Assembly (NCBI RefSeq): GCF_017592395.1
Contig: NZ_JAGFOU010000003.1
Coordinates: 1-64,000, forward strand
Source: Actinomyces bowdenii
GTDB taxonomy: Bacteria; Actinomycetota; Actinomycetes; Actinomycetales; Actinomycetaceae
Direction of reading: 5' to 3'
Length of the DNA: 64,000 bases
The notes below the pieces were generated by a model, which worked only from the letters and a program-made list of their open reading frames with translations, was not told the origin of the DNA and did not search any database. Of this stretch, positions 1 through 64,000 are shown in pieces. The stretch's first letter is position 1. Each line of letters opens with the position of its first letter. The translations under genes were made by a program, and so were the position numbers.

Positions 1-146
1 TAACCAAGCAGTACCCCTACCTCATGGCGCACTGGGCCTGGGTCCACTCCTTTTGGTGACCAGGAATGACAAGAGCCGTGTAACGGGAGACTGTTACGCA
101 CGGTTCCGTGGGAGCCCGGGGGTGAGACTCCCCCGGGCCACCCGAC
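1..146 (+). mobile_element. 3' end of a group II intron (domains V and VI)
   Basis: The window opens inside a group II intron. Positions 73-106 fold as a canonical 34-nt domain V: GAGCCGTG pairs with CACGGTTC, the upper stem TAAC pairs with GTTA, the tip is a GAGA tetraloop, and a two-base CG bulge sits on the 3' side. The AGC catalytic triad is at 74-76. Positions about 107-143 form a GC-rich domain VI hairpin with a candidate branch A at 140, and the intron would end with AC at 145-146. Downstream sequence resumes inside an IS3-family orfA tail, so the intron is nested in an insertion sequence. Only the 3' end is in the window, so intactness and class cannot be judged. Confidence 0.85.
3..59 (+). 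CDS. C-terminal tail of a group II intron reverse transcriptase/maturase (partial)
   Basis: Eighteen codons ending in TGA at 57-59 read TKQYPYLMAHWAWVHSFW. This lies directly upstream of domain V, which is where the intron-encoded protein normally ends, and an aromatic-rich HW tail is common in these maturases. The rest of the gene is off the left edge. The assignment depends mainly on position next to the well-formed domain V, because the fragment is too short for a family call alone. Confidence 0.55.
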   Translation, partial: TKQYPYLMAHWAWVHSFW

Positions 147-640
147 CGACGGCCTTCTTCGCGAAGGAACAGCAGTGACCCAGAAGTATGAGCTCATCAA
201 TCGCGAGGAAGGCAACTATCCCATCTCCTCGATGTGCCGCTGGTCGAAGGTATCCCGATCGGGCTACTACTCCTGGAGGGATAGGCCTCAGTCCCGCCGG
301 GATATCAGGAGGCAGGAACTAGCCTCCATGATCGAGACCGAGTTCAAGGCCTCCGATGGAACCTACGGCTACCGCCGTATCACCGCCCGGCTGGGGCGCC
401 GGGGAGTGAGCACCTCAGGCGACACCGTGCGCGGCCTCATGCGGCGGGCCGGCCTGGTGGCCACCTGTCCGCGCCGAAAGGTCCTTACCACCACCCCGGC
501 CGCCGACCTGGGAGTCAGACCCGACCTGGTGGAGCGCGACTACCGCCGCTAAGACACCGGGAAGGAAATGGGTGGGAGACATCACCCTGTATCCGCACCT
601 GAGAGGGATTCGTCTACCTGGCCACCGTCCGAGGTCGAAC
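147..640 (+). pseudogene. IS3-family transposase remnant (orfA tail plus broken orfB)
   Basis: After the intron junction, the frame ending at the TGA at 176-178 reads TAFFAKEQQ, the usual end of an IS3 OrfA. OrfB starts at GTG 175, overlapping in another frame as expected for this family. Its N-terminal HTH-like part contains GYYSW and GTYGYRRI motifs. The OrfB frame stops at 552 after LVERDYRR. The continuation of the DDE domain (KWVGDIT, then GFVYLATV) is visible in other frames up to about 640, so at least two frameshifts have broken it. The catalytic core is lost and no intact copy follows. The element is dead, and its right inverted repeat was not found. Confidence 0.82.
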
Positions 641-841
641 GCGAGCTCCTGGGAGACCAGAAAGCAGCCTGACCAATACAACAACCACAGTCCGAAAACA
701 CCCATCACTCCAAGGGCCAACGCCCTTCTCAAAGGATTCAAAGCCCCGAGAAAAGAAAGTCAGCCCGGACCCTTCCGCGACAACATCCATAGCCCTCGCA
801 GCCCTAGTCATCCTCCACCTCCACAACCAACCCCGATGAGA

Positions 842-1000
842 AAGGCTCATGTGACAGGTTCCACAAGTTGCGAACCCGCCCCCACATCGACCCAGAATTC
901 CCGGGATGTTGGCATCGCGCGCGAAAGCTATGACGCTGTCCGGGTGATCCACCTGAACGATAACAGGCTCGTCTGCCGAGAGGCTAAAGGTTATGGTTGG
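842..1000 (-). pseudogene. [2Fe-2S] ferredoxin remnant (adrenodoxin-like)
   Basis: Read leftward from 1000, the strand encodes PTITFSLSADEP, then a segment with NIPGILGRCGGGFATCGTCH, which is the cluster-binding region of vertebrate/bacterial-type [2Fe-2S] ferredoxins (pattern GIP-GI-x-CGG...C-x2-CH). There is no start codon before an in-frame stop upstream, and the homologous frame ends about three residues after CH, so both ends are damaged. The first cysteine spacing is C-x6-C rather than the usual C-x5-C. It lies immediately downstream of the MFS gene on the same strand, so the two may once have been one transcript. The rest of 640-1020 shows nothing coding. Confidence 0.6.
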
Positions 1001-1021
1001 AAGGCGCCCACAAAAGTATCT

Positions 1022-2239
1022 TCATGAATTGCCGCCAGCCATTACCTGTTTCCTAGATGAAATGAAAGAACCGAAGATGATGAGCCCGCCGGCGGCCGCA
1101 CTGAATATCACGGCTACCTGTGTGCCCATAAGGGACCCCAGAATCCCGGCGCGAAAGTTTCCCAACTGCGGACCGGCCATGGAAATGATGTTCTGAACGC
1201 TTCCCACTCGACCGAGCGAGGCGGCTGGTGTCTGCACCTGCACTACCGTCTGTTGAATAATTACGGACCACACATCCAGTGCGCCCATCGCAAGTATCGC
1301 TGCTAGGGCCACCGAGAGAGTGGAGGTCATTCCGAGAATCGCGACTACTGCACACCAGAGGCAGGCGATAGTCACGACCGCCTTGACTGGCTGGCGAATT
1401 CGCTCAAGTTGGCCGGAAAAAATTGTCCCTAAGAGCCCTCCAACACTTAGTGTCGTCAATAGTGAACCGTAACTTGTGGCATCTCCTTCTAATATCTCTT
1501 CGTTCAGAGCGGGAAGTAAAGCCGTAGGTAGGGCGATGGACGTGGCCAAGAGATCTGTGAGCAACACTGTGCGAACATCATGCATATTCCAGGTAATTTT
1601 GAGGCCGGAAACAATAACTGAGATGCCCGGTCTTTCTTGAGATGCTGCCTCAATGTTTGGTAGGGTTGCAATAGATAGGAAATACGGGATGAGTGCTGTT
1701 GCGTGGATGGCAAATATTAACCCTATTGCACTTTTATCAAGCAGTAAACCGCCCAGGATTGGGCCAATAATTTGCCCCATGTTCATGCTTAACATGTAGA
1801 GACTCATCGCAGCCGGGATAGAAGAGTTGGCTAATAGGTGGCTGATGTATGGACGCCGAGTGGGGGATGTAATTGCGCCGAATGCTGACTGAGCAAAAAG
1901 TGCGGTATAGAACAGTATTAGCGAGAAGCCTATGAGGACTGTTGTCACCAAGAGAGCCGAGGCCACCACGACCTGCCCGCCGGCACCGACCAGGCCAAGT
2001 CTGCGAGGGCGACAGGTATCGGTTAGTGCTCCGCCGACCAACCCGAATACCAGCGTAGGAAGGCCGATAGCCAATCCAAGGCCGCCGACCGCGAGAGATG
2101 ACTTTGTCTCATCGTAGACGGTCCAGGCGATCGCCATCTGCATCATTTGAGCAGATACGCTCAAGAGCACCCCAGCTGACCATAGCCGCGCGAATGGGCC
2201 CGACTCGTGCAGGGGGCCGGTGTTGATCAGAAGACCCAT
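1022..2239 (-). CDS. MFS transporter, EntS/transmembrane secretion effector type
   Basis: This 405-residue protein has about twelve hydrophobic segments in two halves, typical of major facilitators of the MFS_3/EntS group that export small molecules by proton antiport. The N-terminal half contains the loop GGALTDTCRPRRL, which matches the conserved MFS loop 2-3 pattern (GxLxDrxxRR). The C-terminal half starts near GSLLTTLSVGGLLG. The substrate cannot be read from the sequence. Base composition is clearly lower in GC, with more A/T-ending codons than the neighbours, and IS and transposase remnants lie on both sides. This suggests recent acquisition. The start is ATG at 2239. The gene looks intact, unlike everything around it. 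Confidence 0.85.
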   Translation of the reverse strand: MGLLINTGPLHESGPFARLWSAGVLLSVSAQMMQMAIAWTVYDETKSSLAVGGLGLAIGLPTLVFGLVGGALTDTCRPRRLGLVGAGGQVVVASALLVTTVLIGFSLILFYTALFAQSAFGAITSPTRRPYISHLLANSSIPAAMSLYMLSMNMGQIIGPILGGLLLDKSAIGLIFAIHATALIPYFLSIATLPNIEAASQERPGISVIVSGLKITWNMHDVRTVLLTDLLATSIALPTALLPALNEEILEGDATSYGSLLTTLSVGGLLGTIFSGQLERIRQPVKAVVTIACLWCAVVAILGMTSTLSVALAAILAMGALDVWSVIIQQTVVQVQTPAASLGRVGSVQNIISMAGPQLGNFRAGILGSLMGTQVAVIFSAAAGGLIIFGSFISSRKQVMAGGNS

Positions 2240-2287
2240 TCAACCAGTATAAGGGGTAGATCGACGTCAAGCCGCGTCACGCGTAAA

Positions 2288-2301
2288 GGGTCTCTTCTGT
2301 G
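2288..2301. repeat. Candidate terminal inverted repeat of the ISL3-type element
   Basis: The sequence GGGTCTCTTCTGTG sits about 36 bp beyond the stop of the ISL3-type transposase fragment, and ISL3-family ends usually begin with a GGxTCTTxx-like motif. The partner repeat is missing because the other side of the element is truncated, so this is only a candidate. Confidence 0.3.
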
Positions 2302-2336
2302 TTTGGGGGCGCGGTAGGTGGGGCTTATCGGTTGGT

Positions 2337-2845
2337 TTAGGTGGTTGCTTTGAGTTGGTCCTTGAGGTGTTCGGCGTGGATGAGGTTGCGGGTGGTGTAG
2401 TGGGGCAGGTTCCTGAATCCCAGGACGATGCTCGCAGGTGCTCCAGGCGCCCGCCCACGGCCTGGATGGGGCCGTTGGGTGTGTGGGGGCGCTCGAAGTG
2501 GGCCAGGATGCCTTGGCTGCGGCTGGTCAGGGTCTTGGCCAGTGCCGTGATCTCCTCCAATCCGGCCGGGATGGGCCGAGCCAGGGAATCGATGGCGCGT
2601 TGCATCAGGAATCGTCCCAGGCCGCGGTCCTGGTGTCGGTAGGCTTGGATCGGGCGCTGGTCGATGCCCCAGGTGGCCTGCACAGCCGCGTGGCGCTCGT
2701 GGGTGAACAGCTCCTCGAGGCGCTGCGCCTGGGGGTCGATGGACAGGCAGGCCCCGGTGCGCAGAGCGCGCCTGGCCCGGTAGAGCGGGTCGCTCTTGCG
2801 GCCCCGGCCCCCGGTGGTCTGGCGCTGGATGCGGCGCCTGCTGCC
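2337..2845 (-). pseudogene. ISL3-family transposase, C-terminal fragment with frameshift
   Basis: The minus strand encodes RRRIQRQTTGGRGRKSDPLY followed by YRARRALRTGA, FTHERHAAVQATWG, YRHQDRGLGRFLMQRAIDSL, ILAHFERPHTPNGPIQAVGG and RLEHLR. These match the C-terminal half of DDE_Tnp_ISL3 transposases. Near 2435 the match moves to another frame (LGFRNLPHYTTRNLIHA) and ends at the stop at 2337. The N-terminal half is missing, and the fragment abuts an MFS remnant at about 2840. The residues that are usually GPTEA are GPIQA here, another sign of decay. Confidence 0.8.
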
Positions 2846-3390
2846 CTTCGTGTTCATTGTGGTCACCGCAACCTCCATTGAGGGCGTCGCCGGCGTCTAC
2901 TACCTCCAGCGCGTGGCCCGGGGGCCTGTGGGGTGCTCCCTCCTCCTGGTGTGCTGGGCTGCGGGGACACTTGCGGGTGCCTCGCTGGGGGCGTGGCGCG
3001 GACTGAGCCCGGTTCCGTGGCCTGCGTGATCCACGGGGGACGGGGGCCTCGGTGGCGATCCTCATTGAAGGCGCGATCGCCGTGCCCGCGATCATCGCCG
3101 TTGTCCTCCTCGCCGGCGGCTTCGCCAATGCCATTCACAACATCGGTGTCCGGGACATGGTCTTTAGCAATGTGCCTGCCCGGCACCTCGGGCAGGCCTG
3201 GGCGACGGTGGGGGCCGGATTCTCCGCCTTCTCCGTGATCGGCAACCTGCTGGGAACACTGGACATCTGGGGCGGGGCGCGGCCCGCTGTGCTCATCGCC
3301 GGCGCGGCCGGCGCCCTTGCGGCTATTGCCACGATGCTGGTCCACCGCTACCGCCGGTACCCGGCCACTTCACGACGCTCAGGCCGCACG
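2836..3390 (+). pseudogene. MFS transporter remnant, frameshifted
   Basis: The first block, from about 2836, encodes LLPFVFIVVTATSIEGVAGV and then YYLQRVARGPVG, ending at a stop at 3027-3029. A second block in another frame, from about 3052, encodes AILIEGAIAVPAIIAVVLLA, GGFANAIHNIGVRD and GNLLGTLDIWGG, then a last hydrophobic helix before a basic tail. Both resemble the C-terminal half of a major facilitator, and one gene split by frameshifting explains them best. The 5' half has been replaced by the ISL3 fragment. The 3' end is not clear because the open frame runs on without homology-like content. Confidence 0.6.
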
Positions 3391-3556
3391 GAGGCCTCGA
3401 TGATGTGGGGTCGCGAACGGACGCGCCTCCCGGCCTGTCCTGCTGCGCCACGTGATGTCCTTGCCTGCGGGAGAGGTGGGATCCGACCTGCGCCGCGGAC
3501 GGGGAGGCCAGCGGAGGACGAGGGGCTGACTGGGGCCGGGGACTATCCTCGCCAGC

Positions 3557-3856
3557 ATGCCCTCCTACCGCTCGATCCTCACCGTGACGGCTCTGCACCC
3601 CGGCCGCGACCCGCGCGATGTCGAGGCCGCGGCCCGTGGCGCCGTGGCGGCCACCACCATCGTGGAGTCCTTCGACGTCGGCGTCGTGGCCGGGCAGCCG
3701 CGCGTGACTGCCCGCTTCACCGCTGACGACGACGCCGAGGCGCGCGAGGTCCACGAGCGCGTCCTGGCCGCGGTGCGCCAGGGCGCCACCGCCCCGCAGG
3801 CCGTCCTGGCCCGGGTCAGCGGCGGGCGCAGCGTGCCGGTGCCCGCCGGCCCGTGA
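3557..3856 (+). CDS. Small hypothetical protein upstream of tig
   Basis: The ORF has 99 codons and encodes a soluble alpha/beta-looking protein with an alternating acidic and basic pattern (TADDDAEAREVHERVLAAVR). It has no signal peptide or membrane segment, and I do not recognise a family. The ATG at 3557 has no clear Shine-Dalgarno sequence. A TATCCT -10-like hexamer at 3543-3548 lies 8 bases before it, which fits a leaderless transcript. Strong third-position GC bias supports real coding. It ends about 190 bp before tig with no hairpin between, so read-through into tig is possible. Confidence 0.6.
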   Translation: MPSYRSILTVTALHPGRDPRDVEAAARGAVAATTIVESFDVGVVAGQPRVTARFTADDDAEAREVHERVLAAVRQGATAPQAVLARVSGGRSVPVPAGP

Positions 3857-4045
3857 TCCCGCGGCGCGCCCCGCGAGGCCGCCCCGGGCCGGAGGACGCG
3901 CTGCCGAGGCCCTGTGTCTAGGCTCATGAAAGCGCTGTCGCTGTGACGGTTCCCGTGCCCTAAGATGGCACGGATCGACGCCGGCAACGGGCGTCCGCCG
4001 GTGCCCGGCGTTTCCACCGACTCAGAACCTATGGGAGCAGCCCCC

Positions 4046-5449
4046 GTGAAGACCACTGTCGAGAACCTCGATCCCAGCCGCATCAAGCTGACCGTTGAGG
4101 TCCCCTACGAGGAGCTCCAGCCCAGCATCAATGCCGCCTACAAGGAGATCGGCTCTCAGATCCAGGTCCCCGGCTTCCGCCCCGGGCACGTGCCCGCCCG
4201 GATCATCGACCAGCGCGTGGGCCGCGGCGTCGTCATCCAGGAGGCCGTCAACAACTCGCTGTCCGATCTCTACCGCGACGCCATCACCGAGGCCGAGCGC
4301 ATCCCCATGCTCCAGCCCGAGGTGGAGATCACCGAGCTGCCCAACGTCGAGGGCGCCCAGGGCGGCGAGCTGGTCTTCACCGCCGAGGTCACCGTCCGCC
4401 CCGAGATCGAGATCCCGTCCCTGGAGGGCATCGAGTTGTCCGTGGACGCCATCGAGGTCAGCGACGAGGAGCTGGCTGAGGAGATGGACAACCTGCGGGC
4501 CCGCTTCGGCTCCCTGAAGTCGGTGGGCCGCAAGGCCAAGACCGGCGACTTCGTCACCATCGACCTCAAGGCCGTCATCGACGGCGAGGAGGTCGACTCC
4601 GTCTCGGGCGTGTCCTACGAGATCGGCAAGGGCAATATGCTCAAGGGCCTGGACACCGCCCTGCGCGGCCTGAAGACCGATGAGTCCGCCACCTTCACCA
4701 CCGAGCTGGCCGGCGGCGAGCACGCCGGGGAGAAGGCGGAGGTCACCGTGACCGCCACCGCCGTCAAGCAGCGCGAGCTGCCCGAGGTCGACGACGAGTT
4801 CGCGGAGATGGCCTCCGAGTTCGACACTGTCGAGGAGCTGCGCGAGGACCAGCGCCGCCAGATCACCGAGCGCAAGACCAGCGAGCAGGCCGTGGCCGCG
4901 CGTGACGCGCTTCTGGAGCACCTGCGCGAGTCGATCGACTTCGAGGTCCCCCAGGCCGTCGTCGAGCACGAGGTCGCCCAGCACCTCCAGGCCGAGGGCA
5001 AGGAGGGCGACGACGAGCACGGCAAGGAGATCCGTGACGACGTCGCCAACGGCGTGCGCGAGCAGATCATCCTCGATGTCCTGGCCGAGCAGACCGAGGT
5101 GGGCGTGAGCCAGGAGGAGCTGTGGGACTTCCTGTTCCAGACCTCCCAGCAGTACGGCATCGAGCCCGCCCAGTTCATCCAGGGCGCCCAGCAGGCCGGC
5201 CAGATCCCCGCCTTCGTCTCCGAGATCGCCCGCAACAAGTCCCTGGCCATCGCCCTGCGCCGGGTCAGCGTCAAGGACTCCGAGGGCAAGGACGTGGACC
5301 TGAGCGCCTTCATCGGCTCCGATGAGGCCGATGCCGCCGAGGCCGTCTCCGAGGTCGCCTCGCCCACCGACGCCGAGGCCTCCGGCTCGGGCTCCTCGGC
5401 GTCCTCCGCCTCCTCGGCCAGTGCCGCCAGCGCGGCCTCCGCCGGCTGA
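4046..5449 (+). CDS. tig: Trigger factor, ribosome-associated chaperone and prolyl isomerase
   Basis: This is the trigger factor of 467 residues that binds the ribosomal exit tunnel and assists nascent chains. The N-terminal ribosome-binding domain carries GFRPGHVPARIID, equivalent to the GFRxGKxP signature with H in place of K. The FKBP-type PPIase domain follows (TGDFVTIDL... LDTALRGLKTDE), then the helical C-terminal chaperone domain. The GTG at 4046 is chosen because GGGAG lies at a good distance upstream and MKTTVENL is the usual family start. An in-frame ATG at 4031 is the alternative. The tail after about residue 430 is Ser/Ala/Asp-rich and disordered, longer than in E. coli. Its position upstream of the clpP-clpX cluster is common in bacteria. 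Confidence 0.95.
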   Translation: MKTTVENLDPSRIKLTVEVPYEELQPSINAAYKEIGSQIQVPGFRPGHVPARIIDQRVGRGVVIQEAVNNSLSDLYRDAITEAERIPMLQPEVEITELPNVEGAQGGELVFTAEVTVRPEIEIPSLEGIELSVDAIEVSDEELAEEMDNLRARFGSLKSVGRKAKTGDFVTIDLKAVIDGEEVDSVSGVSYEIGKGNMLKGLDTALRGLKTDESATFTTELAGGEHAGEKAEVTVTATAVKQRELPEVDDEFAEMASEFDTVEELREDQRRQITERKTSEQAVAARDALLEHLRESIDFEVPQAVVEHEVAQHLQAEGKEGDDEHGKEIRDDVANGVREQIILDVLAEQTEVGVSQEELWDFLFQTSQQYGIEPAQFIQGAQQAGQIPAFVSEIARNKSLAIALRRVSVKDSEGKDVDLSAFIGSDEADAAEAVSEVASPTDAEASGSGSSASSASSASAASAASAG

Positions 5450-5470
5450 GCCCCACCGCTCCTATCGCCT

Positions 5471-5504
5471 CGGGCCCCCGCACCGCCTCCGGTGCGGGGG
5501 CCCG
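5471..5504 (+). terminator. GC hairpin after tig
   Basis: A perfect 15-bp stem (CGGGCCCCCGCACCG with its complement) closes a 4-nt loop 21 bp after the tig stop codon. There is no T-tract, as is usual for hairpins at gene ends in high-GC actinobacteria. Confidence 0.7.
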
Positions 5505-5761
5505 ACGGTGTCCTGTGGGCCGGCCCTCCCGGGGAGCGGCGGGGGCGGGGCGAGCTGCCGGGAAAGGCGGTCCCGGATCTGGGACTAAGGGCTTCACCGG
5601 GGGCGGATGCCAACTATGGCATTCTCCACCTTCGCCGGGACGCCGAGGCGCCCGAGGAGGCGGTCATCGGCGGCATGGCGGGGATAGGTGCTCATGGGCG
5701 GCGCTGCCGCCGCTGGTGGACGTCCCAGGACGGCGCTCGCGCTCCTTGGAACAATGCCGCT

Positions 5762-6469
5762 ATGGCACGTGTGCTTGTTGTGACACCTCCCCAGGACGTG
5801 CAGCCGGTCGAGATCCTTGGCGCCACGGCGGAGGAGGACGATTCCGGCCTGTCGCCCCAGGCGGTCCGCGACGCCCAGCTCATCGCCGACCGCCTGCAGA
5901 TGCTCATCCCCTTCGATGCCACCCCCGCCCTCTACACCTCGGATCGATCCCCGGACTCCCAGGCCATGGGCCTCATCGCGGAGGCCTTCGGGGCCTGCCC
6001 CACCTATCTCAGCGACCTGCGCGCTGCCGGCCCCCTGCACGCGCGGATCGAGGCGCAGGACGGCGCCGCCGTCGTGGGAGGGGGCTCCGTGGGGCTCCCG
6101 GGTCCTGCGACGCCACCGGAGGGCCTGCCCCTGGAGCCCGCGCAGGAGGGCATGGGCCCGGCCCATGACGGCGGCGCCCTCGGCGGCCAGGAGGGCCCTG
6201 CGCAGGCCCTGTCCTCCCGGAGGGAATGGATGGAGCAGGTCTACCGCGCCACGGCGGTCATCGAGTCCGATCCCGCCGAGCAGCGGATCGTCGTCACCCA
6301 CGGGGGCGCGTTCAACGGGGTCGTGGCCGCCTGGCTGCGGATCCCGATCGAGGTGTGCTGCCACATGCTCTTCCACGCCCCGCATGGCAGCATCACCGTG
6401 CTGGAGGAGGACGGGGCGCAGGACCGGGTGCTGCGCGTCCTGGGCGATACCGCCCACCTCATGGTCTAG
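5762..6469 (+). CDS. Histidine phosphatase-like protein lacking the RHG motif
   Basis: The 235-residue protein follows the phosphoglycerate mutase/histidine phosphatase layout. The segment LSPQAVRDAQLIADRL matches the first helix, LYTSDRSPDSQAMGLIAEAF matches the strand-helix that usually reads SDLxRAxQTA, and IVVTHGGAFNGVVAAWL carries the second histidine. The catalytic N-terminal RHG is absent: the first strand reads VLVVTPPQD. The phospho-acceptor is therefore missing and the protein is probably not a standard phosphatase. A Gly/Pro-rich insert occupies residues about 100-145. ATG 5762 is chosen because it begins the first strand. The Shine-Dalgarno is weak. Confidence 0.65.
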   Translation: MARVLVVTPPQDVQPVEILGATAEEDDSGLSPQAVRDAQLIADRLQMLIPFDATPALYTSDRSPDSQAMGLIAEAFGACPTYLSDLRAAGPLHARIEAQDGAAVVGGGSVGLPGPATPPEGLPLEPAQEGMGPAHDGGALGGQEGPAQALSSRREWMEQVYRATAVIESDPAEQRIVVTHGGAFNGVVAAWLRIPIEVCCHMLFHAPHGSITVLEEDGAQDRVLRVLGDTAHLMV

Positions 6470-6553
6470 GCGCGCCCGGCCGGGCCGGCCCGCTGCGGGC
6501 GCGAGGGGACGCTCGGGCCGGCGCCCTCCCGCACGCCCCTACCGGCTGATCCC

Positions 6554-6907
6554 TCAGCCCTCGTGGCTCCGATCCCCGACCTCCACCATGACCAGCTGCA
6601 TCCGGCAGGCGGTCACCGCCCTCAGGGCGTGGCGGTCGCCCGGCGCCAGGTAGAGGACGTCCCCGGTGCTCATGCGCTCGGTGCGCTCACCCACGGAGAA
6701 GTCCATCTCGCCCTCCAGCAGCGTGACGACCACCGCCCTGGGGGAGGCGTGCTCGGTCAGCTCCTGACCGGCGTCGAAGGTGAACACCACTGTGCGCAGG
6801 ACATCGTTGTTGACCACCACGCGCGAGGTCGTGGCGTCCCGGCTGACGGGCAGGGCCCCGCTCAGCCCGAGGGCGAACAGAGACTCGGAGACGGGGGTGG
6901 TGGGCAT
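6554..6907 (-). CDS. Small cupin-domain protein
   Basis: This 117-residue single-domain protein has a cupin beta-barrel signature: TFDAGQELTEHASPRAVVVT resembles cupin motif 1 (G-x5-HxH-x-E-x6-G) with reduced metal ligands, and LEGEMDF with GDVLYLAPGDRHALRA supplies motif 2. The conserved H of motif 2 is present and most motif 1 histidines are not, so metal binding is uncertain. The ATG at 6907 is preceded by AAGGAG at good spacing, which decides against the longer open frame. It stands alone on the minus strand, convergent with the histidine phosphatase-like gene. The substrate is unknown. Confidence 0.75.
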   Translation of the reverse strand: MPTTPVSESLFALGLSGALPVSRDATTSRVVVNNDVLRTVVFTFDAGQELTEHASPRAVVVTLLEGEMDFSVGERTERMSTGDVLYLAPGDRHALRAVTACRMQLVMVEVGDRSHEG

Positions 6908-7000
6908 GCTGGCTCCTTGCTCGTGGTGGCGCATGACGCGTCCCACTCTAGAGGGCGTTACGGAGAGCGGTGGCCGCCTCCGCCCGGTGCGCCGCATTTC

Positions 7001-7070
7001 GCTGGGTCAGCCGCATCCCGCCCGGTCAGATCGGGTGCTCTGAGCCAGCATGATGCGTGTGAGCCAGCGG
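7001..7070. repeat. 70-bp repeat, copy A
   Basis: These 70 bp recur at 8153-8222 in direct orientation with five mismatches and no gap. They start GCTGGGTCAGCCGCATCCCG and end GTGAGCCAGCGG. Copy A lies between the divergent cupin and AbiEi/DUF559-like genes. Confidence 0.9.
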
Positions 7071-7186
7071 GGATCGTGTGATCGCGCGGGAGGCCGGTCT
7101 CCACAATCGAGGCGGTGGCGGGGCCGATCCACAGGGCCGGACGGGTCACCTGCAACCGACCCGTGGACAGGCGCACCGTGGGAGCC

Positions 7187-8134
7187 ATGAACCGCCGGAT
7201 CGCCTGCCCCCTCGATCTCATCACCCGCCAGGACGCCGTCATGCGGGGAGCACCGGCCGACTCCCTGAGCCGGCGCAGCCGCGGCTCCCAGGCCGACCTC
7301 ATCTGCCTGCGCCGAGGCGTCTACGCGCGCAGGGACCAGTGGAGGGGCCTGCGCCCCGAGCTCCAGCACCTGGCCCGCATCTGCGCCAGCCGGGCCTCCG
7401 GACGGTCGCGGGGCGACGGCGCCGCGCTCGCCCGGGAGTCCGCGGCCATCATTCACGGGCTGCCCATGATCGGCCCCCTGCCCGATCGCCTGCAGTACGC
7501 CTCGCCGGGCGCCAGTGGGGGAGAGTCCAACACGATCTCCCGCCTCCTTCCCGCCCCGAAGGGAACCCCGGTGGAGGTGGTGGACGGACTGGTGGTGGTC
7601 GACGCGGTGAACACCGCCGCCGAGCTCATGCGCCGCAGGCCCTTCCGCTCCGGCCTGGTCACCGCCGACCACGTCCTGCGCGAGGGCGTGGCCACCGTGG
7701 AGGAGCTCACCGGGGTCCTCGCCTCCCGCCCCAGAGGGCACGGCAGTGCCCGGGCCGCGCTGTGCCTGAGGTACGCGGACCCCGCCTCGGAGTCGGTCGG
7801 CGAGTCGCTGAGCCGGGCGGTGATGATCGAGCACAGCCTCCCCCTGCCGCGGCTGCAGGAGACCTACCGCGCGCAGGACGGATCAGTCCTGGGGCGGGTG
7901 GATTTCGTATGGCCCGGGCACGGGGTCATCGGCGAGTTCGACGGGGCGGTGAAGTACTCCCGCCAGCTCGCCCTCGGCAACCCGTGGCGGACGGCCCAGG
8001 CCGAGCGGCTCCGGGAGAACCGCCTGGAGCGCGCGACCGGGATGAGGGTGGTGCGATGGACCTGGAACGACGCCTTCGAGACCGAGCCTCTTCTGAGGAC
8101 CCTGGCCTCCGTCGGGCTGCTGCCCGGGCACTGA
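7187..8134 (+). CDS. AbiEi-like/DUF559-like protein, putative winged-helix plus nuclease-fold
   Basis: This 315-residue protein has the layout of an actinobacterial group annotated either as AbiEi-type antitoxin/regulator or DUF559 protein. The N-terminal part carries ICLRRGVYARRDQW, like the wHTH-adjacent L-R-RGVY motif of AbiEi proteins. The C-terminal part, GRVDFVWPGHGVIGEFDG then AVKY, resembles the D...ExDxxxKY core of Vsr/PD-(D/E)XK-fold endonucleases. No AbiEii-type toxin gene sits next to it, so an antitoxin role is not supported by context. ATG 7187 gives the best family-like start, although GGGAG is only 2 nt away. GTG 7115 is in frame and could extend it by 24 residues. Confidence 0.6.
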   Translation: MNRRIACPLDLITRQDAVMRGAPADSLSRRSRGSQADLICLRRGVYARRDQWRGLRPELQHLARICASRASGRSRGDGAALARESAAIIHGLPMIGPLPDRLQYASPGASGGESNTISRLLPAPKGTPVEVVDGLVVVDAVNTAAELMRRRPFRSGLVTADHVLREGVATVEELTGVLASRPRGHGSARAALCLRYADPASESVGESLSRAVMIEHSLPLPRLQETYRAQDGSVLGRVDFVWPGHGVIGEFDGAVKYSRQLALGNPWRTAQAERLRENRLERATGMRVVRWTWNDAFETEPLLRTLASVGLLPGH

Positions 8135-8152
8135 CAGGGGCGGGCGCGTTCT

Positions 8153-8222
8153 GCTGGGTCAGCCGCATCCCGCTCGGTCAGATCGGGCGTTCTGGGCCAG
8201 CATGCTGCGTGTGAGCCAGCGG
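8153..8222. repeat. 70-bp repeat, copy B
   Basis: This is the direct copy of 7001-7070, 93% identical by hand alignment, and it begins 18 bp after the stop of the AbiEi/DUF559-like gene. The two copies thus bracket exactly one gene. Copy B also lies about 110 bp upstream of clpP1. Confidence 0.9.
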
Positions 8223-8330
8223 ATGCCGGTTCGATAGGAACCTGCGCCGTGGGCGAAAAGGGCGGCAGCGCGGGCATGGTCGCCGTGGCCGGCGGGTTAG
8301 CGTTGGCGAGATCCATACGGAAGGACTGAC

Positions 8331-8960
8331 GTGAGCGAGCTCTACGCGCCCGCCGCCCCCCGAGCGGCAGACGGCAACGGTGCGGGCCTCGGCCTGACCG
8401 ACTCCATCTACAACCGCCTCCTCAAGGAGCGCATCGTCTGGCTCGGCTCCGAGGTGCGCGACGACAACGCCAATGCCATCTGCGCCCAGATGCTGCTGCT
8501 GGCCGCGGAGGACCCCGAGCGGGACATCTACCTCTACATCAACAGCCCCGGCGGCTCAGTGACCGCAGGCATGGCCATCTACGACACCATGCAGTACGTC
8601 CAGCCCGACGTCGTCACCGTGGCCACCGGACTGGCCGCCTCCATGGGGCAGTTCCTGCTCTCCGCGGGGGCCAAGGGCAAGCGCTACCTCACCCCCCACG
8701 CCCGGGTGCTCATGCACCAGCCCTCCGGCGGGGCCGGAGGCTCCGCCACGGACATCCGCATCAACGCCGACCTCATCATCAAGATGAAGCAGGAGCTGGC
8801 GGAGATCACCGCTGCCAACACCGGCCACACAGTGGAGCAGATCATCGCCGACTCCGACCGCGACCACTGGTTCTCCGCCCAGGAGGCCCTGGAGTACGGC
8901 TTCGTCGACCACATCGTGCGCTCCAGCCGGGAGATCGGCCAGCAGAACGGGGGGAACTGA
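8331..8960 (+). CDS. clpP1: ATP-dependent Clp protease proteolytic subunit 1
   Basis: This 209-residue serine peptidase forms the Clp proteolytic chamber with ClpP2 in actinobacteria. The catalytic triad is visible as S104 in [10 protein letters not shown]129 in [10 protein letters not shown] and D178 in DRDHWFSA. The substrate strand INSPGGSV is intact. The GTG at 8331 is preceded by GGAAGGA at good spacing. clpP2 begins 3 bp after the stop, so the two are cotranscribed and probably translationally coupled. In related organisms the active enzyme is a mixed ClpP1P2 tetradecamer. The paired genes here suggest the same. Confidence 0.96.
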
Positions 8961-8963
8961 CCC

Positions 8964-9653
8964 ATGACCACCCGCCCCTACTTCGACGCTCTCGCGCGCC
9001 AGGCCGAGCGCAGCGCCCAGGTCACGGGCCTGCCCGTCTCCCGCTACGTGCTGCCCCAGTTCGAGGAGCGCACCGCCTACGGCTTCAAGCGCCAGGACCC
9101 CTACGCCAAGCTCTTCGAGGACCGCATCGTCTTCATGGGCGTCCAGGTCGACGACGCCAGCGCCGACGACATCATGGCCCAGCTGCTCGTCCTGGAGTCC
9201 CAGGATCCCGACGGGCTCATCACCATGTACATCAACAGCCCCGGCGGCTCCTTCACGGCCCTGACCGCGATCTACGACACCATGCAGTACATCAAGCCGC
9301 AGGTGCAGACCGTGTGCCTGGGGCAGGCGGCCTCGGCCGCCGCGGTCCTGCTGGCCGCGGGCAGCCCGGGCAAGCGCCTGGCACTGCCCAATGCGCGCGT
9401 GCTCATCCACCAGCCCGCCATGGAGGGCATGCACGGCCAGGCCTCGGACATCGAGATCCTCGCCGATGAGATCGACCGCATGCGCGCCTGGCTGGAGGAC
9501 ACCCTGGCCCTCCACACCGGCCGGGACCGCGAGCTCATCCACAAGGACCTGGAGCGCGACAAGATCCTCACCGCGCAGGCCGCCCTGGACTACGGCATCG
9601 TCGACCAGGTGCTCACCTCGCGCAAGGCCCCGGCCTCACCGCACTCCTCCTGA
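8964..9653 (+). CDS. clpP2: ATP-dependent Clp protease proteolytic subunit 2
   Basis: This is the second ClpP paralogue, 229 residues, with an N-terminal extension of about 20 residues compared with ClpP1. The triad is S124 in GQAASAAAVLL, H149 in RVLIHQPAM and D199 in ERDKILTA. The INSPGGSF strand is intact. The ATG at 8964 follows the clpP1 stop by 3 bp, with GGGGGAA as the ribosome-binding site inside the clpP1 end. A large hairpin at 9664-9729 separates it from clpX, so clpX is likely transcribed from its own promoter or by partial read-through. Confidence 0.96.
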   Translation: MTTRPYFDALARQAERSAQVTGLPVSRYVLPQFEERTAYGFKRQDPYAKLFEDRIVFMGVQVDDASADDIMAQLLVLESQDPDGLITMYINSPGGSFTALTAIYDTMQYIKPQVQTVCLGQAASAAAVLLAAGSPGKRLALPNARVLIHQPAMEGMHGQASDIEILADEIDRMRAWLEDTLALHTGRDRELIHKDLERDKILTAQAALDYGIVDQVLTSRKAPASPHSS

Positions 9654-9663
9654 GCGCGTGACG

Positions 9664-9729
9664 GCACGACCGGCGCCCGGCTCCGCGGCCGCCCCCAGGG
9701 CGCACCGCGGAGCCGGGCGCCGGTCGTGC
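9664..9729 (+). terminator. Perfect 25-bp hairpin between clpP2 and clpX
   Basis: The arms 9664-9688 and 9705-9729 are exact complements over 25 bp with a 16-nt loop, starting 11 bp after the clpP2 stop. No T-tract follows. It is probably a terminator or transcript-end stabiliser. A role in setting different amounts of clpP and clpX mRNA is possible. Confidence 0.75.
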
Positions 9730-9884
9730 GCGGCTGCGCCACAGGGGTGGCCCTGAGGTGAGGAACATGGCATATTGCGGACGGACACGCCGAGACGCCC
9801 AGGGCGCGCCGTCCCATCGCACCCGTAGGCTGAGGCCCGGGCCCCAGGGGCCTGGAGGTTACCCCGATCCGGAGGAGATGAAAC

Positions 9885-11183
9885 GTGGCACGCAGCGCTG
9901 AGAGCGTCGATCTGCTCAAGTGCTCCTTCTGCGGCAAGAGCCAGAAGCAGGTCAAGAAGCTCATCGCCGGGCCCGGGGTGTACATCTGCGATGAATGCAT
10001 CGAGCTGTGCAACGAGATCGTCGATGAGGAGCTCAGCGACTCCGGTGCGGGCGTCCCCCTGGAGCTGCCCAAGCCCCAGGAGATCTTCGACTTCCTCAAC
10101 CAGTACGTCATCGGCCAGGAGGCCGCCAAACGGGCCATGAGCGTGGCCGTGTACAACCACTACAAGCGGGTCCAGGTGCGCGAGCGCTCCGTGGCCGAGG
10201 GCGACGGCCTGGAGCTGGGCAAGTCCAACATCCTCCTGCTGGGCCCCACCGGCACCGGCAAGACCCACCTGGCGCGCACCCTGGCCCGGCTCCTGGACGT
10301 CCCCTTCGCCATCGTCGACGCCACCGCCCTGACCGAGGCCGGGTATGTGGGCGAGGACGTGGAGAACATCCTGCTCAAGCTCATCCAGGCCGCCGACGGC
10401 GATGTCAAGCGGGCCGAGAAGGGCATCATCTACATCGACGAGATCGACAAGATCGGGCGCAAGGCGGAGAACCCCTCCATCACCCGCGATGTCTCGGGCG
10501 AGGGCGTCCAGCAGGCGCTGCTGAAGATCATCGAGGGCACCACGGCCTCCGTGCCCCCCGGCGGCGGGCGCAAGCACCCCCACCAGGACTTCCTGGAGAT
10601 CGACACCACCAACGTCCTGTTCATCGCCGCCGGCGCCTTCGCCGGCATCGAGGACATCGTGCGCCAGCGCCAGCGCAAGGAGTCCGGCTCCCAGTTCGTG
10701 GGCTTCGGCGCGGACCTGTCGGCCTCGCGGGATGAGGACGTGTTCTCCTCCCCGGTCCGCCCCGAGGACCTTCACAAGTTCGGCCTCATCCCGGAGTTCA
10801 TCGGCCGCCTGCCCGTCATCGCCACCGTGCAGAACCTGGGCGTCCCCGAGCTCGTGCGCGTGATGACCGAGCCCAAGAACGCCCTGGTCTCCCAGTACCA
10901 GTACCTCTTCAGCCTCGACGGCGTCGAGCTGGAGCTGACCGAGGAGGCCATCGAGGCCGTCGCCTCCCTGGCCCTGGAGCGCCAGACCGGGGCACGGGGC
11001 CTGACCTCCATCGTCGAGGAGGTCCTGGGCCAGGCGATGTTCGAAGTGCCCTCCATGCCCGAGGTGGGGCGCGTGGTGGTCGACGCCGACGCGGTGCGCG
11101 GTGAGGGCAGCCCCCGCTATGAGGCGGGATCGGGAACCCTGAGAGCCGCCTCGAAGGCGGGGGAGAGGACGCGTACTGCATGA
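9885..11183 (+). CDS. clpX: ClpX, AAA+ unfoldase of the Clp protease
   Basis: ClpX recognises, unfolds and feeds substrates to ClpP. The protein has 432 residues. The N-terminal zinc-binding domain has C13, C16, C35 and C38. The AAA+ module follows with Walker A GPTGTGKT at 120-127, the pore loop GYVG at 153-156, Walker B IIYIDEID at 181-188, and the RKH loop ([11 protein letters not shown]). The C-terminal small domain contains RQTGARGL, the sensor-2 region. The GTG at 9885 is preceded by GGAGGAG. The last four bases overlap the start of the chorismate mutase gene, implying coupled translation. Confidence 0.97.
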
Positions 11184-11548
11184 GCGACCAGAGGAGCGCG
11201 GGCCACGGCTGGGACAACGTGCCCGTCGTCGGCGGGTCGGCGACCGTCCGCGAGGTGCCCCCGCAACTGGCCCGCTACCGCTCCACCATCGACAACCTCG
11301 ACGCCGCTCTGGTGCATCTGCTGGCCGAGCGCTTCCGCTGCACCCAGCAGGTCGGCCATCTCAAGGCCGAGCTGGACCTGCCTCCGGCCGACCCTGAGCG
11401 GGAGGCCCGCCAGATCGCCCGCCTGCGGGCCCTGGCCCACGAGTCGGGCCTGGACCCGGTCTTCGCCGAGAAGTTCTTCTCCTTCATCGTCGCCGAGGTC
11501 ATCCACCACCACGAGCAGATCCGCATCGGGGGCGGGCAGGCGCGCTGA
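11180..11548 (+). CDS. Chorismate mutase, AroQ class
   Basis: This monofunctional helical chorismate mutase has 122 residues and converts chorismate to prephenate for Phe/Tyr synthesis. The AroQ signature is seen in [20 protein letters not shown] (the conserved R-x2-ID-x2-D helix), followed by [10 protein letters not shown] with the catalytic K, and [16 protein letters not shown]. An N-terminal extension of about 30 residues precedes the core. ATG 11180 overlaps the clpX stop by 4 bp. There is no signal peptide, so it is cytoplasmic, unlike secreted mycobacterial MtCM. Its pairing with clpX appears to be only transcriptional. Confidence 0.88.
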
Positions 11549-11555
11549 GAGCGCC

Positions 11556-11593
11556 GGTGGGCCGCCCCCACCGGCCGGTGTCGGCGGCCCACC
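11556..11593. terminator. Bidirectional hairpin between convergent genes
   Basis: An 11-bp perfect stem (GGTGGGCCGCC with GGCGGCCCACC) fills the 49-bp gap between the chorismate mutase gene and the convergent acyl-CoA synthetase gene, so it can serve both strands. Confidence 0.65.
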
Positions 11594-11597
11594 AGCC

Positions 11598-13487
11598 TCA
11601 GGCCCGCCTCCCGCGGTCGGGCAGGCGCGTGTAGAGCTCGTCGATCTCCTCGGCGAACCGGGTGAGCGCCTCATCCCGCTTGACCTTGAGCGAGGGCGTG
11701 AGCAGGCCGTTGGCCACCGTGAAATCGGTGGGCAGGATGGTGAAGGTGCGGATCGACTCCGCCCGCGAGACCGACTCGTTGGTGCGGGCCACCGCCCGCT
11801 CCAGGGCCGCGCGCACCCTCGGATCCCGGGTGGCATCGACGACGTCCATCTCCGCCAGCCCATGGGAGCTCAGCCACAGGGGCAGCATCTCGGCATCCAG
11901 GGTCAGCAGTGCCCCCACGCAGGGCCGGTTGTCCCCCACGACGAGCACCTGGCTGACCAGCGGGTGGCCCCGCAGCCGGTCCTCCAGGGGGGCCGGGGCC
12001 ACATTCTTGCCATTGGCGGTGACGATGATCTCCTTCTTGCGGCCCGTGATCCGCAGGAAGCCGCCGGCCTCGAACGATCCCAGATCCCCGGTGCGCAGCC
12101 ACCCGTCCTCGGTGAAGGCGGCCCGGGTCTCCTCAGGCGCCTGGTGGTATCCGCTGAAGGTGCCGATGCCCTTGACCAGGACCTCGCCGTCATCGGCCAG
12201 GCGCACCGAGCACCCCGGCAGGGGCAGGCCGACAGTGCCGATGCGGGTGGCGCCGGGCAGGTTGACGGTGCACGGGCCCATCGTCTCTGTCAGGCCGTAG
12301 CCCTCCAGGACGCTGACCCCCGCCCCCCGGTAGAAGTGCCCCAGGCGCTCGCCCAGGGGCCCGCCGCCGGAGATGACGTAGGAGACCCGCCCGCCCAGGA
12401 TCGCGCGCAGCCTGCTGAAGACCAGGCGGTCGAAGGCCGCGCGCTGGGCACGCAGGCCCCGCGAGGGGCCCTCGGGGGTGTCCAGGGCGCGGGAGTAGGC
12501 GATGGCCGTCTTGGCGGCCATGCGGAAGGCCTTCTGCCGCGTGCCGGTGGCCCGGGCATCGGCGGCGTTGTAGATCTTCTCGAAGACGCGGGGCACGGCC
12601 AGGACCGCGGTGGGGCGGAAGGACTCCAGGTCGGTCACCAGGTTCCGCACATCGGGCACATGCCCCAGCACCCCGGAGGCGGAGCACACGATCGCGATCT
12701 CGATGAAGCGCCCCAGCACATGGGCCAGGGGCAGGAAGAGCAGGATGCGCACCTCCGGCGCCTTGAGGACCTCGGGGACGTGCTCGCACACATTGACGCA
12801 CAGCTGGACCAGATTGCCGTGGCTGAGCTCGGCCCCCTTGGGGCGGCCGGTGGTGCCCGAGGTGTAGACGATCGTGGCGGTCGTCGAGGAGGTCAGGGCC
12901 GCCGTGCGGCGGTCCAGCTCGGCGGGGTCGACACCCTTGCCGGCCTTGGTCAGCTCCAGGACCGCCTCGCGCTCCAGGCACAGCACCTGGAGGTCGGCGA
13001 GCTCGGGGTCACTCAGGCGCAGGGAGTCCACCATGGTCTCCATGGCCTCGTTCTCCACCAGTACCAGGCGCACGGACGAGTTGGTGAGGATCCAGTGGGC
13101 CTGGTCGGCGGAGGAGGTCTCGTAGATGGGGACGACGACGAGCCCCGCCTCCCAGGCGGCGAAGTCCATGAGGGTCCACTCATAGGAGGTGTGGGCCATG
13201 ATGCCCACGGCCTGGCCGGCCTGGAGCCCCTTGGCCACCAGGCCCGCGGCGACCTCGCGGACCTGGGCGCGGAAGGCCCGGGCGCTGACCTCGCGCCAGC
13301 TGCGCCCCAGGGAGGCCTTGCGGGCCATGAGGACCCCGTCGGGGTTGCTGCGCTCGCGCTCTGCCAGCGCCCAGGGGGCGGTCATGCCCGAGTGGACGGG
13401 CAGGGCCAGGCGGGTGGAGAACTCCCGGGCCTGCGTGGACTGGGCGGTGCCGGGCTCGGAGGGCCGGGGGGAGGTGCGGTCGGGCAT
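11598..13487 (-). CDS. Long-chain acyl-CoA synthetase (FadD15-like), copy 1
   Basis: This AMP-forming fatty acid:CoA ligase activates fatty acids in two steps via an acyl-adenylate. The 629-residue protein has the A3 motif TIVYTSGTTGRPKG, the long-chain ligase region LAHVLGRFIE, the adenylation motif GYGLTETMGPC, DGWLRTGDLG, and the C-terminal hinge ITGRKKEIIVTANGKNVAP with the catalytic lysine in the last segment (LTPSLKVKR). ATG 13487 is chosen because the longer frame upstream is Arg/Pro-rich and unlike the family. It is tandem with a paralogue at 13692-15587 on the same strand. The intergenic 13488-13691 shows no other gene. Confidence 0.92.
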   Translation of the reverse strand: MPDRTSPRPSEPGTAQSTQAREFSTRLALPVHSGMTAPWALAERERSNPDGVLMARKASLGRSWREVSARAFRAQVREVAAGLVAKGLQAGQAVGIMAHTSYEWTLMDFAAWEAGLVVVPIYETSSADQAHWILTNSSVRLVLVENEAMETMVDSLRLSDPELADLQVLCLEREAVLELTKAGKGVDPAELDRRTAALTSSTTATIVYTSGTTGRPKGAELSHGNLVQLCVNVCEHVPEVLKAPEVRILLFLPLAHVLGRFIEIAIVCSASGVLGHVPDVRNLVTDLESFRPTAVLAVPRVFEKIYNAADARATGTRQKAFRMAAKTAIAYSRALDTPEGPSRGLRAQRAAFDRLVFSRLRAILGGRVSYVISGGGPLGERLGHFYRGAGVSVLEGYGLTETMGPCTVNLPGATRIGTVGLPLPGCSVRLADDGEVLVKGIGTFSGYHQAPEETRAAFTEDGWLRTGDLGSFEAGGFLRITGRKKEIIVTANGKNVAPAPLEDRLRGHPLVSQVLVVGDNRPCVGALLTLDAEMLPLWLSSHGLAEMDVVDATRDPRVRAALERAVARTNESVSRAESIRTFTILPTDFTVANGLLTPSLKVKRDEALTRFAEEIDELYTRLPDRGRRA

Positions 13488-13691
13488 GGGGCAAGTATGC
13501 CGCCTCCTGCGGCGCGTCATGGAGGTGCGCTGACGGCGTCCGGTGGGTGGAGCCGCGGGCGCGCGTGCGCTCCGCGGTGCAGGGCGGTTCCTGTGGGGCC
13601 CGGCGATCAGGTCGCGTCCGCACCAGTGCCGCAGGCCGCGCACCCACTGCCCCGGCGCTTCCTCCTGGAAGGGGAGGGCCGGGGCCGGAGG

Positions 13692-15587
13692 TCAGGAGTC
13701 GACGGGGCCCTTCCTGGAGCCGCTGTAGATCTCGGCGATCGTCTGGGCGTGGGCCCGCATGACCTCGGCCCGCTTGACCTTGAGGGATGGGGTGAGCAGG
13801 CCGTTGGCCTCGGTGAAGTCGGTGGTCAGCACCCGGTAGGAGCGGATGGACTCGGCGCGGGAGACGGCGCGGTTGGTGCGCGCCACCGCCCGGTCCAGGG
13901 CCGCCAGCACCTGGGGGTGGGTGGAGGCCTCGACCACCCCCATCTCGGGCAGCCCGTGGTTGCGCAGCCACTGGGGCAGCATCTCGCGGTCCAGTGTGAT
14001 GAGGGCGGAGATGAAGGGCTCGCCGTCGCCCAGGACGACGACCTGGCTGACCAGCGGGTGGCCGCGCAGGCGGTCCTCCAGGATGCTGGGCGCCACGTTC
14101 TTGCCGCCGGCGGTGATGATGAGCTCCTTCTTGCGCCCGGTGATGCTCACATAGCCGTCGGCGTCCAGGGAGCCGATGTCGCCGGTGCGGAACCACCCGT
14201 CGGGGGTGAAGGCCTCGGCATTGGCCTGGGGGTTGTTGTGGTAGCCGGAGAAGACGCCCAGGCCGCGGACCTGGATCTCGCCGTCCTGACCGATGCGGAT
14301 CTCATTGCCGCACACGGGCGGGCCCACGGTGCCGATCTTGTTGAGCCAGTCGGGGTTGACCGAGACCGGGCCGATGGTCTCGGTCAGGCCGTAGCCCTCC
14401 AGGATCATCAGGCCCATGCCGCGGTAGAAGTGCCCCAGGCGCATGCCCAGGGGGCCGCCGCCGGAGATGATGCAGCGCGCGTGGGGGCCCAGCAGCGCAC
14501 GGATCTTGCGGAAGACGAGGCGGTCGGCGACGCGGTGGGCGCTGCGCAGGGAGCGCGAGGGGCCCTCGGGGGTGTCCAGCGCCCGGGAGTACTCGATGCC
14601 CACCTTCGCGGCCCAGCGGAAGAGCTTGAGCCGGGCGCCGCTGCCGGCCTTGGCGTCGGCGGCGTTGTAGATCTTCTCCAGCACCCGGGGGACGGCCAGC
14701 ACATAGGTGGGGCCGAAGGAGTCGAGGTCGGCCAGGAGCGACTTGACGTCCGGGGTGTGCCCCAGGACCCCGTCCCCGGCCAGGGAGAGCAGCTGGAGGC
14801 AGCGCGCGTAGACGTGGGCCAGGGGCAGGAAGAGCAGCAGGCGCACGTGGGGGCCCTCCAGGACCCCGGGCAGGTAGCGCACCCCGTGGTAGGGGATGCC
14901 CACCGCGTTGCGGTGGGTGAGCTCCACGCCCTTGGGGCGCCCGGTGGTCCCGGAGGTGTAGATGATCGAGTACAGGTCATCGACGTGCAGCGCCTCGGTG
15001 CGCTCCTCGACCTGGGCCGCGGTGATGTCGCGGCCGGCCTCGATGAGCACGGTGATGGCGTCGGAGTCCAGCGCCAGGGCATCGACCTCCTGGCCCGCGC
15101 GCTGCGCGGCGCTGCGCACGAGCTCGGCCAGGGCCCCGGTCTCGGTGATGACCATGCGCACCTGCGCATCGGTGAGGATCCACTCGATCTGCTCGGCCGA
15201 GCTGGTCTCGTAGATGGGCACCGAGACCAGGCCGGCGCGGGCCACGGCCATGTCCAGCAGGAACCAGTCGTAGGAGGTATGGGCCATGATGCCCACGGTG
15301 TCGCCCGCCTGGAGGCCGCGCCCGATGAGGCCCGCGGCCACGCGCACCACCTCCTGGCCGAAGCTGCGCGCCGAGACCTCCTGCCAGGCGCCGGTCACGG
15401 CCGACTTGCGCGCCACCAGGGGCGCCTCGCCGCTGCGGGCGATGCGCTGGGCCAGCATCCAGGGCACGGTCCAGTGCGCCTCGGGGGCGAAGGGGATCTC
15501 AGTGGCCGAGACCCCGTCGACGACGGCGGCCGGGTACAGGGACGGCCTCGCGGTGGCCTCGGGGGTGGCGTCGGTGCGGGTGCTCAC
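13692..15587 (-). CDS. Long-chain acyl-CoA synthetase (FadD15-like), copy 2
   Basis: This is a 631-residue paralogue of the downstream gene, with the same motif order: SIIYTSGTTGRPKG, LAHVYARCLQ, GYGLTETIGP, DGWFRTGDIG, ITGRKKELIITAGGKNVAP and LTPSLKVKR. The two proteins remain close through the adenylation core but differ in the N-terminal 60 residues and in the fatty-acid binding region, so different chain preferences are likely. Translation starts at GTG 15587. The pair probably arose by duplication. There is no adjacent beta-oxidation gene, which leans towards phospholipid or exogenous fatty acid incorporation. That last point is inference. Confidence 0.92.
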   Translation of the reverse strand: MSTRTDATPEATARPSLYPAAVVDGVSATEIPFAPEAHWTVPWMLAQRIARSGEAPLVARKSAVTGAWQEVSARSFGQEVVRVAAGLIGRGLQAGDTVGIMAHTSYDWFLLDMAVARAGLVSVPIYETSSAEQIEWILTDAQVRMVITETGALAELVRSAAQRAGQEVDALALDSDAITVLIEAGRDITAAQVEERTEALHVDDLYSIIYTSGTTGRPKGVELTHRNAVGIPYHGVRYLPGVLEGPHVRLLLFLPLAHVYARCLQLLSLAGDGVLGHTPDVKSLLADLDSFGPTYVLAVPRVLEKIYNAADAKAGSGARLKLFRWAAKVGIEYSRALDTPEGPSRSLRSAHRVADRLVFRKIRALLGPHARCIISGGGPLGMRLGHFYRGMGLMILEGYGLTETIGPVSVNPDWLNKIGTVGPPVCGNEIRIGQDGEIQVRGLGVFSGYHNNPQANAEAFTPDGWFRTGDIGSLDADGYVSITGRKKELIITAGGKNVAPSILEDRLRGHPLVSQVVVLGDGEPFISALITLDREMLPQWLRNHGLPEMGVVEASTHPQVLAALDRAVARTNRAVSRAESIRSYRVLTTDFTEANGLLTPSLKVKRAEVMRAHAQTIAEIYSGSRKGPVDS

Positions 15588-15822
15588 CCGGTCATTCTTG
15601 CAGGGGAGGGCGGGCGGTCAGGCTGCCCCGGGGACACAGAAGCGCGGCAATGGTGTGAAGGATTTCACGTCAGTGCTCCCGGGTGGTGGGCCCCGTGCGG
15701 GGAGGCGCCGGGGGCGTGGCGGGCGGACGGCGGATGGGAGGGCCGGTCGGGGGCGATCGGCCCTGGGCCCGGACCGGGGGCGGGGGCCCTCGTCGGTGGC
15801 CGGCAGTGGACAGCGTGTGGAA

Positions 15823-15884
15823 TTGACCATGCCATCACTCCGCGGTAACGTGTTGTCCGACACACAGTCGACGCGCGTCGACTG
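15823..15884 (+). promoter_or_regulatory. Promoter with 20-bp palindromic operator for the alpha-glucoside operon
   Basis: A promoter reads TTGACC (15823-15828), a 17-bp spacer, then TAACGT (15846-15851). Seven to twenty bases past the expected start point lies CAGTCGACGCGCGTCGACTG (15865-15884), a perfect 20-bp palindrome. A palindrome here would block transcription when bound, and the LacI-family gene at 21340 is the natural candidate repressor. The binding itself is inferred. Confidence 0.6.
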
Positions 15885-15939
15885 GGGACGGGGCGGCGGT
15901 CTGCTGTTCCCGCCCGCGGGAGTTTCAAGGAGGAAACAC

Positions 15940-17229
15940 ATGGCTCACCTTCCCCGTCGCCGGTTCATGCAGGGCTCGACCCTGGCGATCGCCCTGGCCT
16001 GCGCGGCCGCCTGCTCCAAGGAGAGCTCCGGCTCCTCCGGCGGTCCCGTCGCCTTCGAGGGGACCGGCCCCATCACCTGGGTGCAGGGCAAGGACAACTC
16101 CGGGGGCAAGGTCCAGGAGCGCATCGATGAGTGGAACAAGCTCTACCCCGATGAGGAGGTCACGCTCATCGAGCTGTCGGCCGAGGCCGACCAGCAGCGC
16201 AGCGAGTTCATCAACAACGCCCAGACCGGCTCCAGCACCTACGACGTCATCTCCGTGGACAACATCTGGGTCTCGGAGTTCGCCGCCAACCAGTGGATCG
16301 TCGAGTTGCCGGCCGATGAGCTGAAGAACGACGACATCATCCAGGCGGTGTGGGACACGGGGGTGTACCGCGAGAAGTTCTACGCCATGCCCTTCGCCAC
16401 CGACGCCCCCATCATGTTCTACCGCAAGGACCTGCTGGAGCAGGCCGGCGCGAAGGTCCCCACCACCTGGGATGAGGTCAAGGCCGCCGTCGACGCCGTG
16501 CGCAAGTTGGAGGGCTACGAGTCCATCGGCGGCTTCGGCGGGCAGTGGGCCAAGTACGAGGGCCTGACCTGCAACATCTCGGAGTTCATCCACACCGCGG
16601 GCGGGGCCTTCTACGACGAGCAGGGCAAGCTCCTGCTCAACTCCCCCGAGAGCATCGCCGGGATGAACAACGCCGTCAACGGCTTCAAGGACGGCTACAT
16701 CCCCAAGGAGGCCCTGGAGTGGAAGGAGGAGGACGGGCGCAACGCCTTCGAGTCGGGCAAGGTCCTCTTCTACCGCCAGTGGCCCTACCAGTACGCCAAC
16801 AACCTGGAGAACCTGGGGACGGACAAGTTCGGCGTCGCCGCCCTGCCCAGCATCGACGGCAAGGACTTCGTGCCCACCCTGGGCGGACACAACTGCGGCA
16901 TCACCGCCAACTGCAAGAACAAGGCCACCGCCCTGAAGTTCGTCAAGTGGTTCACCAATGAGGAGTCCGAGCGCTACGCCCTGGACACCCAGACCCTGGC
17001 CCCCATCCTCGGCTCCCTGTACGAGGACGCCGAGATGCTCGAGAAGTTCCCCTACCTGCCGATCCTCAAGGAATCCCTGGACAAGGCCAAGGGCCGCCCC
17101 CACGCCGTGCAGTACGGGGATGTCACCGCGGGCATCCAGGACGCCACCTACCCGGCGATCAAGGGGGAGACCACCGCCGAGGATGCCATCAAGGCCATGG
17201 AGACCACTCTCCAGGGCATCGAGAGCTGA
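15940..17229 (+). CDS. Sugar ABC transporter substrate-binding lipoprotein
   Basis: This 429-residue family 1 extracellular solute-binding protein probably binds maltose-type or alpha-glucosidic oligosaccharides. The N-terminus MAHLPRRRFMQG has a twin-arginine-like start, then a hydrophobic stretch ending ACAAACSK, a lipobox-like site that would leave a lipidated Cys. The mature region shows typical features: YDVISVDNIWVSEFAANQW, the hinge YAMPFATDAPIMFYRKDLL, and GVAALPSIDGK. The ATG at 15940 follows AAGGAGGAAACAC, a strong ribosome-binding site, which decides the start. It heads an operon with two permeases. No ATPase gene is present, so a shared MsiK-type ATPase encoded elsewhere is probable. 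Confidence 0.92.
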   Translation: MAHLPRRRFMQGSTLAIALACAAACSKESSGSSGGPVAFEGTGPITWVQGKDNSGGKVQERIDEWNKLYPDEEVTLIELSAEADQQRSEFINNAQTGSSTYDVISVDNIWVSEFAANQWIVELPADELKNDDIIQAVWDTGVYREKFYAMPFATDAPIMFYRKDLLEQAGAKVPTTWDEVKAAVDAVRKLEGYESIGGFGGQWAKYEGLTCNISEFIHTAGGAFYDEQGKLLLNSPESIAGMNNAVNGFKDGYIPKEALEWKEEDGRNAFESGKVLFYRQWPYQYANNLENLGTDKFGVAALPSIDGKDFVPTLGGHNCGITANCKNKATALKFVKWFTNEESERYALDTQTLAPILGSLYEDAEMLEKFPYLPILKESLDKAKGRPHAVQYGDVTAGIQDATYPAIKGETTAEDAIKAMETTLQGIES

Positions 17230-17394
17230 TCTCGAGCCGAGCTGTCAGCAGACCCAGATAGTGCGGGGCGGCAGGCCCGCGCCCACCACGCGCACGCCGC
17301 TGGTGCTGGTCAGAGCACCGGCACCAGCGGCCTGCGGGGGCGCCAGGACGCCGCCCCGGCCCGCGCAAGCGGGGACGGCACGCGAAGGACACCC

Positions 17395-18435
17395 ATGACC
17401 ACCCATACGCCGGCCCAGGCGGCCGATCCGCACCACCGCTCCAAAGGAGCCAAGGCCCAGTCGCGGCTGGCGATGATCCTCATCGCCCCCACCGTGCTGG
17501 TCCTCACCGTCGTCATCGTCATCCCCATCATCCAGTCCCTCATCCAGTCCCTGTACGGCAAGCCCGGGCTCGACCCCGAGACCGGCTTCTACACCGAGGG
17601 CGAGCCCTTTATCGGACTGGAGAACTACACCAAGATCTTCACCGAGGCGGGCGGCCGCTTCTGGACCGCCATGTTCAACACCACGCTCTTCGGCGTGGTC
17701 ACCGTCCTGCTGGAGACGATCCTGGGGGTCGCCATGGCCCTCATCATGCACCGCGCCATGAGGGGCCGCGGGATCGTGCGCGCCTCCATCCTGGTGCCCT
17801 GGGCCATCCCCACGGCCGTCTCGGCCATCCTGTGGGGCTGGATCTTCAACCAGAACGGCGTGGCCAACGCGATCCTGGGTCAGCACATCATGTGGGCCTC
17901 GGGGAACTGGGGCGCCAAGTGGGCGATCATCATCGCCGATGTGTGGAAGACCGCGCCGTATATCGGCCTGCTGACCCTGGCCGGGCTCCAGGTCATCCCC
18001 GATGAGGTCTACGAGGCCGCCAAGATCGATGGCGCCAACGCCTGGAGGCGCTTCACGGCCATCACCCTGCCCCTGGTCAAGCCGGCCCTGGTGGTGGCGG
18101 TCCTCTTCCGCGCCCTGGACGCCCTGCGCATGTTCGACCTGCCCTACATCCTCATCGGGCCGCGCAAGGCCTCGGTGGAGACGATGTCCATGCTGGTCCA
18201 GGATGAGGCCTCCAATACCCGCTACGGCAGTGCCGCGGCCTATGCGCTCATCCTCTTCCTCTACGTCTTCATCATCGCCTTCGCCTTCGTCAAGATCCTG
18301 GGAGCCGACCTGGGCGCCTCCACCGAGCGCAGGCCGCGCAAGGGCGCCAAGCTCCCCGTCACCGCCTTCCTTCCCAAGCGCCGCCGTCCCGCTGACGCGC
18401 CCGTGGCCCAGGGAGCGAACAGGAGTCAGTCATGA
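17395..18435 (+). CDS. Sugar ABC transporter permease, MalF type
   Basis: This is an inner membrane permease of 346 residues with six predicted helices, beginning SRLAMILIAPTVLVLTVVIV after a cytoplasmic N-terminus. The binding-protein-dependent EAA loop is seen as EVYEAAKIDGANAWRRFTAI, followed by LPLVKPALVV, and would contact the ATPase. The C-terminal 45 residues are basic and soluble. ATG 17395 follows AAGGACA. The 165-bp gap from the binding protein gene has no strong hairpin, and the stop overlaps the next permease by 4 bp. Confidence 0.92.
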   Translation: MTTHTPAQAADPHHRSKGAKAQSRLAMILIAPTVLVLTVVIVIPIIQSLIQSLYGKPGLDPETGFYTEGEPFIGLENYTKIFTEAGGRFWTAMFNTTLFGVVTVLLETILGVAMALIMHRAMRGRGIVRASILVPWAIPTAVSAILWGWIFNQNGVANAILGQHIMWASGNWGAKWAIIIADVWKTAPYIGLLTLAGLQVIPDEVYEAAKIDGANAWRRFTAITLPLVKPALVVAVLFRALDALRMFDLPYILIGPRKASVETMSMLVQDEASNTRYGSAAAYALILFLYVFIIAFAFVKILGADLGASTERRPRKGAKLPVTAFLPKRRRPADAPVAQGANRSQS

Positions 18436-19325
18436 GCACCCCAGTCGCAGCAGCTCCCGCCTCCTCGAAGGCGGATAAGCCCGCGGAGTACCGCTTCAAG
18501 CGCCACATCTGGGGCCAGGTCTTCTCCACCCTGGGCATCGGGCTCATCGTCATCTACTGCCTGGCGCCCTTCTACTGGATGCTGGTCTCCTCCCTGCGCC
18601 CGGACTCCGAGATCTTCGACAACAGCTGGTGGCCGGCCAACCCGTCGCTGGAGAACTACGAGGCGGTCTTCTCGGCGAAGAACAACTTCGTCTCCGGCCT
18701 GGTCAACTCCCTCATCGTCTCGGTGGCGGTGACGATCATCGCCCTGGCGGTCGCCACCTTCACCTCCTACGCCCTGGCGCGGCTGGACTTCCGGGGCAAG
18801 GGCATGCTGCTCATGCTCATCATCGCCACCTCGATGTTCCCCCTGGTGGCCATCATCGTGCCCCTGCTGAAGAACTTCTCCAACTGGGGCTGGGTGGACA
18901 CCTACCAGGCGATGATCATCCCGGACCTGTCCTTCTCCCTGCCCCTGGCGGTGTGGAACCTCACGAGCTTCTTCCGCCAGATGCCCCAGGAGCTGGAGCA
19001 GGCCGCCATGGTGGACGGGTGCACCCCGGGGCAGGCCTTCCGCAAGGTCATCCTGCCGCTGGCCGCCCCCGGTATCTTCACCACGGCGATCATCATCTTC
19101 ATCGGTGCGTGGAATGAGTTCCTCGTGGCCGTGACGATGATCAAGAACCCCGCGATGCAGCCCGCGACAGTGCTGCTGGCCAAGTTCACCGGGGCCACGC
19201 AGTTCAACACCCCCTTCGGCTCGCAGATGGCTGCTGGAGTGGTGATGACCCTGCCACTGGTCCTCATGGTGCTGTTCTTCCAGCGCCGCATCGTGGCCGG
19301 ACTGGCCGCCGGGGGCGTGAAGTAG
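18432..19325 (+). CDS. Sugar ABC transporter permease, MalG type
   Basis: This is the partner permease, 297 residues with six helices, and forms the translocation channel with the upstream MalF-type protein. The EAA loop is ELEQAAMVDGCTPGQAFRKV, then ILPLAAPG. The N-terminal cytoplasmic region (about 30 residues) is followed by the first helix, VFSTLGIGLIVIYCLAPFYW. The C-terminus ends RRIVAGLAAGGVK, the usual end for this family. Translation is coupled to the preceding gene by an ATGA overlap at 18432. Confidence 0.93.
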   Translation: MSTPVAAAPASSKADKPAEYRFKRHIWGQVFSTLGIGLIVIYCLAPFYWMLVSSLRPDSEIFDNSWWPANPSLENYEAVFSAKNNFVSGLVNSLIVSVAVTIIALAVATFTSYALARLDFRGKGMLLMLIIATSMFPLVAIIVPLLKNFSNWGWVDTYQAMIIPDLSFSLPLAVWNLTSFFRQMPQELEQAAMVDGCTPGQAFRKVILPLAAPGIFTTAIIIFIGAWNEFLVAVTMIKNPAMQPATVLLAKFTGATQFNTPFGSQMAAGVVMTLPLVLMVLFFQRRIVAGLAAGGVK

Positions 19326-19360
19326 CCCCGGCCCGTTCTCTCACAGTCACGACCGGCTCG

Positions 19361-19409
19361 TCGGCCTGAGCCGCCCGAGGCCCGCCTCACTGCGGGCGGC
19401 TCAGGCCGA
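19361..19409 (+). terminator. Perfect 17-bp hairpin between permease and glucosidase genes
   Basis: The arms TCGGCCTGAGCCGCCCG and CGGGCGGCTCAGGCCGA enclose a 15-nt loop. It sits inside the cluster, 36 bp after the permease stop and 85 bp before the GH13 start. It could attenuate expression of the glucosidase or stabilise the transporter mRNA end. Confidence 0.65.
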
Positions 19410-19494
19410 TGCCTGTCCGATCCATCCTCGCCGGTGATCGGCGGCCCCTGGCGGCCCGCCGGTGCCCGCTGCCCCTCGCCCCCTGGAGCCCGCC

Positions 19495-21294
19495 ATGCCC
19501 CACCTCGATGCCCCTGATCGTGCCGATGCCGGCGCCTGGTGGCGCGACGCCGTCATCTACCAGGTCTACCCGCGCTCCTTCGCCGACTCCGACGGCGACG
19601 GCCTGGGCGACCTGCCCGGCATCCGCCGGCACGTGGACCACTTGGCGGCCCTGGGCGTGGACGCCGTCTGGCTCTCCCCGTTCTACCCCTCCCCGCAGGT
19701 CGACGCCGGCTACGACGTCTCGGACTACTGCGGCGTCGCCCCGGAGTACGGCACCCTGGAGGACTTCGACGCCCTGGTGGGCGACCTGCACGCCGCGGGC
19801 CTGAGGGTCATCATCGACCTGGTCCCCAACCACAGCTCCTGGGACCACCCCTGGTTCCGCCGGGCCCTGGCGGCGGGGCCCGGCTCGCCCGAGCGCGAGC
19901 GCTACATCTTCCGCCACAGCCCGCGGGCCGCGCCCAACAACTGGGGCTCCCTGTTCGGCGGGCCAGCCTGGCAGGCGGTCGAGCCCCTGACCGGTCAGGA
20001 GTGCGACCGCGGGTGGTGGTACCTCCACCTCTTCGCCGCCGAGCAGCCGGACTTCAACTGGGACAACGAGGAGGTCCGTGCCCACTTCCGCGACGTCCTG
20101 CGCTTCTGGGTGGCGCGCGGAGTCGACGGCTTCCGGGTCGACGTGGCCCATGGCCTGGCCAAGGCCCCGGGCCTGCCCGACGACGAGCTGGGCCCCGACC
20201 GCTGGAACGTGGCCGGGGCGGCGCAGGGCGGCGCCGTCGAGAAGCGCCCCGATACCGGGCCTGCCTTCAACCAGCCGGGGGTTCACGAGATCTACCGCGA
20301 GTGGCGCCGCGTCCTGGACGGGCTGGGGCCCGACCTGCTGCTCGTGGCCGAGGCCTGGGTGGAGCCGGAGGAGGAGTCCGCCCTCTACGTGCGCCCCGAC
20401 GAGATGGGCCAGGCCTTCAACTTCGCCTTCCTGCGGGCCGGGTGGCAGGCGGCCGAGATCCGCCGGGTCATTGACGCCTCCCTGGCGGCCAACGGCGCCG
20501 TGGGAGCCCCGACCACCTGGGTGCTGTCCAACCACGACGTCGTGCGCCACACCACCCGCTTCGGCTACCCGCCGGGGACCGGGACCGATGCGGGCATCGG
20601 CCCGGGCGACCCCCAGCCCGATGCCGCCCTGGGCCTGGCCCGGGCGCGCGCGGCCTGCCTGCTCATGCTGGGCCTGCCGGGCAGCGCCTACCTCTACCAG
20701 GGCGAGGAGCTGGGCCTTCCCGAGCACACCACCTTGGCGGACGAGGCGCGCCAGGACCCCACCTGGGAGCGCACCGGGGGCTCCGTGCGGGGGCGCGACG
20801 GCTGCCGCGTCCCCCTGCCCTGGAGCCCGGGTGGCGAGTCCTACGGCTTCAACAGCACCGGCCGCACCTGGCTGCCCCAGCCCCAGGGGTGGGGCGCCTA
20901 CAGCCCGCCGGCCCAGGAGCAGGACCCCGGCTTCACACTGGCGCTCTACCGCCGGTGCCTGGCCCTCAGACGGGAGCTGGGCCTGGGGCGGGGAGGATGC
21001 CAGTGGCTGAGCACCCCTCCGGGAGTGCTGGCGCTGCGCAACCGGGGGGTGACCATCGTGCTCAACACCACCGGCACCGACTACCACCACCGCGAGCCCG
21101 GCAGGCTGCTCCTGGCCTCCTGGGCGGCGGGCGATGAGGCCCGGGGCGGCCCCGCGGGGCAGCGGAGCGACGGCGTCGTCGTGCCCGCCAACGGCTGCTG
21201 CTGGTGGCGGGCCGAGGCGCCGGCCCTCACGGGGCAGGACCAGGGCACCGGCGGGAGCCGGGAGCCGCAGGACTCCAACGGCCCCACCCGCTGA
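19495..21294 (+). CDS. GH13 alpha-glucosidase (oligo-1,6-/alpha-1,4-glucosidase type)
   Basis: This cytoplasmic glycoside hydrolase of 599 residues would cleave terminal alpha-glucosidic bonds of imported oligosaccharides. The N-terminus WWRDAVIYQVYPRSFADSDG begins the (beta/alpha)8 barrel. Conserved regions are DLVPNH (I), GFRVDVAHGL with the nucleophile Asp (II), LLVAEAWV with the acid/base Glu (III), and VLSNHDVVRH with the transition-state Asp (IV). No signal peptide is present. ATG 19495 follows CTGGAG. An in-frame GTG at 19462 is less likely. It shares the cluster with the transporter upstream and the LacI regulator downstream. Confidence 0.92.
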   Translation: MPHLDAPDRADAGAWWRDAVIYQVYPRSFADSDGDGLGDLPGIRRHVDHLAALGVDAVWLSPFYPSPQVDAGYDVSDYCGVAPEYGTLEDFDALVGDLHAAGLRVIIDLVPNHSSWDHPWFRRALAAGPGSPERERYIFRHSPRAAPNNWGSLFGGPAWQAVEPLTGQECDRGWWYLHLFAAEQPDFNWDNEEVRAHFRDVLRFWVARGVDGFRVDVAHGLAKAPGLPDDELGPDRWNVAGAAQGGAVEKRPDTGPAFNQPGVHEIYREWRRVLDGLGPDLLLVAEAWVEPEEESALYVRPDEMGQAFNFAFLRAGWQAAEIRRVIDASLAANGAVGAPTTWVLSNHDVVRHTTRFGYPPGTGTDAGIGPGDPQPDAALGLARARAACLLMLGLPGSAYLYQGEELGLPEHTTLADEARQDPTWERTGGSVRGRDGCRVPLPWSPGGESYGFNSTGRTWLPQPQGWGAYSPPAQEQDPGFTLALYRRCLALRRELGLGRGGCQWLSTPPGVLALRNRGVTIVLNTTGTDYHHREPGRLLLASWAAGDEARGGPAGQRSDGVVVPANGCCWWRAEAPALTGQDQGTGGSREPQDSNGPTR

Positions 21295-21339
21295 GGATCG
21301 GCGCAGCGGTGCGGACTGGGGCGGAGCAGGAGGACGGCG

Positions 21340-22344
21340 ATGGCCGCGACGCGCGCTGAGGTCGCCCGGCTGGCCGGGGTCTCGCCCTCCACCGTCACCT
21401 ACGTGCTCACCGGGCAGCGCTCCACCACTGCCGCGACCCGGGAGCGGGTGCTGCGGGCCGTGGAGGAGCTGGGCTACCTGCCCAACACCGCGGCCCGCTC
21501 CCTGGCCTCCCGGGGGATGCGGTCGGTCGGAGTGCTGTTCCGCAGGCAGCGCACGACCATCGACGCCAATGACCTGGACTACGTGGATGGGGCGCGCGCG
21601 GCCCTGGAGAGCAGGGGCATCCAGGTGGTCCTGCCGGTGCTCAGCTCGGGGGCGGTGGCCACCGAGCTGGACACCATGGTGCGCTCCCAGTCGGTGGATG
21701 GGGCGATCCTCATGGATGTGGTGCGCCGCGACCTCAGGGAGCGGCTCCTGCGCGAGGCCGGTCTGCCCACGGTGATGATCGGGACCTCCGGGGTGGCCGG
21801 CGGGGCGCCGTCCATCGACGCGGACTTCGACCAGATGGCGCTGTGCGCCCTGGAGCACCTCAGGGCCCTGGGCCACCGGCGGATCCTGGGACTCATGCGC
21901 CGCGTGGGCGGGCGGGACGCCAACGCCTACCATGCGGCGATCCGCGGGCTGAGGCGGTCGGTCTGCCGGCTGGGTATGGAGGCGGTGATCCGGAGCGAGC
22001 CGGACAGCGCCCTGGTAGGGGCGGACCTGGTGGGGCGCGGGGGACTGGTGGAGGACTGCACCGCCGTGGTGGCCAACAATCCCGTGGCGGTCATCGGCCT
22101 GGCCTGCGCCACGCGCGCCTACGGGCTGCGCATCCCCCAGGACCTGTCCGTCATCGCCCTGGGGGTCACCGAGTACCGGGGCCGCCCGGATGCGGCCTTC
22201 AGCGAGTGCAGTGTGGACCGTGAGGCGATGGGGCGCACCGCCGGCGAGCTGCTGCTGCACCATGCGCGCGGCGAGACGGTGGCGCGGCGGGTCCTCATTC
22301 CCTCGCGCCTCATCGACCGGGGCTCGACGGCGCCGCCGGCCTGA
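21340..22344 (+). CDS. LacI-family transcriptional regulator
   Basis: This 334-residue repressor has an N-terminal HTH (RAEVARLAGVSPSTVTYVLT) and hinge helix (PNTAARSLASRGMRSVGVLF), then a periplasmic-binding-protein-like effector domain ending in PSRLIDRGS. Position 19 of the HTH region has Tyr-Val-Leu in place of the common SxVLN. It is the last gene of the alpha-glucoside cluster, starting at an ATG with GGAGGAC upstream. It likely controls the promoter at 15823 by binding its palindrome and responding to the transported sugar. That link is inferred from position. Confidence 0.9.
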   Translation: MAATRAEVARLAGVSPSTVTYVLTGQRSTTAATRERVLRAVEELGYLPNTAARSLASRGMRSVGVLFRRQRTTIDANDLDYVDGARAALESRGIQVVLPVLSSGAVATELDTMVRSQSVDGAILMDVVRRDLRERLLREAGLPTVMIGTSGVAGGAPSIDADFDQMALCALEHLRALGHRRILGLMRRVGGRDANAYHAAIRGLRRSVCRLGMEAVIRSEPDSALVGADLVGRGGLVEDCTAVVANNPVAVIGLACATRAYGLRIPQDLSVIALGVTEYRGRPDAAFSECSVDREAMGRTAGELLLHHARGETVARRVLIPSRLIDRGSTAPPA

Positions 22345-22361
22345 GGCCGCGTCCATCCCAA

Positions 22362-22438
22362 CCGCGGTCTTCCCCCTCTGGACGCGGATCCGCCCCCTGA
22401 GGATGGGCGAATCCGCGTCCAGAAGGGGAGAACCGCGG
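22362..22438. terminator. 77-bp hairpin, family member 1, between lacI-type gene and valS
   Basis: The arms are 34 nt each, from CCGCGG at 22362-22367 to CCGCGG at 22433-22438, with four mismatched or wobble positions. It lies between two convergent genes and probably ends both transcripts. A related hairpin is at 44156-44232, sharing GACGC, AATCCGCGTC, AAGGG and CCGCGG blocks. Confidence 0.8.
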
Positions 22439-22450
22439 GCGCGGGGCCCT

Positions 22451-25264
22451 CTACTTCTTGGCGGGGGCCTGGCCCAGCTCGACGGCGGTCACGGTCACGG
22501 GGGCGCTCTCGGCCGTACCGCCGTCCGCGCCCGCCTCGGGGGCCGGAGCGGTCTCGACGGTGAAGGGACCGGTGACCTTGGCGGCCTCGACCAGGTCCGT
22601 GCGCACGGCCTCGATGGCCCGGGCATGCTCGGGCTCCGCCGCCAGGGCCACCGAGAGGATCGGCGTCCTCTGGCTGGTCTTGGCCTCGGACTTCACCTTG
22701 CGCAGCGCCGCCAGGGCCGCGCCCGCCTGGGCCACCAGGGCGGGGTCGGCACCGGCCGCGGCCCGGCGCAGGGCCTCGGCCCCGGGCCAGGCGGCGCGGT
22801 GCACCGAGCCGGTGCGGTACCAGCTCCACACCTCCTCGGTGGCGAAGGGCAGGAAGGGGGCGAAGAGCCGCACGAAGGTGTCCACCGCGATGGCCAGCGT
22901 GGTGCGGGCGCTGCGCACCGCACCGGCCCCATGCTCTCCCCCCAGGTCATTGGCGCGGTCCTTGACCAGCTCGATGTAGTCATCGCAGAAGGTCCAGAAG
23001 AAGGACTCGGCCACCTCCAGGGCGCGGGCGTGCCCGAAGTCCTCGAAGGCGGCCGTGGCCGTCTCGACCACCTCGGCCAGGGCCGCCAGCACCGCCCGGT
23101 CGATCGGCTCGCTCACCTGGGAGGCATCCAGGCTCGGGGCCGGAACCGCGGCCAGCGCCTCCTCATCGGCGTCCCACGGGATGCCCATGGACAGGGCGAA
23201 CTTGGAGGCGTTGAGGATCTTGATGGCCAGGCGGCGGCCGATCTTGATCTGGGTCTCCTCGAAGGCGGCGTCCATGCCCAGGCGGGCCGAGGCCGCCCAG
23301 TAGCGCACCGCGTCGGAGCCGTACTTCTCCAGCAGGCCCATGGGGGTGACCACATTGCCCTTGGACTTGCTCATCTTCTTGCGGTCGGGGTCCAGGATCC
23401 ACCCGGAGATGCCCGCATGCCGCCACGGCAGGGAGCCGAATTCCAGGTCGGCGCGGACCACCGAGGAGAACAGCCAGGTGCGGATGATGTCCTGGCCCTG
23501 GGGGCGCAGGTCCATGGGGTAGACCCGGGCGAACAGGTCCTCGTCGCCCAGCCAGCCCGAGGCCAGCTGGGGGGTCAGGGAGGAGGTGGCCCAGGTGTCC
23601 ATGATGTCGAGCTCGCCGACGAACCCGCCCGGCTCGCCGCGCTGGTCCTCGGTGTAGCCCGCGGGGACGTCGGAGGAGGGGTCGACGGGCAGGTCGGCCT
23701 CATCGGGGGTGATGATGGCGTCGTGGTCGACCTCGCCGTCGGCCCCCACGCGGTACCACACGGGGAAGGGCACGCCGAAGAAGCGCTGGCGGGAGATGAG
23801 CCAGTCGTTGTTCAGGCCCCCCACCCAGTTCTCGTAGCGCACCCGCATGAAGTCGGGGTGGAAGTCCAGCTCCTGCCCGCGCTCCAGCAGCTCGGCGGCC
23901 AGGTCCTTGCCCGAGGCCGGGTTGGTCCACTGCCTGCCGCCGTTGCGGATGTACCACTGGCGGGAGGTGACGATCTCCAGGGGCTTGTCGCCCTTCTCGA
24001 AGAAGTTCGTCTGGCGCACGGTCCTCACCGGCTCCCCGCGCAGCTCCCCGCTGGCCGTCAGCTCGGCCACCAGGGCCTCTCGGGCGGAGAAGGCGGTCTT
24101 GCCCGCCATGGCCGCGTAGGCGGCGCGCCCGGCCTCGGAGGTGATCCACTCGGGGGTCTCGGTCTCGATGCGCCCGTCCTTGCGCAGGATGGCGCGCAGC
24201 GGCAGGCCCAGGTCCCGCCACCAGTCGATGTCGGTGGTGTCGCCGAAGGTGCAGCACATGGCGATGCCCGCGCCCTTGTCCCGCTCCGCGGCGGGGTGGG
24301 CCAGGACCGGGACCTCGACGCCGAAGACGGGGGAGGCCACCGTGGTGCCGAACAGGGGCTGGTAGCGCTCGTCGTCGGGGTGGGCCACCAGGGCCACGCA
24401 GGCGGCCAGCAGCTCGGGGCGGGTGGTCTCGATGCACACGTCATGGGTGCCGCCGGGGCCCTGCTCCACCGGGGCCCCGGCCGCGGCGGCGCGCTGGGCG
24501 GCCTCGGCATCGACGAGGTGGAAGGCCAGGCGGTGGTAGAAGCCCGGGTACTCACGGGACTCCAGCTCGGCCTGGGCCACGGCGGTCTGGAAGGTCACGT
24601 CCCACAGGCCGGGTGCCGCGGCCTGGTAGGCCTCGCCGCGGGCCAGGTTGCGCAGGAAGGCGGCCTGGGCCACCTGGCGGGCCCGCTCGCCGATGGTCTG
24701 GTAGGTGTGCGACCAGTCCACGCTCAGGCCCAGGCGCCGCCACAGGGCCTCGAAGAGCTTCTCGTCCTCTAGGGTCAGGCGCTCGCACAGCTCGACGAAG
24801 TTCCTGCGCGAGACCGGCACCTGGTCCCTGGCCTTGATGGACTTGCCCTCGCCACCCTCATGGGGCGGGGTGAAACCGGGCTCGTAGGGCAGGGAGGGGT
24901 CGCAGCGCACCCCGAAGTAGTTCTGGACCCGGCGCTCGGTGGGCAGGCCGTTGTCGTCCCAGCCCATGGGGTAGAACACCGCCTTGCCGCGCATGCGCTG
25001 GAAGCGCGCCACGGTGTCGGTGTGGGTGTAGGAGAAGACGTGCCCCACGTGCAGGGAGCCCGAGACGGTGGGGGGAGGGGTGTCGATGGAGAAGACCTCG
25101 GAGCGCTGGGCACCGCGGTCGAAGGCGTAGGTTCCGGCCTCCTCCCAGTGCTGGCCCCAGGCCTCCTCCAGCCCATCGGCGCTGACCCTGTCCGGCACGC
25201 GCGGGCTGTGGAGCTCGGAGGGCAGGTGGCGGGAGGTCCGCTCGGAGGAGGAGGTCTCAGACAT
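22451..25264 (-). CDS. valS: Valyl-tRNA synthetase
   Basis: This class I synthetase of 937 residues charges tRNA-Val. The HIGH-type motif is HVGH in TVSGSLHVGHVFSYTH. KMSKS is intact in KKMSKSKGNVV. The editing (CP1) domain includes THDVCIETTRPELLAACVAL. The anticodon-binding domain contains FFWTFCDDYIELVK, and the C-terminus is a short Ala/Glu-rich tail rather than a long coiled coil. The ATG at 25264 begins MSETSSSE. The longer open frame upstream is not family-like. It is monocistronic on the minus strand, divergent from arc. No T-box was recognised upstream. Confidence 0.95.
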   Translation of the reverse strand: MSETSSSERTSRHLPSELHSPRVPDRVSADGLEEAWGQHWEEAGTYAFDRGAQRSEVFSIDTPPPTVSGSLHVGHVFSYTHTDTVARFQRMRGKAVFYPMGWDDNGLPTERRVQNYFGVRCDPSLPYEPGFTPPHEGGEGKSIKARDQVPVSRRNFVELCERLTLEDEKLFEALWRRLGLSVDWSHTYQTIGERARQVAQAAFLRNLARGEAYQAAAPGLWDVTFQTAVAQAELESREYPGFYHRLAFHLVDAEAAQRAAAAGAPVEQGPGGTHDVCIETTRPELLAACVALVAHPDDERYQPLFGTTVASPVFGVEVPVLAHPAAERDKGAGIAMCCTFGDTTDIDWWRDLGLPLRAILRKDGRIETETPEWITSEAGRAAYAAMAGKTAFSAREALVAELTASGELRGEPVRTVRQTNFFEKGDKPLEIVTSRQWYIRNGGRQWTNPASGKDLAAELLERGQELDFHPDFMRVRYENWVGGLNNDWLISRQRFFGVPFPVWYRVGADGEVDHDAIITPDEADLPVDPSSDVPAGYTEDQRGEPGGFVGELDIMDTWATSSLTPQLASGWLGDEDLFARVYPMDLRPQGQDIIRTWLFSSVVRADLEFGSLPWRHAGISGWILDPDRKKMSKSKGNVVTPMGLLEKYGSDAVRYWAASARLGMDAAFEETQIKIGRRLAIKILNASKFALSMGIPWDADEEALAAVPAPSLDASQVSEPIDRAVLAALAEVVETATAAFEDFGHARALEVAESFFWTFCDDYIELVKDRANDLGGEHGAGAVRSARTTLAIAVDTFVRLFAPFLPFATEEVWSWYRTGSVHRAAWPGAEALRRAAAGADPALVAQAGAALAALRKVKSEAKTSQRTPILSVALAAEPEHARAIEAVRTDLVEAAKVTGPFTVETAPAPEAGADGGTAESAPVTVTAVELGQAPAKK

Positions 25265-25478
25265 GGGCGTGATTCTGTCACGTCCGGTGCGCGGGCCTCG
25301 ACACGGCCCGCTGTGAGGTCGGCGGAGGCACCGCCCGCCGCGCTGGGGCGCTGGGCGCCGCCGCCCGAGCCGCCGCCTGCGCAGTGCCCCGGCGCGGGTG
25401 CCCCGGCCGCGCCTCTTGGTACACTCGTACCACAGCGGGATCGAGGAGGACCCCGCGGGCAGGAGACGAGCGGACACC

Positions 25479-27149
25479 ATGGCAGGCATGATCCCGAACC
25501 CAGTGGAGGACCCATCTGCGGACCCATCCGGGCGGTCATCGGAGCCCCCGCCCGTGGAGTCCTCCGGCCACTCGGGCCGGAGCGCCGGGCCCGCCGACCA
25601 GGTCTCCCAGCGCCTGCGCGAGCTGAGCGAGCACGCCGGGGTCCTGACCCGCAAGAACACCCACCTGGCCAATGCCCTGCGCGCCGCCCGCACCGAGCTG
25701 GCCGCCCTCCACGAGGACATCGAGGCCCTCCAGCGCCCGCCCCTGGCCCACGCCACCGTCCTGGCCGTCGACGCCACCGAGCGCACCGCCGACGTGTCCA
25801 TCGCCGGGCGCCGCCACCGCGTGGGCATCGGTCCGGCCGTGGTGGCCTCCGCCCTGGAGCCGGGCGCCGACGTCGTCCTCAACGAGCACCTGGTCATCAC
25901 CACCCGCGCCCGGGCCCCGCGCTTCGGGGAGGTCGTCACGGTCAAGGAGACCTACGACGACGGCACCGTGCTCGTCCTGGCCCGCCACGACGAGGAGCAG
26001 GTCCTGGCCCTGTCCGGCGCGCTGGCGGCCCACCGTCCCCGGGTGGGGGACGCCCTGGTGGCCGACCTGGCCGTGCGCATGGCCCTGCGCCCGGTGGTGC
26101 GCTCCGAGGTCGAGGAGCTGGTCCTGGAGGAGGTGCCCGACGTCGGCTACGGCGACATCGGGGGACTGGGCTCCCAGATCGAGCTCATCCGCGACGCCGT
26201 CGAGCTGCCCTTCCTCCACCCCGGCCTCTACCGGGAGCACCGGCTCGCGCCCCCGCGCGGGGTGCTCCTCTACGGCCCCCCGGGCTGCGGCAAGACCCTC
26301 ATCGCCAAGGCCGTGGCCGCCTCCCTGGGCGGCGGGGGCCGGGGGGAGGCCTACTTCCTCAACATCAAGGGCCCCCAGCTGCTGGACAAGTACGTGGGGG
26401 AGACCGAGCGGCGCATCCGCGTCATCTTCGCCCGCGCCCGGGAGAAGGCCGCCACCGGCGTTCCCGTCGTCGTCTTCTTCGACGAGATGGACTCCCTGTT
26501 CCGCACCCGCGGCTCGGGGCGCTCCTCGGACGTCGAGACCACCGTGGTGCCCCAGATGCTCGCCGAGATCGACGGGGTCGATGAGCTCGACAACGTGGTG
26601 GTCATCGGCGCCACCAACCGCGAGGACATGATCGACCCCGCGATCCTGCGACCCGGCCGCCTGGACGTCAAGATCCACATCGGGCGCCCCGACGCCGCCG
26701 GGGCCGCCGAGATCCTGGCCGCCTACCTCACCGCCGACCTGCCCCTGGACGAGGCGCTGGTGGAGGACTCGGGCGGCCGCCCCCAGGCGGTGGAGGCCCT
26801 CATCGGGCGCGTGGTCGAGCGGCTCTACACCCGCAGCGAGCGCACCGAGATGGTCGAGCTGACCCACGCCGACGGCCAGATCGAGATCCTCCACGCCGCC
26901 GACCTGGTCTCGGGGGCCATGCTCGCCAACATCGTGGACCGGGCCAAGAAGGCGGCGGTCAAGGACCTGGTGGCCCACGGCAGGCGCGGCCTGCGGCCCG
27001 AGCACCTGGAGCGGGCCGTCAGCGAGGAGATCGCCGAGAACGAGGGCCTGCCCGCCACCGTCCACCCCGATGACTGGGCGCGGGTCTCCGGGCGGCGCGG
27101 CGCCCCCGTGGTCTCCATGCGCGTCCTGCACCGATCCCGCCAGGAGTGA
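25479..27149 (+). CDS. arc: Proteasome-associated AAA+ ATPase homologue Arc/Mpa without the QYL tail
   Basis: Arc/Mpa is a hexameric unfoldase that captures pupylated proteins. The 556-residue protein has a coiled coil at about 40-87 (DQVSQRLRELSEHAGVL..., binds Pup), two OB folds at about 90-200, Walker A GPPGCGKT at 266-273, the pore loop KYVG at 304-307, and Walker B VFFDEMD at about 332-338. The C-terminus is MRVLHRSRQE: it lacks the GQYL-like tail by which mycobacterial Mpa docks to and opens the 20S core. The start ATG 25479 has AGGAGA upstream. dop begins 6 bp later. With no prcBA nearby, it probably unfolds for ClpP or disassembles targets, which is inference. Confidence 0.93.
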   Translation: MAGMIPNPVEDPSADPSGRSSEPPPVESSGHSGRSAGPADQVSQRLRELSEHAGVLTRKNTHLANALRAARTELAALHEDIEALQRPPLAHATVLAVDATERTADVSIAGRRHRVGIGPAVVASALEPGADVVLNEHLVITTRARAPRFGEVVTVKETYDDGTVLVLARHDEEQVLALSGALAAHRPRVGDALVADLAVRMALRPVVRSEVEELVLEEVPDVGYGDIGGLGSQIELIRDAVELPFLHPGLYREHRLAPPRGVLLYGPPGCGKTLIAKAVAASLGGGGRGEAYFLNIKGPQLLDKYVGETERRIRVIFARAREKAATGVPVVVFFDEMDSLFRTRGSGRSSDVETTVVPQMLAEIDGVDELDNVVVIGATNREDMIDPAILRPGRLDVKIHIGRPDAAGAAEILAAYLTADLPLDEALVEDSGGRPQAVEALIGRVVERLYTRSERTEMVELTHADGQIEILHAADLVSGAMLANIVDRAKKAAVKDLVAHGRRGLRPEHLERAVSEEIAENEGLPATVHPDDWARVSGRRGAPVVSMRVLHRSRQE

Positions 27150-27155
27150 GCCGCG

Positions 27156-29003
27156 ATGGAGATGGAGCAGGTGCACGTGGAGGGCGCGGGCGCGCAGCGG
27201 GCCGGCGGGGCCGTGGGAGGCGTGGCGGGCATGGGCGTCATGGGATTGGAGACCGAGTACGGCATCCTGGGCGCCACCGCTGAGGAGGTGGTGACCGCCT
27301 GCCTGGAGGCGGCGCGCGCCGAGGGCCGGGCCGAGGGCGTGCGCTGGGACTACTCCGGGGAGTACCCGCTGCGCGACGCCCGCGGCTTCGAGGTCGACCG
27401 CTCCGCCGTCGACCCCTCCCTGCTCACCGACACCGGCGCCTCGGTGGAGGGGCCCGTGCCCGGGCGCACCCGCACCAGCGCCGTCGTGCGCCTGACCGCC
27501 CAGGAGGAGGCCTGGCAGCGCGGCACCGCCACCTGCCTGCCCGACGGCGGGCGCCTCTACGTCGACCACGGGCACCCCGAGTACGCCACCCCCGAGTGCA
27601 CCGGCCCCGCCCAGGCCGTCCTGGCCGACCGCGCCGGGGAGCTGCTGCTCACCCGCGCCGCCGCGCTGCTGCGATCCCGGGGCACGCAGGCCCGCCTGTT
27701 CAAGAACAACATCGACGGCAAGGGCGCCACCTACGGAACCCACGAGAACTACCTCGTGCCCCGCGCCATCGCCTTCGAGGACCTGGTGGCCGCCCTGGTG
27801 CCCTACCTCGTGGCGCGCCCCCTCCTGGTGGGCTCGGGCCGTGTGGGCACCGGCGTCATCAGCGACAACGCCGAGTTCCAGATCTGCCAGCGCGCCGACT
27901 ACATCGAGCGCGTCGTGGGCCTGGGCACCACCGTGGACCGGCCCCTGGTCAACACCCGCGACGAGCCCCACGCCGACCCCGCCAGGTGGCGGCGCCTGCA
28001 CGTCATCGTCGGGGACGCCAACACCTTCGACACCATCGCCTGGCTCAAGCTCGGCATGACCTCCCTGGTGCTCCAGGCCCTGGGCGGGGGCCCGTCCGAG
28101 GCCTGGCGCGCCCTGGAGCTGGCCGATCCCGTGGCCGGCGCCCGGGCCGTCTCGCGCGACACCGCCCTGGCCGGAACCCTGGAGCTGGCCGACGGCGGGC
28201 GCATCAGCCCCCTGGAGATCCTGGAGGCCTACCTCAACCGGGTCCGCGACCATCTGGAGCGCCGCGGGATCGAGCCGCCCCGGCCCACCGGCGACCCCCT
28301 GAGCCCCGACCTGGGCGCCCTGGCCGACGGCCTGGACGCCCAGGGCCGGGAGACCGGGGCGATCCTGGCCTTCTGGGAGGCCTCCCTCACAGCGCTGCGC
28401 GCCCGGCGCGACGGTGATGCCGGCGCCGCGGGGCACCTGGAGTGGGTGGCCAAGGAGCAGCTCATCACCGCCACCGCCGCCCGCCACCCCGGTGAGCACG
28501 GCCATGCCGTCCTGCACGCCGTGGACCTGTCGTGGTCCGAGCTCGGGCGGCCCCTGGCCGAGCGCGTCCCCGCCGGATCCCGGGCCCGCTCCCAGCTGGG
28601 GGCCGAGCGCATCGCCGCGGCCCTGGGCGAGCCTCCCGCCACCACCAGGGCCTGGCTGCGCGGCCGTCTCGTGGGCTCCCTCGAGGCGCAGGTCGTGGCC
28701 GCGGGCTGGCACTCCATGGTGCTGGAGACCGGTGAGCGGCACCACCGGCGCCTGCCCCTGACCGACCCGCTCGCCTTCACCTGCGCCCAGGTCGGGGAGC
28801 GCATCGAGGGGGCCCGCGATGCGCGCGAGGTCCTGGCCGCCCTGACCGGGGAGGACTGCGATGCGCTCGGCGGCACCACCGCCGGGGCCCCGGCCCCGGG
28901 CGGGGCGGCCGCGATCGCGCATGACGGCGGGCCCGGCGGCGCAGGCCGCCGCGCACCGCACGACCCACCAGACAACGCACCAGAGGAGACCCCGCATGAG
29001 TGA
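27156..29003 (+). CDS. dop: Dop, deamidase/depupylase of Pup
   Basis: Dop converts the C-terminal Gln of Pup to Glu and also removes Pup from substrates. The 615-residue protein has the glutamine-synthetase-like fold motif GLETEYGI near residue 30, the Asp nucleophile D137 in YVDHGHPEYATPE, a Dop-loop region (residues about 78-120) and TRDEPHADPARWRRLH. The C-terminal 55 residues are Gly/Ala/Pro-rich and probably disordered. ATG 27156 has AGGAG at good spacing. ATG 27231 (MGVMGLETEYG) would give the usual family N-terminus. The stop overlaps the pup start by 8 bp, so the two are translationally coupled. Confidence 0.93.
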   Translation: MEMEQVHVEGAGAQRAGGAVGGVAGMGVMGLETEYGILGATAEEVVTACLEAARAEGRAEGVRWDYSGEYPLRDARGFEVDRSAVDPSLLTDTGASVEGPVPGRTRTSAVVRLTAQEEAWQRGTATCLPDGGRLYVDHGHPEYATPECTGPAQAVLADRAGELLLTRAAALLRSRGTQARLFKNNIDGKGATYGTHENYLVPRAIAFEDLVAALVPYLVARPLLVGSGRVGTGVISDNAEFQICQRADYIERVVGLGTTVDRPLVNTRDEPHADPARWRRLHVIVGDANTFDTIAWLKLGMTSLVLQALGGGPSEAWRALELADPVAGARAVSRDTALAGTLELADGGRISPLEILEAYLNRVRDHLERRGIEPPRPTGDPLSPDLGALADGLDAQGRETGAILAFWEASLTALRARRDGDAGAAGHLEWVAKEQLITATAARHPGEHGHAVLHAVDLSWSELGRPLAERVPAGSRARSQLGAERIAAALGEPPATTRAWLRGRLVGSLEAQVVAAGWHSMVLETGERHHRRLPLTDPLAFTCAQVGERIEGARDAREVLAALTGEDCDALGGTTAGAPAPGGAAAIAHDGGPGGAGRRAPHDPPDNAPEETPHE

Positions 29004-29184
29004 GTTCGCCCAGCCTTCCCGCATCCGCCATGAGGACCCCGCCCCCGACGACGCCCCGGAGCCCGGCCCGGCCGGCCCCGCCCGCGGCCAGGGCCTGGAA
29101 TCCGTGCTGGACATGATCGACGACGTGCTGGCCGTCGACGCCCAGGAGTTCGTGCGCGGATTCGTGCAGAAGGGCGGCCAGTGA
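28996..29184 (+). CDS. pup: Prokaryotic ubiquitin-like protein Pup, Gln-ended
   Basis: This small, largely disordered modifier of 62 residues becomes attached to lysines of target proteins. The C-terminal helix region LESVLDMIDDVLAVDAQEF ends RGFVQKGGQ. The terminal GGQ means Dop must deamidate it before PafA can use it. The only lysine is K59 next to the GG. The N-terminal half is Pro/Asp/Glu-rich. ATG 28996 follows GAGGAG within the dop end, overlapping dop by 8 bp, and the stop overlaps pafA by 4 bp. It was identified by its C-terminus and by its place between dop and pafA. Confidence 0.94.
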   Translation: MSEFAQPSRIRHEDPAPDDAPEPGPAGPARGQGLESVLDMIDDVLAVDAQEFVRGFVQKGGQ

Positions 29185-30698
29185 GCGCCCCTGGCCCCCG
29201 GGTCACCGGGCTGGAGACCGAGTTCGCCGTCCTGTGCGCGCCCACCGGTGGGGCCCGGGGGGAGGGGCCGGAGCCGCCCGACGTCGAGGCCGCCGCCGCC
29301 CTGCTCTTCCGCCACCGGCCGGCGGGCTACCGCAGCAACAACCTCTTCCTGCCCAACGGCGGGCGCCTCTACCTCGATGTCGGCTCCCACCCCGAGTACG
29401 CCACCGCCGAGTGCCTGGCCGTGCGCGACCTGGTGGCCCAGGACCAGGCGGGCAAGGCGATCCTGGCGGCCATGGCCGCCCGCGCCGAGGAGGAGCTGCG
29501 GGCCCGCGGCCTGAGCGCCCGCCTCCACCTGCTGGCCAACAACACCGACTCCGCCGGCCACACCTACGGCTGCCACGAGAGCTACTCCGTGCCCCGCGAC
29601 CTCGATGAGGAGGCGGTCCTGCCGGTCCTGGCCTCCTTCCTGGCCACGCGCCCCCTCCTGGTGGGCTCGGGGACCCCCCTGGCGGGCCCCGCCGCCGACG
29701 GCCGGCCCGGCCCGGCGGGCGCCGATGGGCAGGACGAGGACCTGTCCTGGGCGCTGTCCCCGCGTGCCCCCCATCTGCGGGCACTGACCTCGGCGGACAC
29801 CACGGGCCGGCGGGCCCTCATCAACACCCGGGATGAGCCCCACGCCGACCCCGCCCGCCTGCGCCGCCTCCACGTCACCTGCGCCGACACCACCATCGCC
29901 GAGCCCACCACCGCTCTGCGCTCCGCCCTGACCCTGGCCCTCCTGGACGCCCTGGAGTCCGGGCAGGGCTTCTCCGACCTCATCCTGGCCGACCCCCTGG
30001 AGACCCTGGCCTCCCTGGGCACCAGCTCCTGGGGGCGGGTCCCCGCCCGCACCCTCGATGGGCGCCGCCTCAGCGCCGTGGACATCCAGGAGGCCTTCCT
30101 GGAGCGCCTCCTGGACTTCGTGCAGCGCCACGACCCGCCCGCCGCCCTGGAGGGCGCCGGGCACCTCCTGAGCGACCTGGCCCCGCGGGTCATCACCGCC
30201 CTGCGCCGCCGCGAGACCAGCGGCATCGAGACCGAGATCGACTGGGCCATCAAGCGCCGCCTGCTGCGGGCCCAGCGCGAGCGCCACGGCGGGCTGGGCG
30301 GCGAGGCCCTGGAGGCCCTGCGCTCGCGGATCGACCTGGCCTACCACGACCTGCACCCGCAGACGGGGCTGGCCGGGCGCTTGGAGGCCCAGGGCGCCAT
30401 GGCCCGCCTGTGCACCCCCCGGGAGCGCGAGCGCGCCCAGCAGGCGCCCCCCGCCACCCGCGCCCAGCTGCGGGGCGCCTTCATCCGGGCCTGCCTGGAC
30501 AAGGGCGCCGACTTCTCCGTGACCTGGGAGGGCCTGCGCCTGGACTCCCCGCCGACCACCCCGGTGGATCTGCCCGACCCCCTGACGGCGCAGGACCCCC
30601 AGGCCGAGAGCCTCATCGAGAAGGTCCGCTCCCTGCGGCCCGAGCAGATGCGCCAGATCGACCTGGTGGGCCGAGGCGGCCTGGGAGCGCCGGGGTAG
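29181..30698 (+). CDS. pafA: PafA, Pup-protein ligase
   Basis: PafA uses ATP to phosphorylate the C-terminal Glu of deamidated Pup and joins it to a lysine side chain. The 505-residue protein has GLETEFAVL at 10-18, the catalytic region NGGRLYLDVGSHPEYATAEC with D66, TYGCHESYSVPR, and RALINTRDEPHADPARLRRL. It lacks the long Dop-loop, which separates it from its paralogue Dop. A Gly/Ala/Pro insert follows about residue 165. The GTG at 29181 overlaps the pup stop by 4 bp. In mycobacteria prcB and prcA lie between pup and pafA. Here there is no room for them. Confidence 0.94.
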   Translation: MSAPGPRVTGLETEFAVLCAPTGGARGEGPEPPDVEAAAALLFRHRPAGYRSNNLFLPNGGRLYLDVGSHPEYATAECLAVRDLVAQDQAGKAILAAMAARAEEELRARGLSARLHLLANNTDSAGHTYGCHESYSVPRDLDEEAVLPVLASFLATRPLLVGSGTPLAGPAADGRPGPAGADGQDEDLSWALSPRAPHLRALTSADTTGRRALINTRDEPHADPARLRRLHVTCADTTIAEPTTALRSALTLALLDALESGQGFSDLILADPLETLASLGTSSWGRVPARTLDGRRLSAVDIQEAFLERLLDFVQRHDPPAALEGAGHLLSDLAPRVITALRRRETSGIETEIDWAIKRRLLRAQRERHGGLGGEALEALRSRIDLAYHDLHPQTGLAGRLEAQGAMARLCTPRERERAQQAPPATRAQLRGAFIRACLDKGADFSVTWEGLRLDSPPTTPVDLPDPLTAQDPQAESLIEKVRSLRPEQMRQIDLVGRGGLGAPG

Positions 30699-30699
30699 G

Positions 30700-30786
30700 C
30701 CCGCCTCCTCGCGCGCCAGGTCCGGCCCCGCGGCCCCCTGCTCCCAAAGCAGCGGGCGCCCCGCCTCCTCGCGCGCCAGGTCCGGC
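30700..30786. repeat. 27-bp direct repeat with hairpin between, after pafA
   Basis: A 27-bp sequence (beginning CCCGCCTCCTCGCGCGCC) occurs at 30700-30726 and again at 30760-30786, exactly 60 bp apart. Between them, 30733-30757 folds as a hairpin: GCCC and CTGCT pair with AGCAG and GGGC around a CCCAA loop. The hairpin is a candidate terminator for the arc-dop-pup-pafA operon. Confidence 0.75.
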
Positions 30787-30856
30787 AGTGGTGGTGGCGT
30801 GGTGGGTGCGCTCATCGGGTTGGGCCGTGGCCCGACCGCGGAGGGGTGCGGCAGAC

Positions 30857-30885
30857 TTGACGATAATGATTATCGGTAATAGTAA
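30857..30885 (+). promoter_or_regulatory. Promoter with Fur/Zur-type box
   Basis: TTGACG (30857-30862), a 17-bp spacer and TAGTAA (30880-30885) form a promoter. Overlapping it, CGATAATGATTATCG (30861-30875) is a perfect palindrome around a central G, and it closely resembles Fur/Zur boxes. Repressor binding would cover the -35 and spacer. It points toward the ECF/ABC operon with a leader of about 280 bp. The 30886-31083 stretch contains no credible gene. Confidence 0.6.
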
Positions 30886-31083
30886 ATGTGCTGTGGATGC
30901 GCTCTCCGCGGCCGTCGGCGCCCGGGCCCCGGCCGGGGTGCCGGCTGCGCCCATGCGCGGGACTCCCCGGTCCTGCTGTGGTCTGACTGCCGTCATGGTC
31001 TGCGGCGCGCACCCTGCAGTCGTGCTGCGGTGACCGCAAGGGCCCCGGGTCCCCTGGTGGGCCCCGGTGAAGGGTGGATATGC

Positions 31084-31102
31084 TTAGGCTGTCCTAACCA
31101 AT
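31084..31102 (+). promoter_or_regulatory. DtxR/IdeR-type iron box upstream of the ECF operon
   Basis: TTAGGCTGTCCTAACCAAT contains the inverted TTAGG...CCTAA core and agrees with 13 of 19 positions of the consensus TTAGGTTAGGCTAACCTAA, by hand comparison. It lies 71 bp upstream of the start of the S-component gene. This suggests iron-dependent repression of the transporter operon. Confidence 0.6.
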
Positions 31103-31172
31103 AATGGTCGTCGCGGATCTTGTCCGATCAGCACTGCTGCTCACGGAACGTGCAAGGAGAGGAAGAAGGCTC

Positions 31173-31799
31173 ATGCCCTCACAGGACCCCACGGATGCGG
31201 TGCCCGCACCCGCCGACGGCAGGACGGTGCACTCATCGGCCCGAAGAGGCCCGGCGGACTCCGCCCTGGGCACCCGCAACCTCATGACCATCGCAGCCCT
31301 GGCAGTGGTGGGCATGATCCTCCTGCTCCCCCTGAACTACCTGGCACCCGCCGCCGTGGCCGACCCCAGGACCCTATTCATCGGCTGCTCCATCATGGGG
31401 CTGTGGGTGGTGCCCTACCTCCTGCCCGCCACCGTGGTGCGCCGCCCCGGGGCGGTCATGATCGCCGCCCTCATCATGGGCATCATCTCCGTGTTCACCA
31501 CTCCGGCGGGCCCCAGTGCCATCATCGGCAACCTCCTGGGCGGTGCCTTCATCGAGATCCCCCTGGCGCTCATGCTCTACCGCGCCTGGGCCTGGTGGTC
31601 CTACCTCATCGGCGCCGCCTGCTTCGGCCTCATCAACGGGCTGCTCTACATCACGGTGCTGGGAACCTCTGGTGGCGTCGGGACCTCGGCATTCCTGCTG
31701 GCGGTCTCCGTCGGCTCGGCCCTGGCCGGAGGCGGGCTGACGATCCTGCTGACCCGCCTGCTCCACCAGGCGGGCGTCGCCATCGATCACCGTGCCTGA
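31173..31799 (+). CDS. ECF transporter S component (substrate-binding membrane subunit)
   Basis: This 208-residue integral membrane protein has a hydrophilic N-terminus of about 35 residues followed by five or six helices (TIAALAVVGMILLLPLNYLA ... GNLLGGAFIEIPLALMLYRA ... VGSALAGGGLTILLTRLLHQ). The layout matches S components of energy-coupling factor importers, related to the MptS/YkoE group. The substrate is not readable. ATG 31173 follows GAAGAAGG. An ATG at 31104 in the same frame has no ribosome-binding site. The next gene, the fused A-A-T protein, overlaps by 8 bp. Iron- and zinc-type operators upstream suggest a metal, heme or siderophore cargo. Confidence 0.82.
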   Translation: MPSQDPTDAVPAPADGRTVHSSARRGPADSALGTRNLMTIAALAVVGMILLLPLNYLAPAAVADPRTLFIGCSIMGLWVVPYLLPATVVRRPGAVMIAALIMGIISVFTTPAGPSAIIGNLLGGAFIEIPLALMLYRAWAWWSYLIGAACFGLINGLLYITVLGTSGGVGTSAFLLAVSVGSALAGGGLTILLTRLLHQAGVAIDHRA

Positions 31800-34233
31800 C
31801 GCCTCCACCCCCGCCCTGCAGGCCCTGGTCCAGGCCGAGGCCCTCTCGGTGCACTACCTGGGCACCGGGAGGTGGGTCCTGGACGGGGTGACCATGGACC
31901 ACCTCAGCGGCACGGTCACCGCCATCGTCGGGCCCTCCGGCTGCGGCAAGACCACTCTGGTGCGCGCCCTGTGCGGGCTCATCCCCCATAGCCTGCCCTC
32001 CCAGTACGCCGGCAGCCTGCGCCTGGCCGGCACTGAGATGGCCCAGGCCGGCATCGGCTTCCTGTCCGAGCACGTCGGCTACGTGGGGCAGAACCCGGAT
32101 GCCGCGGTCGTCACCCGCACCGTCTACGACGACGTCGCCTTCCCCCTGCAGAACCTCTGCCTGGAGCGCCAGGAGATCGACGGCCGCGTGCGCAAGGCGC
32201 TGGCGCTGGTGGGACTGGGCGCGCGCGCCTGGGACAGCCCCTGGCGCCTCTCGGGCGGCCAGCGCCAGCGCCTGGCCCTGGCCGTCGCCCTGGCGCTGCG
32301 CCCCGAGCTGCTCATCCTCGATGAGCCCACCAGCACCATCGATCCCGACGGCCGCCAGGAGTTCTACTCCCTCATCACCGCCATGGTGGGGCAGGGAACC
32401 GGGGTGGTCGTCATCGATCACGACCTCGACCCCATCCTGCCGGTGGTCGACCAGGTCCTGGCGCTGGATGCCCAGGGCCGCACCATCGCCCTGGGGCCGC
32501 CGCGGGAGACCTTCCTGGCCCGTCGCCACCGGCTCCAGGAGGCCGGGGTGTGGATGCCCCGGGCCCTGCGCGAGCCCGAGAGCCGCCGATGCGCCGACCA
32601 GGCGCGCCCGGGGGCCCCAGACCCGCAGGCGCCGGATGCGGGCGCGAGAGCGCTGACCTGCCAGGAGGCGGGCATCGCCATGCCGGGCCTCGACCACTTC
32701 TGCGAGCCCGATCAGGTCACCTACCACCGGCGCGGGCCGCGGGGCTGGGAGCGGGTCGCCCGCCTCGACGCCCTGGCGGGGGGAGCCCGCGAGGGCGATG
32801 AGGGGCCCAGGGGCCAGGAGGAGCCCACCGCCGTCGCCCAGATCCCGGCGCCGGGCCGGGCCCTGGTGGATCTGGACGGCCTGGAGGTCGAGGGACGGTG
32901 CCCGCCAGTGTCCATGCGCCTGGGAGGCGGCGAGCTCGTGGCCGTCATCGGCCCCAACGGGGCGGGCAAGTCCTCCTTCCTCGCGGCCCTGGCCGGCCTG
33001 GTCCCCTCACACTCGGTGCGGGCGACCGTGCACGGCATGCCAGTGCGGCGCGGGCGTCACGCGGTGGGATACGTCTTCCAGAACCCCGAGCACCAGTTCG
33101 TGACCTCCAGCGTGCGCAAGGAGCTCGCGCTGGGAGGCACCGGGGCGCAGCGGGTCGACCAGCTCATGGAGCAGTTCCACCTCGCCGGGCACCGCGACCA
33201 GCACCCCATGACGCTCTCCGGGGGCCAGGCCCGGCGCCTGTCCGTGGCCACTATGATCAGTGAGGAGCGCGAGGTGATCGTTCTGGACGAGCCCACCTAC
33301 GGCCAGGACTGGGTCTGCACGCGCGAGCTCATGGCCTTCATCGCGCACCTGCGCTCCCAGGGCCGCACCGTCATCATGGCCACTCACGACCTCGAGCTCG
33401 CCATGGAGCACTGCACCGGCATCGTGGCCCTGCCCCTCCGCTCCGGGGCCATGACGAGCACAGGTGGCACCGGTGCCGCGCGAGGGCCCGCCCCGGACCC
33501 GGGACCGCGCCCCAGCGGGCGCCGCGGCCTGCTCACCGGGCTCAACCCCCTGACGCCCCTCATCGCGCTCCTGCCCGCCATGGGCCTCGTCCTGGCGCTC
33601 AGGAGCACCGGCTTCAACCTCTCCGTCCTGGCAGCCACCAGCCTGCTCATCGTCGGGGCCCGGGCCGAGCGGCGCCGTGCCCTGGCGGCCCTGGTCTGTC
33701 CCTGGGCGCTCAGCGCCCTCCTGGTATGGCTGTTCTCGCGGACCAATGCCATGGCCTCCAACGAGCGGGTGATCGACCTGGGCTCGGCCAGCGCGACTGG
33801 CACCGGGATCGGGGCGCTGGTGGGCATCGCCCTGGTCTGCGGCATCGCCACCGCGCCCGAGGCCCTCATCCGCGCCCTGACCGGGACCCTCCACATGCCC
33901 TACCGGCTGGGCGCTGCCGGCACCGCAGCCGTCGCCTTCATCACCCGCTTCCACGAGGACTTCGGCCTGCTGCGCACCGCCCGCGCCTTGCGAGGGGTGG
34001 GCCGGCGCTGGGGGCCGCTGGCGCCCCTGGTGCGCTGGGCCGGCTCCATCGTGCCCCTGATGATCCTGGCGATCCAGCACGCCGAGCGCGTGTCCCTGTC
34101 CATGGATTCGCGTGCCTTCGGCGCCCACCGCCACCGCACTGAGATGGTCCAGGAGACCTGGCGCCTGCGCGACTGGCTGGTGGTGGGCGGCACCTGGGCG
34201 CTCCTGGCAGTGGCGCGGGGGGCAGGGCTATGA
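31792..34233 (+). CDS. ECF transporter energizing module: two ATPases and T component in one protein
   Basis: This 813-residue fusion joins EcfA1, EcfA2 and EcfT. Domain 1 has Walker A GPSGCGKTT at about 47, LSGGQRQRLALA and LLILDEPTST. Domain 2 has GPNGAGKSS at about 386, LSGGQARRLSVA and VIVLDEPTYG. A linker of about 100 residues between them is charged and variable. From about 582 a T component follows with about five helices and two Ala-Arg-Gly-like coupling motifs (RALRGVG and SRAFGA). All three energizing subunits, usually separate, are thus in one chain. GTG 31792 overlaps the S-component gene by 8 bp. Confidence 0.88.
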   Translation: MPDASTPALQALVQAEALSVHYLGTGRWVLDGVTMDHLSGTVTAIVGPSGCGKTTLVRALCGLIPHSLPSQYAGSLRLAGTEMAQAGIGFLSEHVGYVGQNPDAAVVTRTVYDDVAFPLQNLCLERQEIDGRVRKALALVGLGARAWDSPWRLSGGQRQRLALAVALALRPELLILDEPTSTIDPDGRQEFYSLITAMVGQGTGVVVIDHDLDPILPVVDQVLALDAQGRTIALGPPRETFLARRHRLQEAGVWMPRALREPESRRCADQARPGAPDPQAPDAGARALTCQEAGIAMPGLDHFCEPDQVTYHRRGPRGWERVARLDALAGGAREGDEGPRGQEEPTAVAQIPAPGRALVDLDGLEVEGRCPPVSMRLGGGELVAVIGPNGAGKSSFLAALAGLVPSHSVRATVHGMPVRRGRHAVGYVFQNPEHQFVTSSVRKELALGGTGAQRVDQLMEQFHLAGHRDQHPMTLSGGQARRLSVATMISEEREVIVLDEPTYGQDWVCTRELMAFIAHLRSQGRTVIMATHDLELAMEHCTGIVALPLRSGAMTSTGGTGAARGPAPDPGPRPSGRRGLLTGLNPLTPLIALLPAMGLVLALRSTGFNLSVLAATSLLIVGARAERRRALAALVCPWALSALLVWLFSRTNAMASNERVIDLGSASATGTGIGALVGIALVCGIATAPEALIRALTGTLHMPYRLGAAGTAAVAFITRFHEDFGLLRTARALRGVGRRWGPLAPLVRWAGSIVPLMILAIQHAERVSLSMDSRAFGAHRHRTEMVQETWRLRDWLVVGGTWALLAVARGAGL

Positions 34234-34381
34234 GCAGTGGCGGGCACGGCGCCGTCGATGGGCCGGTCGGTGACCGCCCTCGCGGGATGGGTGATGGACG
34301 GCCCGGTGCGCCGGGTCCCGGCAGTTGCCCGCCATCAGCGGGCCGCAGCAGGTGGGACCGGGAGAGGCCGGAGGAGAACTC

Positions 34382-36214
34382 GTGACTGTGACCGTTTCCG
34401 ATCTGGTCAGGCCCGCGCGCGGCCCGATGATCCTCTCCGGTGCCCTGACCGCGCTCAGCGCGGTGCTGTCCACCGTGCCCTACATCGCCCTGCATGCCAT
34501 GGCCTCCATCTGGCTGGGGGAGAGCCGCGCCAGCGGCTGGGCGGCCCGGCCCTGGGCCTGGGCGGCTATCGCCTGCCTCAGCCTCCTGGCCTCCCAGATC
34601 CTCTACGGGGTGGGCCTGGGGATCACCCACCTGGCCGAGGCCCGGCTGCGCCGCTCCCTGCGCCAGCGGCTGGTGCGCACCCTTGGCAGCCTGCCGTTGG
34701 GCCGTGTGGAGAGGATCCCCCGCGGCGCGGTCCGCAAGATGGTGTGCGACGACACCTCCGCCATCCACACCCTGGTGGCCCACGTCCCCGGTGACGTGAC
34801 CAATGCCGTCGTCGGGACTGCCGCGGGCCTGGGCTACCTGCTGTGGGTGGATTGGCGCCTGGCCCTGGCCCTGGCGGCGCTCTGGGGGCTGTCGGCGGCG
34901 GGTGTCGCGGCCTCCATGCGCGGCATGGGCGACATCACCGAGGGGTTCGGGCAGGCCCAGACCGGTCTGGCCGCGGCCACCGTCGAGATGCTCGAGGGCA
35001 TCAAGGAGATCAAGAGCTTCCAGGCCACAGACACCACCCGCACGCGCTTCAGCGCCGCCCGCACCGAGTTCTCGCGACTGTCCTACCAGTGGGTGGCAGG
35101 GTCGGGGCGGGCCCTGAGCCTCATGAGCGCCCTGCTGCGCCCCTCCACCGTCTTCGCCTGCGTGGCACCACTGGCGGTGCTCTTCACCTCTGAGGGATGG
35201 ATGCCGCTGTCAGCCACACTGCCCTTCTTCCTGCTGGCGCCAGGGCTGCCCTCCGGACTGCTCATCCTGGTGGGGCTGATGCAGCACCTCTACGAGTCCC
35301 GCATGGCCGCCCAGTCCACTGCCGAGCTGCTATCCCAGGACCCCATGCCCCAGGGCGGGCACATCGAGGGGGAGGGGCCCGCCCCGGGGCGGGTGGAGGT
35401 CGAGGGCGTCACCTTCGGCTACGAGCCGGGCAGCCCTGTGCTGCGGGACGTGTCCCTAGTGGCCCGGCCCGGGACCGTCACCGCCCTGGTGGGGCCCTCG
35501 GGGGGAGGCAAGTCCACCCTGGCCCGCCTCATCATGCGCTTCTACGACGTCGATGAGGGCGCGGTGCGGATCAGCGGCGTGGATGTGCGCGAGGCCGGCT
35601 TCCCCTGGCTGCTCTCCCGTGTGGCCATCGTCCTGCAGGACGTGGCCCTGAGCCACGACTCGGTCCATGACAACATCGCCCTGGGCCGGCCCGGGGCCAC
35701 GCGCGACCAGGTGGAGGCCGCTGCCAGGGCCGCCTGCATCCACGAGCGCATCATGCGCCTGCCCCACGGCTACGACACCATCCTGGGCCAGGAGGGAGGA
35801 GTCCTGTCCGGGGGCGAGCAACAGCGCGTGACCATCGCTCGCGCCTACCTGCAGGACGCCCCCATCGTCCTGCTCGATGAGGCAACGGCGCAGGCCGACC
35901 CCGCCGCCGAGCGCGACATCCACCAGGCGCTGTCCGCTCTGGCTGCCGGCCGCACCGTCATCATCATCGCCCACCGCCTGTCCACCATCCGCGACGCCGA
36001 TCAGATCCTGGTCATCGACTCCGGTGCCGTCGTCGAGCGCGGTACTCACGATGAGCTGATGACGGCCCAGGGGCTGTACGCCTCGATGTGGCGCAGTCAG
36101 AACGAGCCGCTGGGAGGGGAGCCCGCAGGGGAGCCGGGCACGGATCCGCCGAGCGGCCAGGCCAGTGGCGGGGCGAGCAGGGGGCACCCGCAGGCAGGAG
36201 GCGAGGAGGCATGA
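34382..36214 (+). CDS. ABC transporter half-subunit (membrane domain plus ATPase), first of a pair
   Basis: This half-transporter of 610 residues has a six-helix membrane domain (about 1-310) and a nucleotide-binding domain with GPSGGGKST, LSGGEQQRVTIA, VLLDEATAQADP and the H-loop IAHRLST. It pairs with the next gene as a heterodimer of the type seen in IrtAB-like iron systems. The signature of this subunit is LSGGE and the D-loop residues are AQADP. GTG 34382 follows GGAGGAG. The gap of 148 bp from the ECF gene has no hairpin, so one operon is likely. The stop overlaps the partner's start by 4 bp. Confidence 0.86.
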   Translation: MTVTVSDLVRPARGPMILSGALTALSAVLSTVPYIALHAMASIWLGESRASGWAARPWAWAAIACLSLLASQILYGVGLGITHLAEARLRRSLRQRLVRTLGSLPLGRVERIPRGAVRKMVCDDTSAIHTLVAHVPGDVTNAVVGTAAGLGYLLWVDWRLALALAALWGLSAAGVAASMRGMGDITEGFGQAQTGLAAATVEMLEGIKEIKSFQATDTTRTRFSAARTEFSRLSYQWVAGSGRALSLMSALLRPSTVFACVAPLAVLFTSEGWMPLSATLPFFLLAPGLPSGLLILVGLMQHLYESRMAAQSTAELLSQDPMPQGGHIEGEGPAPGRVEVEGVTFGYEPGSPVLRDVSLVARPGTVTALVGPSGGGKSTLARLIMRFYDVDEGAVRISGVDVREAGFPWLLSRVAIVLQDVALSHDSVHDNIALGRPGATRDQVEAAARAACIHERIMRLPHGYDTILGQEGGVLSGGEQQRVTIARAYLQDAPIVLLDEATAQADPAAERDIHQALSALAAGRTVIIIAHRLSTIRDADQILVIDSGAVVERGTHDELMTAQGLYASMWRSQNEPLGGEPAGEPGTDPPSGQASGGASRGHPQAGGEEA

Positions 36215-37968
36215 TGAAGCGGTCGAGCATGCGAGCCCTCATGGAGGGCGTGGTCAACATGCGTGAGATGCGGAGGATCACCGCCTGGTTCGTGGCCTCC
36301 GCCCTCCTGCAGGGCACAGCCCTGGCCCTCATGATCCCCTTCCTGCGGGCCCTCTACAGGCACTCGCCCTCGGTGGGCCTCTGGCTGGCGGCCGTCATGG
36401 CGCTGGGGGCGGCGGCCTTCATCACCAGCACGATCGCCATGAACCTCTCCTACAGGGTCAGCGTCTTCGAGATCTGCGACACCATGGTGGACCATGTCGC
36501 CAATCACGTGCTGAGACTGCCGCTGGGCTGGTTCAACGCCCAGCGGCAGGCGGAGGTGGTCAACGCGACCTCCAAGGAGGTCAACACCCTGTCCCACTTG
36601 GCCTCCATGGTCGTGCCCAACCTGTGCAACGCCTTCATCGTGCCCCTGGTCATGCTGGTGGCCACCGCTGTCGTCGAATGGCCCCTGGCACTCATCATGG
36701 CCCTGTCCGTCGGCCCCCTGGTGCTGGTGTGGCGGCGCATGTCCCAGACCATCACCCGCGCCAACGAGCTGGAGGACGCCGCCTCCGCCCAGGCTGCGGG
36801 GAGGCTGGTGGAGTACGCCCGCCTCCAGCCCGTCCTGCGCGCCTCGGGCCGCACCGAGGAGGGGTGGGGGCCGGCGCTCCAGGCCCTGGAGGCCGACTCC
36901 CGCGCCACCCTGGAGGGGCTGCGCCTCAAGGGCCGGCCCGCCCAGGGCTTCACCCTGACCGTCAACCTCGCCTTCGCCCTGGTGATGGCCGTGGGACTGT
37001 CCCTGGTCAGCGGCCACGAGCTCGACGCCGTGGCCTACCTGGCCATCATGGCCGTCACCGCGCGCATGCTCATGCCCCTGACGACAGCGGCCCTGTACGC
37101 CGTCGAGTACGACAACGCCAGGGTGGCGCTGCGCTCCGTCCGCGAGATCCTCGACGCGCAGCCCCTGCCCGACCCCGAGCCGCAGGAGGTCGAGCGGCCC
37201 CGGGGAACGGCCATCGCCCTGGACGGGGTGTCCTTCGCCTATGAGGAGGGGCAGCAGGTCCTGGATGGAGTGAGCCTGAGCGCCCCACAGGGGCGCGTGA
37301 CCGCCCTGGTGGGTCCCTCGGGCGCAGGGAAATCCACGATCCTGCGCCTGGCCGCCCGCTTCTGGGATGCGGACCAGGGCAGCGTCAGCATGGGAGGGGT
37401 CGACGTGTGCCGCCTGCCCGCCGCGCAGATCATGGCCATGACCTCCATGGTCTTCCAGGAGGTCTACCTGTTCGACACCACCATCGCCGAGAACCTGCGC
37501 ATCGCTCGGCCCGGGGCCACCGACGCGGAGCTGGAGGAGGCGGCCCGCCGTGCTCGCCTGGACCGTGTCATCGAGGCCCTGCCCAACGGATGGCAGACGC
37601 GGGTGGGACCGGGGGGACTGAGCCTTTCCGGGGGTGAGCGCCAGCGTGTGGCCATCGCCCGGGCCTTCATCAAGGACGCGCCGATCCTCCTGCTCGATGA
37701 GATCACCTCTGCCCTGGATGGGGAGAACGAGGCGGCGATCACCGAGGTGGTGCGCGAGCTCTCCCGCGGGCGGACCGTCATCGTGGTGGCCCATCGCCTC
37801 TCCACCATCCGCCAGGCTGACCAGATCGTCTTCCTTCAGCCCACACCGCGCGGCGCCAGGGTCGCTCAGCGAGGCGGGCCCGAGGCGCTGGCACAGGTGG
37901 AGGGCCCCTTCCGCGACTTCATCGAGGCTTCGACGGCCTCCTCCCGTTGGCGCCTGACCCGCCCCTGA
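36211..37968 (+). CDS. ABC transporter half-subunit, second of the pair
   Basis: This 585-residue partner half-transporter has a membrane domain (about 1-300, starting MREMRRITAWFVASALLQGT) followed by an ATPase domain with GPSGAGKST, LSGGERQRVAIARAF, LLLLDEITSALD and VAHRLST. Walker B is followed by I instead of the usual A or P. The ATPase domains of both subunits look catalytically complete. Possible functions are import of siderophore- or heme-bound iron as in IrtAB, or export. Context with metal boxes favours metal or heme handling. ATG 36211 overlaps the previous stop and has GAGGAGG upstream. Confidence 0.86.
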   Translation: MMKRSSMRALMEGVVNMREMRRITAWFVASALLQGTALALMIPFLRALYRHSPSVGLWLAAVMALGAAAFITSTIAMNLSYRVSVFEICDTMVDHVANHVLRLPLGWFNAQRQAEVVNATSKEVNTLSHLASMVVPNLCNAFIVPLVMLVATAVVEWPLALIMALSVGPLVLVWRRMSQTITRANELEDAASAQAAGRLVEYARLQPVLRASGRTEEGWGPALQALEADSRATLEGLRLKGRPAQGFTLTVNLAFALVMAVGLSLVSGHELDAVAYLAIMAVTARMLMPLTTAALYAVEYDNARVALRSVREILDAQPLPDPEPQEVERPRGTAIALDGVSFAYEEGQQVLDGVSLSAPQGRVTALVGPSGAGKSTILRLAARFWDADQGSVSMGGVDVCRLPAAQIMAMTSMVFQEVYLFDTTIAENLRIARPGATDAELEEAARRARLDRVIEALPNGWQTRVGPGGLSLSGGERQRVAIARAFIKDAPILLLDEITSALDGENEAAITEVVRELSRGRTVIVVAHRLSTIRQADQIVFLQPTPRGARVAQRGGPEALAQVEGPFRDFIEASTASSRWRLTRP

Positions 37969-37995
37969 CCCTGCGCCTTCGCCTCCTCGCGCCGA

Positions 37996-38026
37996 GCCCA
38001 GCATCCTCCGCCGAGTTCGGCTGGGC
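37996..38026. terminator. Weak hairpin between ABC pair and proC
   Basis: A 7-bp stem (GCCCAGC with GCTGGGC) and a 17-nt loop lie between two convergent genes. It is weaker than the other hairpins here, so the assignment is tentative. Confidence 0.35.
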
Positions 38027-38042
38027 CGGGATGGGCAGGGCC

Positions 38043-38879
38043 TCAGGCGCCCAGCTCGCGGTCGCGGGCCACGGTCGCCTCGAAGGCGCGCACGACGGCG
38101 TCGGAGAATCCGGCCCGCTGCAGGGCCACCACCCCGGCCACCGTCGTGCCACCCGGCGAGCAGACGGCATCGATGAGATCGGCGGGCGTGCGGGGGCGGC
38201 CCTGGGCGGCCTCGGAATCGGCCTCGGCCTGGAGGAGCCGGGCCGTGCCCAGCACCGCCTGGGTGACGATCTCCACCGCCTGGGCCCGGGGGATGCCCCC
38301 CAGCACGCCGGCCCGCGCCAGGGCGTCGATGAAGGTCAGAACGAAGGCGGGGGAGGAGCCCGCCAGGCCCACGAAGACGGGGAAGTCCTTGTCCGCCAGG
38401 ACCACCGTGCGCCCCACCGCGCCCATGAGGTCCTCGACCGCCTCCAGGTCCTGCGCGCTCACCGGGGCGCCGGGGGCCAGCGCCGTCATGGACTGCCCGA
38501 CGCCGGCGGCGATATTCGGCATGGCCCTCACGATCCGGGTGCCGGCGGGGGCGAGCCCCTCCAACCGGGCCAGGGACAGGCCCGCGGCCAGGGAGACCAC
38601 CAGGGGGGAGTGCTCGGCCAGGGGGGTGGCCAGCTCGTCCAGGACACCGGGGACCGCATGGGGCTTGACCCCTAGGACCACCATGTCCGCACTGGCCACG
38701 AGCTCGTCATTGGACTGGCAGGGGGCTGCGCCGATCTCCTGGGCCAGGGCTCGTGCGCTGGCCCCGCCGGCGCTGGTCAGCAGGAAGCCGGAGGTGTCCC
38801 TCCCGGCAGCGGCGGCCCCCCGGACGATGGCCCCCACCATCGAGCCCGCTCCGATGAACCCGATGCGCAGTCCCGGCAT
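38043..38879 (-). CDS. proC: Pyrroline-5-carboxylate reductase
   Basis: This 278-residue NAD(P)H-dependent enzyme reduces pyrroline-5-carboxylate to proline, the last step of proline synthesis. The Rossmann motif GFIGAGSMVGAIVRG opens the protein. VVLGVKPHAV, RAMPNIAAGVGQSMTALAPG and the C-terminal SPGGTTVAGV with the conserved dimer region are all present. The ATG at 38879 follows GAGGAGGAG. It lies about 3 kb from ornithine cyclodeaminase, which makes proline directly from ornithine, so this region carries two routes to proline. Confidence 0.94.
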   Translation of the reverse strand: MPGLRIGFIGAGSMVGAIVRGAAAAGRDTSGFLLTSAGGASARALAQEIGAAPCQSNDELVASADMVVLGVKPHAVPGVLDELATPLAEHSPLVVSLAAGLSLARLEGLAPAGTRIVRAMPNIAAGVGQSMTALAPGAPVSAQDLEAVEDLMGAVGRTVVLADKDFPVFVGLAGSSPAFVLTFIDALARAGVLGGIPRAQAVEIVTQAVLGTARLLQAEADSEAAQGRPRTPADLIDAVCSPGGTTVAGVVALQRAGFSDAVVRAFEATVARDRELGA

Positions 38880-39243
38880 GTCTCCTCCTCAAGCACTGGG
38901 CCGCGGCAGCGCCGTGCTGCCCGCCCCGGTCAATCTACCCGGTCGCTGCCAGTGCGATGGTCACGAGGTGGGGCCCCAAGGAGCCGCGGCCCACTGCCAG
39001 CCCCATCCTGAGGAGGGTCGGCTGGTGCCGTGCTGGGCGCCTGGGGGGAAGGCGGCTCGGGGAAGCGCCGCTAGTGAGGTGTCCTTCCCCGTGATGTTGT
39101 GAATGGGGTGGGCGGGTGGGTGGGGGCCTCCGGAGGGGGCGGTCGGGGGCTCGCCTCACCCGCAGGGGCTTGGAGTACGGGGCTGTCTGGATCGGTGGTG
39201 AAGGGCCCTGGTCGGTGGCTGTTACTGGGGGGAGGTCGGGTGG

Positions 39244-39280
39244 TGAAGATGTGCAGTTCTGTGCTTGTTGCACATCTTCA
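39244..39280. repeat. Inverted 12-mer pair TGAAGATGTGCA-N13-TGCACATCTTCA
   Basis: The 12-mer TGAAGATGTGCA at 39244-39255 faces its complement at 39269-39280 with a 13-bp spacer. The same pair with the same 13-bp spacer occurs at 61289-61325. It may be a protein-binding site or part of a repeat element. Confidence 0.85.
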
Positions 39281-39369
39281 GTCGGTGGTTGCCGGGCCGG
39301 CCTTCGCGATCACGTCGATCCTGGGGCTGGCTCCGGTCTGGGCGGTGGTGGGGCTTGGTTGGGCGTCGT

Positions 39370-39413
39370 TTCGCGACGGAGGCGATACCTGTAGGTGTCG
39401 CCTCCGTCGCGAA
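39370..39413. repeat. Perfect hairpin in the long intergenic region
   Basis: A 20-bp stem including one G-T wobble closes a TGTA tetraloop. The stem begins TTCGCGACGGAGGCGA at 39370-39385. A further TCGCGAAG copy occurs at about 39428. No gene ends here, so a terminator role is not obvious. Confidence 0.75.
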
Positions 39414-40069
39414 GTATCGCGCTTGTCGCGAAGTGACGTCCAAGGTGAGCCGCAGCAGCCCTCCGGGAGTAGGTGGGTCTCCCGGGGCCCCTTGTTCCTC
39501 TTGGTGCACCACCCGGGTCCTGCCTGCCCTGATGGTGCTGGCGGCCTGCCCGGGCAAGGCTGACGCCGTCAGGCCGGGGGCCGCAACAGGTCCCCAGGGG
39601 CGGTGCTCCTGGAGGGCTTTCGGTGCGATCCGTCCCCGGGTGTCTCAGGTGTGCGGGCCCTGGCCAGTATGGATGCGAGGCAGTGGATGCGGGGGGCGGG
39701 GGTGAGGGCTTCCGGGGGTGCTACCAGGGTCTGCTCCAGCGCCCTTGGGCCCAGTTGGTGGCCCGGTTGTCAGCGCGCCGTTAAAAGGTGCAACAGCCGG
39801 CATCCCCGGGTCCAGCCGATGGCCCGGCTTGTGGGACATGAGAGGCGGTTGGGTGCGCCGCCCGGGGCTCATCACCCAGCCGTCGGGCCCAGCGGCCGGA
39901 GGACCCGGCGCGCCGGGCGGGGGCTGGGCGGGCATGCCCAGCAGGCGCGCCGGGCAGGCCGGCGTCCCCAGGCCGTCCAGCGCAAGGGCCCCACACCCCG
40001 GACCACCCCGAACCAGGAAGGGCGCCAGGAGCCCACCCACCCCGATCGCAGCCTCCCGAGGAGGTAGGA

Positions 40070-41419
40070 CTAGAGCACCATGGCGGCGCCCCAGCCGGCC
40101 AGGAGCAGGGGGATGTTGAAGTGCAGGAAGGTCGGGATGACCGAGTCGCGCATGTGGTCGTGCTGGCCATCGGCGTTGAGGCCAGCCGTGGGGCCGAGCG
40201 TGGAGTCCGAGGCCGGCGAGCCGGCGTCGCCCAGCGCCCCGGCCGTGCCGATGAGGGCCACCGTTGCCGTGGGCGAGAAGCCCAGGGCCATGCACAGGGG
40301 CACGTAGATCGCCGAGATGATCGGCAGGGTGGAGAAGGACGAGCCGATGCCCATGGTGATGACCAGCCCCACCAGCAGCATGATGATGGCCGCGGCCGCC
40401 CGGTTGCCGGAGAAGAGCCCGGCGGCGGACTCCACCAGGGACGGGATCTGGCCGGTGGTCTGGAGCACCTGGGCGAAGCCCTGGGCGGTGATCATGATCA
40501 GGCCGATGAGGGCCATCATGCGCATGCCGCCGGTGAAGACGTCGTCGGCCTCCCGCCAGCCCACCACGCGGGTGGCCATGAACAGGAGCAGGCCAGCCAG
40601 GGTGCCGATGAGCAGCGGGTCGGCCTTCGAGTCCAGGACCGTCAGAGCGGTCTGGATGGCGAAGCAGGCCACCACGGCCACCAGCGCCACGGCGATCCTA
40701 CGCGGATCGATCCGCGCGGGGGCGGTCGTATCGATCCTGGCATCGACGTCGTAGTCCCGGGGGCGCCGGTAGGTCACCAGCAGGGCGATGAGCAGCCCGA
40801 CCACCATGCCCAGGGCCGGCAGCCACATGGCGCCCAGGACCGGGACCCGTGAGACGTCCATGCCTGCGCTCTCGATGTTGGCGTAGAGGATGTCGTGCAG
40901 GAAGACCCGCCCGAAGCCCAGGGGCAGGAACATGTAGGTCGTGACCAGGCCGAAGGTGATGGCACAGGCCACTGCTCGGCGGTCCAGCCCCAGGCGGCTC
41001 ATGACCACCAGCAGGGGCGGGACGACCAGGGGGATGAAGGCGATGTGGACCGGGATGAGGTTCTGGCTCATGACCGCCATGGCGAGGATGCCGCCCAGCA
41101 GCGTCCATGTGGTGGTGCGCATGACCCTCGCCGAGGCGCTGGCATCCCCGGCGTCCAGGCGGGAGATGAGCCGGTTGGCCAGCAGCTGGGGCAGGCCGGA
41201 GTGGGCCACGGCCATGGCGAAGGCCCCCAGCAGCGCGTAGGACAGGGCGATCTTGGCGCCGTTGGCCAGCCCCTCCTGGAAGGCGACCATGGTGGCCTCG
41301 ATGCCCAGGCCGGCGCTCATCCCGCCCACGAGCGCGCCCACGAACAGGGACAGGACCACGTGCACGCGCAGGGTCGCCAGGATGAGCATGACCAGGACGG
41401 CGAGGAGAACGGCGTTCAT
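40070..41419 (-). CDS. NhaC/YuiF-family transporter
   Basis: This 449-residue membrane protein of about twelve helices belongs to the Na+/H+ antiporter NhaC-like family, which includes antiporters and proposed amino acid transporters. It has repeated features such as LIALLVTYRRPRDYDVD in the central loop, and the typical VMSQNLIPVHIAFIPLVVPP and GAMGDAGSP-like motif, here AGALGDAGSPASDSTLGPT. ATG 41419 follows AGAAGG. It stands near an Lrp regulator and ornithine cyclodeaminase, so an amino acid such as ornithine or arginine is a reasonable cargo. This is inference from context. Confidence 0.82.
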   Translation of the reverse strand: MNAVLLAVLVMLILATLRVHVVLSLFVGALVGGMSAGLGIEATMVAFQEGLANGAKIALSYALLGAFAMAVAHSGLPQLLANRLISRLDAGDASASARVMRTTTWTLLGGILAMAVMSQNLIPVHIAFIPLVVPPLLVVMSRLGLDRRAVACAITFGLVTTYMFLPLGFGRVFLHDILYANIESAGMDVSRVPVLGAMWLPALGMVVGLLIALLVTYRRPRDYDVDARIDTTAPARIDPRRIAVALVAVVACFAIQTALTVLDSKADPLLIGTLAGLLLFMATRVVGWREADDVFTGGMRMMALIGLIMITAQGFAQVLQTTGQIPSLVESAAGLFSGNRAAAAIIMLLVGLVITMGIGSSFSTLPIISAIYVPLCMALGFSPTATVALIGTAGALGDAGSPASDSTLGPTAGLNADGQHDHMRDSVIPTFLHFNIPLLLAGWGAAMVL

Positions 41420-41571
41420 CGGTGTGCCTTCTTCCACTGGGGGAGGCTCGGGAGGAGCCGGGGTGGGCGCGACAACCTTAGATGCCCGCCCGCGAGGATC
41501 GTCAAGGCGTCCCGCCTCCCGCGCGGCGCCGACGCCTCCGGCCCCGTCCCGGCCCTGTCCCCGCGCGGCCC

Positions 41572-42048
41572 TCAGACCAGCACGCTGCGCAGCAGCAGGG
41601 AGGTCTCGGAGCGGTAGACCCCTTCCAGGGCGCGGATCCGGGACAGGACGTGGTCGACCTCGGCCAGGGTGGCCACCGTGATCTCGGCGATGAGGTCCCA
41701 CTCGCCGTTGGTGGCGTGCAGGCCCGTGATGGCGGGCAGCCCGCGCAGCGCCACGATGGCTGCATCGGTGTTGTGGCCCTCGATCGCCAGGTGGCAGATG
41801 GCCCGGATGGCGGAGTCGTCGGCATCGTGGGCCACGATGATGGTGAAGCCCTGGATGATGCCTCGGGCCTCCAGGCGCTCGATGCGCTTGGTGACCGTGG
41901 CCCGGGTGGTGCCGAGGTCCCGTGCCAGCTCGGCCACCGGTTTACGGGCGTTCTTGCGCAGGGCCGCGATGAGCCCGCGGTCCAGATCATCAAGCACATC
42001 TGCGGGGGACATGGGCACATTGTGCACGATCTGCATGCTGACTGTCAT
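41572..42048 (-). CDS. Lrp/AsnC-family transcriptional regulator
   Basis: This 158-residue regulator has an N-terminal HTH (LDRGLIAALRKNARKPVAEL then ARDLGTTRATVTKRIERLEA) and a C-terminal ligand-sensing RAM domain (residues about 75-150) with the GEWDLIAEI strand. It binds small amino acids and controls nearby metabolism. It is divergent from ornithine cyclodeaminase with 160 bp between them. The transporter gene lies immediately downstream on the same strand. ATG 42048 has AAGAG upstream. ATG 42036 and 42012 are shorter alternatives. Confidence 0.9.
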   Translation of the reverse strand: MTVSMQIVHNVPMSPADVLDDLDRGLIAALRKNARKPVAELARDLGTTRATVTKRIERLEARGIIQGFTIIVAHDADDSAIRAICHLAIEGHNTDAAIVALRGLPAITGLHATNGEWDLIAEITVATLAEVDHVLSRIRALEGVYRSETSLLLRSVLV

Positions 42049-42123
42049 GAACTCTTATGCAAAATGCGCAGCATGTCTCTTGAGAGCGTGCACGCCCACG
42101 GCATACCTTGAAAGGGTGAATCT

Positions 42124-42147
42124 GGGCCCTTGGGCCCTTGGGCCCTG
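42124..42147. repeat. Three tandem GGGCCCTT-like octamers in the lrp-ocd intergenic
   Basis: GGGCCCTT is repeated twice and followed by GGGCCCTG, giving a palindromic GGGCCC core at 8-bp periodicity. It lies between the divergent Lrp gene and ornithine cyclodeaminase gene, which makes it a candidate regulator-binding array. Confidence 0.7.
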
Positions 42148-42208
42148 GAATTCGCGCGTCCGCACCAATGATGGCCTGCGCGGGCCGAGATCGCTTCAGG
42201 AGGCAGCC

Positions 42209-43288
42209 ATGCGTTTCGTCGATGTCCCCCATATGGTCCGGTGGATCGAGCACACCGGCCCCCGGGCCATCATCTCCGGCATGATCGACGCCATGGAGCT
42301 GGACTTCGCCCGCTGGCACTCCTTCGAGCTCACTCCCCGCATGCCCTCCCACTCCGAGCTCGGCGTCATCGAGCTCATGCCCACCTCGGACGGGCGCACC
42401 TACAGCGTCAAGTACGTCAACGGCCACCCCTCCAACCCGTCCCGCGGCTACCAGACCGTCGTCGCCCTCGGCGTGCTCTCCGACGTCGACAACGGCTATC
42501 CCAGGCTGCTGACCGAGATGACCCTCCTGACCGCCCTGCGCACCGCCGCCGCCTCGGGCATGGCCACCCGCCTGCTGGCCCCCGCCGATGCCGGGTGCCT
42601 GGGGATGATCGGCGCCGGCTCGCAGTCCGAGTTCCAGGTGCTGGCCGCCATGGCGGTGCGCCCCATCGAGCAGGTCCGCGTCTTCGACGTCGACCGCGCC
42701 GCCAGTGAGAAGCTCGCCTCCAACCTGGCTCCCCTGGGCATCGAGGTGAGCATCGCTCCCAGCGCCGCCCGGGCCGTGGCCGGCGCCGACATCATCACCA
42801 CCTGCACCGCGGACAAGCGCAACGCCACCGTCCTGCGCCGCGAGGATGTGCGCGAGGGCGCGCACATCAACGCCATCGGAGGGGACTGCCCGGGCAAGAC
42901 CGAGCTCGACCCCGCCATCCTGGACATGGGACCGGTCTTCGTGGAGTACACCCCCCAGACCCGGATCGAGGGCGAGATCCAGGCCAAGCCCGCCGACTAC
43001 CCGGTCACCGAGCTGTGGGAGGTCGTCACCGGGGCGCGGCCCGGGCGCGTCAGCCAGGACCAGACGACGATCTTCGACTCCGTCGGCTTCGCCGTGGAGG
43101 ACTTCTCCGCCCTGACCTACCTCGACCGCTGCCTGACGGCCCCCGGCGGCGAGCGCTTCTTCACCGGGATCGACCTGCTGGCCGACCCGGCCGACCCCAA
43201 GGACCTCTTCGGCATGCTGAGCAGCGGCTCCTCCCTGCACGGGCGCCGGCCGGCCGAGGGCGCCGTGGAGCTGATCCGCTCGGCCTGA
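42209..43288 (+). CDS. Ornithine cyclodeaminase
   Basis: This 359-residue enzyme of the ornithine cyclodeaminase/mu-crystallin family converts L-ornithine to L-proline and ammonia with an NAD cofactor. The N-terminal part has RMPSHSELGVIELMPT and TYSVKYVNGHPSNPSRGYQT, including the substrate-binding lysine in VKYVNGHP. The Rossmann part has GCLGMIGAGSQSEFQVLA, and ADIITTCTADKRNATV. It is longer than typical mu-crystallin proteins and closer to the true ornithine cyclodeaminase group. ATG 42209 follows CAGGAGGC. Control by the divergent Lrp gene is likely. Confidence 0.88.
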   Translation: MRFVDVPHMVRWIEHTGPRAIISGMIDAMELDFARWHSFELTPRMPSHSELGVIELMPTSDGRTYSVKYVNGHPSNPSRGYQTVVALGVLSDVDNGYPRLLTEMTLLTALRTAAASGMATRLLAPADAGCLGMIGAGSQSEFQVLAAMAVRPIEQVRVFDVDRAASEKLASNLAPLGIEVSIAPSAARAVAGADIITTCTADKRNATVLRREDVREGAHINAIGGDCPGKTELDPAILDMGPVFVEYTPQTRIEGEIQAKPADYPVTELWEVVTGARPGRVSQDQTTIFDSVGFAVEDFSALTYLDRCLTAPGGERFFTGIDLLADPADPKDLFGMLSSGSSLHGRRPAEGAVELIRSA

Positions 43289-43362
43289 GGGCGTTACGGG
43301 CCAGGCGCCTGAGGAGCCGCTGCTCGTGACTGCGGGCGGTGGGCGGGTGATAGCGTCGACCC

Positions 43363-44127
43363 ATGAGCCAAGTCGCATCCTCGAGCACCCGTCGCGCCGT
43401 GGTCACCGGTGCCTCCACCGGCATCGGCGCGGCCACCGTCCGCCTCCTGCGCTCCCACGGCTGGCAGGTGGTGGCCACCGCGCGGCGCGCCGAGCGCCTG
43501 GAGGCCCTGGCCCGGGAGACCGGCTGCGAATGGGTGGCTGCCGACCTGCAGGAGGCCGATGACGTCGAGCGCCTCGCCCGCGAGGCGCTGGCCGAGGGCC
43601 CGGTGGACGCGGTGGTCAACAACGCCGGAGGGGCCCTGGGCGCCGACCCCGTGGCCGAGGGCGACATCCAGGAGTGGGCCACCATGTACGAGCGCAACGT
43701 CCTGGCGGCGCTGCGCGTCAGCCAGGCATTCCTGCCCCCGATGCGCAGCCGCGGGGGAGATCTGGTGTTCCTCACCTCCACGGCGGCCCACGACACCTAC
43801 CCCGGCGGGGCGGGGTATGTGGCCGCCAAGCACGCCGAGCGCATCATCGCCCGCACCCTGCGCCTGGAGCTGGTGGGCGAGCCCGTGCGCGTCATCGAGA
43901 TCGCCCCGGGCATGGTGGCCACCGAGGAGTTCTCCCTCAACCGCTTCCACGGCGACGCCCGGGCCGCCCAACGGGTCTATGCGGGTGTGGCCGAGCCGCT
44001 GAGCGCCCAGGACGTGGCCGAGTGCATCGCCTGGGCCCTGGAGCGGCCCGCCCACGTCAACATCGACTCCATGATCGTGCGCCCCCGCGCCCAGGCCTCC
44101 AACACGCTCATCGCCCGGGACTCCTGA
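43363..44127 (+). CDS. Short-chain dehydrogenase/reductase (YdfG-like)
   Basis: This is a 254-residue classical SDR. The cofactor motif VVTGASTGIGAATVRLL is at 13-29, and ATARRAERL suggests NADP preference through the Arg pair. NNAGGALG follows, and the catalytic tetrad shows S in LTSTAAHDTYPGG and Y-x3-K in YVAAKHAE. The layout is like the YdfG 3-hydroxy acid/serine dehydrogenase group. The ATG at 43363 lacks a Shine-Dalgarno but has TAGCGT 6 bp upstream, so a leaderless mRNA is likely. The specific substrate is unknown. Confidence 0.9.
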   Translation: MSQVASSSTRRAVVTGASTGIGAATVRLLRSHGWQVVATARRAERLEALARETGCEWVAADLQEADDVERLAREALAEGPVDAVVNNAGGALGADPVAEGDIQEWATMYERNVLAALRVSQAFLPPMRSRGGDLVFLTSTAAHDTYPGGAGYVAAKHAERIIARTLRLELVGEPVRVIEIAPGMVATEEFSLNRFHGDARAAQRVYAGVAEPLSAQDVAECIAWALERPAHVNIDSMIVRPRAQASNTLIARDS

Positions 44128-44155
44128 TCCGCTGGCTCTGCCCGCCGAGCGCGGG

Positions 44156-44232
44156 GCGCGCTTCTGCCCTTCAAGACGCAGATCGGCCCTCTCCACCACT
44201 GGCAATCCGCGTCTTGAAGGGAGAAACCGCGG
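44156..44232. terminator. 77-bp hairpin, family member 2, after the SDR gene
   Basis: The arms pair over CAAGACGC with GCGTCTTG and flanking blocks to CCGCGG at 44227-44232. It is homologous to 22362-22438 but has CAAG/CTTG where the other has CTGG/CCAG, so the pairing is kept while the bases change. It separates the SDR gene from the ileS leader. Confidence 0.8.
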
Positions 44233-44354
44233 CGGGCCCGGGCGGGGAGCTCCCGGGGAGGGCAGGTGCCGGCCGGGCCCGGGCACTGGTGTGATGTGGG
44301 CAGGACAACTCCCACGGTGGGGCCCATCGGCTGGTGGCGCCAGCGGCGCACCAC

Positions 44355-44644
44355 TACAATCCCCGGCACAAGGCATTGACCCGGCCATCACCGGTGAGCC
44401 TCCGGAAGAACAGGGCTGCTGGCGCCAGCGCCGTCGGCCCCCAGTAGAACCGGACGGGACAGCCCGTGACAGCTGGCAATGAAGCGGTCGCGCCCCGCTC
44501 ACGGGCAGGGCGGCGGCAAGCGAGGTGGTACCGCGGCGCGGTGCACCCCGCGGGCCCCGGGCCCGCCGGTGCGACGTCGTCGTCCTCGTCCGGCCCCGGC
44601 ACCCGCCAGGGGCGAGCAGGAACGAGCGAGACGAGGCACACCAG
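44355..44644 (+). promoter_or_regulatory. T-box riboswitch leader of ileS
   Basis: TACAAT (44355-44360) is a good -10. The leader then has a short stem presenting ATC (44387-44389), an isoleucine codon, in the loop of CCGG-CCATCA-CCGG, which fits the ultrashort Stem I of actinobacterial ileS T-boxes. The T-box sequence GGTGGTACCGCG lies at 44524-44535. Its TGGT bulge (44526-44529) would pair with an ACCA end, matching the A discriminator of tRNA-Ile. Downstream GC-rich pairing around 44540-44600 probably masks the ribosome-binding site GAGG at about 44634, so control would be translational. Confidence 0.85.
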
Positions 44645-47600
44645 ATGGCTGAGCAGACCACCGAGCAGCGCGCCGAGCACAGCGGCGCCGCCTTCTACCC
44701 CCTGCACCGCCCCGGCGAGCGGGTGGAGCCCTCGCCGTCCTTCCCCGCCATCGAGGAGGAGGTCCTGGCCTACTGGAAGGCCGACGGCACCTTCCAGGCC
44801 TCCATCGATGGCCGCAATGAGCCCTGCGACGAGTTCGTCTTCTACGACGGCCCGCCCTTCGCCAACGGCCTGCCCCATTACGGCCACCTCCTGACCGGCT
44901 ACGTCAAGGACGCCGTGGGCCGCTACCAGACCATGCGCGGCAAGCGGGTCGAGCGCCGCTTCGGCTGGGACACCCACGGCCTGCCCGCCGAGCTGGAGGC
45001 CCAGCGCCTGCTGGGCATCGATGACATCTCCGAGATCACCCGCCCCGGCGGGATGGGCATCGAGAGGTTCAACGCCGAGTGCCGCTCCTCGGTGCTGCGC
45101 TACACCAAGGAGTGGGAGGACTACGTCACCCGCCAGGCCCGCTGGGTGGACTTCGACAACGACTACAAGACCCTGGACCCCTCATACATGGAGTCCGTCC
45201 TGTGGGCCTTCAAGCAGCTGTGGGACAAGGGCCTGGCCTACCAGGGCTACCGGGTGCTGCCCTACTGCTGGAACGACCGCACGCCGCTGTCCAACCACGA
45301 GCTGAAGATGGACGACGACGTCTACCAGGACCGCCAGGACAACACCGTCACGGTGGGCCTGCGCCTGGAGGCGCCCCTGCGCCAGGGGGCCCGGCGCCCC
45401 GAGCTTCTCCTCATCTGGACCACCACGCCCTGGACCCTTCCCTCCAACCTCGCCGTGGCCGTGGGTCCCGAGGTCGAGTACGCCACCGTCCACGTCGATG
45501 AGGAGCTGGACTCCCCGGTGGCGGGCCAGGAGGTCATCATCGCCAAGGACCTGCTGGGCTCCTACGCCCGCGAGCTGGGGGAGGCGCCCCAGGTTCTCGA
45601 GACCCGCACCGGCGCCGAGCTGGTGGGCCTGCGCTACCACCCGATCTTCGACTACTTCGACGACGAGGAGCACCGGGCCGAGGGCGCCGCCCCCGGGCCC
45701 CGGGCCTGGACGATCATCGCCGCCGACTTCGTGACCACCTCCGACGGCACGGGCCTGGTCCACATGGCCTCGGCCTTCGGCGAGGACGACATGATCGCCT
45801 GCACCCAGGCCGGGATCGAGACGGTCGTGCCCGTGGACGACGGGGGCTGCTTCACCCCCGAGGTCCCCGACTACGCCGGGCTCCAGGTCTTCGAGGCCAA
45901 CAAGCCGATCGTGGCCGACCTGCGCGACGCCACCGGGCCCCTGGCCCGCCGCAGCGAGGAGCAGCGCGCCGTCCTGGTGCGCCAGGCCTCCTACGTCCAC
46001 TCCTACCCGCACTGCTGGCGCTGCCGCAAGCCGCTCATCTACAAGGCCGTGTCCTCCTGGTTCGTGCGGGTCACCGCGATCCGCGACCGCATGGTCGAGC
46101 TCAATCAGGAGATCGACTGGTTCCCCGGGCACATCAAGGACGGCATCTTCGGCAAGTGGCTGGCCGGGGCGCGCGACTGGTCGATCTCCCGCAACCGCTT
46201 CTGGGGCGCGCCCATCCCCGTGTGGGTCTCCGACAACCCGGACTACCCGCGCACCGATGTCTACGGCTCCTACGCCGAGCTCGAGCGCGACTTCGGGGTG
46301 GAGGTCACCGACCTGCACCGGCCCTTCATCGACACCCTCGTGCGCCCCAACCCCGATGACCCCACGGGCCGCTCGATGATGCGCCGCATCCCCGATGTGC
46401 TGGACTGCTGGTTCGAGTCGGGGGCCATGCCCTTCGCCCAGGTCCACTACCCCTTCGAGAATGTGGAGTGGTTCGAGTCCCACAACCCGGGGGACTTCAT
46501 CGTGGAGTACATCGGCCAGACCCGCGGCTGGTTCTACACCCTCCACGTCCTGGCCACGGCCCTGTTCGACCGGCCCGCCTTCACCTCCTGCGTCTCCCAC
46601 GGGATCCTCCTGGGCAATGACGGGGCCAAGATGAGCAAGTCCCTGCGCAACTACCCGGACGTCTCCATGGTCTTCGACCGCGACGGGGCCGATGCCATGC
46701 GCTGGTTCCTGCTCTCGGCGCCGGTGATGCGCGGGGGCAACCTGGTGGTCACCGACAAGGCCATCCGCGACACGGTGCGCCAGGTGATGCTGCCCCTGTG
46801 GAACACCTGGTACTTCTTCGCCCTCTACGCCGGGGAGGTGGGGCAGGAGGGCTATGTCTCCCGGGGCGTGGACCTCCAGGACCCCTCCCTGTTCGCCAAC
46901 CGCGGCGGGCTGCATGTCATGGACCGCTACATCCTGGCCCGCACCCGGGACCTGGCCGAGACCGTGGGCGCCCAGATGGACTCCTACGACATCACCGGGG
47001 CCTGCGCCACGATCCGCGACTTCATGGATGTGCTGACCAACTGGTACCTGCGCACCTCGCGCCAGCGCTTCACCGAGGGCGAGACCCCCGCCTTCGACAC
47101 GCTCCACACGGTGCTGCGGGTCCTGACCGAGGTCATGGCGCCCCTGGCGCCGCTGGCCTCCGAGGAGATCTGGCGGGGCCTGACCGGTGGGCGCTCGGTG
47201 CACCTGGCCGACTGGCCGGTGCTGCCCGCCCACGTCTCCAACGCCCCCCTGGTGGCGGCGATGGACGAGGCGCGCGCCGCGGTCTCGGCGGCCCTGGGAC
47301 TGCGCAAGGCCGAGAAGCTGCGGGTGCGCCAGCCGCTGCGCTCCCTGACCATCGCCACCGCCGACCCCGCGGGCCTGGCGCCCTTCAAGGAGCTGGTGGC
47401 CGAGGAGGTCAATGTCAAGGAGGTGCGCGTCCTGGACGCGCAGTCGGCCGGCTACGAGGCCTCCACGGATCTGGCCCTCAACCCGCGCGCCTTCAGCCCC
47501 GAGGTCCGCAAGCTCACCTCCAGGCTCTTCGCCGCCGTCAAGGCCGGGGAGTGGGAGCTGACCGAGGACGGGGATGTGCGCTTCGAGGGGGTCCTGCTCG

Positions 47601-47986
47601 ACGGCGTGCCGGTGGTCCTGGAGGCCGAGGAGTCGGCCTTCACCGTGACCAGCCGCATCGAGGTCGACGATGATGCCCTGGCGGCCACGATGCTGCCCTC
47701 GGGCGCCTTCGTCATCCTGGACACGGCCCTGGACGAGGCCCTGGAGGCCGAGGGCTGGGCCCGCGACCTGGTGCGCCTGGTCCAGGACGAGCGCAAGGCC
47801 GCCGGGCTGCACGTGGGCGACCGCATTCGCATGGAGCTGCGGGTCCCGGCCGACAAGGACGCCTGGACCGGAGCCCACATCGACTTCATCAAGGGCGAGG
47901 TGGGCTGCGCCCAGGCCTCCGTGGTCGCCGAGCCGGGCCTGAGCGGGCCCGCGGTGAGGGTCACCAGGGTGGAGGCCGAGGGCTGA
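44645..47986 (+). CDS. ileS: Isoleucyl-tRNA synthetase, eukaryote-like (long) type
   Basis: This class I synthetase of 1113 residues charges tRNA-Ile. The HIGH-type motif is HYGH in [16 protein letters not shown], and KMSKS is intact in [14 protein letters not shown]. The editing domain contains [20 protein letters not shown]. The long C-terminal part after about 900 includes [10 protein letters not shown] and a terminal domain without the bacterial zinc finger, which places it in the IleS2-like class that is often less sensitive to mupirocin. ATG 44645 is taken, downstream of the T-box. The stop codon lies inside a tandem 11-bp repeat. Confidence 0.95.
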
Positions 47987-48061
47987 GCCTCGGCTGAGCT
48001 TCGGCTGAGCCTCCCGGCGCCCCGCCCACGGCCTGGGCGGCCCCGCCCACGGCCTGGGCGG
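47981..48061. repeat. Two tandem repeat arrays at the ileS stop codon
   Basis: GGCTGAGCCTC occurs three times in a row (47981-48013, one base varies), and the first copy contains the ileS stop. Next, a 21-bp unit beginning CCCCGCCCACGGCC occurs twice (48020-48040 and 48041-48061). Each 21-bp unit can fold as a CCGCCCA/TGGGCGG hairpin and may terminate ileS. Positions 48062-48179 show nothing else. Confidence 0.8.
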
Positions 48062-48179
48062 GGCAGCGGCCCGCGCCCGGTGCGCCATCAGCCGCAGTCG
48101 AGAGGCCCGCGGCGGGGCATCAAGGCCTCCCTTCGCGTCGGCAGGCATCCCCGTGCGGGGCGGGCCCGCGCAGCCGCCA

Positions 48180-49487
48180 TCAACCTGAGGCGGCCCCGTT
48201 GAGCACCACCCCGAGGACGCTGCCTCCCGCCTGCTCGACGGCGATCGTGGTCTCGGCCACATCCTCTGCGGTGGCCGATCCGGCCCCGATGACCACCAGG
48301 GTGCCGTTGGAGTGGCGGGACAGGACGGCGGCATCGGTGAAGGGCAGGGCCGGGGGCGCATCGATGATGAGGAGGTGGTCGGCGCTCAGACGCTCCAGCA
48401 GCTCGGCCATCGCCGCCGATCCGAGGAGCTCGGAGGGGTTCGAGGGCGTCCCGCCGGCCGGGATGAGGGCCAGTCCGGGCACACGGGTGCGCACCAGCGC
48501 CTCCTCCAGGCGCGCGCCGCCGGTCAGCAGCTGGCAGAGCCCGGGATGGTCGGGCTCCAGGCCGGCGCGGCCGCCCAGGGCGGGGGTGCGCAGGTCGGCG
48601 TCGATGAGGATGACCCGCTCGCCCGACATCGCCGTGAGGCGGGCCAGGCTGAGGGCGAGGCTTGAGGCGCCCTGGCCACCGCCGGGCGAGGTGACCACCA
48701 GGGCCCGAGGGCCGGCCTGCGCCGAGCGCAGGCCGGTCCGCAGCCTGCGCACCTGCTCCTCGATCCGCGGTTCCGTGGGGTCTGCGAGGTGGGCGCCGCC
48801 ATGGCGGCGCATCGAGGCCGACGGCGGGATGACCGCCAGGAGCGGGGCCGCGACCGCTGCACGAACGTCCTGGGCCGCCCGCAGGCTCTTGTCGAGGGCC
48901 GCGCGCAGCAGGATCCAGCTGTAGCCCAGGACGAGGCCGGCGAGCAGGCCGAGACCCAGGTAGGTCGGCAGGTGGGGGGCGCGGGTGATGGCCGGGAGCC
49001 GGGCGGGGGTCATGAGGACGATCTCCACCGGCGAGCCCTCCCCCTCCAGCTCCTCAACCTCGGCCGCCGCCTGGAGCACCGCCTCATCGGCGATGCGCTG
49101 GGCCTCATCGGCGCTGGAGGCCGTTGCCGAGACCCTCACCGTCACCGTGTCAGGGGTGTGCTCGGCGCTCAGGGACCTGGCGGTCTGAGAGGCCGAGGCG
49201 TCCAGGGACAGGGAGTCGGCCACCCGCTGGCCGACCGCCTCGGAGGTGAAGACGGGAATGATCGCCTCGATCTTCCGGGAGGCCATCTGGGTGGCCGCGT
49301 AGTGGGAGTCCGGGTCCTGCGGAGGGTCCTGAAGGACATTGATCCGTAGATAGGCGACGGCTGAGGCCGTATAGGTCACGGGTGAGAGCAGGGCGGCTGC
49401 CACTGACACCAGCGCGCAGCTGACGGTGATGAGCGCCAGAATGCGCAGGCTCCGGCGCGTGAGGTCGAGGAGTCCCTCAAGTGTCAT
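48180..49487 (-). CDS. Wzz/BY-kinase-type polysaccharide chain-length protein with altered Walker A
   Basis: This 435-residue capsule protein has a Wzz-like first part: one helix near the N-terminus, an extracellular loop and a second helix at about 175-195. A cytoplasmic ATPase domain follows. Walker A' VILIDADLRTPALG and Walker B LLIIDAPP are intact. The Walker A reads SPGGGQGASS, where the essential Lys of GKS is Ala. The C-terminus LNGAASG lacks the usual tyrosine cluster. It probably controls chain length but is unlikely to be an active tyrosine kinase. ATG 49487 is preferred; a TTG at 49505 is possible. Confidence 0.8.
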   Translation of the reverse strand: MTLEGLLDLTRRSLRILALITVSCALVSVAAALLSPVTYTASAVAYLRINVLQDPPQDPDSHYAATQMASRKIEAIIPVFTSEAVGQRVADSLSLDASASQTARSLSAEHTPDTVTVRVSATASSADEAQRIADEAVLQAAAEVEELEGEGSPVEIVLMTPARLPAITRAPHLPTYLGLGLLAGLVLGYSWILLRAALDKSLRAAQDVRAAVAAPLLAVIPPSASMRRHGGAHLADPTEPRIEEQVRRLRTGLRSAQAGPRALVVTSPGGGQGASSLALSLARLTAMSGERVILIDADLRTPALGGRAGLEPDHPGLCQLLTGGARLEEALVRTRVPGLALIPAGGTPSNPSELLGSAAMAELLERLSADHLLIIDAPPALPFTDAAVLSRHSNGTLVVIGAGSATAEDVAETTIAVEQAGGSVLGVVLNGAASG

Positions 49488-49691
49488 AGGTGGGTCACCA
49501 GCCAAGATGCATATACGGGAAGGAAATCAGGTACACCGCTGGTGGGCGCCAGGGCATCCACCAGCTGCTATCACGGGAGTGAGACTAACACGCATGATGA
49601 CCCCGACGTCCTGAGAGCGGCAATGGCCCCGGGCGCGCACCCGTCATTGAGGGGGAGGGAATAACTCGTGCCATCGGTCTTGTGGGAATCC

Positions 49692-50711
49692 TCAGAGCAT
49701 GATGCCCTTGAACGGCTTCTTATCAGGAAGGACGATCCTGTCGCCGAACTCCCGGTCATAGGATGGGGGGAGGAACTCGGCCAGGCCGTCGGCATCGGTG
49801 AAGGTCATCTCCCCGAAAAGGACGCGGCCGCCGACCTCGTACAGGTCCACTCGAACGCAGGCGAACCCCCTTCCCAGCTCCTGGGATATGGCGAGCATCT
49901 CCTCGAGCCGCCGGGGGGCGGGGACGTCCTGGGCGCGCTTGGCCTGGCAGGTGTACTCGAAGGGCGCCCTGGTCCAGTCCGGCAGGTAGGTCCCCCGGAA
50001 GGTGCCTCCGGGGAGCCGGTCCACGGTGAAGGCGAACTGCACGACGCCGTCGAAGACCATGAACTTGTAGTCCCGCAGCCCTCCGGTCCCGTCCTGCAGG
50101 TACTGCTCGCACACGATCCTGGGCCGGCAGTACTCGTAGTGCATCTCGAAGCCGCCCTTCATCGCCTGGCGCCGCGTCAGCCACTCCGCCAGTCGGCGGC
50201 GCGCATCGGCGATGTCGAGCCTGCTCCTGTCCGGGACGATGATGTTCCAGCCGGAGCCGTGGGTCACCTTGAGGACGAACTGGTCGGGCAGCGCATAGAA
50301 GTCGATCTGCCCCGGGCAGTCCCAGACCCCCAGCAGGGGGACCAGGTACTCCCGGCCGATCCGCTGGGCGACCCACTCGCGCACGAGGTACTTATCCGCC
50401 AGCCTGCCCTTGAGCGGCGTGGAGTCGTACAGTTTCATCCAGTTGATCTTGTCGATCATCGTGCGCGGCTGCGCCAGATCGCAGCGCCCGGACCCGAGCA
50501 GCCAGCACCAACGGCTCAGCTCCGCACGGTACCTGGAGGGATCCAGATGGCAATTGCGGCAGTACACGGCGTGCTTCAACCAGTTCTGCACAGGGTCGGG
50601 GAAGATTGAACGGGCCATCTTCACGGCGCTGCCTACGATCATAATCGCGACTATAATCACTCCCGCAAGGGTTGTCACTGGATCGCCTCGCCAGATCTGT
50701 GATAATCCCAT
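49692..50711 (-). CDS. TupA-like ATP-grasp protein of polysaccharide synthesis
   Basis: This 339-residue protein resembles the ATP-grasp TupA family that is frequent in capsule and teichuronopeptide loci. Typical blocks are TMIDKINWMKLYDSTPLKGR, LADKYLVREWV, LPDQFVLKVTHGSGWNIIV and RPRIVCEQYL, then RDYKFMVFDG and FGEMTFTDADGLAEF. A hydrophobic helix near residues 15-30 anchors it to the membrane. It may join an amino acid or sugar to the polymer; the exact reaction is not known. ATG 50711 is chosen. It is divergent from the UDP-glucose dehydrogenase gene. Confidence 0.75.
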   Translation of the reverse strand: MGLSQIWRGDPVTTLAGVIIVAIMIVGSAVKMARSIFPDPVQNWLKHAVYCRNCHLDPSRYRAELSRWCWLLGSGRCDLAQPRTMIDKINWMKLYDSTPLKGRLADKYLVREWVAQRIGREYLVPLLGVWDCPGQIDFYALPDQFVLKVTHGSGWNIIVPDRSRLDIADARRRLAEWLTRRQAMKGGFEMHYEYCRPRIVCEQYLQDGTGGLRDYKFMVFDGVVQFAFTVDRLPGGTFRGTYLPDWTRAPFEYTCQAKRAQDVPAPRRLEEMLAISQELGRGFACVRVDLYEVGGRVLFGEMTFTDADGLAEFLPPSYDREFGDRIVLPDKKPFKGIML

Positions 50712-50844
50712 CAGCCTCGTGCCCGTTCTAGCAGGAGCGGCCAATGGCGCCATAGGGACCTCGGAGGAATCCTACAGTTCCCGGGCGCCCCATGCTCCTG
50801 CCAGTTCCTGGACATATTCACGGTCTGCGTGCATAGTTCATCGC

Positions 50845-52167
50845 ATGCGCATCTCAGTGATCGGTTGTGGGTACCTCGGCGCGGTTCATGCCGCCTCCAT
50901 GGCAGAGCTCGGCCACCAGGTGGTCGGCATCGATGTCGACGCGCGGAGGGTGGGACTCCTGGCGCAGGGGCGCGCCCCATTCTTCGAGCCGGCGCTGGAG
51001 GATCTGCTGGCGCGCAACGTCGCGGCCGGGAACCTGTCCTTCTCCCAGGACGTTGCCGAGATCAGGGGCGCACAGGTCCACTTCCTCGCTGTGGGCACGC
51101 CCCAGTCGGACTCCGGTGCGGCGGACATGAGCTATGTCGACTCCGCGATCACCTCCATGCTCCCCCACCTGGGCCACTGCACCGCCGGCACCGAGGTCGT
51201 CGTCGGCAAGTCGACCGTGCCGGTGGGCACAGCCGCCCGGCTGGCGGGGCTCATCGGGCCCAGGGGAGCGGCACTGGTGTGGAACCCGGAGTTCCTGCGC
51301 GAGGGCTTCGCCGTCAAGGACACCCTCCACCCCGACCGGATGGTCTACGGCCTGCCCGCGCAGCCGGACCTGGCCGACGCGGCCACGCGGGTCCTCGACG
51401 AGGTCTACTCCTCGATCATCGCCGCCGGAGCACCGCGCCTGCTCATGGACTACGCCACCGCGGAGCTGGTCAAGACCAGCGCCAACGCCTTCCTGGCCAC
51501 GAAGATCTCCTTCATCAACGCGATGGCGCTGATCTGCGATGCCGCAGGGGCCGATGTGGCCCGTCTGGCCGAGGCCATCGGGATGGACGAGCGCATCGGC
51601 CGCCGCTTCCTGCGCGCAGGGCTCGGCTTCGGCGGCGGCTGCCTGCCCAAGGACATCCGGGCCTTCCAGGCCTGCGCCTCGGAGCTGGGCGTCGGGCACG
51701 CCCTGGGCTTCCTGGCCGAGGTCGATCGGATCAACGAGGCCATGCGCGCCAGCGTCCTGGCGCAGGCCCGGTCGCACCTGGGCGGGAGCGCGGGCCGGGC
51801 CGCCGTGACCATCCTGGGCGCAGCCTTCAAGCCCGACAGCGACGACATGCGCAACTCCCCGGCCCTGGACCTGGCCCAGGAGATGGCCGGGAGCGTGGGC
51901 AGGATCGTCATCCACGACCCGGCCGCGGGCCCGATCCTCGCGGCCCGCCAGGGCCTGCCCTTCGAGGTCGGGCGGACCGTGGAGGAGGCCCTGGCCGGCG
52001 CCGACCTCGTCATCATCGCCACCGAGTGGGGCCAGTACCGCGACCTCGACCCGCGATGGGCGGCCTCACTGGTGCGCGAGCCCCGGGTCATCGATGGGCG
52101 CAACTGCCTGGACGCCGAGGCGTGGAAGGCCGCCGGCTGGGCCTACACGGGCATCGGACGGCGCTGA
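50845..52167 (+). CDS. ugd: UDP-glucose 6-dehydrogenase
   Basis: This 440-residue enzyme oxidises UDP-glucose to UDP-glucuronate, a capsule precursor, using two NAD+. The N-terminal Rossmann motif is MRISVIGCGYLGAVHAASMA. The catalytic Cys is in GFGGGCLPKDIRAF, and GKSTVPVGT, NPEFLREGFAV and the C-terminal AFKPDSDDMRNSPAL are family hallmarks. ATG 50845 has no clear Shine-Dalgarno, and CATAGT lies 8 bp upstream, suggesting a leaderless mRNA. It is the only rightward gene in the capsule locus, so it probably has its own promoter. Confidence 0.94.
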   Translation: MRISVIGCGYLGAVHAASMAELGHQVVGIDVDARRVGLLAQGRAPFFEPALEDLLARNVAAGNLSFSQDVAEIRGAQVHFLAVGTPQSDSGAADMSYVDSAITSMLPHLGHCTAGTEVVVGKSTVPVGTAARLAGLIGPRGAALVWNPEFLREGFAVKDTLHPDRMVYGLPAQPDLADAATRVLDEVYSSIIAAGAPRLLMDYATAELVKTSANAFLATKISFINAMALICDAAGADVARLAEAIGMDERIGRRFLRAGLGFGGGCLPKDIRAFQACASELGVGHALGFLAEVDRINEAMRASVLAQARSHLGGSAGRAAVTILGAAFKPDSDDMRNSPALDLAQEMAGSVGRIVIHDPAAGPILAARQGLPFEVGRTVEEALAGADLVIIATEWGQYRDLDPRWAASLVREPRVIDGRNCLDAEAWKAAGWAYTGIGRR

Positions 52168-52225
52168 GGGCCGGTCCCGCGGACCAGGGCGGCCCCGGCG
52201 GCGCCCCGCTGACCGCCGTCGCGCC

Positions 52226-53641
52226 TCACCGCCCGCGCACAGCCGCACGCCCCCGGGCCGCCACCAGCCGGAGGGCCCCGGGATCGCTGGCCAGCAGCAG
52301 CGCCAGGCAGCCCCACACCACGACCCCCAGCCATGGTCCGCCGTCGACGGAGGTGCATACCGCCATGAGGCTCAGGAGGACGAGCTGGTAGGAGATCCTG
52401 CCGTAGGGGATCGGCATGTCGATGCGCGAGGCGATGCCGCGCACGCGCACGATCAGCACGATGAGGTAGGACAGCACGGCCGCCACCCCCGCGCCCCAGG
52501 GGCCGATGATCACGACCAGGATCATGCCCAGCAGCAGGTTGACCAGTGCCCCCAGCATGGTCGAGACCATGAGCATGCGGCTGTCCAGCAGAGCCTGGTA
52601 GAAGGTCCCGAAGAAGGTCGACATGATGCCGAAGGTCGCCGCGAGCATGAGCAGTGGCACGTAGCGCCAGGCCTCCTGGAACTCCGCCTGGAGCAGGATC
52701 CGGGAGAAAACGCGGTTCAAGGCGATGACGGCCCCGGCCATGGACAGGGTCAGCAGGGCGTAGCCGCGCAGCACACGGCCGAAGAAGGCGCCGCTGCCGG
52801 CCGATCCGATCTCGCGCGCGGTGGTGTACTGCCAGGCCTGCTGGAAGACCGAGGTGATGATGTTGATCAGCGAGGGCATCTTGCCCGCCGCGGAGAACAG
52901 CCCGGCGGCGGCCAGGCCACTGCCCCACAGGACGACGTAGCGCCCTGAGACGCTGACGATCCACCAGGAGAGCAGGTTGGGGACCAGGGGCAGGCTGTAG
53001 GCGAGCATGCGGCGCATGAGGGCGCCGTCGGGCCGCAGGGGCACCAGGAGGCGGTACTCGCGCGAGACGAGGAAGGCGATGGCGCCCGCGGACAGGTAGC
53101 CGATCGAGTAGGACCACAGGTAGCCCTCGACTCCGGCGCCGGCACCGCGCAGCAGCGCATAGGAGGCCAGGACCAGGACCAGGGCGTTGAGCAGGCCGTA
53201 GGCGACGAAGCGCCTGACGTGCCCCAGCCCCCTGGCCAGCTGGGTGGTCCCCTTGTACAGGCTGGTGGTGGCGAACAGCGCGAGGACGGCGCCGGCGTGC
53301 TCGTAGTGCCACAGCAGGTGCGCCAGCGCCGACAGCGCTGCGGCCACCGCCACGGCGCCACCCAGCAGCACCAGTGAGCTGGTGAGCAGGGCCCGCTTGT
53401 CGACGTCGTCATCGATGGCGAAACGGTACAGAGCCTCGATGACTCCCAGGGACAGCAGCGGCAGGGCGATCTCGATGCCGCTGCTGAGGAGCTCGGCCAG
53501 ACCGTACTGGGAGGCCGTCAGCGCGCTGGTGTAGAGCGGCATGAGCGCCAGGGAGACGGCCTTGACCGCCAGGCTCCCCAGGGCGAAGACCACGGTGTTG
53601 CCGATGAGCGCCGAGGCGCGGCCCCCCCTACTGCCCGACAT
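52226..53641 (-). CDS. Oligosaccharide flippase, Wzx family
   Basis: This 471-residue protein with about twelve to fourteen helices would move undecaprenyl-linked repeat units across the membrane. The first helix starts LIGNTVVFALGSLAVKAVSL, with LMPLYTSALTASQYGLAELL following, a common Wzx N-terminus. ATG 53641 overlaps the end of the pyruvyl transferase gene by 14 bp, so they are cotranscribed. The protein is the partner of the EpsG-type polymerase upstream. The donor repeat unit is unknown. Confidence 0.88.
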   Translation of the reverse strand: MSGSRGGRASALIGNTVVFALGSLAVKAVSLALMPLYTSALTASQYGLAELLSSGIEIALPLLSLGVIEALYRFAIDDDVDKRALLTSSLVLLGGAVAVAAALSALAHLLWHYEHAGAVLALFATTSLYKGTTQLARGLGHVRRFVAYGLLNALVLVLASYALLRGAGAGVEGYLWSYSIGYLSAGAIAFLVSREYRLLVPLRPDGALMRRMLAYSLPLVPNLLSWWIVSVSGRYVVLWGSGLAAAGLFSAAGKMPSLINIITSVFQQAWQYTTAREIGSAGSGAFFGRVLRGYALLTLSMAGAVIALNRVFSRILLQAEFQEAWRYVPLLMLAATFGIMSTFFGTFYQALLDSRMLMVSTMLGALVNLLLGMILVVIIGPWGAGVAAVLSYLIVLIVRVRGIASRIDMPIPYGRISYQLVLLSLMAVCTSVDGGPWLGVVVWGCLALLLASDPGALRLVAARGRAAVRGR

Positions 53642-54614
53642 CGAACTGGGCCTTCCACCGCCTGATCCGGTCGAAGTCCAGGCCGTTGACCGCGGTGGCC
53701 CAGCTGCCCTCGATGACGGGTGCCAGATCGGTGTCGATGGCATCGCGCTCGACGAGCCTCAAGGAGTAGTCCTTGCCCATCTCCCGCGCCCGGTAGTCGA
53801 TGGAGATGATGATCGCCCGGCACCCGCGCTGGAGCGCGAAGATGCCCCCGTGGAGCCGGTTGCCCACGTAGTCCACGCCCGTGTCCAGCACCGCGCCGAA
53901 GGCGCTGACGCTGGGGGCCACCACCTTCACTCCCTGGGACTGCCCCAGGGAGTGGAGGTAGGCGAGGTCATCGATGCACTGGGGCCAGAAGTGGAGGGCG
54001 GAGTAGTGCTCGCGCAGGATGGAGATCATCGCGCGGTCGCGGGCGGCGTCGGGGTGATAGGAGGTCAGAGTGAAGACCACCTCCTCACTCCTGTCCCGGG
54101 GGATGCGGGCGCAGTGCTCCGGGGACAGTCCCCACAGGGTCGGGCAGCCGGTGTTCCAGGCCTTCAGGCCCAGGTCCTCCAGGAGCATCCTGGTCCGCTC
54201 GTCCCGCACGCTGTGCACCACGTCGCGTGCCAGCACCTTGCGGTACAGCGCCCGGGTGTACAGGTTCACCGTCGCGCTGTTGGCCCCGACGCCGACCCCC
54301 AGGCAGACTGTGCCCGCGGCCATCCCGCAATTGATGTAGTTGATGTTCCAGGTGGGCAGGGGCCGGAGCATATTGGTGTAGAGGGCGTTCGTCCCGCACA
54401 GGAGCTTGATATCGGCCCGCTTGAAGGTATCGAGCTTTCTGCGGTAAAGGGCGTACTGGAGAGGCGTGTGCATCGGGGTGTGGGAGGCCATCCGCATGAC
54501 ATAGTTGCTGGAGAACAGCTCGGGCCAGTTAGCCCGGATCGAACGGTTGATGATCTCATCGCCCATGTTCAAGGAACCGACTGATGTGTCAAGAAGCAGT
54601 ACCCGCTTCATCAT
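53628..54614 (-). CDS. Polysaccharide pyruvyl transferase family protein
   Basis: This 328-residue enzyme of the PS_pyruv_trans family would add a pyruvyl ketal to a sugar of the capsule repeat. Recognisable blocks are LLLDTSVGSLNMGDEIINRS near the start and YVGNRLHGGIFALQRGCRAI near residue 250, the usual HGGI motif. No membrane segment is present, so it is cytoplasmic. ATG 54614 has GGAGTG-like sequence upstream. The downstream flippase overlaps by 14 bp. Confidence 0.85.
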   Translation of the reverse strand: MMKRVLLLDTSVGSLNMGDEIINRSIRANWPELFSSNYVMRMASHTPMHTPLQYALYRRKLDTFKRADIKLLCGTNALYTNMLRPLPTWNINYINCGMAAGTVCLGVGVGANSATVNLYTRALYRKVLARDVVHSVRDERTRMLLEDLGLKAWNTGCPTLWGLSPEHCARIPRDRSEEVVFTLTSYHPDAARDRAMISILREHYSALHFWPQCIDDLAYLHSLGQSQGVKVVAPSVSAFGAVLDTGVDYVGNRLHGGIFALQRGCRAIIISIDYRAREMGKDYSLRLVERDAIDTDLAPVIEGSWATAVNGLDFDRIRRWKAQFDVGQ

Positions 54615-54675
54615 GCACTCCTTGCTTTTCTATCTGAAAGACCCTGTGTCCGTTGCGACGAATACGGTGGGCGCA

Positions 54676-55782
54676 CTACCACGGCCCTCCTTGAAAAACC
54701 GTTTGATAGGGGAAGATATGGGACCAGCCCGGCCGGTACAGGAGGATGACCGTCATATGGGCGACGGCCAGGAGGACTGCGTAGAAGGAGGCGGCCGCGT
54801 TGACCGGCCCGCGCCCGCGCGCGATGACATTCGTCAGCCCGACGACGAAGGGCAGCGTCAGGTACATCTCGAAGCGGTCCACCAGATTGAATCCCAGTGA
54901 TACCAGCACGATCCCCAGGTCCGCGCCGGCCAGTGCCAGCAGCCCCCCGGTGGTGCCCGTGGAGTCCTGCCTGATGGCGGCGTTCCACCCGCAGGGCACG
55001 GCGACGGCGATCATGAGCAGCCTGACGGCCGCGCCCATGATCGTGGCGGTCCTGACACCGCCCTCGGCATACTCCGAGGTCAGGTAGTGCCCGTAGTAGC
55101 CGGACAGCCCGGCGGCCTCCACGAGCAGCCAGCTCAGGCCGCACATGGCGACCACGACGACGGCCCCCAGCCTCAGCCAGCCCCCGAAGCGGTCCAGCCT
55201 GATCGCGGGGAGGGGGTAGGCCAGGAGCATGACGATGGCCATCGCGTGGAACTGGGAGGCCAGGATGATCAGCAGGATGTACCTCAGTGCCCGGCGCTCC
55301 AGGAGGGCGGGCACCGCCAGGAGGAAGAGGGCGACGGCCAGGCCCTGCCTGGCGGTGATCATGAAGTCGTAGAACACCGACATACCGAAGGCCAGCAGAA
55401 CCGCCAGCGAGTTCGATCTGGCGTATCTGTGGATGAACAGGGCCACGGAGGCCAGGTAGCAGGCGGCGATGATCAGAAGGAGGATGTTGAAGTTGTCGGT
55501 CACCCGGCTGAGGGCGTAGTTGAGCGCCACGTAACCGCTCTCGAACCGGCTCAGGGCCAGCGCCTCGGGAAGGCTGTGGGTGCGCACGATCTCCTTGAAG
55601 ACCCGGTGGTACTCGATCGTGTCGTTGCCCACCGTGGGGGCGCGAAGAGCCGCCATGGCACCGAAGAGGAGGCAGGGCACGACGAGGGGCGCGGCCGGCT
55701 TGCGCGCCTCCCGGCCCTCGGGGCCCCCCGGGAGTGCCGCGCTGAGCAGCAGTGCGCCAAGGGCGAGGAAGTGGAGCCACAT
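54676..55782 (-). CDS. EpsG-family polysaccharide polymerase (Wzy)
   Basis: This 368-residue membrane protein of about ten helices belongs to the EpsG/O-antigen polymerase group. The motif TVGNDTIEYHRVFKEI, with a following large loop containing SRFESGYVALNYAL, is typical of EpsG proteins, as is FYDFMITARQGLAVALFLLA. It would link repeat units on the outer face of the membrane. It starts at ATG 55782, 10 bp from the GT4 gene, and ends 62 bp before the pyruvyl transferase gene. Confidence 0.86.
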   Translation of the reverse strand: MWLHFLALGALLLSAALPGGPEGREARKPAAPLVVPCLLFGAMAALRAPTVGNDTIEYHRVFKEIVRTHSLPEALALSRFESGYVALNYALSRVTDNFNILLLIIAACYLASVALFIHRYARSNSLAVLLAFGMSVFYDFMITARQGLAVALFLLAVPALLERRALRYILLIILASQFHAMAIVMLLAYPLPAIRLDRFGGWLRLGAVVVVAMCGLSWLLVEAAGLSGYYGHYLTSEYAEGGVRTATIMGAAVRLLMIAVAVPCGWNAAIRQDSTGTTGGLLALAGADLGIVLVSLGFNLVDRFEMYLTLPFVVGLTNVIARGRGPVNAAASFYAVLLAVAHMTVILLYRPGWSHIFPYQTVFQGGPW

Positions 55783-55791
55783 GGCCGCTGC

Positions 55792-56892
55792 TCATCTCCC
55801 CACCAGGGACTCGTAGCGCCGCAGCAGCCTCTCGGCCTCCATCGACACATCGAAGCCGCTGCGGCGGGCCTGCTCTGCCCCCTCCTCCCGCGGGCCGCCG
55901 CCTGCCGCCAGGACCCGACCGATCTCCTGGGCCCAGTGGTGGGCCGGGCTCTCCAGGGGGAGGAAGACGCACCGCCCGATGGCGATCTCCCTGGAGACCG
56001 TGTCCGCGCAGACCATGGGCAGCCCGGAGCACTGGGCCTCGACGCCCACCATCGGCAGCCCCTCGAACAGCGAGGGCAGGAGCATGAGGTCCATCGCCTG
56101 GTAGAGCTCGGGGGTGTCGTTGCGCTGGCCCAGGAAGCGCACGCGGTCCTCCAGTCCGCGCTGCCCCACCAGGCTCCTGACCGAGTCCTGCAGAGGCCCG
56201 GTCCCGATGAGCAGCAGGATGGCGCTGTCCTGCCGGCGGCGCAGCTCATCGAAGACGGAGACGAGGAAGTGGTGGTTCTTCTGGGCGTTGAAACGGCCCA
56301 CGTGGCCGATGACCGTGGCCCCGTCAAGCCCCAGCTCGGCCCTCTTCTCAGCGCGGGCGCAGGGGTTGAATCGGAAGACATCGAGATCGATGGCGTTGGG
56401 CACGACATCGAAGGCCCCGGCGCCGAAGAGGAACTCCCCTGCGGCGGCCGAGCAGGCGAGGCGCATGTCGGCGTGCCGTTCGATGCCGCGGCAGGACAGG
56501 CGGTTCCTCAGCCTTCCCAGCCTGGTGTCGGAGTAGGCGGTGGCGTGGGAGTGCACGAGCACCGTCTCCACGCCATTGGCGCGCAGGACCGGGTAGAGGA
56601 ATCGCGCCAGCGCGGGGTCATGGAGGTGGGCGATGCGGTAGATCCCCCCGTTCTCGCGCAGGAGCCGCCTGAGCGCGGAGCGGATCGCAAGGATGTTCTT
56701 CCCCCCATTGACGGCGTGGCATCGGCCTCCGCGCCGCTCGATCTCCTCCTGATAGTTGTCCGGAGGGTCCGGGCGGTAGCTGAAGAAGTCGAAGACCGCC
56801 CGGGAGGGATCGATATGGCGGAAGTAGTTCATGACAACGCTCATGACCCCTGAGCGCCGCGCGAGGGAGGAGTTGATATGGAGAATCCGCAC
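55792..56892 (-). CDS. Glycosyltransferase family 4
   Basis: This is a 366-residue GT-B transferase that retains the sugar configuration. The N-terminal half has RILHINSSLARRSGVMSVVM, a common EpsF-like start. The nucleotide-sugar site contains VIGHVGRFNAQKNHHFLV, LLIGTGPLQDSV, and the E-x7-E motif in LFEGLPMVGVEAQCSGLPMV. No membrane segment is present. ATG 56892 starts the gene. The gap of 33 bp from the GT2 gene keeps them in one operon. Donor and acceptor cannot be read. Confidence 0.9.
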   Translation of the reverse strand: MRILHINSSLARRSGVMSVVMNYFRHIDPSRAVFDFFSYRPDPPDNYQEEIERRGGRCHAVNGGKNILAIRSALRRLLRENGGIYRIAHLHDPALARFLYPVLRANGVETVLVHSHATAYSDTRLGRLRNRLSCRGIERHADMRLACSAAAGEFLFGAGAFDVVPNAIDLDVFRFNPCARAEKRAELGLDGATVIGHVGRFNAQKNHHFLVSVFDELRRRQDSAILLLIGTGPLQDSVRSLVGQRGLEDRVRFLGQRNDTPELYQAMDLMLLPSLFEGLPMVGVEAQCSGLPMVCADTVSREIAIGRCVFLPLESPAHHWAQEIGRVLAAGGGPREEGAEQARRSGFDVSMEAERLLRRYESLVGR

Positions 56893-56925
56893 ATGCCCAC
56901 CTTACCTTGCTGCATGCCTTCCCGC

Positions 56926-57684
56926 CTACTTCACCCGCATGACCTTGATGAGGCCCCAGACGGTCAGGTGGAAGGCCGACCTGATGATGCTCAGGCGTTC
57001 AATCTCCCGGTAGAGCCTCCAGTGGTACTTCACCAGGCTGAGCTTGTTCGCCGAGATGGAGCCGCCGCGAAGGCGGTAGCTCATGAGAACATCGGGCATC
57101 CCCCAGATGTACCGCTCCCGGCGGAGCATGCGAAGCCAGAGGGCATCGTCATTGCGCTTCCTGATATCGGGGACCTCGAACTTGCCCATCTGCGACACGT
57201 CATACATGACTGTGGAGTTGCCGACAGGGCAGTCCAGGAGGAGGCGGTTGTAGCCGATCCTCCTCGGGCTGCGAATCACCTTTCCCGTTGGGGCGCCCTG
57301 CTCGTCGACCTGCTCGTAGGAGGTGCAGCAGAAGCGGACGCCCCGGGTGCTCATGAACCGCGTCTGCCGCTCGAGCTTCTCGGGGTGCCACAGGTCATCG
57401 GAGTCCAGGAAGGCCATGTAGGAGCCCCGGGCCATGGCCATGGCCCGGTTGCGGGCCACAGCGGCACCGCTGTTGCGCTCCAGGCGCTCGTACCTGATGC
57501 GCGCGTCGCTGTGGGCGAGGGCCTCGACCACCTCCCGGGTGGCATCGGTGGAGCAGTCGTCGACGACGAGCAGCTCCCAGTGCGGGTAGGTCTGAGCCTG
57601 CACCGACCTGATGGTCTCCTCGATGAAATCGGCGGAGTTGTATGCCGGCATGATGATGGACACCAGTCCTGTCCCGTGCATCAT
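56926..57684 (-). CDS. Glycosyltransferase family 2
   Basis: This is a 252-residue GT-A transferase, inverting type. It starts VSIIMPAYNSADFIEETIRS, with VVDDCSTD, RNSGAAVARNRAM and FLDSDDLWHPEKL as the sugar-nucleotide and metal motifs (DXD is DSD). A C-terminal amphipathic segment may associate with the membrane. It overlaps the upstream sugar transferase gene by 4 bp. It is probably the second enzyme of repeat-unit assembly, based on its position. Confidence 0.91.
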   Translation of the reverse strand: MMHGTGLVSIIMPAYNSADFIEETIRSVQAQTYPHWELLVVDDCSTDATREVVEALAHSDARIRYERLERNSGAAVARNRAMAMARGSYMAFLDSDDLWHPEKLERQTRFMSTRGVRFCCTSYEQVDEQGAPTGKVIRSPRRIGYNRLLLDCPVGNSTVMYDVSQMGKFEVPDIRKRNDDALWLRMLRRERYIWGMPDVLMSYRLRGGSISANKLSLVKYHWRLYREIERLSIIRSAFHLTVWGLIKVMRVK

Positions 57685-58409
57685 CGGCCCCCTCTCATCA
57701 CTGCCTGCCGCTGATCCTCACCGCGCATGAGGACCGCGCGCACCGTCTCGCACGCGATCCGCAGGTCGCGGACGATGGTGAACCGGCGCACATCATCCAG
57801 ATTGAGCGCCATCTTGGCCGGCAGCACCTCAGTCACATACACATGATCCACATCGTGGACCCCGGACAGCCGCTGGGCCTCGTCCTTGAAATGAATGCTC
57901 GCCGTCGAGGTCACTCCTGCCGGCAGCAGCAGGGTGGCCCTCATCTCCGGGGTGTACCGGCGCACGTACTCGGGAATCTCCGGCCGGGTCCCGACGAAGG
58001 TCATGGTGCCCCGCAGGACGTCGATGAGCTGGCCGATCTCATCGAGCCGGTACCGGCGCATGAAAGCGCCGACCCTGGTCACCCGAGGGTCATCGCCCAC
58101 TGTGACCCGGGCTCCCGTGGGACCTGATCGATGGGCCATGGTCCGGAACTTGAAGATCCGGAACTCCCCGCCGAGCCGGGTGACCCGGCGCTGCCTGAAG
58201 AACACCGGCCCGGGGGAGTCGAGCTTGATGACCACTGCCAGGATGAGGAACAACCAGCCCAGGGCGATCATGAGGACTCCGGCCCCCAGAACGTCCAGGA
58301 CGCGCTTGAGCACCAGCTCCGGGCCCCGCATCGCCAGCGCCTCGTAGTACGGGCGCACCGCCTCGGTCCGCATATCGGAGGGCAGGTCCTCCCATGGGGG
58401 CACCCTCAT
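57681..58409 (-). CDS. Undecaprenyl-phosphate sugar transferase (capsule initiation)
   Basis: This 242-residue bacterial sugar transferase of the PssY/WcaJ-like group starts polymer assembly by moving a sugar-1-phosphate to undecaprenyl phosphate. A helix at about 35-60 (VLDVLGAGVLMIALGWLFLI) anchors it. The catalytic part has GPVFFRQRRVTRLGGEFRIF, KFRTM, RYRLDEIGQLIDVLRG and FVGTRPEIPEYV. It lacks the multi-helix N-terminal region of WbaP-type enzymes. ATG 58409 follows a GGGGGC tract. It heads the leftward operon, so its promoter should lie in 58410-58900. Confidence 0.9.
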   Translation of the reverse strand: MRVPPWEDLPSDMRTEAVRPYYEALAMRGPELVLKRVLDVLGAGVLMIALGWLFLILAVVIKLDSPGPVFFRQRRVTRLGGEFRIFKFRTMAHRSGPTGARVTVGDDPRVTRVGAFMRRYRLDEIGQLIDVLRGTMTFVGTRPEIPEYVRRYTPEMRATLLLPAGVTSTASIHFKDEAQRLSGVHDVDHVYVTEVLPAKMALNLDDVRRFTIVRDLRIACETVRAVLMRGEDQRQAVMRGGR

Positions 58410-59137
58410 CCGCCCGCCCCCTTCCGGGGGGCCGTGCCCAATGGTCGGGCACCGCCCAGTGGGCACCGCCTGACCGGGGCGCCCAGAGGCGCAGGGCGCT
58501 CAGCGCCGGGGCATCGAGGAGTATGGGGATCATCAAGGATGGATCTCAGCGGTCGCATGGTCATGCTGCACCTGTCGCTATGGGATATGGGAAGGGGGTG
58601 GTGAATGAGCGCGCGCAGCACAGGCGCGGAGCGCATGGGGCGCTCTGACGAGGCAGGTCGCCACCGCTTTCCTGGCGCATGGCACTCGGAGTCACCGGCG
58701 AAGTGTCACCAGGGGCGCCCGATGAATCACGCGAGAGCCCCTGTGAACAATACGAGCATAACACTTCGGGAACAGCGCCTCCGCTGTCCCGGAGTCAGCC
58801 CCGCGGCATCACTTCCCAGCGCCCCGGAAAATCCATCAAAGAACGCCTCCCCTCCTTGTGGGCTCACTACAAGAATAATCTCGACCCAGGAGCCCGAAGC
58901 AGGAGTCAGACTATCGGGGCGGGTGGGGAGTCGGGCTTCGCAGACAAAACTCATCCCCTTCTCTTGTGCGGATCATGAGGGATGATCGGGAGGTTTCTCG
59001 ATCCGAGACAATATTGCGCCGATCATTCCTTCCGCCTCGCACAAGCCGCGCCTGCGGCGGCCGCCGGTGGTCGGAGGCGGGGGTGCCGGCCCGGGTCGCG
59101 GGCGCTGAGGTGCTGGCCGGGCGTCTAGACTGACCGC
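58410..59137. other. Intergenic region with capsule operon promoter, no credible gene
   Basis: This 728-bp region contains only short open frames without domains. The A/T-rich stretch at about 58740-58900 is a plausible promoter region for the leftward capsule operon. The 59138 gene has its own -10-like element. Confidence 0.55.
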
Positions 59138-59347
59138 ATGGCACAGGACGGACCAGACCCGCGGAGCGCCAAGAGCCCTGAGGGCCGGGGCGGGGGATCA
59201 TCGACCGGCACCGGCCTGGCCGTCGGCATCTCGGTGGGCTGCACGGTGGGGCTCCTGCTGTTCATGCTCACCGACAGCATCCTGTGGACCGGGTCATGCG
59301 TGGCTTCAGGGATAGCGCTGGGAACGGCCTTCGACCACAGGCAATGA
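59138..59347 (+). CDS. Small membrane protein
   Basis: This 69-residue protein has a polar N-terminus of about 25 residues and two hydrophobic segments (TGLAVGISVGCTVGLLLFML and SILWTGSCVASGIALGTAF), which would make a short hairpin in the membrane. I do not recognise the family. TAGACT lies 7 bp before the ATG, and no Shine-Dalgarno is visible, so a leaderless mRNA is likely. It stands alone before the convergent HAD gene. Confidence 0.6.
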   Translation: MAQDGPDPRSAKSPEGRGGGSSTGTGLAVGISVGCTVGLLLFMLTDSILWTGSCVASGIALGTAFDHRQ

Positions 59348-59492
59348 GCATCCGCCCCGGTCCTGCCCGGTGCCCAGCGACTGCGGCCGGTGGGGCCGCC
59401 CGAAGGCCCCTGTCGGGTGAGGCGGGCGGCCGCCCGCATCCTGCCGGAGGCCCTCACTGATCACCCACTCCGGTCACGGCCTCCCAGGGAAG

Positions 59493-59530
59493 GGGCGCCC
59501 GGACCGCCACCTGTGAGGGTCCGGGCGCCC
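59493..59530. terminator. Bidirectional hairpin at the HAD gene end
   Basis: A perfect 13-bp stem (GGGCGCCCGGACC with GGTCCGGGCGCCC) and a 12-nt loop lie 8 bp beyond the HAD stop and after the small membrane gene, so it can end both convergent transcripts. Confidence 0.7.
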
Positions 59531-59537
59531 GGCCCCC

Positions 59538-60350
59538 TCAGCGCTCGGCCTCGACCAGCTCGATGAGCTCGCCGACACCCTCGTGGATGCCGAAGGGGCG
59601 GAAGGGGAAGGTCTCGATCTGCTCCAGGCGCGTGGAGCCCGACAGGACCAGGTGGGTGCGCAGGCCGGCCTCGATGCCGGCCTGGATGTCGGTGTCCATG
59701 CGGTCGCCCACCATGGCGGCGGCCTCGGAGTGCGCCCCGATGCGGTTGAGCCCGGCGCGGATCATCACCGGGTTCGGCTTGCCGATGAAGTAGGGGGCCC
59801 GGCCGGTGGCCGCCTGGATCATGGCGGCGATAGAGCCGGTGGCCGGCAGCGCTCCCTCATCGGAGGGGCCGGTGACATCGGGGTTGGTGGCCACGAACTT
59901 GGCGCCCGCCTCGATGAGGCGGATCGCCTTGGCCAGGGTGGAGAAGTCGTAGGAGCGGGTCTCGCCCAGCACGACGTACTCGGGGTCCTGATCGGTCATG
60001 ATGTAGCCCGCCGCGTGCAGGGCGGTGGTCAGGCCCGCCTCCCCGATGACGAAGGCCGTGGACTGCGGGGACTGCTGGGCCAGGAATGCGGCGGTGGCAT
60101 TGGCCGAGGTCCAGATGCGCTCCTCGGGCACGGCCAGCCCCGAGCGGGCCAGGCGGGCCGAGAGGTCGCGGTTGGTGAAGATCGAGTTGTTCGTCAGCAC
60201 CAGGAAGGGCATCTCCTTGCGCTTGAGGGTGTCAAGGAACTGCTGGGCGCCGGGCAGGGCCCGGTTCTCCTTGACCAGGACGCCGTCCATGTCGGACAGC
60301 CAGGCGGTTACGGGTGGTAGCTCACTCAGGGGCAGGGGCGCTTCGAGCAC
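59538..60350 (-). CDS. HAD-IIA family hydrolase (NagD-like)
   Basis: This is a 270-residue phosphatase of the haloacid dehalogenase superfamily, class IIA cap. Motif I is WLSDMDGVLV (nucleophile first Asp), motif II is LVLTNNSIF, the Lys of motif III is in YFIGKPNPVMI, and motif IV is MVGDRMDTDIQAG. Substrates in the group include nucleotides and sugar phosphates. GTG 60350 is chosen because a strong GAGGAGG precedes it. The longer frame to 60428 is Pro/Arg-rich and unlike the family. Confidence 0.92.
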   Translation of the reverse strand: MLEAPLPLSELPPVTAWLSDMDGVLVKENRALPGAQQFLDTLKRKEMPFLVLTNNSIFTNRDLSARLARSGLAVPEERIWTSANATAAFLAQQSPQSTAFVIGEAGLTTALHAAGYIMTDQDPEYVVLGETRSYDFSTLAKAIRLIEAGAKFVATNPDVTGPSDEGALPATGSIAAMIQAATGRAPYFIGKPNPVMIRAGLNRIGAHSEAAAMVGDRMDTDIQAGIEAGLRTHLVLSGSTRLEQIETFPFRPFGIHEGVGELIELVEAER

Positions 60351-60477
60351 GGGATCCTCCTCAAGGGCGGGCGGCCGGCCAGGGGCTCCTGGACGGCCGG
60401 ATCGATCTGGGCTGCGTGTGGCTCCCACTGTAGGCAGCCCCGGGCCGTGGCGGCGGGGCGCCGCAGGGGCCTGCGGG

Positions 60478-61086
60478 TCATGGCCCCGACTCCGCCCGGG
60501 CCCGGCGGGGCGGGGGCTGGCCGGGCATGAACATGCTACTCAGGTCGGCCCCCTCCATCTCCAGCAGGCGCCGCTTGTGATCGACGCCCGAGGCGTAGCC
60601 GGTCAGGTTCCCACTGGAGCCCACCACCCGGTGGCAGGGGATGATGAGCGAGATCGGGTTGCGCCCCACCGCGCCGCCCACGGCCTGGGCCGCCACCCGC
60701 TCCCGCCCGGTGCGCTGGGCCACTTGCGCGGCGATCTGGGCATAGGTCATCGTCTGGCCTGAGGGGATGGAGCGCAGGATCTCCAGGACCATCCTCCTGA
60801 ACGGCGATCCGTCCACGGCCAGGGCCGGGGCGGTGAGCGGGGCAGTGGAGGGTCGCGAGGACTGCTGCGGGGACGGCTGCGGGCCTCCGGCCGGACCGCC
60901 GAAGTAGGCGTCCAGCCACTGGCGGGTCTCCTGGAATATCGGCAGGTCCTCCTCCTGCACTGCCTGCTCGTCGAGGGTGGCGCGATCGTGCTTCTGCCCG
61001 TCGAACCACAGGCCGGTCAGGTGCTTGCCGTCGCTGGCCATCGTCATGGGCCCCAGAGGCGAGTGGTAGTGGCTGTAGTAGTGCAT
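60478..61086 (-). CDS. ogt: Methylated-DNA-protein-cysteine methyltransferase
   Basis: This 202-residue suicide repair enzyme removes O6-methyl groups from guanine. The active-site Cys is in LIIPCHRVVGS. The DNA-binding HTH is TMTYAQIAAQVAQRTG, followed by AVGGAVGRNPI, which holds the Asn hinge. A variable Pro/Ser/Ala-rich linker (about 72-95) separates the N-terminal domain. ATG 61086 has GGGGGG upstream. It is divergent from folC with the 12-mer repeat array between them. Confidence 0.93.
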   Translation of the reverse strand: MHYYSHYHSPLGPMTMASDGKHLTGLWFDGQKHDRATLDEQAVQEEDLPIFQETRQWLDAYFGGPAGGPQPSPQQSSRPSTAPLTAPALAVDGSPFRRMVLEILRSIPSGQTMTYAQIAAQVAQRTGRERVAAQAVGGAVGRNPISLIIPCHRVVGSSGNLTGYASGVDHKRRLLEMEGADLSSMFMPGQPPPRRARAESGP

Positions 61087-61208
61087 GTCGTCCCCCCTGT
61101 GCGCGGCGCCGCGGCGAGCCTGGTGAGCCGCTCGGCCCTCCGACGCTCCCAGGTCGGCGGCCGCTGCGCAAGCCTGTCGCCCCAGGGCGGACGGTGCCGG
61201 AGCGCCGT

Positions 61209-61405
61209 TGCACATCTTCAGGCACCGATCCACCTGCCAGCCTCGGCCTTCCCGCAGGATTCCGCGGATCTGCTCGACCGGGACGGGCTGAAGATGTGCA
61301 ACGCGGGCGCCGCTGCACATCTTCAGCGCCCCCAGGCGGGTCTTGAGCTGGAGGTGCCGCGGAATCATGCGGGTCGACCAGTCGGTCGATTCTTGAAGAT
61401 GTGCA
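61209..61405. repeat. Array of four 12-mers in two 92-bp units
   Basis: TGCACATCTTCA occurs at 61209-61220 and 61314-61325. Its complement TGAAGATGTGCA occurs at 61289-61300 and 61394-61405. Each unit is 12-mer, 68 bp, complement; the two units are separated by 13 bp. The centres of the units share CCGCGGAATC-x-TGCGGG (61251-61267 on the minus strand, 61357-61373 on the plus strand). The array lies between the divergent ogt and folC genes. Confidence 0.9.
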
Positions 61406-61602
61406 GCAAGCGGGGCAGCTGGGGCGGATGGCAGATCCTGCGCAGCCCGTCTTCCCGGTCTCCTGAGGAGGGCCCGGGCGGGGATGAGGGCCCGGTGCCG
61501 GCAGGGCCGCCCCGAGCGGGAGCCGGTGCGCTCCGGGGGCGGGGCGCCGGGGTGCGGTAGTGTGCACGGGCTCAGGCAGGAGCGCAGATGGAGGATGCCG
61601 CG

Positions 61603-63480
61603 ATGAGTGATGAGAAGAACCGGTCCGAGGGCGGGGCCGGCCACCCGGGAGCGGCCTTCGGCATCCCCGAGGGGGCCAGCGGTGAGGAGGTCGTCGACGC
61701 CGTCTTCGGGCAGGCCGTCGGCGCGCCGGGCGCCGGGGGGGAGGAGGGCATCGACCCCGAGCTCCTGCCCTACCTGGAGGCCGCGGGCCGCACCGACGGC
61801 TCGGCCCTGGTGGGCGGGCTGTCCCTGGCCGAGGCCGAGCGGGAGGGGCTGGAGGCCCAGGCCGCCGCCGAGGCCCAGGAGCAGGAGGACCGCGAGGCGC
61901 TGAGCGCCCTGGTGGCGGCCAACCTCATCCCCGGCGGGGACCTGGACCGCCTCGAGGAGCTCCTGGCCCAGGCGGATGCCGATGACGGCGATGACTGGGA
62001 GTCCTGGGAGCCCCAGCTGCCCGACATCCCCACCGGGCTGGACGGACGGGGATCCCTCAGTGAGGAGGAGGCCCACCTGGAGGACCTCCGTACCGCCGCC
62101 CGGGCCATTGAGACCGGTGAGCGCATGCGCCGGATCGAGGCCCAGATCCTGGCCCGCGCCCCCGAGCACCAGGTCCAGCCCTCCCTGGAGCGCGTGGAGA
62201 TGGTCCTGGACATCCTGGGCAACCCCGAGCGCACCTACCGCACCGTCCACATCACCGGCACCAATGGCAAGACCTCCACGGCCCGTATGGTCGAGCGGCT
62301 CCTGGCGGCCACCGGCATGCGCACCGGCCGCTTCACCTCTCCCCATCTGGCCTCGATCCGCGAGCGCATCGCCCTGGACGGCGAGCCGATCAGCCCCGAG
62401 GGCTTCATCGCCGCCTGGGAGGACGTGGCCCCTTACATCGAGATGGTCGATGAGCGCTCCCAGGCCGCCGGAGGGCCGCGCCTGTCCTTCTTCGAGGTGC
62501 TCACGGTCATGGCGCTGGCGGCCTTCGCCGACCACCCGGTGGATGTGGCCATCATCGAGGTGGGCATGGGCGGGCGGTGGGACGCCACCAATGTCATCCC
62601 CGCCGATGTCGCCGTCATCACGCCTGTGGGGCGGGATCATGAGCGCTGGCTGGGCTCCTCGCTGACCGAGATCGCCGCGGAGAAGGCCGGCATCATCAAG
62701 GATGGCGGGACGCTGATCACCGCCCACCAGGAGCCGGTGGTGCGTGCGCAGATCGATGCCGCCGTGGCCGCCCGCCGCGTGGTGGAGTGGCGTGAGATCG
62801 ACCCCCAGGAGGATCCGGGCGAGCCAGGGGCGGGAGTCCTGGAGGTGGGGGAGCGGCAGATCGCCGTCGGCGGCCAGCTCGTCACGCTGCGCACGCCCGC
62901 GGCGGTCTATGAGGATGTCTTCGTGCCCCTGCACGGGCAGTACCAGGCCCATAACGCCCTGCTGGCGCTGGCGGCCAGTGAGGCGGTCTTCGGGGGCGGC
63001 GCCCTGCCCGCGCGCGTCGTGGAGGACGGGTTCGCCTCGGTCACCAGTCCGGGGCGCCTGGAGGTGCTGCGCTCCTCCCCCTCGGTGCTGGTCGACGCCG
63101 CCCACAACCCCCATGGCGTCGAGGCGCTGGTGGCGGCGGTGGAGGAGGTCTTCGGGCTCCGCCACCTGGTGGCGGTGGTGGGGGCCATGGCCGACAAGGA
63201 CGTCGAGGGGATCCTGGCGGGTCTGGAGCCGGTGACCGACGCCGTGGTCTGCGTGCCCATCGACACCCCGCGGGCCATGGAGGCCGCCGATCTGGCCGAG
63301 GTCGCCCGGGAGGTCTACGGGGCCGAGCGCGTCGTGGTCGCCGAGACCCTGAGCGAGGGGGTGGAGCGGGCGGTCTCGCTGTCCGAGGGCTTCGATGCGC
63401 CGCTGACGGCCTCGGGGGTGCTCATCGTGGGCTCGGTGATCCTGGCGGCGCAGGCCCGGGCCCTGTTCGGGCGCGCCTGA
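61603..63480 (+). CDS. folC: Dihydrofolate synthase/folylpolyglutamate synthase with long N-terminal extension
   Basis: FolC joins glutamate to dihydropteroate and lengthens the gamma-glutamyl tail. The 625-residue protein has the catalytic part from about residue 180: QPSLERVEMVLDILGNPE, then HITGTNGKTSTARMVERLL with the P-loop, FTSPHLASIRERI, EVGMGGRWDATNVI, TPVGRDHERWLG, KAGIIKDGGTLI, and VDAAHNPHGVEALV. Before it lies an acidic, low-complexity extension of about 180 residues, which is not part of the usual 430-residue enzyme. ATG 61603 follows GGAGG at good distance; ATG 61588 is an alternative. Confidence 0.93.
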   Translation: MSDEKNRSEGGAGHPGAAFGIPEGASGEEVVDAVFGQAVGAPGAGGEEGIDPELLPYLEAAGRTDGSALVGGLSLAEAEREGLEAQAAAEAQEQEDREALSALVAANLIPGGDLDRLEELLAQADADDGDDWESWEPQLPDIPTGLDGRGSLSEEEAHLEDLRTAARAIETGERMRRIEAQILARAPEHQVQPSLERVEMVLDILGNPERTYRTVHITGTNGKTSTARMVERLLAATGMRTGRFTSPHLASIRERIALDGEPISPEGFIAAWEDVAPYIEMVDERSQAAGGPRLSFFEVLTVMALAAFADHPVDVAIIEVGMGGRWDATNVIPADVAVITPVGRDHERWLGSSLTEIAAEKAGIIKDGGTLITAHQEPVVRAQIDAAVAARRVVEWREIDPQEDPGEPGAGVLEVGERQIAVGGQLVTLRTPAAVYEDVFVPLHGQYQAHNALLALAASEAVFGGGALPARVVEDGFASVTSPGRLEVLRSSPSVLVDAAHNPHGVEALVAAVEEVFGLRHLVAVVGAMADKDVEGILAGLEPVTDAVVCVPIDTPRAMEAADLAEVAREVYGAERVVVAETLSEGVERAVSLSEGFDAPLTASGVLIVGSVILAAQARALFGRA

Positions 63481-63515
63481 GGCGCTGGTGTCGCAGGCGC
63501 GGGTCGGACCCAGTG

Positions 63516-63557
63516 CCGGGCCGTGCGCCCAGAGGGCCCATCGGGTGCACGGCCCGG
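63516..63557 (+). terminator. GC hairpin after folC
   Basis: An 11-bp perfect stem (CCGGGCCGTGC with GCACGGCCCGG) and a 20-nt loop lie 36 bp after the folC stop codon. Confidence 0.6.
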
Positions 63558-63626
63558 TGGTGATTCCAGGAGCGGGTTGCGCCACGAAGGGATGTGTCGC
63601 GGGTCATAGGATGTAACCCTTCCTGG

Positions 63627-63661
63627 CTTGTGCGCACAAGTGCATACTTGTGCGCACAAGT
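63627..63661 (+). promoter_or_regulatory. Twin palindromic operators upstream of the trehalose gene
   Basis: CTTGTGCGCACAAG occurs at 63627-63640 and 63647-63660, a perfect 14-bp palindrome repeated at a 20-bp centre-to-centre distance, about two helical turns. The pair lies 55 bp upstream of the hydrolase start. Such pairs usually bind two repressor dimers cooperatively, and a TreR-type regulator is the obvious candidate. Confidence 0.7.
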
Positions 63662-63715
63662 GGTCCGCGCGGGTGCCCGCCCCGGGCCATCAGCCTTCCC
63701 CAGGAGAGCAGCCCC

Positions 63716-64000
63716 ATGTCCTTCCACGACAAGGTCGTCTACCAGATCTATCCCAAGTCCTTCCGCGACACCACGGGCAACGGGGTCGGTGATCTGCGGG
63801 GGATCATCGAGAAGGCCGACTACATCGCCTCCCTGGGGGTGGACATGGTCTGGCTCAACCCCTTCTTCCCCTCACCGGGCAATGACAACGGCTACGACGT
63901 GTCCGACTACTGCGCCATCGACCCGGCCATGGGCACCATGGAGGACTTCGAGGAGATGGTCGAGGCCCTGGCCCGGCGCGGCGTCGGCGTCATGCTCGAC
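63716..64000 (+). CDS. treC: GH13 trehalose-6-phosphate hydrolase-like protein (N-terminal 95 residues)
   Basis: The window ends inside this gene. The N-terminus reads DKVVYQIYPKSFRDTTGNGV, GDLRGIIEKADYIASLGVDM, VWLNPFFPSPGNDNGYDVSD, then YCAIDPAMGTMEDF, the usual start of GH13 enzymes of the TreC/oligo-1,6-glucosidase group. The form PSPGNDNGYDVSDYCAIDP is closest to phosphotrehalases. The twin palindromes upstream fit control by a trehalose regulator. ATG 63716 follows AGGAGAG. The catalytic residues are off the right edge, so alpha-glucosidase remains possible. Confidence 0.7.
   Translation, partial: MSFHDKVVYQIYPKSFRDTTGNGVGDLRGIIEKADYIASLGVDMVWLNPFFPSPGNDNGYDVSDYCAIDPAMGTMEDFEEMVEALARRGVGVMLD

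Follow-up and report, generated by a model that had tools for sequence, protein, structure and literature searches.

Among described systems, that of the REPINs and their RAYT enzymes is the nearest in way of life to the repeats reported here. As laid out in PMC3116915, it has short inverted conserved words, less conserved spacers of constrained length and many intergenic copies, together with a nuclease gene that has copies alongside and a word spelling tied to the enzyme. Our repeats resemble it in each of these respects. Other relevant proteins have been described individually. The EDxHD homing endonuclease I-Bth0305I reportedly dimerises on a target of nearly 60 bp (PMC3943268). AbiEi and Rv2827c are described as binding inverted repeats in their own promoters, with AbiEi bending the DNA (PMC7319586). 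Giant proteins for which an action on invading DNA has been proposed contain Vsr domains of the MTES_1575 type (PMC3710099).

Here we describe a 197-bp array in a window of 64,000 nucleotides from Actinomyces bowdenii (contig NZ_JAGFOU010000003.1, positions 1 to 64,000). On balance, the evidence favours assigning this array to a protein-plus-repeat system, as one of the dispersed copies of a double-stranded DNA element. It differs from REPINs in that its interiors lack hairpins, its spacing follows helical turns and its core is common to elements with different arms, and from RAYTs in that the enzyme is AbiEi plus Vsr-like. RAYT itself was rejected, the Y1 (HUH) transposase domain PF01797 being found in 0 of 49 same-genus genomes and in 5 of 14 control genomes. 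Because both the Y1 enzyme and the hairpin were sought and not found, the array is not filed under REPIN/RAYT.

A four-armed array in the window

The element extends from 61209 to 61405 and consists of two units in inverted order. In unit 1, the outer arm TGCACATCTTCA (61209..61220, + strand) is followed by the core CCGCAGGATTCCGCGG (61252..61267, +), which has one mismatch to CCGCATGATTCCGCGG, and by the inner arm (61289..61300, −). A 13-bp spacer (61301..61313) separates the two inner arms, which gives a start-to-start step of 25 bp. In unit 2, the inner arm (61314..61325, +) precedes an exact core CCGCATGATTCCGCGG (61357..61372, −) and the outer arm (61394..61405, −). All four arms match exactly. 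The original prediction had named four arm copies, two 68-bp interiors, the 13-bp spacer and a central block shared by both interiors in opposite orientation, and each of these is present. Within the window, eight arm matches with up to 2 mismatches were detected, compared to 2.1 on average over 100 shuffles; no shuffle reached eight.

Divergent genes flank the element. By eye, and on gene models, we take the gene at 60478..61086 (−) to encode an Ogt/MGMT-like methyltransferase (PCHRVV motif), and the gene at 61588..63480 (+) presumably encodes a FolC-like protein. A third site that had been pointed out, at 39244..39280, does hold a 13-bp-spaced arm pair (arm −, 13 bp, arm +), as a bare inner pair; no outer arm with up to 4 mismatches starts 60–131 bp to either side. 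About 90 bp from this pair lies a second dispersed repeat, the hairpin TTCGCGACGGAGGC...GCCTCCGTCGCGAA (39370–39413), and relatives of that region are present in loci L039, L045, L054 and L057. At 71–146 on the + strand, the window also matches the Rfam family of group II catalytic introns (RF00029, 55.8 bits).

Copy number and helical spacing

We counted arms in the A. bowdenii genome (G000; 3.1 Mb, 54 contigs) and in 48 further genomes of the genus. G000 contains 185 exact copies of TGCACATCTTCA and 59 complete arm pairs with a gap of 57–68 bp, while the reversed control gave 0 for both. Exact arms number 74 in the sister species (G024) and 108 in a more distant, also element-rich congener (G037), and 0–7 in the 46 other genomes. 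Pairs with the 13-bp spacer (up to 3 mismatches) follow the same pattern, with 60 in G000, 13 in G024, 31 in G037 and none in the other 46 of 49. Random spacing or a lack of further pairs had been named beforehand as refuting a selected structure; neither is the case in the genome, and copy number and spacing genome-wide bear out the idea that the exact spacing marks such a structure. The first observation is real and larger in extent than first described. It should also be noted that contig C1 of genome G018 has seven exact copies of TGCACATCTTCA, including one inverted pair 102 bp apart, and that the best homolog there of the nuclease described below is only 41% identical.

Stretches around the G000 copies among the matches listed, which cover fewer than all 185, form at least 53 clusters. 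Of these 53, 39 are four-armed with a 25-bp middle step, and 19 of the 39 are spaced exactly 80-25-80. The inverted arms of 92 G000 units (up to 2 arm mismatches, among the matches listed) lie 69 (28 units), 80 (58), 81 (5) or 102 bp (1) apart, with 86 of 92 at 69 or 80 bp. All 46 inner pairs with up to 3 mismatches among the matches listed had an inner step of 25 bp. In G037, 44 units (up to 2 arm mismatches) extend this to a series of 69, 80–81, 90–92, 101–103, 113 and 123–125 bp with a best period of 10.9 bp. None of 5000 uniform draws was equally periodic, and the outcome was the same with spacings 69 and 80 removed (29 units left). G024 spacings match the series except for two units, at 85 and 90 bp, and units with poorer arms were also found at other distances. 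A step of about 11 bp is one turn of DNA, and helical phasing is typical of protein-held loops. One pair of identical G037 units, 4.6 kb apart (L151:7799 and 12437) and with similarly sized neighbour genes, looks like a tandem duplication.

Among the 53 clusters from the matches listed, 30 occupy tandem gaps, 14 divergent gaps, 6 convergent gaps and 3 contig edges, and they overlap gene models, which were made without a trained gene finder, by at most 33 bp. Since some clusters lie between convergent genes and the inner pair could form a hairpin, we considered that the repeats act as RNA, as terminators or REP-type stem-loops. This is barely credible given the other data. The interiors show no folding beyond that of shuffled sequence: mean z-scores against shuffles were 0.22, −0.24 and −0.19 for two G000 sets (29 and 59 units) and one G037 set (44 units), compared to −0.45 for control intergenic sequence, and on these values a hairpin or RNA element was rejected. 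Furthermore, 11-bp steps suit duplex DNA rather than the two-sided growth of a hairpin, 14 of the 53 clusters sit between divergent genes, and the array has no Rfam match at gathering scores, with weak sub-threshold matches only. Together, the helical steps and the absence of hairpins from the interiors point to duplex DNA that is held by protein at arms and core.

A nuclease gene between two element clusters

A gene for a 307-aa protein (G000:C1:276306-277226) lies between two element clusters. The flanking of a nuclease gene by cognate repeats, together with intergenic dispersal of the repeats, is the feature that REPIN/RAYT systems and this locus share. A close ortholog, at 70% identity, is found in G037 only among the 49 genomes; it is at the same locus, with four arms on each side and with neighbours conserved on both sides. 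G024 has no homolog at an E-value of 0.001. At the orthologous place it has a single 69-bp unit, which matches the left G000 cluster as well as the right one. In G024 the gene has apparently been lost, with one unit left behind. DNA identity alone, rather than a tree, suggests that G037 is the outgroup; on that condition, the gene looks to have been lost when the units flanking it underwent exchange.

Structural modelling (mean pLDDT 93.9) predicts that the protein is an AbiEi-like DNA-binding part joined to a nuclease of the Vsr/EDxHD-type fold. Residues 2–189 of the model align with the AbiEi structure 6y8q_A (Z 11.8 over 179 residues, two N-terminal domains), and the AbiEi-like part aligns with Rv2827c (1zel, Z 8.6); the folds of both the N- and the C-terminal AbiEi domain of these antitoxins (S. 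agalactiae AbiEi, Rv2827c) are thus represented. The nuclease domain matches 3hrl (Z 11.9), 3r3p of I-Bth0305I (Z 11.6) and 1cw0 of Vsr (Z 10.1). Residues E197, D224, E234, D236, H241 and D250 are invariant in 47 of 47 homologs; these are putative catalytic residues, which we take to correspond to the EDxHD letters. At an E-value of 0.01, MTES_1575 matches 45 of 47 homologs, DUF559 27 and AbiEi_4 12, while the score of the G000 protein itself falls short of both curated Pfam thresholds, that of MTES_1575 and that of DUF559. Unlike I-Bth0305I, the protein has an AbiEi-like DNA-binding part and many dispersed sites, and unlike that of a homing endonuclease its gene lies between complete elements rather than within its own target. 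In contrast to AbiEi, it has an extra nuclease domain, and the sites are dispersed through the genome and lie at the 3' end of the gene.

Of 396 genomes from the order, 251 carry homologs of the protein (E-value 0.001). The phage collection had 0 homolog records and the plasmid collection 1, and no plasmid match to the window element was found. These counts bear on whether the elements could be self-marking or decoy sites of a defence nuclease, which would titrate it or mark the chromosome so that arm loss is costly. The Abi-type and Vsr-type domains fit such a role, as do the conservation of arms in place described below and the MTES_1575-type Vsr domains of the giant proteins proposed to act against invaders (PMC3710099). 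However, G024 keeps its sites with no homolog, and homologs are nearly absent from phages and plasmids. We consider a defence role improbable. The conserved arms of G024 also count against the protein-plus-repeat reading, which must assume a recent loss of the protein or another binder there.

Homologs elsewhere adjoin elements with other arms

The flanked nuclease is the natural candidate for the protein that would bind at arms and core. At many homolog loci in other Actinomyces, inverted arms of other spellings adjoin the gene, often with the same core. Arms were shared on both sides at 17 of 53 homolog loci compared to 1 of 88 control genes (p 1e-7), and were present on at least one side at 40 of 53 compared to 24 of 88, leaving 13 of 53 that fail; this test left out L206 and L208 (contig edge, under 3400 bases), loci with N and 20 of 30 ogt control loci, which were too short. 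In the clade nearest the G000 protein, an inner pair with a 25- or 26-bp step was found at 18 of 19 loci and the full four-arm set at 10 of 19. Locus L199, in genome G020, has a good homolog and no element.

We used the homolog flanks to predict a degenerate inner pair. Searches that allowed 1 mismatch recovered it from 19 of 49 genomes and gave 0 for the controls; each positive genome has 3 to 43 copies with the gene-side copy counted. Where a homolog scores 180 bits or more, the pair is present in 16 of 18 genomes, compared to 3 of 31 others, for a threshold set after the fact and with G000, whose arms are spelt differently, counted as neither. The three positive others carry weaker homologs, and the two misses are G039, which has arms of its own, and G020. 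Across 17 loci, arm spelling tracks protein divergence (Mantel r 0.61, p 0.0004). By domain, the correlation with arm divergence was 0.67 for the nuclease, 0.61 for the middle domain and weakest, 0.34, for the wHTH; all of these correlations are confounded by phylogeny.

More divergent proteins also have repeats nearby. The second G000 homolog (30% identity) has the arm pair GTGTCCGGATYCC with a 110-bp step at its own 3' end (L325:3437-3558, G000:C1). To either side of the A. oris WVU627 homolog (WP_271289430.1; 33% identity) lie elements about 120 bp long that are near-identical, as judged by eye.

A core shared between different arms

The units hold a near-palindromic core, CCGCATGATTCCGCGG, with the arms about whole turns away. 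A core matrix made from G000 only scored G037 interiors above intergenic controls (p 1.5e-14). It also scored 32 unit flanks next to 16 homologs from other species above such controls (p 2.8e-15), with L199 omitted as having no element. In these species the first unit runs into the 3' end of the open reading frame, so that its core is partly coding. A clear core is not universal: only 16 of 44 G037 interiors score 8 or more, and the elements of L203, L205 and L211 have arms and no clear core. In 382,951 G000 bases selected for holding elements, all 9 exact cores fall inside the 9,014 bases occupied by elements. When up to 2 mismatches are allowed, 22 cores fall inside and 4 outside.

Outside this species group, 25 of 29 non-redundant exact cores lie between inverted arms compared to 71 of 1000 random positions, and 24 of 29 lie midway (within 1 bp) compared to 1 of 1000. 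Arms or homologs were the reason for retrieving most loci behind this count, though not for L168 or for the second A. oris element of L328. The midway cores have arm distances of 32, 37, 40, 41 bp and the like. At L328:6544 of A. oris WVU627, at a distance of 2.7 kb from the homolog, an exact core turned up unsought and is centred between GTGTCCACATCG arms (41/41 bp). In 89 G000 units the arm-to-core distances are 25/36/46–47 and 34/44–45/55 bp, in steps of about 10–11 bp on each side, with core positions taken from the alignment that itself defined the core. Steps are similar in the 16 of 44 G037 units that have a clear core. The core is also present in 16 viral contigs, with inverted arms, which are weak, around just 1 and none around the other 15.

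The 11-bp quantisation, the nuclease gene and a core common to elements with other arms all go beyond what the first reading of the window foresaw.

Common descent and conservation in place

Elements at different loci are related beyond their arms. Among 80-25-80 elements, 29 of 171 pairs at different loci share more than 50% of non-arm letters, up to 74%, compared to a shuffled maximum of 40%. The window element belongs to a group of seven in which all 21 pairs have at least 61% non-arm identity, while their flanks are 25–53% identical. Units are gained or lost exactly, and G024 has unit 1 alone at the window site. For the target duplications to which the original prediction looked, shared 4- to 9-mers at 49 G000 clusters showed no excess over re-paired flanks, and old duplications may have decayed. 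Of the three options that had been offered (regulator sites, nucleoid-protein sites or a small non-autonomous mobile element), the last comes closest, given common descent at different loci and a candidate cognate nuclease gene, with the missing excess of target duplications against it. Regulator or nucleoid-protein binding may apply as well, and whichever option holds, proteins probably bind at the arms.

The mobile-element option could also mean ordinary MITEs of an unseen DDE transposase, with the nuclease gene as a passenger. The element ends read TG...CA, a DDE hallmark, and copies do occur at different loci. This explanation is nevertheless highly improbable, since target duplications are not in excess, arm spelling is repeatedly tied to the nuclease clade in different species, A. 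oris included, and a shared core midway within different arms would be unexpected of passengers.

Comparison of 20 orthologous units between G000 and G024 revealed 6 changes in 439 arm bases (11 bases per arm, with three non-orthologous or doubly counted units left out; 12 of 551 with those units and 12 bases per arm). By comparison, changes affect 24 of 323 core bases, 157 of 938 other interior bases and 124 of 1103 flank bases. All 6 deviations from consensus in the 40 arms fall in G024, an asymmetry that is biased by G000 arms having been picked for consensus fit. The arms are kept by selection in place, and so the elements are either still active or of use to the host.

Such conservation raises the alternative that these are host-beneficial sites, with the AbiEi-like or another protein as a chromosome-organising or regulatory factor and the nuclease part secondary. 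Helical phasing would fit protein-held loops in this setting too. AbiEi and Rv2827c, as presented in PMC7319586, bind inverted repeats, and AbiEi bends DNA. However, tandem, divergent and convergent gaps are all occupied (30, 14 and 6 of the 53 clusters listed), elements at different loci are recognisably of common descent, arm spelling varies between species, and the putative catalytic residues do not vary among the 47 sequences. We regard a purely host-beneficial role as unlikely.

A proposed repeat system

We therefore return to the protein-plus-repeat reading. The AbiEi-like nuclease protein would bind the arms, and two or four protomers would close a small DNA loop, which would be why the arms are helically phased. 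The nuclease domains could then reach the shared core and nick or cut there, and repair or strand transfer from the core would copy elements to other intergenic sites. Binding, cleavage and element movement by the candidate protein are proposed here, as are host benefit and the manner in which copies spread. The division of labour would be the same as in RAYT and REPIN, with a different chemistry. In its full form, the proposal is of a so far undescribed class of Actinomycetales repeat system in which each AbiEi-Vsr fusion nuclease has dispersed elements of its own; these elements would combine a common 16-bp core with enzyme-specific arms at whole turns, spread within genomes by core cleavage and repair and have been partly domesticated. 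We put this forward tentatively, as an account whose chances are a little short of even.

In the literature searched, with bioRxiv and most subscription journals outside its scope, we found nothing on these repeats or on AbiEi-DUF559 proteins with repeats, and a search for the letters of the 12-mer and the core gave nothing relevant. The pairing of protein and element is new as far as these searches can tell. If the proposal is true, it would provide a DNA target, and perhaps a function, for a common actinobacterial family on which no study was found in the literature searched. It would also mean that the REP/RAYT way of life arose a second time, independently and on the basis of a different nuclease fold, and would offer a natural ruler for helical phasing. 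As arms vary by homolog while the core is often common, arm and core recognition would be separable and the arms may be reprogrammable.

Additional repeats associated with the elements

Locus L041:3140-4450 has about 1.3 kb of non-coding-looking DNA between two copies of an element 3' end, unmatched in G024. Long G/C runs follow it, and these may be an assembly problem.

Another arm, GTGTCCAAATCTG, was found in 16 of 49 genomes, with many copies single. Among the matches listed, its 26 exact inverted pairs are spaced at 109 bp in 24 cases, with one at 110 and one at 132 bp. The pair at the 3' end of the second G000 homolog is of this kind. Genome G015 has 102 copies of this arm, and 7 of 8 chosen pair loci there lie inside a separate MITE that carries the element. 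This MITE of about 540 bp (L291-L297; ends GGAAGGTTATTCTGGG, with L296 lacking the right end) has apparently been amplified recently, and its passengers are two arm-core-arm elements with different arm types.
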